Below are positions 1 to 39,305 of a stretch of DNA of 39,305 nt, piece after piece. Within the stretch, counting starts at the first letter, position 1; each line of letters begins with the position of its first letter. The stretch is from positions 1-39,305 of the forward strand of contig JACQXD010000153.1 in NCBI GenBank assembly GCA_016208875.1. Reading direction: 5' to 3'. The notes beneath the pieces are model-generated. The model made no database searches, was not told where the DNA came from, and worked only from the letters and a program-made list of their open reading frames with translations. Origin of the DNA: Nitrospirota bacterium. GTDB lineage: Bacteria; Nitrospirota; Thermodesulfovibrionia; Thermodesulfovibrionales; UBA1546. The position numbers and the translations under genes are program-made.

Positions 1-192
1 GCAATGAACTGAATGACAGATGTTTCTTGATATGCATACCTGAACAATATTCTTACATAAAGGTATGCCAGCGCGCAAGCTTTTTTTTACGTTTCTTTTT
101 GAAGTGATTTAACTGAGGATTACTCCAAACAGTGCTTTTGATACTAAAGTTTACGAAAAATATTTCTCGATTTCCCTAAATTACCTTATTAT
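1..192. other. Left-edge stretch with no recognisable gene
   Basis: I see no convincing coding sequence, RNA or repeat here. The RND pump fragment to the right loses its family sequence at about 225, so this stretch may be foreign DNA joined at a deletion or insertion boundary. Confidence 0.4.
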
Positions 193-698
193 CTATGCAA
201 TATTCCCTTCACCGTGAATTGCTGTACCTGAGATGAGAATAGCAAATGTAATGGTCACGGCAAACTCATGGAACATCCTTCCGAGCATCCCTGCCATAAA
301 GAGAACGGGTATAAAGACTGCAACGAGGGAGAGAGTCATGGAGATAATAGTAAAGCCGATCTCTTTCGATCCCCTGAATGCCGCCTCCATAGGTTTCTCT
401 CCGTGCTCCATGTGTCGTACTATGTTTTCGAGCATGACTATGGCGTCATCTACTACAAAACCTACCGAAAGGGTAAGGGCCATCAGCGTTATATTGTTAA
501 CGGAGAACCCGAGCCCATACATCGCTGCGAATGTGCCGATTATGGAGAGGGGAAGGGAAGGCTTGGAATGATCGTGGCCGATAGATTTCTTAGAAAAAGG
601 AAGATCACCAAAATAACCAATGCAATAGTGAGTACCAAGGTGAATTTAACGTCTGTTACCGATTCGTGGATAGATACCGTACGGTCGAATAACGTGTT
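193..698 (-). pseudogene. RND efflux pump (MdtB/AcrB-like), internal fragment
   Basis: This is an internal piece of an inner-membrane RND multidrug transporter, about 165 of the usual ~1030 residues. It holds the segment with the first periplasmic-to-membrane transition and the hallmark [18 protein letters not shown], where the Asp pair belongs to the proton relay. Reading from 698 leftward the frame gives [20 protein letters not shown] and the next helix, then a one-base loss near 560 forces a frame change before the part starting at the ATG at 522. After AILISG the sequence leaves the family and stops at 193. Both ends of the gene are missing. It lies next to a truncated membrane fusion protein, so one deletion probably removed the end of that gene and the start of this one. 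It cannot make a working pump. Confidence 0.85.
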
Positions 699-701
699 AA
701 G

Positions 702-1367
702 CTAAGCCGCTAAGGCGGCAGGTTTAACAGCCTTATCTGCTTCAACAGTCGCCTTTAGTGCCTCGGCATTGGCAAAGACCTGCTCATATTGGGAGCGGCT
801 TACAAGTTCGTCCCGAATAAGTTCCGCATATCTTTTAGCATCCTCATCGGCTTTTTTGGCAAGGGCAATATCTCTCGCCAAATTAGCCTGTGCGGATTCG
901 AGAGCGGTTTTATAAGGACGCGAATCTATGTTGAAGATCAGGTCGCCTTTATTAACATCCTGACCTTCACTGAAATATACATGTGTTAACTCGCCTGCTA
1001 CACGCGCCTTTATATCCACAGTGGAATATGCTTCTATATTACCTATAGCTCGCAGTTGAACAGGGACCGTTTTTTTGATAACGGAATCTACAGTTACAGG
1101 TACCGGCAGCCTTTTAATCTGCTGCCCCGCTTTCTCTTTTGAACAAGCAGGCAAAAAAAGTAGAAGGCTGGAAGTAGAAAGTAGAATGAAAAAAGTGCTG
1201 ATTGATTTAATTTTTATCTTAAAATCCCTCCTGACCTCCCTTTTCCAAAGGGAGGAAAAAATCCCCTCTATCAAGAGGGGATTAAGGGGTGTGTCCCCTC
1301 TTTGGCAAAGAGGGGTTAGGGGAGATTTTATTGTTTTTTGTGTCTCCTTAAAATTTATATATTTCAT
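702..1367 (-). pseudogene. RND membrane fusion protein (AcrA/MdtA-like lipoprotein), C-terminally truncated
   Basis: Periplasmic adaptor of a tripartite efflux pump, 221 residues against about 370-400 in the family. A lipobox (LFLPAC) follows a hydrophobic stretch; then come the beta-barrel/lipoyl start (IGNIEAYSTVDIKARVAGEL), the half-lipoyl motif (FSEGQDVNKGDLIF) and part of the alpha-hairpin. The family match ends at VEADKAV, a few unrelated residues follow, and it stops at 702 exactly where the RND fragment begins. The ATG at 1367 has a good ribosome binding site (AAGGAG), but residues about 13-48 are encoded by a three-hairpin repeat sitting in frame between the start and the signal peptide. 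The second half of the lipoyl domain and the membrane-proximal domain are gone, so it is very likely non-functional. Confidence 0.85.
1221..1330. repeat. Composite palindromic repeat (three hairpins), family A
   Basis: Three consecutive palindromes: CCTCCC/GGGAGG, ATCCCCTCT/AGAGGGGAT and CCTCTTTGGCAAAGAGG, followed by a TTAGGGGAGATTTTA tail. The last hairpin and tail recur near 28165-28200, and the first and last recur near 32051-32126, so this is a dispersed family. Here it lies inside the open frame of the membrane fusion protein. Confidence 0.85.
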
Positions 1368-1410
1368 TAGAATATGCTCCTTAGTCGTTCTTTATTCTGT
1401 ATTCTATAGA

Positions 1411-1433
1411 CTGTTCACTGACACTAATCACTG
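1411..1433. repeat. CACTGACACT-type short repeat, family B
   Basis: Copy of the TTCACTGACACTAATCACTG word. It supplies the last codons and stop of the TolC-like gene. Related copies lie at 7070-7132, 30687-30752 and 31951-31995. Confidence 0.6.
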
Positions 1434-2809
1434 TTTGTTATTACTGCCTTCAAAAGTGTTCCCGTTACCCTTTTTAATTTCAGGACAGATAACTGGTAGT
1501 TATATCGTGCATCTGACAACTGCCTCTCTGCAGTTACGAGTAGGGTATTTGCATCCATAACGTCGAGGCTGTTTGCAAGACCGAATTCGAACTGCTTTGT
1601 AATGGCTTTATAATTGTCCTCTGCATATGTAACCTGAGTCTCAAATTTTTCGAGAATACCTTCCTGTGTTATTAATTCGAGATAGGCGTTTTCTACCTCG
1701 ATACCTATTGATTTTTTCCTATCCTCGTAAGCAAGCATTATCTGTCTCTTTTTCGCCTCGGCCTCCCGCACCTCCGCCTTCCTCAGGCCGCCTTCAAAAA
1801 AAGGAAAGTTGAGCTTAAGCCCGCCATAGATACTTTCTTTATTGAGGAATGCAGATGCAGGGTCTTCGTCTTTTCCCGTATAAACGCCCTCTATCGAAAG
1901 TGTCGGCCAGTAGGCCCCTTTAACATATCCGACCTGACTTTCCCCGATCTTCTTCTGGAGTTCAAGACTTTTTAATTCAGCCCGTTCGGAATATGCCGTC
2001 GCTTTCAAGGACTCTACGGCACCCGTACCCCCGTCGTCTACCGACTCTTTGCTGACTGCTATCTCTTTGATATCATAAATGTCGTAACTCCCGTCTATCC
2101 CCGCAAGTCTTGCAAGAACAGCCTTCACAAGCACTAACCCGTTCTTTGACCTTATCTCGTCGGATTGAGCACCCGACAACTCCGCCTCTGCCCTGAGAAG
2201 CGTTGTCTTAGTTACCTCACCGACCTTTAACCTTACAACGGCGGCGTCCCTGTGCTTTGTCAGTCTCTCGACGTTTGCCTTTGCTATTTCAAGCGATTTT
2301 TTCGCCCTTAAGACATCATAGTAGGAAGAGGCAATATTTAGAAGGTATTCTTCCTTGACGGCATAAAGGTCATATCTGCTTTTCTCAATATTTTCTTTGG
2401 ATATTTTAAACGCGGTCAACTCCCTGCCGTTAAGATATATTGACTGGTCGAGTCTCAAACCCCATGACATAGAGGTATCAGGCTGAATGACAGAGCCCGA
2501 AGATGAGACCTTGTCTTCTGTGTACCTTATATAACTTCCGAATGCGGAAAGTTTCGGTAAGAGCACAGATAGTGCTTTATCCTTACCGATTTCGGCAATA
2601 AATACGTCTTCCCCGGATATCTTGATACGTTCCGAACATTCAATGGCAATCTTATAAAGGTCGTCGAGACTGTATTCCGGAACAGTGTCCGCGGATTGCC
2701 GACTGTCTATGGATTCTGCAAAGACAGGTTGAATAAAGATCATTAAGAACAGGATTAATAAAGTATTGATTAGTTGCTGATTGCCGATTGCTGATCGCTT
2801 ATTGCTCAT
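1424..2809 (-). CDS. TolC-like outer membrane efflux protein
   Basis: Outer membrane channel subunit of a tripartite exporter, 461 residues, close to the family norm. A signal peptide (LLILFLMIFIQPVFA) precedes two outer-membrane-efflux repeats rich in long amphipathic helices (for example LRAEAELSGAQSDEIRSKNG and the second-half match YEDRKKSIGIEVENAYLEL). The ATG overlaps the regulator's stop codon (ATGA), so the two are translationally coupled. Downstream on the same strand are the broken fusion protein and RND fragment, so this channel has lost its own pump and either serves another exporter or is on the way out. The first codons derive from a GATTGCTGATTGC-like repeat and the last from a CACTGACACT repeat, so both termini have been rewritten by repeats. 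No internal lesion is visible. Confidence 0.85.
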   Translation of the reverse strand: MSNKRSAIGNQQLINTLLILFLMIFIQPVFAESIDSRQSADTVPEYSLDDLYKIAIECSERIKISGEDVFIAEIGKDKALSVLLPKLSAFGSYIRYTEDKVSSSGSVIQPDTSMSWGLRLDQSIYLNGRELTAFKISKENIEKSRYDLYAVKEEYLLNIASSYYDVLRAKKSLEIAKANVERLTKHRDAAVVRLKVGEVTKTTLLRAEAELSGAQSDEIRSKNGLVLVKAVLARLAGIDGSYDIYDIKEIAVSKESVDDGGTGAVESLKATAYSERAELKSLELQKKIGESQVGYVKGAYWPTLSIEGVYTGKDEDPASAFLNKESIYGGLKLNFPFFEGGLRKAEVREAEAKKRQIMLAYEDRKKSIGIEVENAYLELITQEGILEKFETQVTYAEDNYKAITKQFEFGLANSLDVMDANTLLVTAERQLSDARYNYQLSVLKLKRVTGTLLKAVITNSD

Positions 2810-3387
2810 TTAACATTCCTCCTTAAAAGTCCCTTGAGTATAAGATCGCTGCATTCCGCCGGTGAAAAAAGAGAATCTGCCTCAACGACTATCGAAAGGA
2901 TAAAGCCCCTTATTATACTGAATATCACCTTGGCCGCTTCCTTCACGTTAACCTTTCTAAACGTTCCGGCCTGAATGCCTCTCAGGATGATCCCCTCGAT
3001 GACCCCTCTCTGTTTTCCGAAAAACTTTTTCTTCATCTCGAGCCCGAATGTAAATCCATGCTCCCTGCCCTGAACAAGTATCAGTTCCTTATGCCTTTTT
3101 GCATAATTCAGGTTCATCTCTATAAAAATGTCTATAGCCTCCGCAGGATCGGAGATGTCCCTTACGGCCTCCATTGTCTTATCCGCAAAATCATTCATCC
3201 TGCTCTTCATCAGGGTAAGGCAGAGGTCTTCCTTGTTTTTAAAATAGAGGTAAAGTCCGCCTATGCTTATTCCGGCCGACTTTGCGATCATCCTCATGTT
3301 CGCCTTCGCATAGCCATACTCGGAGAATATCCTCATAGCTGCGTCAAGAATTCTTTTTTTGGATTCTATACCTGAACGTTTGTTCAT
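2806..3387 (-). CDS. TetR/AcrR-family transcriptional regulator
   Basis: Dimeric DNA-binding repressor of 193 residues. Residues about 8-55 form the TetR helix-turn-helix (ILDAAMRIFSEYGYAKANMR, then IAKSAGISIGGLYLYFKNKE, the classic recognition helix ending in a LYxYFxxKE signature). The C-terminal two-thirds is the variable ligand-binding domain. It is the first gene of the efflux operon and overlaps the TolC-like gene by 4 bases. Two TGAAC-N4-GTTCA palindromes sit over its start codon and promoter, which points to autoregulation and control of the operon. The ligand is unknown. Since the pump genes downstream are broken, it may now control only the channel or unlinked targets. Confidence 0.9.
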   Translation of the reverse strand: MNKRSGIESKKRILDAAMRIFSEYGYAKANMRMIAKSAGISIGGLYLYFKNKEDLCLTLMKSRMNDFADKTMEAVRDISDPAEAIDIFIEMNLNYAKRHKELILVQGREHGFTFGLEMKKKFFGKQRGVIEGIILRGIQAGTFRKVNVKEAAKVIFSIIRGFILSIVVEADSLFSPAECSDLILKGLLRRNVK

Positions 3388-3402
3388 GTGAACTATTGTT
3401 CA
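3373..3402 (-). promoter_or_regulatory. Twin TetR-type operators TGAAC-N4-GTTCA
   Basis: Two perfect-arm inverted repeats with the same half-sites lie at 3373-3386 and 3389-3402, centres 16 bases apart. The first covers the tetR start codon; the second abuts the -10 element. The match between the two makes them likely binding sites of the adjacent regulator. Confidence 0.7.
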
Positions 3403-3430
3403 GTTTATATTAAGAGAGTTTTTCTGTCAA
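3402..3430 (-). promoter_or_regulatory. Promoter of the tetR efflux operon
   Basis: TTGACA (3425-3430), 17-base spacer, TAAACT (3402-3407), reading leftward. The -10 touches the distal operator, so repressor binding would block polymerase. Confidence 0.65.
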
Positions 3431-3480
3431 GAGTAGAACTTTAATCATCTTCTCGTAGGCACATCTGTGTTTTCGCGAGA

Positions 3481-4257
3481 TCATTCAGGCTGGATCTCTT
3501 CTCGCTCTAAGAGTTCTCTGTAAATATAAGGCTTTGTGCTTGACGGCACTTCGGGTGCTGCATAAAGTTCCTTTAGGTCGGAAGTCTTCATATCCTTGAG
3601 AAAATTCACTACGTTGGATAACGGTGAATAAGGATTTGTAATAAGTGCCCATCGAATTGCATACCTGCAGGACCACTTCCTGTGTGCTGCTATCTGGCGG
3701 ATAACCTGCGGAGATATCTTTTCCATGCTTATAATTTTATAGATATTTCCTTCGGTCATATACGGGCTGTCGAGGCATGCCTCTACAGTCTCTTTTAAGC
3801 CCTCCTCGATGAGCTTCATGAGCACATTGCTGCTTGCCCTTTTTGCAAGTGTTATCTTTATACCGAGTGGAATTGCCGGCAGTCTTTCACCGATATTCGC
3901 CTCAATCCTCATTCTAAGGGTTATAGGTATCGCCGGATTTCTTGTCAGATCGGCAAGGTCGAAGACTTTTAGGGATTTAATAATAGTGAGCGTTATCCGT
4001 TGCGGAGTTTTCGGGTTTTTACAGAGTGCCAGCCTCACTTTATAACTGTCCTTCCATCTTGTGTCCCCGGATAATGCTTCCAGCATATGGGTGCCGATAT
4101 TTTTTCTGCTTGCGATTATAACGGCAAGTTCCTCCGTAAGATTCCTGTTGCGAATAAGACTTGCTATGACCTCAGGGGAGGGGTGATACACAAGTGACTC
4201 CAACTCCCCCTTACCGGCAGTGGATGCCAGTCTTATATCCTCATTTAATTCCCTCAT
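3481..4257 (-). CDS. HEAT/LRV-like repeat protein of unknown function
   Basis: 258 residues, all helical repeats of about 35-45 residues. Recurrent elements are a LxxNPxTP-type turn (ALCKNPKTPQRITLTIIKSL, ALITNPYSPLSNVVNFLK), DLADLTRNPAIPITLRMRIE, and LAKRASSNVLMKLIEEGLKE. Such scaffolds usually bind proteins. There is no signal peptide or membrane segment, so it is probably cytoplasmic. It is divergent from the TPR gene across a 91-base gap that holds back-to-back promoters, and its own promoter leaves essentially no leader. I recognise the general repeat type but not a named family and assign no function. Confidence 0.7.
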   Translation of the reverse strand: MRELNEDIRLASTAGKGELESLVYHPSPEVIASLIRNRNLTEELAVIIASRKNIGTHMLEALSGDTRWKDSYKVRLALCKNPKTPQRITLTIIKSLKVFDLADLTRNPAIPITLRMRIEANIGERLPAIPLGIKITLAKRASSNVLMKLIEEGLKETVEACLDSPYMTEGNIYKIISMEKISPQVIRQIAAHRKWSCRYAIRWALITNPYSPLSNVVNFLKDMKTSDLKELYAAPEVPSSTKPYIYRELLEREEIQPE

Positions 4258-4263
4258 AATATT

Positions 4264-4291
4264 ATTGTACCCATTTACAGACCGGTTACAA
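4264..4291 (-). promoter_or_regulatory. Leaderless-type promoter of the HEAT-like gene
   Basis: TTGTAA (4286-4291), 16 bases, TACAAT (4264-4269), then 6 bases to the ATG. There is no Shine-Dalgarno sequence in the gap. Confidence 0.55.
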
Positions 4292-4311
4292 AAGACTTAA
4301 ATAGTCGCGTG

Positions 4312-4340
4312 TTGACAAAGGATTCTTTAATCAATATATT
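4312..4340 (+). promoter_or_regulatory. Leaderless-type promoter of the TPR gene
   Basis: TTGACA (4312-4317), 17 bases, TATATT (4335-4340), then 8 bases to the ATG at 4349. Transcription would start at or within a base or two of the start codon. Confidence 0.65.
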
Positions 4341-4348
4341 AAATACTA

Positions 4349-5056
4349 ATGGACGAACATATGCATGAATTACATGAACGCGGTACAAAACTATTTGAAG
4401 AGGGAAAATACCCCGAGGCAGAACCCCTCCTGAGAACCCTCATAAAGATCAATCCGCGATATGCGGATGTATTGAATAAGCTCGGCGTCATAACCCATCT
4501 CAAGGGTAATCTCAAAGAGGCATCGGAATATTTTGAAAGGGCGCTTGCGTTGAACCCGAGATATACGGAGGCATCCCTTAACCTTGCCATAGCATATAAT
4601 GAAATGGGCGAATTCAAAAAGGCACAGGAGGTTTTCTCGAAGGCGGCCCAGATAGCACATCCGACTCCAACCTCTCTCGACCCGTTTGTCGCAGGAAAAC
4701 TTGCAAATGAACATTATAAGGTAGGTAATATCTATTTTGATTTTGGAATGTTCGATGAGGCTATCGAGGAGTACAAGAAGGCTATTAAGCTCTATCCGAA
4801 GCTGGCGGACGTACATACAAAACTCGGAATGTCTTTTAGAAGTAAGGGAAACTATGAAGAGGCGATAATGCATTTTATAAAGGCAAAGGAGATAAACCCT
4901 ACTTATGGTCAGGCATGGGCCCAGCTCGGGCTGACTTTCTATATGAAGGGACTTCCGGATCTCGCCTTTGAGGAATGGGAAAATGCACTAAAACATAATC
5001 CCGATCTGAGGGAAGCAAAGACTTATCTGCAGCTCCTCAAAAAAGAGGAACAGTAA
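4349..5056 (+). CDS. Tetratricopeptide repeat protein
   Basis: 235 residues built of about five TPR units with the usual small/aromatic pattern and PxxAxxxxxLG turns (NPRYADVLNKLGVITHLKGN, YPKLADVHTKLGMSFRSKGN, NPTYGQAWAQLGLTFYMKGL). No signal peptide or membrane segment, so it is probably a cytoplasmic protein-protein interaction scaffold. The start is fixed by a strong promoter whose -10 is 8 bases upstream; there is no ribosome binding site. It ends 7 bases before the ABC ATPase gene and may be co-transcribed with it. The partner is unknown. Confidence 0.85.
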   Translation: MDEHMHELHERGTKLFEEGKYPEAEPLLRTLIKINPRYADVLNKLGVITHLKGNLKEASEYFERALALNPRYTEASLNLAIAYNEMGEFKKAQEVFSKAAQIAHPTPTSLDPFVAGKLANEHYKVGNIYFDFGMFDEAIEEYKKAIKLYPKLADVHTKLGMSFRSKGNYEEAIMHFIKAKEINPTYGQAWAQLGLTFYMKGLPDLAFEEWENALKHNPDLREAKTYLQLLKKEEQ

Positions 5057-5063
5057 AACAGCA

Positions 5064-6050
5064 GTGTCGCTGCTTGAAGTAAGTGATCTCAATATATCAT
5101 TCGGTACCGGGACAGGCCTAATAAAAGTAGTCAACGATCTTTCCTTCGATATTAGAGAATCCGAAGTCTTCGGACTCGTCGGCGAGAGCGGCTGTGGGAA
5201 AAGCCTTACGGCGCTCTCCATAATGGGCATACTTCCTCCAAATGCCTTTGCTCAGGGATCAATAATTTTCAGAGATACGGATATGTTAAAGCTCGACCGG
5301 GAATCCATGCGACGGCTCAGAGGAAAAGAACTGGCAATGATATTTCAGGAACCTATGACCTCTCTTAATCCTGTATTAACCATAGGGTATCAGATAGCAG
5401 AAGTTATGACAACCCATCTCGGGCTCTCGAAAAAAGATGCCTTTGATAGGGCAGTAAAATTGCTTATAGATGTAAAGATACCCTCTCCGGAAATAAGGAT
5501 AAAGGAATATCCTCATCAGATGTCAGGCGGCATGAGGCAGAGGGTGATGATAGCGATGGCAATAGCATGTAACCCCTCGCTGCTTATAGCCGATGAGCCT
5601 ACAACTGCTCTCGATGTAACAATACAGGCACAGATACTCGATTTACTTCAGGGGCTTCGGGAGGAGAGAAAGATGTCGCTCCTCCTTATAACGCATGATT
5701 TGGGTATTATTGCAGAGAATGCCGGAAGGGTTGCAATAATGTATGCCGGAAGGATCGTGGAGATTACGGATACGAAAGAATTGTTCGTAAATCCAGGACA
5801 CCCCTATACAATGGGGCTGCTTGATTCGTTGCCGAAGGAAAAGGGTAAGCCCCTTATACCGATCCCCGGTTCTGTCCCGCGTCCTGACAAACTCCCCGAC
5901 GGGTGTAAGTTTTCGGACAGGTGCAGATTTGTTATCCCTGCATGCAAAGAAAAAGAACCGGATCTGAGATTAATATCAACGGGTAACGAGCCGGTACATC
6001 GTGCAAGGTGTATAAGGGCGGAAGAGATTGTATGGAACTCCTCAATGTAA
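5064..6050 (+). CDS. oppD: Oligopeptide/dipeptide ABC transporter ATP-binding protein (OppD/DppD-like)
   Basis: Cytoplasmic ATPase of a peptide/nickel-type importer, 328 residues, normal length. Walker A is [11 protein letters not shown], the Q-loop [12 protein letters not shown], the signature MSGGMRQRV, Walker [13 protein letters not shown] and the H-loop LLITHD. The C-terminal oligopeptide-transporter extension carries the cysteine cluster typical of this subfamily ([14 protein letters not shown]). The start is a GTG 7 bases after the TPR gene. It overlaps the partner ATPase by 19 bases. No permease (OppB/C) or binding protein is nearby, so the membrane part must be encoded elsewhere or the pair serves another system. 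Confidence 0.88.
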
Positions 6051-7054
6051 ATGCATTAAAAAAATACTTCCCGGTCAAAAAGGGATTTTCAGGAGAACAA
6101 TTATGGCTTAAGGCTGTGGACGGTATAGATTTCTCTATCGAAGAGGATAAGGTCTTTGCCCTTGTCGGCGAAAGCGGCTGCGGCAAGTCAACAGTTGCCA
6201 GATTAGTTCTAAAACTCACAACCCCCACTTCCGGAAAAATAGTTTTTGCCGGTAAAGATATATCCGAACTTAAAGGCGACTCCTTAAAGACTTTTCGTAG
6301 GTCTGTACAGATAGTATTCCAGGACCCTTTTGCCTCTTTGAATCCGAGAAAAACGGTATTCGATACCTTATCGGAACCATTAAAGATACACAGGCTCATC
6401 AAGAAAAAGAATATAAAGGAGGCGTGCATCGGGCTTCTGAAAAAAGTAGGTCTGGATCCCGATGTAATAAGACGCTATCCCCATGAGTTTAGCGGAGGGC
6501 AGAGGCAGAGGATATGCATTGCGAGGGCATTGGCGGTTAATCCGAAGCTGATAGTTGCAGACGAGCCTCTCTCTGCACTTGATGTTTCGATACAGGCACA
6601 GATACTTAATCTTCTGCAGGACCTCAGAAAAGAGACAAAGATAACATTCCTCTTTATAAGCCATGACCTCAAGGTGGTACATTATTTCAGCGATACCGTA
6701 GGAGTTATGTACCTCGGAAAGATCGTTGAATGCGCAAAGACCGATGATCTTTTCCATAAACCGCTGCATCCGTATACAACAATACTCTTAGCAGCAGCAC
6801 CTAAGATAAAAATTCGAGGCTCAGAGTTGGAAGTTAAAAGTGGCGATGTTAAACTCAAAACTCAAAACTCAAAACTCAAAACTGTATCGGGTGATGTACC
6901 AAGCCCTATACATGTCCCTCCGGGATGTCCGTTCCATCCGAGATGTCCAAAGAGGTTCGAACCGTGCGATAAGATAGTTCCTCTCTTAAAACAGACTCTT
7001 GACCCGGAGGCTAAGGGCAGACTTGTTTCGTGCCATCTCTGGAATCCGTACTAA
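6032..7054 (+). CDS. oppF: Oligopeptide/dipeptide ABC transporter ATP-binding protein (OppF/DppF-like)
   Basis: Second ATPase of the heterodimeric pair. Walker A is [12 protein letters not shown]-loop VFQDPFASLNPRKTVFDTL, signature FSGGQRQRICIARAL, Walker B LIVADEPLSALD, and the cysteine-rich tail CPFHPRCPKRFEPC. I chose the ATG at 6032 (preceded by GGAAGAG) over an upstream GTG at 6008. Between the ATPase core and the tail, residues about 260-290 are encoded by a run of AACTCAAAACTC repeats (6851-6883) that keeps the frame and extends the linker with Lys/Leu/Thr/Asn/Ser-rich sequence. Confidence 0.88.
   Translation: MELLNVNALKKYFPVKKGFSGEQLWLKAVDGIDFSIEEDKVFALVGESGCGKSTVARLVLKLTTPTSGKIVFAGKDISELKGDSLKTFRRSVQIVFQDPFASLNPRKTVFDTLSEPLKIHRLIKKKNIKEACIGLLKKVGLDPDVIRRYPHEFSGGQRQRICIARALAVNPKLIVADEPLSALDVSIQAQILNLLQDLRKETKITFLFISHDLKVVHYFSDTVGVMYLGKIVECAKTDDLFHKPLHPYTTILLAAAPKIKIRGSELEVKSGDVKLKTQNSKLKTVSGDVPSPIHVPPGCPFHPRCPKRFEPCDKIVPLLKQTLDPEAKGRLVSCHLWNPY
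6851..6883. repeat. ACTCAAA tandem repeat inside the OppF reading frame
   Basis: Five near-perfect copies of AAACTCA. The tract is in frame and lies in the linker before the cysteine-rich tail, so it probably does not disturb the ATPase fold. Confidence 0.8.
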
Positions 7055-7069
7055 GCATATAACAAAATG

Positions 7070-7132
7070 CAGTGACAGTGTCAGGTAACAGTGTCAGTTT
7101 TTTACTGATACAGACACTAATCACTGACACTT
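7070..7132. repeat. CAGTGACAGTGTCAG/CACTGACACT repeat cluster, family B
   Basis: Several GTGTCAG and CTGACAC words in both orientations, able to fold into a hairpin. It lies just after oppF. It might double as a transcription end, but there is no clean stem plus T-run. Confidence 0.65.
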
Positions 7133-7192
7133 CTTTGATTTTCTATAGATACCTGCATGCTATTTTTTATACAACTGAAAGGGTTACTCCTC

Positions 7193-7221
7193 TTGTAGTA
7201 AACAAATAGAGTTGTTATTAT
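7193..7221 (+). promoter_or_regulatory. Leaderless-type promoter of the nucleotidyltransferase operon
   Basis: TTGTAG (7193-7198), 17 bases, TATTAT (7216-7221), then 6 bases to the ATG at 7228. The -35 is weak; the placement matches the pattern seen at other genes here. Confidence 0.45.
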
Positions 7222-7227
7222 TATGCC

Positions 7228-7794
7228 ATGAATACGATGGAAATACTCGAAAAGATAAAGAGGATCGAGTCCCCGTTAAAAAGGCAATTTTTAATGGTTG
7301 CCTTAATTACAAACCTCCTTGAGCAGAGGGGTAAAAGTGCGCCTATTGTAATAGGGGGTTGCGCCCTTTCGTATTACACGAGAGAGGTTTATTTTACGGC
7401 AGATATAGATTTAGCCTATCCCGATAGAGAGGCCTTAGATATCGTCCTTAAAGAGATCGGGTATAGAAAACAGGGAAGATATTGGGTTAATGATGATCTG
7501 AATATGGCAATCGAGGTGCCTGCCTCTACCCTTCCCGGAGAAGAATCTCCTGTGGAGGTTGTTGAGGTTGCCGATAATCTTTACTGCAGGATTATAGGCA
7601 TAGAAGATTTGATAATAGATCGGTTAAATGCATGCAAATACTGGAAATCAGAGGTGGACTGTGAGATGTTGGAACTGATCACCAAAAGATATGCAAGAGA
7701 GTTGGACTGGGTCTATCTCGGGAAAAAGGCTGGATTGTCCGAGAATAACACAGGGGAAGAATTGGCAGGACTAAAGAAAAAGGCAGAGCAATGA
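7228..7794 (+). CDS. Nucleotidyltransferase (AbiEii/DUF6036-like)
   Basis: 188 residues. The core shows the polymerase-beta-type fold motif: VIGGCALSYYT followed by TADIDLAY, where GG and the DxD pair would hold the nucleotide and metal. A later ENLYCR-like region (ADNLYCRIIGIEDLIIDRLN) is typical of this family, in which a conserved helix follows the second strand. Relatives include the toxin half of AbiE-type systems and many uncharacterised enzymes. The 74-aa gene downstream overlaps by 4 bases (ATGA), an arrangement usual for toxin-antitoxin pairs. Substrate and any toxicity are unknown; the toxin idea is inference from family and layout. Confidence 0.75.
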   Translation: MNTMEILEKIKRIESPLKRQFLMVALITNLLEQRGKSAPIVIGGCALSYYTREVYFTADIDLAYPDREALDIVLKEIGYRKQGRYWVNDDLNMAIEVPASTLPGEESPVEVVEVADNLYCRIIGIEDLIIDRLNACKYWKSEVDCEMLELITKRYARELDWVYLGKKAGLSENNTGEELAGLKKKAEQ

Positions 7795-8015
7795 AGATCA
7801 GGACAAGGAAATTCGAGGATACATCGCCAATAGAGTTTCTTATCTTGAGGGAGAAGCTGGGACTCAAGCGTTACAGAAAGACGGCTAAAAGGGATATGGA
7901 AGAAAGAGATATCCTTCTTGCTCTCGGGTTAAAAAAGATCGAGGAGAAAGAAAAAGATGACTTTATTCCTGTGGGATATAAAAGAAGAAGGTTAAAGATA
8001 GAGGGTTTTAATTAG
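7791..8015 (+). CDS. Small basic partner protein of the nucleotidyltransferase
   Basis: 74 residues, highly charged (many Lys, Arg, Glu), predicted helical, no signal peptide. The start overlaps the nucleotidyltransferase stop (ATGA) and the stop is 3 bases before the ATP-grasp gene, so it is surely part of the same operon. I do not recognise the family. Size, charge and coupling fit an antitoxin or an adaptor that controls the enzyme, but nothing in the sequence proves it. Confidence 0.7.
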   Translation: MKIRTRKFEDTSPIEFLILREKLGLKRYRKTAKRDMEERDILLALGLKKIEEKEKDDFIPVGYKRRRLKIEGFN

Positions 8016-8018
8016 GAT

Positions 8019-8675
8019 ATGGTAAAAGATTTCATAGAAATACTGCGGGACAAAAAGACATTCCTTGAGCATGAGGTAAAAAATCTTTTAAGGGATAGGG
8101 GACTCCCTGTTCCTAATGGTATATTTATAAGGATCGGTGAGGCAATTCCGGAAATGATCCGGCTGTCGTATCCTCTCGTAGCAAAGGTATCATCCTCAAA
8201 AATAGTTTCAAAGACCGAAGTTCATGGTGTGAGGATTGATATAAAGGATGAGGATGAGTTAAAGAAGGCGGTGACAGAACTTATGGAGATTGAGAATGCG
8301 GAAGGTGTACTTATCGAAGAGATGGCGCCGCATGGAGTCGAAGTTATAGTCGGGGGAATAAAAGATAAACAGTTCGGTCCTGTGGTGATGTTCGGACTTG
8401 GTGGGATATTTGTCGAGTTATTTGAAGATACTGCCTTTGCCCTCGCACCGATGACAGGGGAAGATGCCCTCTGGCTAATCCGGCAGGTAAAGGGATATAA
8501 GCTGATCGAGGGCTATAGAGGAAGACCCCCGATGGATAAGGATGCCCTAATAAAAATAATCCTTGAGGTTTCGGATATAATCGCATCAGGAGATGTCGAG
8601 GAGATTGATTTAAATCCTGTTTCCATTTATCCAAAAGGTGCAATGGTTCTTGATGCAAAGATGAAGATGAGATAG
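8019..8675 (+). CDS. ATP-grasp protein, acetyl-CoA synthetase (ADP-forming) beta-subunit-like
   Basis: 218 residues matching the stand-alone beta subunit (ATP-grasp_5) of NDP-forming acyl-CoA synthetases, which make ATP from acyl-CoA, ADP and phosphate. Features: the N-terminal AAGIPVP-like segment (LLRDRGLPVPNG), PLVAKVSSSKIVSKTEVHGV with the nucleotide-binding lysine and the His-Gly pair, VLIEEMAPHGVEVIVGGIKD, the Gly-rich FGPVVMFGLGGIFVEL, and the metal-binding end EEIDLNPVSIYPKGAMVLDAK. The alpha subunit, which carries the phosphohistidine, is not in this window, so it must be encoded elsewhere. It lies 3 bases after the 74-aa gene, an unexpected partnership for a metabolic subunit. Confidence 0.85.
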   Translation: MVKDFIEILRDKKTFLEHEVKNLLRDRGLPVPNGIFIRIGEAIPEMIRLSYPLVAKVSSSKIVSKTEVHGVRIDIKDEDELKKAVTELMEIENAEGVLIEEMAPHGVEVIVGGIKDKQFGPVVMFGLGGIFVELFEDTAFALAPMTGEDALWLIRQVKGYKLIEGYRGRPPMDKDALIKIILEVSDIIASGDVEEIDLNPVSIYPKGAMVLDAKMKMR

Positions 8676-8723
8676 CCTTCCGCATTTTGAATTCTACTTT
8701 TGCAGATAACCGGCTTTGATTTC

Positions 8724-8760
8724 TTGTCAAAATTTGGTAGTCTATAATTAAGACTTAATT
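8724..8760 (+). promoter_or_regulatory. Promoter/operator of the Phd-ParE pair
   Basis: TATAAT at 8743-8748 overlaps a perfect 15-base palindrome, AATTAAGACTTAATT (8746-8760). A TTGTCA at 8724-8729 is closer than usual (13 bases). A palindrome over the -10 is the standard place for antitoxin autorepression. The antitoxin gene has a separate ribosome binding site, AAGGAAGG. Confidence 0.6.
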
Positions 8761-8781
8761 CTGACCCTAAGGAAGGAAAAG

Positions 8782-9066
8782 ATGAAACTGAGCACAGCTG
8801 TCAAGCCTATAAGTCACATCAAATCTCACGCATCGGAGATAATTAGCGAAATATCCGAAACCGGTAATCCGGTTGTCGTAACTGTAAACGGAGAGGCGCG
8901 GGTAATAATTCAGGACATAAGAGAATATGAAAAAGACCGCGAGAGCATGGCAATGCTGAAGATGCTGGCAATGGGAAGAAAAGACATGCTTGAAGGCAGG
9001 CACAAACCGATTCAGCAGGCTTTTGCAGAATTAAAAAAGAAAATACGCTCTGCGGAAAAGTTGTGA
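8782..9066 (+). CDS. Type II antitoxin, Phd/YefM family
   Basis: 94 residues. The N-terminal half matches Phd/YefM: AVKPISHIKSHASEIISEI, then the strand NPVVVTVNGEARVIIQDIREYE typical of the dimeric DNA-binding domain. The C-terminal helices, including RHKPIQQAFAELKKKI, would wrap the toxin. It precedes and overlaps the toxin gene (GTGA), the usual order. The palindrome over its promoter is a likely autoregulatory operator. Confidence 0.9.
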   Translation: MKLSTAVKPISHIKSHASEIISEISETGNPVVVTVNGEARVIIQDIREYEKDRESMAMLKMLAMGRKDMLEGRHKPIQQAFAELKKKIRSAEKL

Positions 9067-9389
9067 AATACAAAGTCCGTATTACCGGGGTTGCCCAAGA
9101 TGATCTTTATTCAATCTACACGTATGTAGCAAACAATGACTCGCCGGGGAAGGCTGAACATCTACTTGACAACATTGAAAGGGCTATAGTATCTCTGGAA
9201 ACAATGTCTGCGCGAGGCAATCACCCGCCTGAGATGCAACGCTGGGGGATTTTGGATTTCAGAGAAGTATTTTTTAAGCCGTATCGTATCATCTACGAAA
9301 TCAAAGAAAAATCCGTTTTTATTCACGCCGTTCTCGATGGCCGGCGTAACTGCGAAGACCTCTTACAGCAACGGCTACTGAGAGCATGA
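9063..9389 (+). CDS. Type II toxin, RelE/ParE family
   Basis: 108 residues from a GTG start that overlaps the antitoxin stop. The RelE/ParE fold signature is visible: YKVRITGVAQDDLYSIYTYV at the N-terminus, and near the end FREVFFKPYRIIYEIKEKSV followed by IHAVLDGRRNCEDLL. The DGRR near the C-terminus fits ParE/RelE-type toxins. Whether it acts on gyrase or on ribosome-bound mRNA cannot be told. The pair ends 73 bases from the broken end of a convergent peroxiredoxin gene, so its arrival may have cut that gene. Confidence 0.88.
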   Translation: MKYKVRITGVAQDDLYSIYTYVANNDSPGKAEHLLDNIERAIVSLETMSARGNHPPEMQRWGILDFREVFFKPYRIIYEIKEKSVFIHAVLDGRRNCEDLLQQRLLRA

Positions 9390-9462
9390 TGCAAAAGTCA
9401 TTTGTAAGATGAACCTCATTTAAGCATCTATCAGGCATAGATGAGTTACCGGATGTTTTACT

Positions 9463-9750
9463 TCAATGCCTCTGCCAGGCAAGATGCACATATTTCGTAT
9501 CCGTGCTTATCGTTATCACCTCGGCATTCTCTTTTTTAATGTTCTCGTACCGATCTGCCAGATCAGCAAACTCGGTAGCTCAGACAAATGTAAAATCGGC
9601 AGGATAAAAAAACAGGATAGTCCATTTGCCATCTTTCTTCAAGGCCTCGAGACTCCGTTCACCGAAGAAATTCTCTGCCGGCTCGTATGTCTCGATCTTA
9701 AAATCGGGAACTGTCTCACCAACCCTCAGGCCACAACCTACTTCGCACAT
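9463..9750 (-). pseudogene. Selenocysteine-type peroxiredoxin (UGA at the peroxidatic position), 3'-truncated
   Basis: AhpC-type peroxiredoxins reduce hydroperoxides with an active cysteine in an FTFVC-x-TE context. From the ATG at 9750 (ribosome binding site GGAGGT) the frame reads through the thioredoxin-fold start to FFYPADFTFV, then TGA (9580-9582), then ATEFADLADRYENIKKENAE and ISTDTKYVHLAWQRH before a TGA at 9463. The in-frame TGA sits exactly at the peroxidatic cysteine, and conserved sequence continues after it. A hairpin 20 bases further on fits a bacterial SECIS. I read the gene as descended from a selenoprotein. Only 95 of about 200 residues remain, ending next to the toxin-antitoxin pair, so it is now a remnant. 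A plain Cys-to-stop mutation is the alternative. Confidence 0.75.
9548..9568 (-). promoter_or_regulatory. SECIS-like hairpin after the peroxiredoxin UGA
   Basis: Read on the minus strand, UGCUGAUCU-GGC-AGAUCGGUA forms a 9-pair stem (two G-U pairs) with a 3-base loop beginning with G. The loop starts 20 bases after the UGA. These values fit the usual bacterial SECIS (loop with an early G, roughly 16-37 bases from the UGA). Confidence 0.6.
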
Positions 9751-9845
9751 AATGCACCTCCATAGATGATCTCTTGAAATCATTGTAGGACTAAAAATTT
9801 CGGATGGCAAGTAGTATGTTATTCCGTACTTATGACCTTACTATG

Positions 9846-11813
9846 CTATGCATCCAGAACCTCCCTAACCTTTTTTAGGAGATACATCGGCGACGAGGGC
9901 TTAGAGATAAAATTCAACCCATCTTCGGCAGGATTTTTATTGATAATATCTGCGGTAAAACCGCTCGAAAAAAGTGCCTTGATATCGGGTTTCACCTTCT
10001 TTATCGTTTCATAAACATCCTTCCCGTTCTTCTTCGGCATTACTACATCGAGGAGAAGAAGTCCGACCCTGTCTTTATTCTCCATGAATTTTATGATCGC
10101 ATCCTCCCCGTTCACCGCTGTTATGACCTTATAGCCGAATTCTTCGAGCACTTCTCTGGTAGTCGCTCTCACATCCTCATTATCCTCTGCCAGCAGCACT
10201 ATTTCCGTCCCCCGGGCCGGAGGGATGGATGTTTCGTCTCTTAGCCCTTCGAACGCTATTTCGGTCAAAGGCAGATATATCTTAAATGTCGTGCCCTTTC
10301 CAGGTTCACTGTAACAATCTATATATCCATTATGCTGCTCGATTATCCCGTAAACTATGGAAAGGCCGAGTCCTGTACCCTTACCGACTTCCTTTGTTGT
10401 AAAGAAGGGCTCAAATATCCTCTGCCTTGTTATCGCATCCATTCCTATGCCTGTATCCGTAACAGAGACGGCGGCATACATCCCCGGTTTAATATACCCC
10501 TGTGTTCTGATATATGCATTGTCCAGATCCACAAACTCTGTGCTTATGATTAAACGTCCTCCTTCAGGCATTGCATCTTTTGCGTTTTTGGCAAGGTTCA
10601 TGAACACCTGCTCCATCTGTCCGCCGTCTGCCATGACGGTTACCCTTCCATCTGCAAGACTGGTCTCAACTTCTATGTTGTCGCCGATAATCCTACCGAG
10701 GACTTTTTCCGTTGTCGTGATAATGTCGTTCAGGTCTATAGGTGCAAGGGTTATCCTATCTCTTCGTCCGAATGTCAGAAGGCTCTGTGTAAGGTCTGCT
10801 GCCTTAGCGCATGAGTTAAGCATCTGCTCTATATAGCCTCTTAGAAGATCGTCTTCTTTCATCTTCATCCTTAAGAGATGCCCGTAATTCGTTATTGCGG
10901 TCAAACGGTTATTAAAGTCATGTGCGATGCCCCCTGCAAACTGTCCGATGGCTTCCATCTTTTGTGCATGGGCGAGTTTCTCTTCGAGAATCGTCTTCTC
11001 TTTTTCCCTCTTACTTAGGTTTTCGGCCATGGCATTAAAGGCCTCTGCCAGTTTTCCAATCTCATCCCTTGACCTTACAGAAACTTTTTTCTCCGACGCC
11101 CCCTGACCCAGCATCTCAACAGCATCGGTTAATGCCTCAAGGGGCCTCGTAACCCACCCTGCCGATATATATATGACGATTACACCGGAGAGCAGAAATA
11201 AAGCTGCTATAATCGCATTATGAATGAGGGTAGACCTGATCGTTCTGTTTACGGCACCCTTATCAAGCATTACGTTGACGTATCCTATTATTTTCTCCGT
11301 TTTCCCCGGATCCTTGATATCGAAATAGAGCGACTCCTCGGACCGTGAAGAAATCTCAAGGGTAATTGCCCTCAGGAATTCGATAGTATCTTTATTCTCG
11401 ATGATCTCAAGCGACCGGGAATTGATTAGCTTGGCCATAAATCCTTTATGTCCATCATCTTTCATTTCCGTATGTAGCTTTAAAGAAGGATTCTTTTTCT
11501 CGACAAGAAGTACCTTTTTGTCGGCCGTGAATATCGAAACCAACAGGACATCTCTCTGGTTCATTATCCCATGAACAGTATCCGAGAGAAGGCTCTCTCT
11601 CTCGGCAAATGCTCCCGTACGGGAGTTGTATGCTAAAAGATCCGAAAGCATTACGCCCCGTTGGATAATGTCTTCTCGGATATTTTTATTCTGGTGGTAT
11701 ATAAAATACGCTGTAAAGACGGATGAAACAATTATTATAAAAACGGCAAAGACTCCGAAAACCTTCAGGCTGAAACTTTCTCTAAATTTCTTATAAAATT
11801 CGAATCTTCTCAT
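9846..11813 (-). CDS. Membrane hybrid histidine kinase with C-terminal receiver
   Basis: 655 residues. A transmembrane helix at about 16-38 and another at about 198-220 enclose a periplasmic sensor region of some 160 residues. Then HAMP (about 220-272), a short coiled coil, HisKA with phospho-acceptor H298 in GGIAHDFNN, and HATPase with N-box FMNLAKNAKDAM, G1 VTDTGIGM and G2 GKGTGLGLSIVYG. The receiver domain covers about 537-655 with acidic pocket LLAEDNED, phospho-acceptor D589 in LLLLDVVMPKKNG and K638 in ISKPSS. There is no output domain, so a response regulator or phosphotransfer protein must exist elsewhere. It lies 28 bases after a periplasmic binding protein gene on the same strand, which probably supplies the signal. 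Confidence 0.92.
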   Translation of the reverse strand: MRRFEFYKKFRESFSLKVFGVFAVFIIIVSSVFTAYFIYHQNKNIREDIIQRGVMLSDLLAYNSRTGAFAERESLLSDTVHGIMNQRDVLLVSIFTADKKVLLVEKKNPSLKLHTEMKDDGHKGFMAKLINSRSLEIIENKDTIEFLRAITLEISSRSEESLYFDIKDPGKTEKIIGYVNVMLDKGAVNRTIRSTLIHNAIIAALFLLSGVIVIYISAGWVTRPLEALTDAVEMLGQGASEKKVSVRSRDEIGKLAEAFNAMAENLSKREKEKTILEEKLAHAQKMEAIGQFAGGIAHDFNNRLTAITNYGHLLRMKMKEDDLLRGYIEQMLNSCAKAADLTQSLLTFGRRDRITLAPIDLNDIITTTEKVLGRIIGDNIEVETSLADGRVTVMADGGQMEQVFMNLAKNAKDAMPEGGRLIISTEFVDLDNAYIRTQGYIKPGMYAAVSVTDTGIGMDAITRQRIFEPFFTTKEVGKGTGLGLSIVYGIIEQHNGYIDCYSEPGKGTTFKIYLPLTEIAFEGLRDETSIPPARGTEIVLLAEDNEDVRATTREVLEEFGYKVITAVNGEDAIIKFMENKDRVGLLLLDVVMPKKNGKDVYETIKKVKPDIKALFSSGFTADIINKNPAEDGLNFISKPSSPMYLLKKVREVLDA

Positions 11814-11841
11814 ATAAATCTATTCGCCGTTTATTTTTGTA

Positions 11842-12774
11842 TTAATCAATGACGTCTGCCTTTTTTAGTACCGCATCCCTGATCTCTATACCCATCTTGG
11901 CCGCAATCTTCCTGTTGATGGTCAGCGTCGATTTCCTTGCATCAATTCTTATCGGAGGTTTGACGTCGCTTTCATAAAGCAATTTTCTCATGACCTCTCC
12001 TGTCTGCAAACCCAGATCGAACGCATCTATGCCCAGGGCCGCCACGGCTCCCATCTCCACATATTTTTTCGAAAAAGTGAAAACGGGTATTCTGTTTTGA
12101 AACGAAAACAGAAGGATATGATTGATGGTCTCGGAATTTACAACTGTCGTATTGGGAAGCATCAAGAAGACATCTATCTTATCCTTCATGCCGTCTATAC
12201 GTGAGAAGACATCGGATGACACCGCGGCCTTTTTTAGGATCAGATCGATTCCGATTGAGCCGGCAGCCTGAAGGGCCTCTGTTACAAATGCGCCTGAATT
12301 ACGGGGATCATATATTATTCCAACCCGCTTTGTATGCGGGAAGACTGAAATTATTGCGTTTATATAACTTGTCGGTGATATATTCATGTCAACGCCGGAT
12401 AGGTTTTCATTTTCCGAAATACTGTCCGGCAGATGCGGTACCATCGTATAAACAATCGGCAGGTCTTTAATCTCCTTTACATGTTTAAGGGCATCGGTGC
12501 CGATCGTTAAAATTGCGTCAGGATTCATTCTGAGTATCTTCCCCGCCATCCCATTGTGATTGTGCCTTTCGAGACTTAATTCTTTTACGGTACAATCGCA
12601 GGTCCTTCTAAATCCCTCTATCACGTCATTGAAAGGTTTGATCTCTGCACTTTTAACAACCACTACTTTTCGATTTTCGGAGACTGCTGTATGGCATAGG
12701 AGCAGCAAAATAGCGGCAGCCAGCAATGCTATTTTTCCGGCCTTAGTCAAGATTTTTAATGCTCCCCCTTTCAT
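11842..12774 (-). CDS. ABC-transporter substrate-binding-like protein (PF04392 type)
   Basis: About 310 residues, a periplasmic binding protein of the ABC_sub_bind family. A signal peptide (IALLAAAILLLLCHTAVS) is followed by the two-lobe fold: VVVVKSAEIKPFNDVIEGF, the NPDAILTIGTDALKHVKEI stretch, PIVYTMV, then FPHTKRVGIIYDPRNSGAF in the second lobe and FDLGLQTGEVMRKLL near the end. No permease or ATPase of that system lies nearby; instead a hybrid kinase follows within 28 bases, so the protein probably presents a ligand to the kinase. The start is uncertain: ATG at 12774, or a TTG near residue 10 preceded by GGGGGAG. The ligand is unknown. Confidence 0.8.
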   Translation of the reverse strand: MKGGALKILTKAGKIALLAAAILLLLCHTAVSENRKVVVVKSAEIKPFNDVIEGFRRTCDCTVKELSLERHNHNGMAGKILRMNPDAILTIGTDALKHVKEIKDLPIVYTMVPHLPDSISENENLSGVDMNISPTSYINAIISVFPHTKRVGIIYDPRNSGAFVTEALQAAGSIGIDLILKKAAVSSDVFSRIDGMKDKIDVFLMLPNTTVVNSETINHILLFSFQNRIPVFTFSKKYVEMGAVAALGIDAFDLGLQTGEVMRKLLYESDVKPPIRIDARKSTLTINRKIAAKMGIEIRDAVLKKADVID

Positions 12775-12993
12775 GCCCACAAAAATACTAATACAGACTA
12801 AAATAAAGTGTCTTGTTTGTTTCCCCTTTATTTTTGTGGACTGATTATGGAATAGCTTACACATGCCGAGATTATTTTGTCAATCCAAAGAATGTGACGA
12901 AGGCAATGTTAAAATAATTCTTATTCCAAAACAGCCCCCCCATAATCCCGCATAAAAAAAGAAGGCCGTCAAAGGAAACAGTATTTATACCCA

Positions 12994-13022
12994 TTGACTT
13001 AACATCAAGTTGGTTGTATCAT
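12994..13022 (+). promoter_or_regulatory. Leaderless-type promoter of the HigB-like gene
   Basis: TTGACT (12994-12999), 17 bases, TATCAT (13017-13022), then 5 bases to the ATG at 13028. No Shine-Dalgarno sequence fits in the gap. Confidence 0.6.
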
Positions 13023-13027
13023 AAGCA

Positions 13028-13378
13028 ATGACATTCCTTGTTAATTATTGGCGGAATCCAGCAGGGAAAGCGCCTGTTGAAAAATACATTGACGAGATAA
13101 ACAACAAGGGAGAAAAAGCAGAGTTGCTTTCTGCATTGAAGGGGATACAGGAATACGGCGCTGATGCTGTAGGCGTTGAATTCAGGCAGATAGAGGGCAA
13201 GCTCTGGGAGCTAAAGATAAGAACACATGGCAGCCAGCACAGGATATTTTATGTTGTGCTTAAGGGTAATGAGATGTTTCTTCTTCATGCTTACTTGAAG
13301 AAGACGCCTAAAGCGCCTTTAAGGGAGATAGAGACAGCAAAACAAAGAATGGAACAATTAATGGAGGTGAAACTATGA
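13028..13378 (+). CDS. Type II toxin, HigB/RelE-like (phage-derived Gp49 type)
   Basis: 116 residues. The family signature is clear: VEKYIDEINNKGEKAELLSALKG (shown in part), RQIEGKLWELKIRTHGSQHR and IFYVVLKGNEMFLLHAYLKKT, with the KTPKAPLREIETAKQR tail. Such toxins are ribosome-dependent RNases. The toxin-first order, with an XRE antitoxin overlapping by 4 bases (ATGA), is the HigBA arrangement. The promoter is directly before the ATG, so the toxin would be made from a leaderless message while the antitoxin has a strong GGAGG site. That asymmetry could help keep antitoxin in excess. Confidence 0.9.
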   Translation: MTFLVNYWRNPAGKAPVEKYIDEINNKGEKAELLSALKGIQEYGADAVGVEFRQIEGKLWELKIRTHGSQHRIFYVVLKGNEMFLLHAYLKKTPKAPLREIETAKQRMEQLMEVKL

Positions 13379-13662
13379 GAAGCGACCTTGATAAACATAT
13401 TGAGAGACACTTGAAAGACAAAGAGTTCAGGATTTATTTTGACCGGGCAGAGGCAAAAAGGAAAATTGCGCAGGAGATAGCGATTCTGAGGAAGACACAT
13501 CACATCACACAGGCACAGTTGGCAAAAGAGATTCAGACAAGCCAGCAGGCCATCTCAAGGCTTGAAAGTCCTAATGACAAGCGTATGCCTTCCCTTGAAT
13601 TCCTTGATAGGATTGCAAAGGTCTTTAACAGAAGGCTTGTAATTTCGTTGCAGAGGTCATGA
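13375..13662 (+). CDS. XRE-family antitoxin, HigA-like
   Basis: 95 residues. The helix-turn-helix lies at about residues 35-85: IAILRKTHHITQAQLAKEIQ, TSQQAISRLES, and LEFLDRIAKVFNRRLVISLQ, typical of XRE proteins. A GGAGG site precedes the ATG, which overlaps the toxin stop. It should neutralise the HigB-like toxin and repress the pair's promoter. A fragment of a second, similar antitoxin follows immediately. Confidence 0.9.
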   Translation: MRSDLDKHIERHLKDKEFRIYFDRAEAKRKIAQEIAILRKTHHITQAQLAKEIQTSQQAISRLESPNDKRMPSLEFLDRIAKVFNRRLVISLQRS

Positions 13663-13741
13663 CCTTGATCCTGAATTTGAGCTTTTAGCGAGCTTTATCA
13701 AGGCAAGGGAAAAGGCAGGGTTAATGCAGGTGCAATGGTAG
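13661..13741 (+). pseudogene. Fragment of a second HTH antitoxin
   Basis: A frame beginning at the HigA stop reads DLDPEFELLASFIKAREKAG followed by LMQ and a stop. This resembles the lead-in of another XRE antitoxin (DPEF...ARxxAGLTQ), with nothing left of the helix-turn-helix core. A 32-codon frame at 13735-13833 follows; I cannot assign it. Confidence 0.5.
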
Positions 13742-13847
13742 AAGCTGTACGCTTTGCTTTAGTTGTTAGAAATTTAGAAAGTCAGATCGAATCGCTAAGA
13801 AATAAAACAGGTCTATGGGATTGGGACTTATGAATTAAGAAAACAAA

Positions 13848-13922
13848 TGGTGGGCGATGGGGGTATCGAACCCACGACCTCTTCCGTGTGAAGGAAGCGC
13901 TCTCCCACTGAGCTAATCGCCC
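13848..13922 (-). tRNA. tRNA-Val(CAC)
   Basis: 75 bases including an encoded CCA. Acceptor stem GGGCGAT/ATCGCCC, D-arm TAGCTCAGTGGGAGAGC, anticodon stem CTTCC/GGAAG around loop TTCACAC (anticodon CAC), T-arm with GTTCGATAC. It reads valine GUG codons. Confidence 0.95.
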
Positions 13923-13926
13923 TTCT

Positions 13927-14107
13927 CAAAAGTATCAAAGTTTCATAGGGTCAAAGCGTCAAAGTTTCTGTAACACCTTGCCGCTGCGAAACTTCAAATT
14001 TATCAATTAGGATGTATCATTTTAAATTTTGCAATTTGCAATGATAAATTTAACTTTGCTCCTCTGACACTTTGATACTATAATGCTATGACCCTCTGAC
14101 ACTTTCA
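13927..14107. repeat. TCAAAG/CTTTGA repeat-rich gap between tRNA-Val and pgk
   Basis: Degenerate tandem words: GTATCAAAGTTTCATAGGGT, GTCAAAGCGTCAAAGTTTC, then CTCTGACACTTTGATAC and CCTCTGACACTTTC in the opposite sense. The last copy supplies the pgk stop region. No gene is visible in the roughly 180 bases. Confidence 0.55.
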
Positions 14108-15343
14108 TCCTTCTTTTCTATCCGTCAGCGCAGCAATTCCCGGCAGTTCTTTTCCCTCGAGTAACTGCAACGACGCACCACCGCCGGTTGATATGAATGA
14201 TATGGAATCCGACACCCCTGCCCTATGAACGGCAAGATCGGTATCTCCGCCGCCCACTATTGTTAGGGCATATGCGTCTGCCACCGAATGGGCAATAGCA
14301 AAGGTACCCCTCGAGAATGCGTCCATCTCGAACACACCCATGGGACCATTCCAAATTATCGTCTTTGCATCCTGTATTGCCTCTGAGAAAAGCTTAACCG
14401 ATGCAGGGCCTATATCCAGCGCCCTCCAGCCCTTTGGGATCTCCTGTGTGGTAACGAGCTTTGTCTCCGAGCCGGCCTCTATGCTCTGGGCTATAACCGA
14501 ATCAACAGGCAGATAAAATTTTACATTATTCGTTATAAGTTTTCTCCTTATCATCTCTGCAAACTCAAGCATCTCGGTCTCAACCAGGGAATCGCCGACC
14601 TCATGGCCCATGGCCTTTATAAATGTATATGCCATGCCTCCACCTACTATAACCTTATCTACCTTGTCTACGAGATTTTCGAGAACGCCTATCTTTCCCG
14701 ACACCTTTGCACCGCCGAGTATCGCAACGAACGGCCTTACCGGGCTTTGAACAGTGCCCTTTAGATATTCTATCTCCTTCCTCATCAGGAACCCTACTGC
14801 CGAGGGGATAAACTTCGGGACGCCTACAGTAGATGCATGTGACCGATGTGCCGTTCCGAAGGCATCATTCACGTAATAATCGGCAAGTCTTGCGAGAGAC
14901 TTTGCAAACTCTTCCTCATTCTTTTCTTCGCCCGGATGGAATCTGAGATTTTCAAGGAGCAGAACATCTCCGTCCTTCATCTTCGAGACAATACCTTCCA
15001 CTTGAGGGCCGATACAGTCGTGTGCAAAGATGACCTCTTTTCCGAGAAGCCTTTGTAGTCTCTTTGCAACAGGCGCAAGGGTAAATCTCGGGTCTACCTT
15101 CCCCTTGGGCCTTCCGAGGTGAGAGGCAATGATGACCTTTGCCCCTTCATCTATCCCATAATCAATGGTCGGCAAAGTGGAGCGTATTCTGCGGTCATCC
15201 GTGATACTGAGGTTGTCATCGAGAGGCACATTAAAATCGGCTCTTATAAATACCCGTTTGCCCTTTATATTCAGTTCTTCTATCGTGAGTTTATTCAGTA
15301 TATCCTTTATCGGGAGCGGATTACCATTGGTTTTCCTTGCCAT
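14105..15343 (-). CDS. pgk: Phosphoglycerate kinase
   Basis: Glycolytic enzyme that transfers phosphate between 1,3-bisphosphoglycerate and ADP; 412 residues, normal length. Motifs: GKRVFIRADFNVPLDD, IASHLGRPKG, LLENLRFHPGEEKNEEEFAK, YVNDAFGTAHRSHAST, GGAKVSGKIGVLENL, the hinge and nucleotide site IWNGPMGVFE, and TIVGGGDTDLAV/FISTGGGASLQLLEG. It lies 6 bases after gap on the same strand, a common pairing in bacteria. The reading frame is intact. Confidence 0.97.
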   Translation of the reverse strand: MARKTNGNPLPIKDILNKLTIEELNIKGKRVFIRADFNVPLDDNLSITDDRRIRSTLPTIDYGIDEGAKVIIASHLGRPKGKVDPRFTLAPVAKRLQRLLGKEVIFAHDCIGPQVEGIVSKMKDGDVLLLENLRFHPGEEKNEEEFAKSLARLADYYVNDAFGTAHRSHASTVGVPKFIPSAVGFLMRKEIEYLKGTVQSPVRPFVAILGGAKVSGKIGVLENLVDKVDKVIVGGGMAYTFIKAMGHEVGDSLVETEMLEFAEMIRRKLITNNVKFYLPVDSVIAQSIEAGSETKLVTTQEIPKGWRALDIGPASVKLFSEAIQDAKTIIWNGPMGVFEMDAFSRGTFAIAHSVADAYALTIVGGGDTDLAVHRAGVSDSISFISTGGGASLQLLEGKELPGIAALTDRKEG

Positions 15344-15349
15344 AATAAA

Positions 15350-16366
<1,017 letters not shown>

Positions 16367-16374
16367 TTAAATTA

Positions 16375-16414
16375 GCCCTTAGCTGTCAGCTATAAGCTAT
16401 TAGCTAACAGCTAA
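16375..16414. repeat. AGCTATAAGCT-type repeat between gap and DUF1015
   Basis: Words TAGCTGTCAGC, TATAAGCTATTAGCT and AACAGCTA. Related to the in-frame copy at 16944-16979. Confidence 0.6.
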
Positions 16415-17664
16415 AAATTGAATTTATAAATAACCATACCTGTTAAAAGTTTCGGGTAAAAATATGTTGATTTCGGCGGCATACGCACCGATGACAGTGC
16501 AACCCTTTCAACATCCTCGATCCTTGTCGGGTTCAAAAAGAAGGCAGCTTCATAAAGCCCCTTTTGAACTTTCTCCGCAGTTTCTTTCAAATCCATTTCA
16601 TATTCTATATCGGTAACATGCAGCAATTTCTTAAATATTAGTTCATGGAGTATGGTAACATCAAGTCCTTTTAAGGCCGGATGCGAATCCTCGAGGCCGG
16701 CCCCCTTATGTTTTAGAATATACTGGTTGTTATTGCTATGCCGACAGAAACCAAGGGCATGTTCATATCGGGATATGCTTTCACCCATTTTTTCCATTGA
16801 TGTAAGTATCTCCACATCAAAGTATTTAGATAAAATATCAAGAGAATTCCCGGGTATCTCCCTGACAAGTCTGTGAGCCGGAAGTATTGTCAACCCACCA
16901 TCCGAAATATTGGCAAGGAACATGAGTACATAATCCCATGGTTTAGCTGATAGCTTATAGCTGATAGCTGATAGCTTATCCAGTTCCTTTTTAAATTCCA
17001 GTGCTGTTTCATATCTGTGATGGCCGTCGGCAATAAATACCGCCCTGTTCTTCAGGTCATTTTTTATGACCTCGATGTCTCCTGCATCAGCGATAGCCCA
17101 GAGCCTGTGTATCATCCCTTCCGGGTCTTTCGCCTCCATGCATGGCTGAGTTTCCCGCATAACCATGGTTATAACTCCTGATGCCTCTTTCTCAGGACTA
17201 TTGTATAAAGAGAAGATCGGACTGGTATTTGCCCTGCATGCCCGCAGCAGATTTAATCTGTCGGCCTTTGGTTTGGAGTGCGTGCACTCATGTGGATATA
17301 TACTGCCCTTTCCGAGTTCTTCAAGCCTTACAAGGCCAAAAAATCCCCTGAGTCGTTTAGGCTGTCCTCCAATGATGTACTCTATCTCATGGGCATAAAA
17401 TCCCGGTGTTTTACTCTGTAGAAGTACCTCTTTATCCAGCCATGAGTTAAGATATTCCGCAGCCCTCGTATATTTATTCTCCGAGCCGTTATCGCCTTCG
17501 AGTTCTTTTCCGAAATCAACCCGGACAATATTGTACGGACTTTTTGCAGAAAGCTGCTCCTTGTATTCGGGCGTAATAATATCGTAAGGAGGTGCAACAA
17601 CTTCCTCCCCTGAAACCTTGGACTCATTATAGAGGATCCCTCTGAAAGGAATTATCTCAGCCAT
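16411..17664 (-). CDS. DUF1015 family protein
   Basis: 417 residues, the usual size. Family marks: IIPFRGILYN and VVAPPYDIITPEYKEQL at the N-terminus, NIVRVDFGK, GIYPHE-like SIYPHECTHSKPKADRLNLL, FIADGHHRYETALEFK in the middle, and the terminal ALSSVRMPPKSTYFYPKLLTG. The family is widespread and often near serine or glycolytic genes, but its biochemical role is unproven; HPr-kinase-like ideas exist. Residues about 230-240 (LSAISYKLSA) come from an AGCTGATAGCTTA repeat in frame, right after the conserved GHHRYET helix. Confidence 0.9.
   Translation of the reverse strand: MAEIIPFRGILYNESKVSGEEVVAPPYDIITPEYKEQLSAKSPYNIVRVDFGKELEGDNGSENKYTRAAEYLNSWLDKEVLLQSKTPGFYAHEIEYIIGGQPKRLRGFFGLVRLEELGKGSIYPHECTHSKPKADRLNLLRACRANTSPIFSLYNSPEKEASGVITMVMRETQPCMEAKDPEGMIHRLWAIADAGDIEVIKNDLKNRAVFIADGHHRYETALEFKKELDKLSAISYKLSAKPWDYVLMFLANISDGGLTILPAHRLVREIPGNSLDILSKYFDVEILTSMEKMGESISRYEHALGFCRHSNNNQYILKHKGAGLEDSHPALKGLDVTILHELIFKKLLHVTDIEYEMDLKETAEKVQKGLYEAAFFLNPTRIEDVERVALSSVRMPPKSTYFYPKLLTGMVIYKFNF
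16944..16979. repeat. AGCTGATAGCT repeat inside the DUF1015 frame
   Basis: Three copies of TAGCTGATAGCTTA-like words that keep the frame and read as LSAISYKLSA on the minus strand. Confidence 0.75.
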
Positions 17665-17765
17665 TTTGTGGAAAAGTTAAAAAAGATTAAATATCATAGC
17701 ACAGGAGATTATTGAATTGCCATACGCCCTGTGCTCCAATGTCTCCGGCCTCCTCACAGTTTTAT

Positions 17766-17793
17766 TTGACATCAAATTCAGTAATCGTATAAT
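17766..17793 (+). promoter_or_regulatory. Consensus promoter of the DUF47-PiT operon
   Basis: TTGACA (17766-17771), 16 bases, TATAAT (17788-17793): both hexamers match the sigma-70 consensus. The -10 ends 7 bases before a 5-codon ORF (17801-17818) whose stop overlaps the DUF47 start codon. Confidence 0.75.
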
Positions 17794-17800
17794 CTATTTA

Positions 17801-17818
17801 ATGGTAAAATCATTATGA
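17801..17818 (+). other. Possible 5-codon leader ORF coupled to the DUF47 gene
   Basis: ATG GTA AAA TCA TTA TGA. The TGA overlaps the ATG of the DUF47 gene, and the ORF begins 7 bases after a consensus -10, where transcription should start. No Shine-Dalgarno precedes the DUF47 start. Confidence 0.35.
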
Positions 17819-18432
17819 AATTTTTCCCCAAAGAAATAGACTTTTTTGAGATATTCGACAGGGTTGCTCTAAACGTAACAAAGGCTGCTACCCTTCTTGT
17901 TTCCCTTATGGAAAACTTTGATAATATCGATGCCCGGGCAAAAGAGATATATGGCGTTGAACAGGACGGCGATATGTTGACACATGATATCATGAAAAAG
18001 CTGAATAAGACCTTTATCACCCCTATAGACCGGGAGGACCTACATGCCCTTGCATCAAGTCTTGATGACGTCCTTGACCTGATATGGGCATCTGTCGATA
18101 GACTGTCGGTGTTTAAGCTGACGGAATCAACAAAAGAGGCGATCTCGATGTCAAAAAATCTACTTACGACTGCCGAGGTCATACATAAGGCGATAAAAAA
18201 ACTTAAAGAAAAGAATTATTCCCATGTTCAGGAATACTGCATAGAGATAAACAGGCTCGAGAACAGGATAGATAGGGATTTCAGGGATGCGCTCGGAAAA
18301 TTGTTCGACGAGATTAACGACCCCATCCTTATAATTAAATGGAAAGAGATATACGAGCATCTCGAAGATGCCTCTGATAAATGTGAAGATGTTGCAAATG
18401 TCTTAGAAGCTATAGTGCTTAAGCATGCCTGA
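17815..18432 (+). CDS. DUF47 (PhoU-like) regulator of the phosphate transporter
   Basis: 205 residues, all-helical PhoU-like. The start KFFPKEIDFFEIFDRVALNV, the DxxxHDIMKKLNKTFITPID stretch and the later DREDLHALASSLDDVLDLI, with WKEIYEHLEDASDKCEDVAN near the end, match DUF47. These proteins are usually encoded with PiT transporters and are thought to modulate them, binding metals through the Asp/Glu/His-rich stretches. It overlaps the PiT gene by 8 bases. It has the best promoter of the window and a possible tiny leader ORF. Confidence 0.92.
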   Translation: MKFFPKEIDFFEIFDRVALNVTKAATLLVSLMENFDNIDARAKEIYGVEQDGDMLTHDIMKKLNKTFITPIDREDLHALASSLDDVLDLIWASVDRLSVFKLTESTKEAISMSKNLLTTAEVIHKAIKKLKEKNYSHVQEYCIEINRLENRIDRDFRDALGKLFDEINDPILIIKWKEIYEHLEDASDKCEDVANVLEAIVLKHA

Positions 18433-19411
18433 GATAATAATCCTTACCGTTGTACTTGCCTTACTCTTCGATATAAGCAATGGATGGAACGATTCTGCCA
18501 ATGCTATAGCGACTGTTGTTTCAACCAGGGTGCTAACTCCTACAAAAGCAGTGCTTCTTGCAGCAGGGATGAATATATTAGGGGCATTTCTCACGACTGC
18601 TGTTGCAAAGACCATAGGTAAAGGCGTTGTTGATCCAAAGGCTATTACGGAAATTGTTGTTGCAGCCGCACTTTTCTCGGCATTCTCATGGAATACCGCA
18701 ATGACAAGATTAGGCCTTCCTGTAAGTGCATCACATGCCCTCATCGGTGGGCTCATTGGTGCATCCGTGTCATATGGAGGATACGGTATCTTAAACACAT
18801 CAGGCCTTATCAAGATATTTTCTTCGCTTTTAATATCTCCTGTTCTTGGAATAGTCTTCGGATTTTTTCTTATGAAAGTCATATTAAAATTTTTTGGTAC
18901 ACTCCCTTCAGGGACGGTAAATAAACATTTCGGGAAACTTCAGCTCCTTTCGTCCGGATTTATGGCATTAAGTCACGGTTCAAATGATGCACAGAAAGTA
19001 ATGGGAATAATAACTCTTTCTTTGGTAAGCGGAGGGTTTCTTCATTCTGTAGATGTTCCATTCTGGGTTATATTGATTTGTGCCATTGCAATGGGGATTG
19101 GCACAGCTCTTGGGGGTTGGAAGGTAATAAAGACAATGGGCGTACACATGTTAAAACTCGAACCTGTTCATGGTTTTGCTGCGGAGACATCCGCAACAGC
19201 TATTATATTAGGAGCAAGTCACTTTGGTCTTCCTGTAAGCACAACACATGTTATAGCAACTGCTATCATGGGTGTTGGTTCTACAAAGAGGCTGTCTGCC
19301 GTTAGATGGGGAATCGCCGGTAAGATCGTACTCGCATGGGTCTTTACCCTTCCTGCATGTGCTATCCTTGCTTGGGCTATCTGTAAAGGCATTAATCTGT
19401 TAACAGGATAA
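18425..19411 (+). CDS. pitA: Inorganic phosphate transporter, PiT family
   Basis: Low-affinity phosphate/metal-phosphate symporter of the inner membrane, 328 residues with about nine or ten helices. Both family signatures are present: FDISNGWNDSANAIATVVST near the N-terminus and LSHGSNDAQKVMGIITL in the second half, each with the essential ND pair. The repeat symmetry (GLPVSASHALIGGLIGA and GLPVSTTHVIATAIMG) is the inverted duplication typical of the family. It overlaps DUF47, so the two are co-translated. Confidence 0.95.
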   Translation: MPEIIILTVVLALLFDISNGWNDSANAIATVVSTRVLTPTKAVLLAAGMNILGAFLTTAVAKTIGKGVVDPKAITEIVVAAALFSAFSWNTAMTRLGLPVSASHALIGGLIGASVSYGGYGILNTSGLIKIFSSLLISPVLGIVFGFFLMKVILKFFGTLPSGTVNKHFGKLQLLSSGFMALSHGSNDAQKVMGIITLSLVSGGFLHSVDVPFWVILICAIAMGIGTALGGWKVIKTMGVHMLKLEPVHGFAAETSATAIILGASHFGLPVSTTHVIATAIMGVGSTKRLSAVRWGIAGKIVLAWVFTLPACAILAWAICKGINLLTG

Positions 19412-19423
19412 AAATTTCATATA

Positions 19424-20203
19424 ATGATGCATGACACGAGATGCAGGATAGATACAAGATCAAAGACACGTGACATTTTTATCAGACATCCCGTATCCTG
19501 CATCGTGTATTTTGTATCACTATTTTTATTTCTACCCAATCCCGCGTATTCGGAAGTAATATTTTATGACGCGATAGCCCTTAAGAATGAGACCGTTATG
19601 TTAGAGGCACGGACAAAAGGAAAGATTTTCAGTAGGGGCGGAGAGGTTGTCGAGTTTCTTGTCGGCGGTGAATCCATAGGCAAGGTGCTCTCCGGCGGCG
19701 ATGGTTTTGCATTCAAAGAATTCATAGCTCAAAAGATAGGATTATATAAAATTGAAGCAGTCGCAGGTAAGGATAAAGATAAAGGGACACTATTATCTCT
19801 TGAAAAGGGCGCAGGCATTGTTTTTATTGATGTTGAAGGGAGTCTTCATATCCTGTCTTCCAAGGGACCACCAGAAGATAGTAAGAAAGTAATCAGGGCG
19901 ATTTCAAGGAGATTCCATGTTGTCTATCTGCAGACATTTGTTGTTGGGGTTAAGGCCATGAAAAAATGGCTTAAAGAGAACGGCTTTGTTGAGGCACCTG
20001 TGCTTTCGTGGAAAGGCGGAGATGTTTTTCAAGAGATTAGTAAAAAAGGGCTTAAGATTAAACTTATAATAGGAAGGCCGGATGTGATAGAGTCTGCAAA
20101 GGAATTTAAACAGAGGGCATTTAGCTTTATTGAGGTTGAAGGCGCAGAGGAGGTCAAGGATTGGGAGGAGATAGGGAAGAAACTGGGGGTTATGATAAAA
20201 TAG
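19424..20203 (+). CDS. Secreted protein with a HAD/LNS2-like domain
   Basis: 259 residues. A signal peptide (CIVYFVSLFLFLPNPAYS) puts it outside the inner membrane. The first part looks like a beta-rich domain (EVVEFLVGGESIGKVLSGGD). The second part resembles HAD/lipin-LNS2 folds: GIVFIDVEGSL at the position of motif I, then RFHVVYLQTFVVGVKAMKKW and LKENGFVEAPVLSW like the YxxR...WL..G segment. Motif I has Glu where the second Asp belongs, so phosphatase activity is doubtful. The codons before the signal peptide derive from an inverted repeat, so the true start may differ. It follows pitA by 12 bases and could be a phosphate-related partner. Confidence 0.6.
   Translation: MMHDTRCRIDTRSKTRDIFIRHPVSCIVYFVSLFLFLPNPAYSEVIFYDAIALKNETVMLEARTKGKIFSRGGEVVEFLVGGESIGKVLSGGDGFAFKEFIAQKIGLYKIEAVAGKDKDKGTLLSLEKGAGIVFIDVEGSLHILSSKGPPEDSKKVIRAISRRFHVVYLQTFVVGVKAMKKWLKENGFVEAPVLSWKGGDVFQEISKKGLKIKLIIGRPDVIESAKEFKQRAFSFIEVEGAEEVKDWEEIGKKLGVMIK
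19435..19507. repeat. Inverted repeat ATGCAGGATA/TATCCTGCAT
   Basis: Arms CACGAGATGCAGGATA (19435-19450) and TATCCTGCATCGTG (19494-19507). It encodes the residues before the signal peptide of the secreted HAD-like protein. Confidence 0.7.
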
Positions 20204-20261
20204 CAGTGAATGATAACATGACAGAAGATTGTCCTTCGCCATTACAATAAACGGAGCAGGT

Positions 20262-20750
20262 TTGAGAACGAAACCAATAGGCAGCGAGCCCTTTTATGAT
20301 ATCTTCGAGAGTCCGGTAGGAAGACTTTTTCTTATATTTTCCGGGAAATATCTTGCAGGAATATCCTTTGAAAAACCGACAGGTAAGAGAGGGGTGACAC
20401 CGGAATTATTCAAAAAAGAACTCAGGGGATATTTTGAGGGAAAGACCAATGAATTCAAGCAGGGCATTATCTTTTTGGAAGGGACGGATTTTGAAAAAAA
20501 AGTATGGCTTGCATTAAAGGAGATCCCCTACGGGGAAACGAAGACTTATAAATGGCTTGCCGAAAAAATAGGAAACCCCAGGGCAAACAGGGCGGTTGGT
20601 CAGGCCCTCAGCAGAAATCCGATACCCATAGTTCTTCCGTGCCATAGGGTCATAGAGTCTGACGGCTCAATCGGAGGTTACTCATCCGGGACTGACATAA
20701 AAAGAAGATTGCTCGAGATTGAATACTATAACGTTCTATCCTCTCTTTGA
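20262..20750 (+). CDS. ogt: Methylated-DNA-protein cysteine methyltransferase (O6-alkylguanine-DNA alkyltransferase)
   Basis: Suicide repair protein that moves the alkyl group from O6-alkylguanine to its own cysteine. Motifs: FESPVGRLFLIFSGKYLAGI, VWLALKEIPYGETKTYKWLA (helix-turn-helix entry), GNPRANRAVGQALSRNP with the arginine finger, the active site IVLPCHRVI, and GSIGGYSSGTDIKRRLLEIE. The frame is open from a TTG at 20229, but the family normally begins near YDIFESP; the TTG at 20262 has GGAG 5 bases upstream and is my choice. The Ada regulatory domain is absent, so this is the stand-alone form. Confidence 0.9.
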   Translation: MRTKPIGSEPFYDIFESPVGRLFLIFSGKYLAGISFEKPTGKRGVTPELFKKELRGYFEGKTNEFKQGIIFLEGTDFEKKVWLALKEIPYGETKTYKWLAEKIGNPRANRAVGQALSRNPIPIVLPCHRVIESDGSIGGYSSGTDIKRRLLEIEYYNVLSSL

Positions 20751-20853
20751 CAGTCCTTTTATATGCGGTTCAAAATTTTCTAATGTATCGCCGTTAAAGC
20801 TTTTTCAGCATGCCCGTACACCGTCTGAATATATTTTTATACAATTGATGGGT

Positions 20854-20859
20854 TATAAT
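20854..20859 (+). promoter_or_regulatory. -10 element directly before the PBP1A start
   Basis: TATAAT, then 6 bases to the ATG at 20866. The -35 region is poor. The spacing matches the leaderless pattern in this window. Confidence 0.4.
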
Positions 20860-20865
20860 TTTAAG

Positions 20866-23187
20866 ATGAGATTACACGCAGTCAGTCTTCTTATAGTCCT
20901 ATCCGTTATTACCGGTGTAGCTGTTGGAGGTTATCTTGCCGTTGCAAAGGGGATCCCTTCTATTGCCGAACTGAAACAATACAAGCCTACATCCGGTACA
21001 AGGATATATGCTGACGATGATACACTGATCGGAGAACTCAAGGTGGAAAAAGGCACATTTGTGTCTCTGGATAAAATCCCCCAACACCTTATCTCCGCGG
21101 TACTTGCTATCGAGGATTCCCGGTTCTGGAAACATAAGGGGATAGACTATATTGCCATAGGGAGGGCGCTCTTCAAGGATATAATCAATGTCGAGCTAAA
21201 AGAGGGAGCAAGCACTATAACGCAGCAGCTCGCAAAGGTTGTTTTTCTTACCCCTGAAAAGACACTGAAGAGAAAGCTTAAAGAGGCATCCCTTGCCGTA
21301 AAAATGGAAAAGAGTCTCGATAAAAAGGAGATACTGGAGCTTTATCTGAACAAGATATACTTTGGCCACGGAGCATACGGGGTTGAGATGGCGTCACGCA
21401 TATATTTTGGAAAATCCGTGAGAGATATAACCCTGGCCGAGGCTGCGATGATAGCCGCATTAATAAAAGCGCCCTCCACTTATTCCCCTTATAACAATCT
21501 TACAAGGGCAAAGGAGAGGCAGGAGACCGTTCTTTTGAGGATGGAGGAGGAGGGGTTTCTTAAGAAGCAGGAGAGGGAAAAGGCTGCAAAACAGCCTCTC
21601 TACCTATCGAACCTGAGAAGGGGACTTGAGGCGAATAACTATTTTATCGAATATGTAAGAAAATATCTTGAGGAAAAATATGGAGAGGATACGGTATATA
21701 AGGGCGGGCTGAAGGTCTTTACGACACTCGACAGGAGGATGCAGCTCGCTGCCCAGAGAGCACTGCAGGAAGGGCTCAGAGAACTCGATAAGAGGAAGGG
21801 ATGGAGAGGACCGGTAGATCATAGAGACAATATAGATATTAAAAAGGAGATGGAGGGCAAGGACGTATATAACTCCCTTATTTCAGAGAGAGATGAAGTA
21901 ACATCAGGCCTTGTGCTTAAGGTCGCCGAAAAGGATGCCGTTATTAAGACAAGGGGTATCATCGGGAGACTCTCGATAAGCGACGCCCAATGGGCAGGCA
22001 ATATTGTAGACCCTAAAACAAAACGGGTTAATGCGATTAAGGGATTCGATCTTACGAAGATACTCAGACCGGGTGATGTCGTTAAGGTGAAGGTTAAGGG
22101 TGTGAAAGGCAGGGAGATCAATCTCGGCCTCGAACAGGAGCCTGAGGTAGAAGGTGCGGTCGTTGCAGTCGAGCAGAGCACAGGGTATGTCAAGACACTT
22201 GTCGGGGGGTACGACTATGCAAAAAGCGAATTCAATCGGGCGATCTATGCAAAACGCCAGCCCGGCTCTGCATTCAAGCCGATAATATATGCTGCTGCTA
22301 TGGACAGCGGTTTTACGCCTTCAAGCGTAATAAATGATGAGCCCGTTACCTACAAATGGGGACCAAAAGGAGTCTGGACCCCGGAGAATTATGATCACAG
22401 GCACTACGGCCCGACAAGACTCCGTGAGGCACTCGCATATTCAAGGAATGTCGTTACGGTAAAACTCGTGGATGCGATTGGGGTTGATAAGATCACCGAG
22501 TTCTCAAGAGGCATAGGTCTTGAATCCGATATTCCCCATAACCTTAGTATTGCCCTCGGCAGCATAAGTGTGACGCCGTTCGAATTATGTATGGCATACA
22601 GTGTCTTCGGAAATAGCGGGACAAAGATGAAACCTATATCCATTAAATATATTACAGATTCAAAGGGAAGGATACTCGAAAGCAACGAACCTGAGGGTAC
22701 TGAGGCGATAAGCCAACAGACGGCATTCCTTATAACGTCAATGATGCGGGACGTTATAAACTATGGAACCGGCTGGAGGATAAAGGCATTAGGCAGACCT
22801 GTTGCAGGGAAGACGGGGACAACGAATGATTATAGAGATGCATGGTTTGTGGGTTATACCACAGGCATAACTGCAAGCGTATGGGTCGGGTTTGATGATA
22901 TGAGGCCGCTCGGATCGCGTGAAACGGGAGCCATGGCAGCTTCTCCCATATGGCTTAATTTTATGCGGAATGCATCGAGCAGCGGAGAGCCTTTCGATTT
23001 CCTTATCCCCGAAGGTATCGTTACTTATCCCATAGACCCTGCAACAGGGCTGCTGGTCAAAGAAGATACCGGGATCACTTTAAAGGAATTTTTCAAAGAC
23101 GGTACCCAGCCGACACAGTTTGCTGCTGCGCCTGCCTTACCGGTAATACCTGAAAAAGAAGAGACACAGAATTTAGATTTCGATTAG
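20866..23187 (+). CDS. mrcA: Class A penicillin-binding protein 1A (glycosyltransferase-transpeptidase)
   Basis: About 773 residues, bitopic inner-membrane enzyme that polymerises and crosslinks peptidoglycan. A transmembrane helix (VSLLIVLSVITGVAVGGYLA) is followed by the GT51 domain: EDSRFWKHKGID with the catalytic Glu, EGASTITQQLAK, RKLKEASLAVKMEK, ILELYLNKIYFGHGAYGVE and ALIKAPSTYSPY. After a linker of an OB-like type comes the transpeptidase: RQPGSAFKPI (S-x-x-K), YSRNVVTVKL (SxN) and AGKTGTTNDYRDAWF (KTG). I prefer the ATG at 20866; one at 20848 is also in frame. Its end overlaps the end of the convergent U32 peptidase remnant by 15 bases. Confidence 0.95.
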   Translation: MRLHAVSLLIVLSVITGVAVGGYLAVAKGIPSIAELKQYKPTSGTRIYADDDTLIGELKVEKGTFVSLDKIPQHLISAVLAIEDSRFWKHKGIDYIAIGRALFKDIINVELKEGASTITQQLAKVVFLTPEKTLKRKLKEASLAVKMEKSLDKKEILELYLNKIYFGHGAYGVEMASRIYFGKSVRDITLAEAAMIAALIKAPSTYSPYNNLTRAKERQETVLLRMEEEGFLKKQEREKAAKQPLYLSNLRRGLEANNYFIEYVRKYLEEKYGEDTVYKGGLKVFTTLDRRMQLAAQRALQEGLRELDKRKGWRGPVDHRDNIDIKKEMEGKDVYNSLISERDEVTSGLVLKVAEKDAVIKTRGIIGRLSISDAQWAGNIVDPKTKRVNAIKGFDLTKILRPGDVVKVKVKGVKGREINLGLEQEPEVEGAVVAVEQSTGYVKTLVGGYDYAKSEFNRAIYAKRQPGSAFKPIIYAAAMDSGFTPSSVINDEPVTYKWGPKGVWTPENYDHRHYGPTRLREALAYSRNVVTVKLVDAIGVDKITEFSRGIGLESDIPHNLSIALGSISVTPFELCMAYSVFGNSGTKMKPISIKYITDSKGRILESNEPEGTEAISQQTAFLITSMMRDVINYGTGWRIKALGRPVAGKTGTTNDYRDAWFVGYTTGITASVWVGFDDMRPLGSRETGAMAASPIWLNFMRNASSSGEPFDFLIPEGIVTYPIDPATGLLVKEDTGITLKEFFKDGTQPTQFAAAPALPVIPEKEETQNLDFD

Positions 23188-23489
23188 CGGCGGCTGCACA
23201 ACATTATCCCGGAAACCCTTATATCTTCTAATCAGATCATTTTGCCTGACGCCTTTCGGAATAGTGATAAAGACACTCTCCTCATTTTTTGCAGAATCTA
23301 TGCAGGCACCTTCTAAATCTTTCATAGAATCTATCTTAAATAGCGTATCTTCTAGACCAGGCGTGAGATATTCTATCTTATCACCGACATTAAGCCTGTT
23401 CCGAGATAAACGGCATCTGCTCCATAGTGGATTGCCATCCTTAATTTTTCAAAATCTCCTGCCGGTGCGAGAAGTTCAGGTTTTTTCAT
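23173..23489 (-). pseudogene. U32 family peptidase with a large internal deletion
   Basis: From the ATG at 23489 the frame reads KKPELLAPAGDFEKLRMAIH and YGADAVYLG, the exact start of U32 collagenase-like peptidases. The frame then stops at once, while another frame from about 23402 to 23173 reads NRLNVGDKIEYLTPG and continues to KDLEGACIDSAKN and VRQNDLIRRYKG, the typical C-terminal domain. Roughly 300 of about 400 residues are missing and the two ends are joined out of frame, so the protein is dead. The start overlaps the end of coaE-RFK by 14 bases, indicating they were once an operon. U32 peptidases often act in RNA hydroxylation or tRNA modification pathways; none of that is retained here. 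Confidence 0.85.
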
Positions 23490-24525
23490 GTGCAAGGATC
23501 TCTTTTGCCTTTCTTATATCCTTTTTAATCTGTGTCTCAAGAACCTTTACAAGCGGGAATTTCTTCTCATCCCTCAAACGGTCAATAAAATAAATTCTCA
23601 GTTTCTTTCCGATGAGATTCCCCGAAAAATTAAATATATGTACTTCATAACTCAAGGATGAAGCTCCGAATGTCGGGTTTTTGCCGATATTTGCAACCCC
23701 ATTATAAATCGGTAATCCGCCTGAGGCGGAGGTAAATGGGCGAATTCCGACCCTTACGGCATAGACACCTTCTTTCAAAGAAACCGACGGTTGGATTGCT
23801 ATATTTGCGGTTGGGGTATGAAGTAGTTTTCCACCTCTTCCGGCGCCTTTAATAACCCTGCCTTCGATAAAATAAGGCCTTCCAAGCAGTCTCGATGCTT
23901 CCCTTACCTTTCCATGCAGAATAAGGTCATTCACTCTTGCTTCTTCGGAAATTCTCTTGTAGATTTCCTTTACCTGAGACTTTGTATCTTCTATCGTACC
24001 GTTGTTATCTATCTTAAAATCGGCCTTCCAGATTTTTTTCTCTATCGGAAGCTGGCATCCGAGCCTCTGCTTTGCGATCTTTGGAGTTACGCCATACTCT
24101 GCAAGTCTATTTATCGCAGTTTTTTTGTTAGTGAATACGGTTATTATCCGATCGAATCTGTTTTCATAACCCCTCTCATATATCAACGACGCCTCAACAA
24201 TAAAAATCTTACGCCTGTCTTTAACTTTTTTGATAAAATCATTGATCCTTTCAAAAACCAGGGGATGAAGAATGCCCTCCAACTTAAATCTCAGGGCGGT
24301 ATCCTTAAAGATTTTTTCTGATACCTTTTCCTTATCGAGTCTGCCTTTTGCATCGAATACTCCGGAACCGAAAAACAGCTTTATCTTATCGAGTATTTTT
24401 TTTTCTTTAAGCAGATCACCCACAATCCGGTCGGCGTCGATCGTAACTGCTCCGAGCTTTCCGAAAATAGAGAGTACTGTGCTTTTACCCATTCCGAAAT
24501 TTCCTGTAAGCCCTGCGACAAGCAT
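23476..24525 (-). CDS. coaE: Fusion of dephospho-CoA kinase and riboflavin kinase domain
   Basis: 349 residues holding two complete kinase domains. Residues 1-195 match CoaE, the last step of CoA synthesis: P-loop GNFGMGKST (8-16), VTIDADRIV, LEGILHPLVF, VEASLIYERG and the terminal IDNNGTIEDTKSQVKEIYKR. Residues about 196-345 match the C-terminal riboflavin kinase half of RibF: linker helix NDLILHGKVREASRLLGRPY, EGRVIKGAGRGGKL, TPTAN (237-241), KEGVYAVRV, GVANIGKNPTFG, YEVHIFNF and the end LRDEKKFP. The FMN adenylyltransferase half of RibF is absent and CoaE stands in its place. A TCCGCCTGAGGCGGA palindrome is inserted in frame (SASGG, near 268). A promoter -10 lies 5 bases before the ATG. 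Confidence 0.88.
   Translation of the reverse strand: MLVAGLTGNFGMGKSTVLSIFGKLGAVTIDADRIVGDLLKEKKILDKIKLFFGSGVFDAKGRLDKEKVSEKIFKDTALRFKLEGILHPLVFERINDFIKKVKDRRKIFIVEASLIYERGYENRFDRIITVFTNKKTAINRLAEYGVTPKIAKQRLGCQLPIEKKIWKADFKIDNNGTIEDTKSQVKEIYKRISEEARVNDLILHGKVREASRLLGRPYFIEGRVIKGAGRGGKLLHTPTANIAIQPSVSLKEGVYAVRVGIRPFTSASGGLPIYNGVANIGKNPTFGASSLSYEVHIFNFSGNLIGKKLRIYFIDRLRDEKKFPLVKVLETQIKKDIRKAKEILAHEKT
23716..23730. repeat. Palindrome TCCGCCTGAGGCGGA inside coaE-RFK
   Basis: A 15-base near-perfect palindrome within the riboflavin kinase domain, in a loop between the GVYAVRV and YNGVANIG strands. It keeps the frame. Confidence 0.65.
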
Positions 24526-24530
24526 AAATT

Positions 24531-24536
24531 ATTATA
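24531..24536 (-). promoter_or_regulatory. -10 element directly before coaE-RFK
   Basis: TATAAT on the minus strand, 5 bases before the ATG at 24525; no clear -35. Fits the leaderless pattern. Confidence 0.4.
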
Positions 24537-24555
24537 CACCACCAGGCAGAACCAG

Positions 24556-24584
24556 TTGACATTTTCTATGACGTATGGCATAGT
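24556..24584 (+). promoter_or_regulatory. Promoter of the RRM-S21 cluster with a long leader
   Basis: TTGACA (24556-24561), 17 bases, CATAGT (24579-24584). The start codon is 126 bases further on, preceded by a very strong GAGGAGGAGAG site. The leader has complementary TCTCTCC and GAGAAGAGA tracts. Confidence 0.5.
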
Positions 24585-24710
24585 GGAGAGTAGTGAGCAT
24601 CCTCTTTTTGATCTCTCCTAAATATTATGGATAGGTTCAGAGAAGAGAAAAGCTTATAAAATTATCACAACGCAATGGCGTGGTATATACGCCGAGGAGG
24701 AGAGTAAAAA

Positions 24711-25040
24711 ATGGGCAAGAAGCTTTACGTAGGAAATCTTTCTTACAACATCGACGAGGAAACATTGAGAACCATGTTTGCTGAAATGGGAGAGGTCGAA
24801 TCAGTGAAGATAATTAAGGACAATGTAACGGGTCGTTCAAAGGGATTCGGCTTTGTAGAGATGGTATCGGAAAGCGACGCGGAGAAGGCGATTTCGAGCC
24901 TTAACGGCAAGACACTGATGGATAGAACTATTACAGTAAATGAGGCAAGGCCTCAGACCGACAGGCCGAGGACAGGCGGCGGAGAACGTAGGGGTGGATT
25001 TAACAGGAGCGGTGGAAGGAAACCAGGCAGTTGGAGATAA
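24711..25040 (+). CDS. RRM-domain RNA-binding protein
   Basis: 109 residues. One RNA recognition motif with RNP2 LYVGNL (5-10) and RNP1 KGFGFVEM, in the order seen in cyanobacterial and deep-lineage Rbp proteins, then a Gly/Arg-rich tail (RTGGGERRGGFNRSGGRKPG) that adds unspecific RNA affinity. Such proteins are often cold-induced RNA chaperones. It precedes ribosomal protein S21 (overlap of 10 bases) and a DEAD-box helicase, which supports a role in RNA structure management. The long leader could be a temperature-responsive element, but that is inference. Confidence 0.93.
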   Translation: MGKKLYVGNLSYNIDEETLRTMFAEMGEVESVKIIKDNVTGRSKGFGFVEMVSESDAEKAISSLNGKTLMDRTITVNEARPQTDRPRTGGGERRGGFNRSGGRKPGSWR

Positions 25041-25246
25041 AGGTAATAGGCAATGATATCGAAGGAGCAATAAGGCTTCTCAAGCGAAAGATACAGAGGG
25101 ACGGTCTCATGAGGGACCTGAAGGAAAGGCGCTATTATGAGAAGCCCTCTGTGAAGACAAAAAGAAAACAGAGAGAGGCGCAGAAAAGAAGACGTAAAAG
25201 CCTCAGATTAAGAAATCAGGTCAGAACGGTTTCTAAGCCTACATAG
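25031..25246 (+). CDS. rpsU: 30S ribosomal protein S21
   Basis: 71 residues from a TTG start: EIKVIGNDIEGAIRLLKRKI, RDLKERRYYEKPSVKTKRKQ, REAQKRRRKSLRLRN. The basic C-terminal tail and the RRxYEKPS box define S21, which sits near the 3' end of 16S rRNA and helps initiation. It overlaps the RRM gene; the TTG start is unusual for a ribosomal protein and may limit its output. Confidence 0.95.
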   Translation: MEIKVIGNDIEGAIRLLKRKIQRDGLMRDLKERRYYEKPSVKTKRKQREAQKRRRKSLRLRNQVRTVSKPT

Positions 25247-25331
25247 AGTTTTATCCGGATTTTTTCTTTCCGATTAAGAAACCCTCCAGGTTGGTCTGTT
25301 TAGAAAATGGAAAAATAAAAGGAGACTATTG

Positions 25332-26906
25332 ATGTACAAAAAATTTTATGAATTCGGATTGTCGGATCCGATGCTGAGTTCTTTGTCCGATATGGGCTTT
25401 GAGGAGCCTACACCGATACAGAAGGCCGCAATCCCGCTGATACTTAACGGGCAAGATGTTGTCGGACTGGCTCAGACAGGCACAGGAAAGACTGCTGCAT
25501 TCGGTATCCCGATAATTGAGAAAGTTAAGAGAGGGAAATCTCCCTACGCTATTATTGTTGTTCCTACACGTGAGCTTGCAGTACAAGTTGCACAGGAACT
25601 GAACAAGATTGGAAAAAACAAAGGGATTCTCTCTTTGCCGATATACGGCGGGCAGTCTATCGAGAGACAGATATGGAGTCTAAAAAAGGGTGTGGATATT
25701 ATAGTCGGCACCCCGGGTCGCCTAATCGACCATATAAAAAGAAAAACCCTTGTCCTCAGGGAGATAAGGATTGTTGTTCTGGACGAGGCCGACGAGATGC
25801 TCAATATGGGCTTTATAGAAGACATTAAAAAGATACTGGGCGAGATACCCGAAAAAAGACAGACATTGCTTTTCTCCGCTACAATGCCTCAGGAGATCCG
25901 CGGCATAGCTATGCAATATATGAATAACCCCGAGAGCGTCCGGGTGAATGCCGGCGAAGTTGTAGTCGCTAAAATCAAACAGGTCTTTTATGAGGTGAGG
26001 GAAGAGGACAAGATAAAGGCGCTTACGAGACTGCTCGATGTCGAGGACCCTTCATTGACCCTGATATTCTGCCATACAAAGAGGGAAGTGGATGATGTCT
26101 CAGGCAAGCTGCAGCAGATGGGTTATTCGGCAGGAGCTATTCATGGAGATTTCACCCAGTCGCATAGGGACGAGGTTATGGGAAAGTTCAGGAAGGGAGA
26201 GATAGACATCCTTGTTGCAACCGACGTTGCTGCGAGAGGGCTCGATATCGTTGATGTTTCACATGTAATAAACTACAGCATTCCGCAGGATCCGGACGGT
26301 TATATTCACAGGATAGGAAGAACAGGCAGGGCAGGTAAATCCGGCATAGCATTAACATTTGTTACCCCGAGGGAGTACAGGCAGTTACGGCTGATAGAGC
26401 AATCTGCAAAGACAAAGATAAAGAGGGCAAGTCTGCCGACTAAAGAGGAGGTCAGACAGGCAAGGGCAGAGGAGATTATTTCTGATCTTGGGAGCGAAAT
26501 ATCAGAGGGAAAATATAAAAAATATCTCGGTATTGTAGAGGAGCTTTCCTTGAGATATTCGTATCAGGACGTTGCAGCAGCAGCCCTGAGCATTATGTTC
26601 GGTAATATGACAGAGGATATAGAAGAACTTGGGGCCGAGCATACCGGTTCGCGTGCCGGTCTTGTGAGACTCTTCATTACAATAGGAAGGAAAGATAAGA
26701 TAAAGGTAGCAGATATAATTAAGTCCATCTCAGCAGAGGCAGGAATTCCTGCCAAGAAGATAGGGAACATCTCCATTTTTGATAAATTCAGTTTTGTCGA
26801 AGTTCCCGAAGACCTTGCAGAGAGGGTTGTAAGTGCTATTAATGATATTATGCTTCACGGAAGAAGGATAAAAGTCCAGAGGGCAAAGGCAAAAAAGGGG
26901 AAATAA
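25332..26906 (+). CDS. deaD: DEAD-box RNA helicase with DbpA-type RNA-binding domain (CsdA/DeaD-like)
   Basis: 524 residues from the ATG at 25332 (GGAG 7 bases upstream; a TTG at 25329 is also in frame). Q-motif FYEFGLSDPMLSSLSDMGFE and PTPIQKAAIP, Walker A AQTGTGKTAAF, PTRELA, GTPGR, DEAD in VVLDEADEML, SAT, then the second RecA lobe with IFCHTKREVD, TDVAARGLDI and HRIGRTGRAG. Residues about 445-520 form a DbpA-like RNA-binding domain (RLFITIGRKDKIKVADIIKS to HGRRIKVQRAKAKKG). Cytoplasmic, likely acting in ribosome assembly or mRNA unwinding at low temperature together with the RRM protein. Confidence 0.95.
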   Translation: MYKKFYEFGLSDPMLSSLSDMGFEEPTPIQKAAIPLILNGQDVVGLAQTGTGKTAAFGIPIIEKVKRGKSPYAIIVVPTRELAVQVAQELNKIGKNKGILSLPIYGGQSIERQIWSLKKGVDIIVGTPGRLIDHIKRKTLVLREIRIVVLDEADEMLNMGFIEDIKKILGEIPEKRQTLLFSATMPQEIRGIAMQYMNNPESVRVNAGEVVVAKIKQVFYEVREEDKIKALTRLLDVEDPSLTLIFCHTKREVDDVSGKLQQMGYSAGAIHGDFTQSHRDEVMGKFRKGEIDILVATDVAARGLDIVDVSHVINYSIPQDPDGYIHRIGRTGRAGKSGIALTFVTPREYRQLRLIEQSAKTKIKRASLPTKEEVRQARAEEIISDLGSEISEGKYKKYLGIVEELSLRYSYQDVAAAALSIMFGNMTEDIEELGAEHTGSRAGLVRLFITIGRKDKIKVADIIKSISAEAGIPAKKIGNISIFDKFSFVEVPEDLAERVVSAINDIMLHGRRIKVQRAKAKKGK

Positions 26907-26922
26907 TCAATCGTCCCTAAAC

Positions 26923-28053
26923 TTATATTATTACACCGCCGCCGATAACGATATCTCCGTCATAAAAAACCGATGACTGACCCGGGGCCGGAGCCCACTG
27001 AGGTTCATCGAAAATAACCTTGACCGTATTTAAATCCGGATTTAAATATATTTTTGCGGGCGCATCTTTCATCATAGAGCGAACCTTTACGGTGAACCGG
27101 TGACCCTTCGACAAGCTCAGGGTGACAGCATTATCATGGTGAGCATGTCGAGCCATAAATAGTTGAATCGGAATAAGCCAATTCAAATCACCGACTTCAA
27201 ACTCCTTTATCTTTGCAGATTCCTGTGGTCCAACATAGACTATGTTTTTGACAGCATCGATTTTAACAACATACAATGGATGCGGCGAATATATCCCGAG
27301 CCCTTTTCTCTGGCCTATTGTGTAATGGTATATCCCTTTATGTTCACCCAATATCTTTCCTTCCATATCCATAACAGGTCCATGGGTACCGGTATCAGAA
27401 TACATCTGGTTTATGAATCTGGAATAATCTCTACCTTCGATAAAGCATATCTCTTGACTTTCGGGTCTTTCGGCTGATGGAAGCCCGATATTATTTGCCA
27501 GTTTTCTTACATCCTCTTTTTTATAATCTCCGAGCGGAAACAGAAAACTGTCGAGTTCTTGTCTTCTTAAAACATAAAGAAAATAGGACTGGTCTTTCTT
27601 CGGATCGATGCCTTTTTTCAGAAACTTTGACCCTTTGACCCTTTGACCCTTTGACCCTTTCCGTTCTACTCTTGCATAGTGGCCGGTGGCAATAAACTCA
27701 GCCCCTCTTTTTTTAGCCTCTTCAAGGAGAAGAGGAAATTTTATGTGCCTATTGCATAATATGCATGGGTTCGGGGTCAAACCCTTTGTATATGCATTAA
27801 CAAAAGGCTCTATGACCTTTTCGATAAAATCATCCCTGATATCTATCGATGTGTGAGGTACGCCTATATAAGAGGCTGTCCTTGCTGCATCTTCTATCGC
27901 CTGCAAAGAGCAGCAGGTCGTGAAATTGCTCCTCTGCCTTGCCTCCCAGAGAATAAAACTCAGGCCTTCGACTTCATACCCGTTTTTCTTGAGGAGATAC
28001 GCTGCAATCGATGAATCCACACCTCCGCTCATTCCGATAATAACCTTCGACAT
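26923..28053 (-). CDS. mnmA: tRNA-specific 2-thiouridylase MnmA
   Basis: Puts sulfur on U34 of tRNA Lys, Glu and Gln. 376 residues from the ATG at 28053. The PP-loop IIGMSGGVDSSIAAYLL, the first catalytic cysteine in TPNPCILCNRHIKF, ATGHYARV, KDQSYFLY, and the second cysteine in SQEICFIE are all present, as are FVGPQ-like VYVGPQESAK and the final APGQSSVFYDGDIVIGGG. Two stretches are foreign: KGSKGQRVKGSKF from a GACCCTTT tandem (27624-27660) and AVTLSLSKGHRF from a CTTCGACAAGCTCAGGG palindrome (27100-27154). Both lie in surface loops and keep the frame. A -10 element lies 5 bases before the ATG. Confidence 0.95.
   Translation of the reverse strand: MSKVIIGMSGGVDSSIAAYLLKKNGYEVEGLSFILWEARQRSNFTTCCSLQAIEDAARTASYIGVPHTSIDIRDDFIEKVIEPFVNAYTKGLTPNPCILCNRHIKFPLLLEEAKKRGAEFIATGHYARVERKGSKGQRVKGSKFLKKGIDPKKDQSYFLYVLRRQELDSFLFPLGDYKKEDVRKLANNIGLPSAERPESQEICFIEGRDYSRFINQMYSDTGTHGPVMDMEGKILGEHKGIYHYTIGQRKGLGIYSPHPLYVVKIDAVKNIVYVGPQESAKIKEFEVGDLNWLIPIQLFMARHAHHDNAVTLSLSKGHRFTVKVRSMMKDAPAKIYLNPDLNTVKVIFDEPQWAPAPGQSSVFYDGDIVIGGGVII
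27100..27154. repeat. Palindromic CTTCGACAAGCTCAGGGTGA repeat inside mnmA
   Basis: Arms CGACAAGCTCA and TGAGCATGTCG around a short centre. In frame within MnmA, read as SLSKG on the minus strand. This word is common as a dispersed repeat in environmental genomes. Confidence 0.75.
27624..27660. repeat. GACCCTTT tandem repeat inside mnmA
   Basis: Four copies of TTTGACCC. In frame, read on the minus strand as KGSKGQRVKGSK. Confidence 0.8.
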
Positions 28054-28058
28054 ACAGT

Positions 28059-28064
28059 ATTTTA
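28059..28064 (-). promoter_or_regulatory. -10 element directly before mnmA
   Basis: TAAAAT on the minus strand, 5 bases before the ATG, weak -35. Fits the leaderless pattern. Confidence 0.35.
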
Positions 28065-28084
28065 ACCCACATCTGTCCAAAATG

Positions 28085-28203
28085 AACCTCCCCGCCGCAG
28101 AGACGGCGGGGTATCAAAAAAATAAATCGTACTTTGTCATTCCCGCTTGTCGGGAATCCTTCTGATCCCCTCTTTGGCAAAGAGGGGTTAGGGGAGATTT
28201 ATT
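28085..28203. repeat. Cluster of three palindromic repeats between mnmA and moaA
   Basis: In order: CCCCGCCG-CAGAGA-CGGCGGGG (28089-28111), ATTCCCGCTTGTCGGGAAT (about 28138-28157), and a family A hairpin with its TTAGGGGAGATTTA tail (28165-28203). The GC-rich first hairpin could end transcription of moaA. Confidence 0.8.
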
Positions 28204-28241
28204 GAAAATTTATTGGGGGTTACAAATTATCGGGAGAGCTT

Positions 28242-29225
28242 TCACCCCCCGATTTGTGACATGGATTGAAAAAGTTTCAGGTCTCCCCCGTCGTTAATAT
28301 TGTGCCCTCTGGGTTTCACCGCAACTGCAAGTTCGAGGAGCCGTTTTATTTCATCATCGGAGGAATTATCCCTTATCGCCGGTTTTAAATCGATCTTTGT
28401 TTCGGAAAATAAACACGGCCTGAGTTTTCCATCGGCAGTCATTCTGAGGCGGTTACAGTCTTCGCAAAAGTGATGGGTTACTGCACTTATAAAGCCGATA
28501 ACCCCTTGCGAATTTTTAAGTCTGAAATATCTTGAGGGTCCGTTTTTTCTTATTCGCACAGGTAAGAGGGGGCCGATCGTTTCGACTGTGGATTTTATTT
28601 CATCGCAGGGAATGTATTTCCGTGGGCTCCAGAGACCCGATCCATAGGGCATAAACTCGATAAATCGGATATGATAAGGGCTGTTAAGGGTTATCTCTGC
28701 GAAGTCTCTGATCTCATCGTCGTTTATGCCTCTTATAGGAACTACATTTATCTTTATCGGTATCAAACCTGTCTTTTCCGCAGCTTCTATCCCTCTCAGT
28801 ACATGACCTATATCACCGCCATTGGTTATCTTTCCGTATCTTTCGGGCCGCAGGGAATCAAGACTTACATTAACCCTATCAACCCCTGCCTTTGCAAGTT
28901 CTTCTGCATATCTTTCCAGTAAGATGCCATTCGTTGTAATGCTGAGGTCTTCAATCCCCGGGATTTTTTTAATCAAGGCGGCGAGTAAGGTTATGTCCTT
29001 TCTTATAAGGGGTTCTCCACCTGTTATCCTGACCTTTCTTACCCCGAGTCCCGAAGCAATCCCGACCACCCTGCTTATCTCTTCATATGTCAGGATTGCC
29101 TTATGACCGATGTGGCTGAATCCTTCGGGTGATATGCAATAAATGCATCGAAGGTTGCATCTATCCGTAATGGATATACGTATGTAATCTATTGTTCTCT
29201 CAAACTTATCTTTAAGCCCGGCCAT
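28242..29225 (-). CDS. moaA: GTP 3',8-cyclase MoaA (molybdenum cofactor biosynthesis)
   Basis: Radical-SAM enzyme that, with MoaC, turns GTP into cyclic pyranopterin. 327 residues. First cluster: C23, C27, C30 in DRCNLRCIYC. VRITGGEPLIRKD and SITTNGILL follow, then RVNVSLDSL. The second cluster ligands lie in HHFCEDCNRLRMTADGKLRP with the third Cys in RPCLF. It ends in a GG tail (SQIGG), which MoaA uses for its activity. It starts 6 bases after cpoB, so it is an odd appendix to the Tol-Pal operon. The genome presumably makes molybdo- or tungsto-enzymes. Confidence 0.96.
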   Translation of the reverse strand: MAGLKDKFERTIDYIRISITDRCNLRCIYCISPEGFSHIGHKAILTYEEISRVVGIASGLGVRKVRITGGEPLIRKDITLLAALIKKIPGIEDLSITTNGILLERYAEELAKAGVDRVNVSLDSLRPERYGKITNGGDIGHVLRGIEAAEKTGLIPIKINVVPIRGINDDEIRDFAEITLNSPYHIRFIEFMPYGSGLWSPRKYIPCDEIKSTVETIGPLLPVRIRKNGPSRYFRLKNSQGVIGFISAVTHHFCEDCNRLRMTADGKLRPCLFSETKIDLKPAIRDNSSDDEIKRLLELAVAVKPRGHNINDGGDLKLFQSMSQIGG

Positions 29226-29231
29226 TTCCTT

Positions 29232-30095
29232 TCATTTGCTTTTTTTGCGTATCTCTTCCAATTTCTTCTTGGCGAGAGATGCCTCTTTAGATTTGGGGTA
29301 TTTCTCTATGAGCTGCTCCATGATACCTTTCGCAGCCTTCTTATCCCCCATCTCGGTAAATGAATATCCCTGTTTTAGAAGGGCTACAGGAGCCTTTTCA
29401 CTCTCAGGATGATTTTTCAGTAAGGCATCATACTCGACGATTGCACCTGCATAGTCTTCTTCGGCATAATAGGTCTCGCCGATCCAGAATTGGGCATTGC
29501 CGGCAAGTTTATCGTTTGGGAATTCCTTTAAAAAGGACTCGAATTTTTCCCTTGCCTCTTTATATTTTTTGTCTTTGAAATCGTTGTATGCTGCCTCGTA
29601 CAACTTTGCAGGATCTTTTATCTCGGAGGTTTTTGCCTCCTCAGGTTCAGCCTTTTTTTCCTTTTTTGCATCCGGTTTATTTTTTGCTTTGGCATCGGAG
29701 AGCCTACCCTGTAAATCTTTTACCTGAGTCTCGAGTGAGGTTATCTGTAAACGGAGCAGGTCTATCTCCGAAGATATGTCCTTCAGAGATTTATCCAGGG
29801 AATACTTGTTCTCGTCGAACCTGCCGGTTAGGGTTTGGAGATCCTTCGATATGCCGGAGATCTCGGAGTGGAGTGACATTGCGCTTTCTCTGATGGCATT
29901 GAAGGAATCTTCTTTTACAACGCCTGCCGTATTTTCCTTCAGTTCGGCCAATCCCGTTCTTAGTCCGGAGGTCTCCTTTCCAGCCTCAAAAGAGTCCTTT
30001 TTAAGTTGATTTATATCTGCCTTGAGCATTTCGATATCCGAGGACGTCGCGCAACCGCAGATAAATATCAGAAGACAGATAATGACCGGTCTCAT
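29232..30095 (-). CDS. cpoB: Cell division coordinator CpoB (YbgF-like lipoprotein)
   Basis: Periplasmic partner of TolA and PBP1B, 287 residues from the ATG at 30095. The signal peptide (MRPVIICLLIFICGC) ends in a lipobox cysteine, unlike the soluble E. coli protein. A long coiled coil (about 25-130) holds the usual trimerisation region, then a Lys/Glu/Pro-rich linker, then three TPR units (YNDFKDKKYKEAREKFESFL, AQFWIGETYYAEEDYAGAIV, VALLKQGYSFTEMGDKKAAK). Its ATG shares a base with the pal stop (TAATG), so it is coupled to pal. Confidence 0.92.
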   Translation of the reverse strand: MRPVIICLLIFICGCATSSDIEMLKADINQLKKDSFEAGKETSGLRTGLAELKENTAGVVKEDSFNAIRESAMSLHSEISGISKDLQTLTGRFDENKYSLDKSLKDISSEIDLLRLQITSLETQVKDLQGRLSDAKAKNKPDAKKEKKAEPEEAKTSEIKDPAKLYEAAYNDFKDKKYKEAREKFESFLKEFPNDKLAGNAQFWIGETYYAEEDYAGAIVEYDALLKNHPESEKAPVALLKQGYSFTEMGDKKAAKGIMEQLIEKYPKSKEASLAKKKLEEIRKKSK

Positions 30096-30667
30096 TATTT
30101 GCCGGTTCCCTCTATGACAAATTGGACCCTTCTGTTTTTCTGCCAGCATTCTTTAGTCTGTTCCCGACAGAGAGGACGCTCCTCACCATAACTTATCATG
30201 TTGAATCTGTCTTTATCTACGCCTGAAGATACAAGATAATCCTTTGTTGATTTTGCCCTTCTCTCACCGAGTGCAAGATTGTATTCGTTCGTGCCCCACT
30301 CATCGCAATGGCCTTCGAGAAGCATTTTTGCAGACTTGTTCTTTATGAGCCAGTCGGATACGCCCTGAAGCGTCGGTTTTGCATCATCTCTTATGTAGTA
30401 CTGGTCAAAGTCAAAATGGATATTCTCGATTGTGACCACCCCGGGTTTTACCTCGATAACCGGAACGGTTTCTACCTTTTTAGCTACTTCTTTAACCTCT
30501 TCCTTTACTTCGCGTGGTGCTTCTTTTACAGCCTCTGCCTTTTTCTCCTCTTTTACCTCTGCAGCCTTTTCCTCTGCCGCAGGCTGCTCCGGCTGCACTG
30601 TAGCTTTCTTTGCGCATCCGGCAAAGATGAATCCTAAAACTAATACCGATACAAAAAACCTTTTCAT
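30095..30667 (-). CDS. pal: Peptidoglycan-associated lipoprotein Pal
   Basis: 190 residues. Lipobox in LVLGFIFAGCAKK (Cys 18), then a long Lys/Glu/Ala/Pro-rich linker, then the OmpA-like peptidoglycan-binding domain: IHFDFDQYYIRDDA, LEGHCDEWGTNEYNLALGER, RAKSTKDYL and the closing NRRVQFVIEG. Anchors the outer membrane to peptidoglycan and is moved by TolB/TolA. A strong ribosome binding site (AAAGGAGG) precedes it. Confidence 0.97.
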   Translation of the reverse strand: MKRFFVSVLVLGFIFAGCAKKATVQPEQPAAEEKAAEVKEEKKAEAVKEAPREVKEEVKEVAKKVETVPVIEVKPGVVTIENIHFDFDQYYIRDDAKPTLQGVSDWLIKNKSAKMLLEGHCDEWGTNEYNLALGERRAKSTKDYLVSSGVDKDRFNMISYGEERPLCREQTKECWQKNRRVQFVIEGTGK

Positions 30668-30686
30668 AAAAACCTCCTTTTAATTT

Positions 30687-30752
30687 AGTGTCGGTGACAG
30701 TGAACAGTGACAGATCATACCGGCACTGACACTTACCACTGACACTGATTAA
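30687..30752. repeat. CACTGACACT repeat cluster between pal and tolB, family B
   Basis: Words GTGACAGTGAACAGTGACAG, CACTGACACTTACCACTGAC and CACTGATTAAT. It fills the pal-tolB gap and includes the tolB stop. Confidence 0.75.
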
Positions 30753-32047
30753 TTCGGTGACCATCCGGGGCTAAATGCCCTTAACCATGCAGGTGTTATC
30801 CTCTTCTGCGATTCTCCGTTAAACCTCATTATATATACTGCTACGTTCCCATCTCTATCTGATGAAAATGTTATAAACCTTCCATCCGGGGAGAATGAAG
30901 GATCTTCGTTATTGCCCGTATCCGTAAGCTGTGTGAGTCCCGAACCATCCGAATTGACGACAAATATATGGTGTCCGCCGGAATGTCTTCCCACAAAGAC
31001 GATTTTGTCCCCGGAAGGAGACCAGCTCGGAGACGTATTATATGTTCCTTCAAAGGTAAGTCTTCTTACATCATAGCCGCTGCTGTTCATTAAATAAATC
31101 TGAGGGGTTCCACCCCTGTCGGAGACAAAGGCGACAAGTTTGCCGTCAGGAGATACGGCAGGGGATATCTCGATCCATCTCGACGAAGTTATTCTTTTGG
31201 GTATTAAATCGGAGAGCCTTAACCTGTATAAACCGTATGTTTCATCTTTAGAAGATGCGAACATGATCTCCTCTCCATCCGGGAAAAAATTACCTGTCAT
31301 ATTCAACCCTTTTGCAGCAAAGAGTCTTCTTTCCGTCATTTTTGTAAAGTCTAACAAATATATTCCCCATTGTCTACCCCTTTCGGATGAATAGACAAGT
31401 TTTTCCCCTTCACCCGACCAGCGAGGTCTGAGTACAAAATCTCCTTTAATTCCCAGTCTTTTAATCCCTGCTCCGTCCCAGTCCATTATGTAGAGTCCCT
31501 TCTTGCCCTCATCTTCTGCAACAAAGGCGATCTTTGTTCTGAATATCCCTTCTCCCCCTGTGATATTCCTGTATATATCGTTTGCGACCAAATGAGCGAT
31601 CTGTCTTAACGAATCTCTTTCGCCTCTATATTCCTTTTTAAATATTTCTCCGCCGTTAAAGACGTCATAAAGTGATACCGCCAATGTAATGCTCTGTTCA
31701 CCGCTCAGGATCCCCTTCACCACAACCTCTGCACCTATTGCAGCCCAGTTTTTCGGATCAAATACCTGCAAGGGGCCCTCTATATACATAGTCCTGTCAA
31801 TATACAAAAAGAATCCTGTCTGTTCGAGGTCGGCTCTAATTATATCCGCAATCTTTTTCCCGTCCTGACCGTCGAATTCCTGAATGGCAATAGGAAGCTT
31901 TTTTATCGAAGGAGTCGTTATGTCGATGTAAACTTTTGCATACGCAAAAGCAGTGAACAGTGAAAAGTGAACAGTGAAAAGTGAAAAACAGAAAAGACAT
32001 GCAAAAACTCTAAACTTTAAACTTTTAATCTTAAACTTTTCTTTCAT
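30749..32047 (-). CDS. tolB: Tol-Pal system beta-propeller protein TolB
   Basis: 432 residues. Signal peptide, then the N-terminal alpha/beta domain (KLPIAIQEFDGQDGKKIADI, LSGEQSITLAVSLYDVFNG), then the six-bladed propeller with repeated SPSWSPDGKKIxF-type blades (KLVYSSERGRQWGIYLLDF, SPAVSPDGKLVAFVSDRGGT, SPSWSPSGDKIVFVGRHSGG, DPSFSPDGRFITFSSDRDGN). The signal peptide region is written by two repeat families, an AAGTTTAAAG tandem and a CAGTGAAAAGTG tandem: FSLFTVHFSLFTAF acts as the hydrophobic core. Confidence 0.97.
   Translation of the reverse strand: MKEKFKIKSLKFRVFACLFCFSLFTVHFSLFTAFAYAKVYIDITTPSIKKLPIAIQEFDGQDGKKIADIIRADLEQTGFFLYIDRTMYIEGPLQVFDPKNWAAIGAEVVVKGILSGEQSITLAVSLYDVFNGGEIFKKEYRGERDSLRQIAHLVANDIYRNITGGEGIFRTKIAFVAEDEGKKGLYIMDWDGAGIKRLGIKGDFVLRPRWSGEGEKLVYSSERGRQWGIYLLDFTKMTERRLFAAKGLNMTGNFFPDGEEIMFASSKDETYGLYRLRLSDLIPKRITSSRWIEISPAVSPDGKLVAFVSDRGGTPQIYLMNSSGYDVRRLTFEGTYNTSPSWSPSGDKIVFVGRHSGGHHIFVVNSDGSGLTQLTDTGNNEDPSFSPDGRFITFSSDRDGNVAVYIMRFNGESQKRITPAWLRAFSPGWSPN
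31951..32045. repeat. CAGTGAAAAGTG and CTTTAAACTT tandem repeats in the tolB signal region
   Basis: 31951-31990 holds AACAGTGAAAAGTGAACAGT and further copies; 32003-32045 holds ACTCTAAACTTTAAAC and TTTTAATCTTAAAC. Both lie inside the tolB frame. Confidence 0.75.
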
Positions 32048-32050
32048 CTT

Positions 32051-32126
32051 AAAATCCCTCCTAACCTCCCTTTGCCAAAGGGAGGGATTCCCCTCTTAGG
32101 AAAAGAGGGGTTAGGGGAGATTTTTA
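32051..32126. repeat. Composite palindromic repeat between tolB and tolA, family A
   Basis: CCTCCCTTTGCCAAAGGGAGG then CCCTCTTAGGAAAAGAGGG, with the TTAGGGGAGATTTTT tail. It shares its head with 1221 and its tail with 1330 and 28200. Confidence 0.85.
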
Positions 32127-32159
32127 TTCTCCCTTGCGTTGCTATGCAATATGAATGTT

Positions 32160-32813
32160 TCAAGGTGTAAACCTGAATCCTATTTCCATTTCATACGGCG
32201 GCGGGGAAACCGGACTTGCCTTACCGATCGCCTTTAAGGCAGAGCGATCAAAAAGGGGATTGCCGGAACCTTTCTCGATCTTATATTTTTTAATCGTCCC
32301 ATCCTGTGAAATTGTAATCGAGATTATTGCCTCAAGACCCTTATTGCCTGTTTCGGGTAATATCCAATGCTTCCATATCTCTCCTTTTATCTTTGCATAA
32401 TAAGTGTCTAATATATCTGCCTCGCCTCCGCCTTCCGAAGTCGTACTTTCTCCCGTCGCAGCAGAACCCTTAAGCGAAAGAACTTTTCTTAATCCTACGC
32501 TAAGCTTTGCCCTTCTCGTTGCTTGTAGTGCTGCAATCCTGTTTGTCGCATATTGCCTCGCATCTTTTTTATTGAGAATGGCCGCCTTTTCTTCCTCCGG
32601 CTGAACGGCACTTTCCTGTATGGCTCCGGCCTCGGGCTCGGGTATCGCCGTAATACCTTCTTCGATCTCAGCGCTACCGACAAGGTCTACGATATATGGA
32701 GCGGATACGGCACGATGGTTTATCTCCTTCAATACGATAACCGCAATAAATATGAAAGTTACGTGGATTAAAAAAGAGAGGATTGCAGTCATCTGAAGGT
32801 TCGGCCCCTTCAT
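32160..32813 (-). CDS. tolA: TolA/TonB-like energy-transducing protein
   Basis: 217 residues. One N-terminal helix (AILSFLIHVTFIFIAVIVL) anchors it to TolQR; a short charged middle follows instead of the long TolA helix; the C-terminal domain (about 135-217) is TonB/TolA-like: YYAKIKGEIWKHWILPE, EAIISITISQDGTIKKYKIE, NPLFDRSALKAIGKASPVSP and EMEIGFRFTP. Position after tolR (overlap of 4 bases) makes TolA the best call. The short middle limits its reach across the periplasm compared with E. coli TolA. Confidence 0.88.
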   Translation of the reverse strand: MKGPNLQMTAILSFLIHVTFIFIAVIVLKEINHRAVSAPYIVDLVGSAEIEEGITAIPEPEAGAIQESAVQPEEEKAAILNKKDARQYATNRIAALQATRRAKLSVGLRKVLSLKGSAATGESTTSEGGGEADILDTYYAKIKGEIWKHWILPETGNKGLEAIISITISQDGTIKKYKIEKGSGNPLFDRSALKAIGKASPVSPPPYEMEIGFRFTP

Positions 32814-33217
32814 TTTTCGGTTAAATCTATCTTCGGCTCGGTCACCATCCCGAGTTTCTCTATCCCCGCCTCCTTTATCTCGCCCATTACTTCGACAACA
32901 AGTCCATACGGCACATCCTTATCCGCCTTAAGAAATACATTAGGATTTAGTCTACTGACCGATTCGAGTTTTTGTCTCATATCGGAGATGGACATCGGGG
33001 CATCGTTAATATAAACATTGCCGTCTTTTTTTATTATCAGCATTATCCTTTCTTCCGGAGGCAGGTCTTTACCCTTTGCCTTAGGAAGGTTTACGTCAAT
33101 GCCCTGCTGAAGCAATGGTGCAGTAACCATAAATATTATGAGCAGCACAAGCATTACGTCTACCAGCGGCGTTACATTTATCTCTGAAAGAATACCTCTG
33201 TTTCTATCGGTTTTCAT
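32810..33217 (-). CDS. tolR: Tol-Pal stator protein TolR (ExbD family)
   Basis: 135 residues. N-terminal INVTPLVDVMLVLLIIFMVT holds the single helix with the proton-carrying Asp. The periplasmic domain follows (DGNVYINDAPMSISDMRQKL, FLKADKDVPYGLVVEVMGEI). It overlaps tolQ and tolA by 4 bases each. Confidence 0.96.
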   Translation of the reverse strand: MKTDRNRGILSEINVTPLVDVMLVLLIIFMVTAPLLQQGIDVNLPKAKGKDLPPEERIMLIIKKDGNVYINDAPMSISDMRQKLESVSRLNPNVFLKADKDVPYGLVVEVMGEIKEAGIEKLGMVTEPKIDLTEK

Positions 33218-33840
33218 CCTGCTTCCTTTGAAAAGAAGTCGAGTAATTCTTCGGAAAAATCTTCCATCTCTATTATCATCTGTCTTGCCCTGCTGAGATA
33301 GTAGTTATATGCTATTACGGCAGGAATCGCCGCCGCGAGTCCGGCGGCAGTGGTGATCAATGCCTCTGCAATGCCCGGTGCAACCACTGCAAGCGAAGCC
33401 GAACCGGCAGCACCTATTCCCCTGAATGCATTCATTATCCCCCATACAGTACCGAACAAACCAATAAAAGGCGTAGTAGACCCTGTTGTTGCGAGGAAAC
33501 TAAGGTATTTCTCGAGTTTGGCTGATTCGAGCGCCCCATATCGCCTTAGTGATCTTTTAATCTCAGCCCTGTCGCTGACGGTCTCCGAGAACGTAAATTT
33601 AAATATATTTGCGAGAGGGCTTAGATCAATGGTTTTCGTAACGTGTAAGAGACCCTTGGTGTCGCGTCCTGCCCTATACGTTCTAAGGAATATATCCGTC
33701 TCTCTGTTTGCCTTAGAAAAATAACGGTATTTATAAAATATTATCGCCCAAGATACTATGGAGAAAAATAGGAGAAGGATCAATACCCCTTTAACGATAT
33801 AACCGGCCTGGAGTATTAACTGGATAGCAGTATTTTGCAT
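33214..33840 (-). CDS. tolQ: Tol-Pal motor protein TolQ (ExbB/MotA family)
   Basis: 208 residues, three helices: about 17-38, then TPFIGLFGTVWGIMNAF and EALITTAAGLAAAIPAVIAY, the two conserved helices that surround the TolR helix. First gene of the operon. An AAGAGG site lies 7 bases before the ATG. Confidence 0.96.
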   Translation of the reverse strand: MQNTAIQLILQAGYIVKGVLILLLFFSIVSWAIIFYKYRYFSKANRETDIFLRTYRAGRDTKGLLHVTKTIDLSPLANIFKFTFSETVSDRAEIKRSLRRYGALESAKLEKYLSFLATTGSTTPFIGLFGTVWGIMNAFRGIGAAGSASLAVVAPGIAEALITTAAGLAAAIPAVIAYNYYLSRARQMIIEMEDFSEELLDFFSKEAG

Positions 33841-33970
33841 AAATACCTCTTATTCTCTTTTGATAGATTATTAAATTTTTACTATCGAGACTAAACGCAG
33901 TATTGCCCGACTTAAGTCTTAAAATAAAAGAAAATTATCTAAAAGTCAAATTGCAGTTAGTTTTTCGTCA

Positions 33971-33999
33971 TTGATGTTTTTGGAACAACGGGGTAAACT
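33971..33999 (+). promoter_or_regulatory. Leaderless-type promoter of argS
   Basis: TTGATG (33971-33976), 17 bases, TAAACT (33994-33999), then 8 bases to the ATG at 34008. No ribosome binding site. Confidence 0.5.
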
Positions 34000-34007
34000 T
34001 AACCTCT

Positions 34008-35645
34008 ATGAAAAAAAGACTTCAGCATTTAATACAATGTGCACTTAAACAGCTTGGCATTACATCTGTAGAGGTGGTTGTAGAACTTCCAGAAGAATCT
34101 TTCGGCGACATTGCAACCCCCGTTGCAATGTCACTGGCAAAGATACTTAAAAAACCACCTCGAAAGATCGCGGAGGATATTATAAAGGCAATCGACGAAA
34201 AGGATATTTTCGACCGGATAGAGATTGCAGGCCCGGGCTTTATAAATTTTACATTCTCAAGAACATATTTATATTCGGAATTGAAAAATCTTATAAAAGA
34301 GGATTCGTTATTTCTAAGGGAAAAAATCGGAAAAGGGAAAAGGGTGCAGGTTGAATTTGTGAGTGCAAATCCGACAGGCCCGCTCCATCTCGGACACGGC
34401 CGGGGTGCAGCCGTCGGGGCTGCTTTATCCAATTTGTTGGGTGCAGGAGGATATAAGGTAGAGAGAGAGTTTTATATAAACGATGCGGGGAGACAGGTAA
34501 GGTTGCTCGGTATGTCCGTTTTTGCAAAATACAAGCAATTGCATGGTATGGATTATCCATTTCCGGATGATGGATATAGGGGTGACTATATCGAAAACCT
34601 TACAAGAGAATTTGAAAACCAATATAAAGATCGATTTGTCAAAAATGAATTTGATGAGGCAGCACGTATAGTTATAGATTTTTCATACAAAAAAATGCTT
34701 GCCCTCATTAAGAAGGACCTTGAAGATTTCCATGTATATTTCGATACGTGGCAGAGCGAACGTGAGCTTTATGAAAAGGGAGAAGTGCTGAAATCCATAA
34801 GTGATCTGAGAGAGCGGGGCTGCGTATATGAAAGAGAAGGGGCCACATGGTTTAAATCTACGGATTTCGGTGACGATAAAGACAGGGTTATTATAAAAGG
34901 TGACGGAGAATATACATATTTTGCTCCAGATATTGCCTACCATAGAAAAAAGGTAGAGGGAAAATTCGATGAGCTAATCGATATATGGGGAGCCGACCAT
35001 CACGGATATATACCCCGTATTCAGGCAGTTATTCAGGCGCTCGGTTATCCGGGAGAAAGCCTTAAGGTTTTACTGGTCCAGATGGTTTCCCTGCTGAGAA
35101 GCGGGAAACCGGTTCTGATGTCGAAGAGGGCGGGTGAGTTTGTAACCTTGCGGGAGGTAATGGATGAGGTCGGTGCAGATACGACAAAGTTCATATTTCT
35201 TACAAGGCGTCCCGACAGCCATCTTGAGTTTGACCTTGAAGTTGCCAAGGCACAGTCGGCAGAAAACCCTGTTTTCTATGTGCAATATGCGAATGCACGT
35301 ATAAACAGCATATTTGCACATGCAAGGGAACAGGGGATAGATGCAGATAAAGTTAAGGATACGGAACCCGGTCTATTATCAGTGCCTGAAGAATTGAGAA
35401 TAATAAAAAAGCTTCTTACATATCCCATGGTATTTGAGGGTGCCGTTATATCGCACGAACCGCACAGGATTACCTTCTATCTTCAGGAGCTTGCCGGTAT
35501 GTTCCATCCCTATTATCAGAGATATAAAGTCGTAACCGATGATACCGATCTTACAATGGCACGTCTTGCCCTTTGCGAGGCAATAAGGATTGTGCTCCGG
35601 GACGGCTTCGAGATACTCGGGCTGAGTGCACCCGAGAGGATGTAG
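34008..35645 (+). CDS. argS: Arginyl-tRNA synthetase
   Basis: 545 residues, class I, normal length. The N-terminal Add1 domain (residues 1-100), the HIGH-type motif NPTGPLHLGHGRG, REFYINDAGRQVRLLG, IWGADHHGYIPR, and the KMSK-equivalent MSKRAGEFVTL are present. The C-terminal anticodon-binding domain (VQYANARINSIFAHAREQG) ends with the typical LSAPERM. The stop is followed by only a few bases before a recombinase fragment starts, so the gene narrowly escaped damage. Confidence 0.97.
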   Translation: MKKRLQHLIQCALKQLGITSVEVVVELPEESFGDIATPVAMSLAKILKKPPRKIAEDIIKAIDEKDIFDRIEIAGPGFINFTFSRTYLYSELKNLIKEDSLFLREKIGKGKRVQVEFVSANPTGPLHLGHGRGAAVGAALSNLLGAGGYKVEREFYINDAGRQVRLLGMSVFAKYKQLHGMDYPFPDDGYRGDYIENLTREFENQYKDRFVKNEFDEAARIVIDFSYKKMLALIKKDLEDFHVYFDTWQSERELYEKGEVLKSISDLRERGCVYEREGATWFKSTDFGDDKDRVIIKGDGEYTYFAPDIAYHRKKVEGKFDELIDIWGADHHGYIPRIQAVIQALGYPGESLKVLLVQMVSLLRSGKPVLMSKRAGEFVTLREVMDEVGADTTKFIFLTRRPDSHLEFDLEVAKAQSAENPVFYVQYANARINSIFAHAREQGIDADKVKDTEPGLLSVPEELRIIKKLLTYPMVFEGAVISHEPHRITFYLQELAGMFHPYYQRYKVVTDDTDLTMARLALCEAIRIVLRDGFEILGLSAPERM

Positions 35646-35912
35646 TCAAAACTGCCTGTTGTCTTAAGCAAAGAAGAAGTTGCAAAAATCCTCTCATCTG
35701 TTGATAATATCAAACACAAGGCGATACTGATGATTACCTACTCCGCGGGATTAAGAGTAGGCGAAGTAGTTCGATTAAAAATCGAAGACATAGACAGCAA
35801 GAGGATGCTGATTCATATCAAAGGGGCAAAAGGGAGAAAAGACAGATATACAATGCTTTCAGAAACGGCAGGAGTGATTATTATTTTTTTAAAAAAAAGA
35901 ATGATAATATGA
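35646..35912 (+). pseudogene. Tyrosine recombinase fragment
   Basis: Right after the argS stop the frame reads KLPVVLSKEEVAKILSSVDN, IKHKAILMITYSAGLRVGEV and EDIDSKRMLIHIKGAKGRKD before it dissolves into an A/T-rich tail. It matches residues about 57-127 of the recombinase at 36881-37618 closely (IKHKAILMITYS is identical) and includes the catalytic Arg and Lys. Both the N-terminal domain and the HxxR...Y half are missing. It is a relic of a related element. Confidence 0.85.
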
Positions 35913-35932
35913 GGTTTAAGGAGGATTAAATT

Positions 35933-36163
35933 ATGAAGTGGAAAGATATTTTAGAACAATACAAGGCTGAATGGATTTTAATAGACGTAAAAGAGATAGA
36001 TGAGGATTTTAAAATAATAGAAGGTGATGTAATTGCCCATTCAAAGGACAAAGAGGAAATATACAAAAAACTTTTAGAATTAAAACCAAAAAACTTTTCA
36101 ATTGAATATACAGGTGAAATACCGGAAGATCTTGCGGTGGTTCTTTTCTATGAATATATATAA
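35933..36163 (+). CDS. DUF5678-like small protein
   Basis: 76 residues, acidic. The pattern WILIDVKEIDEDFKIIEGDV, AHSKDKEEIYKKLLELKPKN and IPEDLAVVLFYEY fits the small DUF5678-type proteins found upstream of retropepsin-like genes. A strong AAGGAGG site precedes it and it overlaps the protease gene by 14 bases. Its function is unknown; it may be substrate, inhibitor or chaperone of the protease. Confidence 0.7.
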   Translation: MKWKDILEQYKAEWILIDVKEIDEDFKIIEGDVIAHSKDKEEIYKKLLELKPKNFSIEYTGEIPEDLAVVLFYEYI

Positions 36164-36536
36164 ACTTGAGCGACATGGACATTTGCTTATGCTTAAGTCT
36201 TTTATTGAAGGGGGCGAGGGTAAAGCATACCCACGACTGCTTTTAGATACAGGTTCTTCCTATACGATTATTTCACAGGAGATATTAGAAAATATTGGAT
36301 GTAGCCCTGCTATTGCACAGCGAAGACAAAGGATTATTACAGGCAGTGGCTACGAGATTGTTCCTGTTGTTCGTTTAAATAAATTCCACTGCTTAGGAAA
36401 AGTTATTGAAGGAGTTGAAGTGTTGGCCCATACCTTGCCGTATGGAACTTATGTTGATGGTCTTCTGGGTATGGACTTTTTGAATAAATTTGAACTTGAG
36501 ATAAGAATTCATACAGGAGAAATAGTTATCAGATAA
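36150..36536 (+). CDS. Retropepsin-like aspartic protease
   Basis: 128 residues from the ATG at 36150. The catalytic motif is LLLDTGSSYTIIS (D-T-G-S), and the later GLLGMDFLNKFELEIR fits the second conserved region after the flap. Single-domain proteases of this type work as dimers. The usual bacterial homologues are clan AA family A2-like and uncharacterised. A reading from a TTG at 36102 is possible but would run deep into the previous gene. Confidence 0.8.
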   Translation: MNIYKLERHGHLLMLKSFIEGGEGKAYPRLLLDTGSSYTIISQEILENIGCSPAIAQRRQRIITGSGYEIVPVVRLNKFHCLGKVIEGVEVLAHTLPYGTYVDGLLGMDFLNKFELEIRIHTGEIVIR

Positions 36537-36604
36537 TATGTTTGGAAGTAACTTTTTAAAAGAAATGGGAGATGATAAGTGACAAAAATCGTCAGGAGAG
36601 GGTT

Positions 36605-36692
36605 TTCTGGCATCTCAGCCAGAATCGGGATATACGAAACAGGTTCGTCTACAACCCCAAAATTGGGGGTATATACGAACCAAGTTCGCTTA
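36605..36692. repeat. Hairpin plus direct-repeat/palindrome array before the IS element
   Basis: TTCTGGC-ATCTCA-GCCAGAA (36605-36624), then two 22-base direct repeats (36630-36651, 36671-36692), each carrying a CGAA-type inverted repeat (perfect in the second: CGAAC-CAA-GTTCG), with CCCCAA-AA-TTGGGG (36655-36668) between them. No gene is visible from 36541 to 36880. Confidence 0.75.
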
Positions 36693-36699
36693 TAAACAA

Positions 36700-36840
36700 G
36701 TTGAACAAAACCGCTGCGCGGTAGCTCTTCCAGTCTTGAAGTCATAGATACTTATTCATGCCTTGTCGTCAGGCAAGGCTCCCTACTTTAAACACTTCTC
36801 TCAATCACGATACAATTTCCTTTCTACAGCAACCTTGACA
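36700..36840 (+). repeat. 141-base direct repeat, copy 1 (left end of the IS element)
   Basis: Identical to 39165-39305. It includes the terminal hairpin and a GCCTTG-TCGTCAGG-CAAGGC hairpin (about 36760-36779), and ends 2 bases into the in-frame stretch before the recombinase. Confidence 0.95.
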
Positions 36841-36880
36841 GAGGGACTTTGCCCGTTACTTCAAGCAAGCTCCCGATCAA

Positions 36881-37618
36881 TTGGGAGAAGACAAGATCAG
36901 GGAATACCTTCATTACCTGCTTGCAGAAAAGAAGGTCTCGGATTCAACCTACAGGCAGACCTACGGCTCGCTGAAGTTCCTCTATCAGACCACAATGAAG
37001 CAGAGCGTGGTCTTTGACAAGATTCCCAAACTCAAGAATAGAGAGAAACTTCCCGTTGTTCTGGACAGGACAGAAGTCGAGGAGTTATTTTCAGTCACAA
37101 AGAACATCAAGCACAAGGCCATACTGATGATTACCTATTCTTCAGGATTAAGGCTGAGTGAGACATCCCATCTAAAGGTCCCTGACATTGACAGCAAGCG
37201 TATGATGGTCAGGATACAACAGGGCAAAGGCGGAAAAGACCGTTACAGCATACTTTCAGTGGTCGCCCTTGAGACGTTGAGACAATACTACAGGAGGTAT
37301 CGTCCCAAGGATTGGTTGTTCGAGGGGCAACACGCCGATAGACCAATATCGGAACGCACCATAGAAAAGATATTCGAGATCGCTAAGGACCGTGCAAGCA
37401 TCACAAAACCTGCTACGCTCCATACTCTAAGACACAGCTTCGCAACGCATCTGCTTGAGGCAGGGACGGACCTTCATCACATACAGGTGCTTTTGGGACA
37501 TAAATCACCCAAGACGACAACTATCTATCTGCACGTAAGCAACAGGGCGCTGTCGAGGATCACAAGCCCACTGGATTTTCCGCCGGTCATCAAAGAGACA
37601 TCCGAGCGTACCGTCTAA
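36881..37618 (+). CDS. Tyrosine recombinase of the IS91-like element
   Basis: 245 residues from a TTG. The catalytic set is complete: R91 (SSGLRLSE), K119 (GKGGKDR), H181 and R184 (HTLRHSF), H207 (LLGHKSP) and Y216 (TIYLHV). The core-binding domain is short: in frame upstream of the TTG lie RDFARYFKQAPDQ, clearly part of the family, before a stop at 36836-36838. So the N-terminus is either truncated or read through a frame change. It lies 9 bases before the transposase gene. Confidence 0.88.
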   Translation: MGEDKIREYLHYLLAEKKVSDSTYRQTYGSLKFLYQTTMKQSVVFDKIPKLKNREKLPVVLDRTEVEELFSVTKNIKHKAILMITYSSGLRLSETSHLKVPDIDSKRMMVRIQQGKGGKDRYSILSVVALETLRQYYRRYRPKDWLFEGQHADRPISERTIEKIFEIAKDRASITKPATLHTLRHSFATHLLEAGTDLHHIQVLLGHKSPKTTTIYLHVSNRALSRITSPLDFPPVIKETSERTV

Positions 37619-37627
37619 GTCCCTGCG

Positions 37628-38815
37628 ATGGTGCGGAACTGCGGCGGGGTCGAAGTCGCCGACATCTTCCGACAATACGGCCCTGAGTACAGAAAGATTC
37701 ATCCGATGCCCCGCAACCAATTGCGGGCTATGCGTGCGATCGAGGTCTGCCGGACGGCAGAACTCGGTGGACATGTGGATAAGTGCGACCACTGCGGCCA
37801 TCTGGAGATATCTTATAACTCCTGCAGGAACAGGCACTGCCCTAAATGCCAGTTCCTAAAGAAAGAGCAATGGATAGAGGCAAGGAGCGAAGACCTTCTC
37901 CCGATACAATACTTTCACATTGTATTTACCATCCCTGATGAACTCAATCCCATTGTCTTAAGAAACCAAAAGGTCATGTATAATCTTCTCTTCCGCTCGG
38001 TCTCAGAGACGCTTATCACACTCGGAAGAGATCCTAAACATCTTGGCGCACATATTGGGTTCATAGGCGTCCTTCACACATGGGGCCAGAATCTTATGGA
38101 TCATCCACATATCCACTGCATAGTGCCGGGTGGCGGACTGTCCCCTATCAGGCACAAATGGGTTTCCTGCAGAAAGAAGTTCTTTATTCATGTCAATGTC
38201 CTGCGAGAGCTGTTTAAGAAAAAGTTCCTTGCTTATCTTAAACAGAGTTATGAGGCAGGGGAGCTGGCATTTCCGGGTGCTATCACTTACCTGCAAGAGC
38301 CAAAGATATTCGAGAGATTCCGCAAACAGTTTTACTGCAAAAAATGGGTACTCTACAGCAAGCCCCCCTTCGGTGGCACTGAGGAGGTCATCCGGTATCT
38401 CGGCAGATATACTCACAGGATCGCCATCAGTAATCACCGGATTATAAACGTTGCAGACGGCAGGGTTTCATTCAGGTGGCGTGACTACGCAGACGGCAAC
38501 AAAAAAAAGATTATGACTTTAGACGCCCCGGAGTTCATCCGAAGGTTTCTTCTGCATGTCCTGCCCGACAGGTTCGTAAAGATCAGGCATTACGGCCTGT
38601 TGGGCAGCAGAAACTGTAAAAACAACCTAACCTTGTGCCGTGAACTCCTCCACGTATGCAAGGCAGAAAAGGACAACGAGTCCCGGACCGAGACATGGAA
38701 GGAATTGCGGCTTCGAACCTCACGGGTAGATATTACGAAATGTCCCGTCTGTCAAAAAGGCAGGATGCATACGACCGAGGTCTTGCAACCCGCCGGATGC
38801 AGCCGCTCCCCTTAA
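37628..38815 (+). CDS. IS91-family transposase (HUH, Y2-type)
   Basis: 395 residues. The N-terminal zinc-binding region has the Cys pairs C53/C56 and C66...C71/C74 (KCDHCGH and SCRNRHCPKC). The HUH motif is HIH (161-163) in MDHPHIHCIVPGGGL. The tyrosines Y257 and Y261 lie in RYLGRYTHRIAISNHRI, giving the Y-x3-Y pair for rolling-circle cleavage. The C-terminus has another Cys pair (CPVCQKG). It nicks single strands and moves the element by a rolling-circle route. The frame is intact. Confidence 0.93.
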   Translation: MVRNCGGVEVADIFRQYGPEYRKIHPMPRNQLRAMRAIEVCRTAELGGHVDKCDHCGHLEISYNSCRNRHCPKCQFLKKEQWIEARSEDLLPIQYFHIVFTIPDELNPIVLRNQKVMYNLLFRSVSETLITLGRDPKHLGAHIGFIGVLHTWGQNLMDHPHIHCIVPGGGLSPIRHKWVSCRKKFFIHVNVLRELFKKKFLAYLKQSYEAGELAFPGAITYLQEPKIFERFRKQFYCKKWVLYSKPPFGGTEEVIRYLGRYTHRIAISNHRIINVADGRVSFRWRDYADGNKKKIMTLDAPEFIRRFLLHVLPDRFVKIRHYGLLGSRNCKNNLTLCRELLHVCKAEKDNESRTETWKELRLRTSRVDITKCPVCQKGRMHTTEVLQPAGCSRSP

Positions 38816-39164
38816 GGTATGGTTATGAACTCAAAAAAATCCCTTTGTAAACACCCTTCCGAAAGCCATCCCGGTTTCCGTCACACTTTCCTATTGCCTA
38901 AAAGCCCTTTCTTCCTGTATATTCTATGCAAAGCAGGGGCAAGGCAATTGCTGAGATTGCCTGTGTCGGGGCAATTCCAGTCAATCAGCCGCTTTGGATC
39001 AATGAATCCGTAGCCCCATTTTACGGACAAAGACAGGAGGGATGGGATTGAAACTCCATAGGCTGTACGCAGCGGCTTCGTTCAACTTGCTTCTTTCAGA
39101 AATCTTCGCTCTCAGAAATACGCCCACATCTTCTGATCGTATGCCTTCAGAAAGAAGCTTTAAT
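38816..39164. other. Right-end non-coding part of the IS element and junction
   Basis: No gene visible. Holds a GGCAAT-TGCTGAG-ATTGCC hairpin near 38941-38960, the right terminal repeat (39067-39089), and an inverted repeat GCTTCTTTC/GAAAGAAGC (39089-39097 and 39150-39158) just before the second copy of the left end. Confidence 0.6.
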
Positions 39165-39305
39165 GTTGAACAAAACCGCTGCGCGGTAGCTCTTCCAGTC
39201 TTGAAGTCATAGATACTTATTCATGCCTTGTCGTCAGGCAAGGCTCCCTACTTTAAACACTTCTCTCAATCACGATACAATTTCCTTTCTACAGCAACCT
39301 TGACA
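39165..39305 (+). repeat. 141-base direct repeat, copy 2 (window end)
   Basis: Exact copy of 36700-36840; the window ends within or at the end of it, so the true repeat may be longer. It implies that the right side of the element runs into another left end. Confidence 0.95.

Follow-up and report, generated by a model that had tools for sequence, protein, structure and literature searches.

An IS91-family element with its own tyrosine recombinase gene and a head-to-tail join at a contig end of a Nitrospirota genome

Insertion sequences of the IS91 family are not known to produce a target duplication, and they insert next to a tetranucleotide such as GTTC or CTTG. Passages of published reports describe a circular single-stranded intermediate for IS91 (PMC5714925) and ends with secondary structure for IS91 and ISCR elements (PMC13393415). 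Others describe how the tyrosine integrase of GIsul2 mobilises an IS91-related ISCR2 unit by site-specific recombination (PMC9376610), and attC sites located at or after ISCR28 genes (PMC12772301). For the IS200/IS605 family, a guide lying just 5' of the hairpin foot sets the position of cleavage, as described in a passage of PMC6006769. The combination of a recombinase gene with an IS91-family transposase gene is itself already known from annotation. One such annotated pair is located between tet(X2) and catB on plasmid p63039 of Myroides odoratimimus (L187). Here, we analysed a 39,305-nucleotide stretch of DNA from a Nitrospirota bacterium (the window), which has a gene pair of this kind close to its right end.

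The element and its two ends

The window holds one IS91-family element, at 36700-39164, in which a tyrosine recombinase gene precedes the transposase gene (all features of the element and both copies of the repeat described below are given on the + strand). The transposase (37628-38815) contains a zinc-binding domain (Zn_Tnp_IS91) and a Y2_Tnp domain, scores 467.5 bits against the curated cut-off of 125 for the IS91 family (NCBIfam NF033538) and carries both the HUH motif (HPHIH at residue 159) and the two-tyrosine motif (YLGRY at residue 257). The recombinase frame (36839-37618) is similar to XerA and integron integrases and has neither a start codon nor an N-terminus, with homology beginning at approximately 36841. 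It is closest to the XerA_Arch and integron-integrase models and falls below both cut-offs, the truncated copy reaching 184.7 bits against the 265 required by the integron-integrase model. The recombinases of two relatives (L043, 208.2 bits; L040, 201 bits) are also below the integron-integrase cut-off and are above that of XerA_Arch.

The left end (36700-36722), which was recognised by its motif and from relatives, consists of GTTGAAC followed by an imperfectly conserved ACCGC-TGC-GCGGT hairpin. Of the 41 relatives examined, 33 have the sequence GAACNAARCCGC 5' of the transposase. The initial annotation had placed the start of the element at 36697; it is corrected here to 36700, where GTTGAAC begins, with GAAC at 36703. 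The stretch 36627-36695, immediately before the left end, contains two short repeats, GGGATATACGAAACAGGTTCGT and GGTATATACGAACCAAGTTCGC, that resemble each other and are palindrome-like. A tyrosine recombinase remnant is present directly after argS (35646-35900) and is 72% identical to the recombinase of the element over 35706-35862, the sole other match obtained when the genome was queried with the element. This remnant is what is left of an earlier element, now decayed, at this location.

On the right side, a subterminal inverted repeat (39068-39092, with GTTCAAC at 39080-39086) forms the other arm to 36694-36718. The triplet AAC at 39084-39086 was identified as the hairpin foot by comparison with relatives. 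It is followed by the right-terminal hairpin (39089-39158, with arms at 39089-39101 and 39146-39158), which is seen both in the fold and in relatives, and by the tail TTTAAT (39159-39164), the last bases of the element. The region 39060-39190 folds with a z-score of -4.42, and none of 200 shuffled sequences was as stable. A scan gave 55 loci, and a shared layout is seen 3' of the transposase, in which an inverted repeat resembling CGGCTTCGTTC is followed by a triplet, then by a hairpin, a short tail and the flank. When 48 right ends were run through a stem-finding script, a stem was returned for 39 (four of which were judged wrong) and none for the other nine. Thirty stems, compared over the nine pairs nearest to the foot, yielded 21 different arms; pairing is here given by construction, and it is the variety of the arms that is informative. 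The boundaries of the right end are supported by two Geosporobacter copies (L043 and L044; 4003-6467), because their identity runs from GAAC to beyond the hairpin despite different flanks. The complete genome of Geosporobacter ferrireducens contains three copies (L044, L043, L045), of which two are identical across 2465 bases, whereas the other has a 98% identical transposase and a shortened left part.

Because the same kind of hairpin closes the right ends of relatives and the fold in the window is stable, the 78 bases located 3' of the inner repeat belong to the element itself as its right end, which directly abuts a left end. This second left end had been described as lying 75 bases after a right terminal repeat. 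The distance essentially stands (78 bases, from the end of GTTCAAC at 39086 to the left end at 39165), but the description does not, because the repeat is subterminal, the element runs to 39164 and the right ends of relatives are also closed by a hairpin. A foreign spacer between the right repeat and the second left end was also considered and was rejected on the same grounds, that is, the hairpin type shared with the right ends of relatives. Known RNA families gave four matches, all below the gathering scores of the families concerned, and the query used for viral contigs found no relatives among them.

The exact repeat and the head-to-tail join

The segments 36700-36840 and 39165-39305 were claimed to be identical over 141 bases, and an exact repeat search bore this out. 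It is the longest exact repeat of the window's end, and a match of this extent is beyond chance. The first copy begins at the left end of the element, and the second, which contains the second left end (GTTGAAC...), ends with the contig. The window spans all of contig C75 of the genome assembly (G000, 248 contigs), so that the window end is the contig end, a point that the initial annotation had raised as a check. Contig-end overlap of constant length, the mark of an assembler's k-mer overlap, was found in this assembly. We tested the ends of 60 further contigs (61 of 248 including the window; seven were wholly masked and 11 were read to 20,000 bases only), with 97 ends tested and 14 skipped as masked. 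Exact matches elsewhere over at least 25 bases were found for 25 of the 97 ends, and several of these ends hit positions inside other contigs. The overlap was 138-142 bases in 13 of the 97 (142 and 141 once each, the latter being the window itself, 140 seven times, and 139 and 138 twice each). Therefore, the 141-base length and the stop were set by the assembler. We take G000 to be the product of k-mer assembly at a k close to 141, although this does not account for the values of 138 and 139. The point at which the window stops is biologically meaningless, whereas the point at which the repeat starts is meaningful.

At the join (39164/39165), the tail TTTAAT is followed directly by the left end GTTGAAC. 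The right and left parts of the element have no common exact word of more than 8 bases by which they could have been falsely bridged, and the join is therefore most likely real DNA, derived from either a tandem neighbour or a circle. Tandem copies, a circular form and an assembly effect had been offered as separate readings of the repeat. They are not mutually exclusive: k accounts for the length and the stop, which are indeed effects of assembly, and a tandem neighbour or circle accounts for the join, which most likely comes from DNA.

Two pattern searches, each of 395 genomes, detected joins between a right end and a left end in the window's genome and in two others (G165 and G059), in every case at a contig end. 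Because the patterns are restricted to two end types, the count of joins is a lower bound. The right end at the G165 join has no second place. In G059, the right end of a GTCCTTC-type element meets the left end of a different, GAAGAAC-type element. Because this join links two different elements, it belongs to an array, and arrays thus exist in this element group. The left end of one multicopy element in G059 is entered by seven contigs that break off after 126-127 bases, a further sign that such stops are set by assembly, and the last 126-127 bases of that element are found at contig ends, five times in full and a sixth time in part. This one element, represented in the draft genome by contig termini at the left end (at least seven) and the right end (at least six; L207-L213 and L201-L205), provides a natural set for insertion-site mapping. 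A search of G059 for empty sites by open frames gave no clear flank pair.

It is possible, although less likely than not, that the join belongs to a free circle, which would be an intermediate of transposition or excision present alongside a single chromosomal copy, and that the repeat marks the closure of the circle. Such a circle would yield the identical join sequence, and IS91 has been described in a passage of PMC5714925 with a circular single-stranded intermediate. Neither another copy nor the right chromosomal flank was found in G000, as this reading would lead one to expect. No other copy of the whole element, the left end or the transposase came up in DNA, pattern and protein searches of G000, and the right-end query gave only weak matches outside C75 (14-28 bases, E of at least 0.19). 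The chromosomal right flank of the window, or an empty site, was not found either, the left-flank gene having one weak match in 60 relatives. However, only an abundant circle would be assembled, and the G059 join of two different elements is not what a monomer circle would produce.

A second joint may be present within the contig itself. The recombinase is missing its first 20-30 residues, and the loss begins at approximately 36841, where the 141-mer ends. The distance from the left end to the transposase is 925 bases in the window, compared with 1020-1085 bases in L026, L030, L034, L039 and L040 and at least 949 bases in the other relatives examined, except for the shortened L045, L046 and L063 and the masked L074 (918 bases). 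Because the loss coincides with the end of the 141-mer, we infer that an assembly joint at 36840/36841 is a likelier cause of the missing start than a biological deletion. A true deletion in the window copy, with a genuine joint at 36840, would be in line with the frequent running of G000 contigs through shared k-mers and with the shortening of other copies at the same place (distances of 590, 316 and 432 bases in L045, L046 and L063, respectively), but it is the less likely cause given the exact base at which the loss starts. Finally, it is highly improbable that the whole join is an assembly error, by which the contig closed on itself with no DNA behind it: although k-length overlaps abound in the assembly, two other contigs overlap their own interior exactly (C212, L136, by 140 bases; C3, L086, by 122 bases) and the joint at 36840/36841 is suspicious, a k-mer assembler would need reads across a join that has no common word longer than 8 bases, the join falls exactly on the right boundary known from relatives, and the same kind of join is found in two other genomes.

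Hairpin-foot triplets, flanks and the joining enzyme

Among the 36 rows with script-found stems, and with offsets of 4-8 allowed, the foot triplet is the reverse complement of the first triplet of the right flank in 28, whereas 5,000 shuffles gave a mean of 14.7 and a maximum of 26. When the targets were read by eye, 29 of 37 were exact reverse complements (shuffled feet: mean 12.6, maximum 22 in 20,000 shuffles). Four variants of the row set gave 27 of 35 (without L066, which has a short stem), 29 of 40 (with four poor stems), 27 of 34 (without L062 and L063) and 30 of 41 (with five G059 flanks, where one of the two G059 matches is at a shifted offset). None of these values was reached by 5,000 shuffles, which overstate independence because foot triplets are inherited, yet each flank is an insertion site of its own.

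The matching pairs of foot and flank are AAC-GTT, TTC-GAA, AAT-ATT (L036 and L040) and, read by eye, TAT-ATA (L044 and L045). As for the mismatches, AAC is found with ATT in L032, L034 and L062 and, by eye, also in L176, L178 and L179; TTC is found with GCT in L027, GTA in L029, GCA in L072 and L150, and GTT in L016; and the other combinations are AAA-GTT in L037, TAT-ATT in L043 and CTT-GAG in L180. The five non-junction flanks of G059 begin with GTA, GCA, GGA, GTT and GAA, so that one of the five is exactly GAA; G-N-A would fit the TTC-class flanks of this genome better than GAA. Triplet matching is loose and follows no strict rule. It is apparently new: in open-access literature, as far as titles and the openings of abstracts go, we found no account of IS91 elements in which the foot triplet matches the target, and none of joins between different elements.

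Both ends were available for 24 loci, and both triplets were read in 23 of them, with boundaries chosen by eye. The left and right triplets are equal and match the foot in 17 of the 23 insertions. In five of the six unequal insertions, exactly one side matches the foot (the left in L034 and L027; the right in L026, L069 and L044), and in the sixth (L043) neither does. A three-base target duplication is unlikely, because the two sides differ in these six insertions. Right flanks start with GTT, ATT, GAA or ATA, and not with GTTC as a rule. Among 15 TTC-class left flanks, including seven from the multicopy G059 element, T is present at -8 in all 15, at -9 and -15 in 13 each, and T at -7 and C at -6 in 11 each. 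The 20 AAC-class flanks show hardly any left motif and some preference on the right side. A tyrosine recombinase would be expected to exchange a short core, with one outcome or the other, and to show a flank motif, and we therefore lean, from the flank sequences, towards attC-like integration by the recombinase over an IS608-like guide of the transposase.

In the latter case, which is conceivable without being our preference, the HUH transposase would set the cut by pairing of the foot with the target, and the recombinase would merely resolve multimers. Such a role would parallel the guide that sets the cleavage position from just 5' of the hairpin foot in IS200/IS605 elements (a passage of PMC6006769), and position and pairing look alike in the elements studied here. 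However, the left triplets of the G059 copies vary (GAA in three, GCA in two and GGA in two), although these copies differ at just a single site over the next 126 bases, either side may match the foot, and the TTC class has a longer left-flank motif. Furthermore, three IS1294 copies, none of which has an annotated integrase gene as its neighbour, do not show such a right end (by eye, with two of the three sharing part of their right flank).

The right flanks of L042, L049, L070 and L041 start with GTTAGGC, GTTAGCC, GTTAGGC and GTTAGTC, respectively, which we take to resemble integron attC cores. These few flanks suggest that some of the targets may be attC sites.

Overall reading and comparison with known systems

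The reading that we prefer, with a probability of roughly 0.6, combines a k-mer stop, a head-to-tail join in a tandem or circle and integration by the recombinase via an attC-like right end. The assembler would have entered the element from the chromosome and passed from its right end into another left end, to which the element would be joined head to tail in a tandem copy or a circle, and would have stopped one k-mer (approximately 141 bases) into sequence that it had already used. The recombinase would integrate the element through the folded, attC-like right end, and the targets would have a short core in common with the hairpin foot. This core also stands at the start of the element's left end, which would therefore be a target in its own right, so that head-to-tail arrays would form. 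Our confidence in the full mechanism is lowered because the matching is loose and was partly read by eye. The puzzling exact repeat in the window thus owes its length to the assembly, and the junction that it covers, in a tandem or a circle, is probably real.

Rather doubtful is the broader proposal that the element represents a widespread bacterial type, in which a rolling-circle (IS91) transposase would be combined with its own integron-integrase-like recombinase, an attC-like right end, exchange of a three-base core and head-to-tail stacking that includes different elements, since the own left end would be a valid target. If this is true, such elements could bridge the gap from IS91 elements to the attC sites of integrons, and if the recombinase does the joining, IS91 elements would be tied to integron-type recombination. 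Triplet matching and the join of different elements provide a testable rule for site choice and array formation in elements that combine IS91 with a recombinase. Pairs of integrase and IS91 genes also adjoin resistance genes on at least one plasmid.

The element shares its transposase family, including the zinc-binding and Y2 domains, with IS91, IS1294 and ISCR, but additionally has a gene for a tyrosine recombinase and, on the right, a long hairpin with its foot triplet; by eye, the three IS1294 copies have neither the gene, nor the hairpin, nor the triplet. Plasmid pairs annotated as 'site-specific integrase + IS91 family transposase' contain the same genes in the same order. They differ in that the rhizobial ends (L176 and L179) show AAC with ATT, and their annotation attaches no mechanism. 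In GIsul2, the integrase belongs to the genomic island, whereas the recombinase described here is located inside the element. As in IS608 of the IS200/IS605 family, a short sequence 5' of the hairpin foot is related to the target, but the present element has a Y2 transposase with a zinc finger, and its triplets vary on both flanks. Similarities to integrons are found in both the ends and the enzyme. The imperfect inverted repeat would close as GTTCAAC...GTTGAAC, which we liken to the boxes of integron cassettes on the basis of the attC box consensus, and the fold and boxes present at the join may represent an attC-like site. The recombinase is related to the integron integrase models, and head-to-tail stacking is likewise a common feature. 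Unlike in integrons, however, the recombinase scores below the integron-integrase cut-off, and the pairing in the element extends beyond the boxes.
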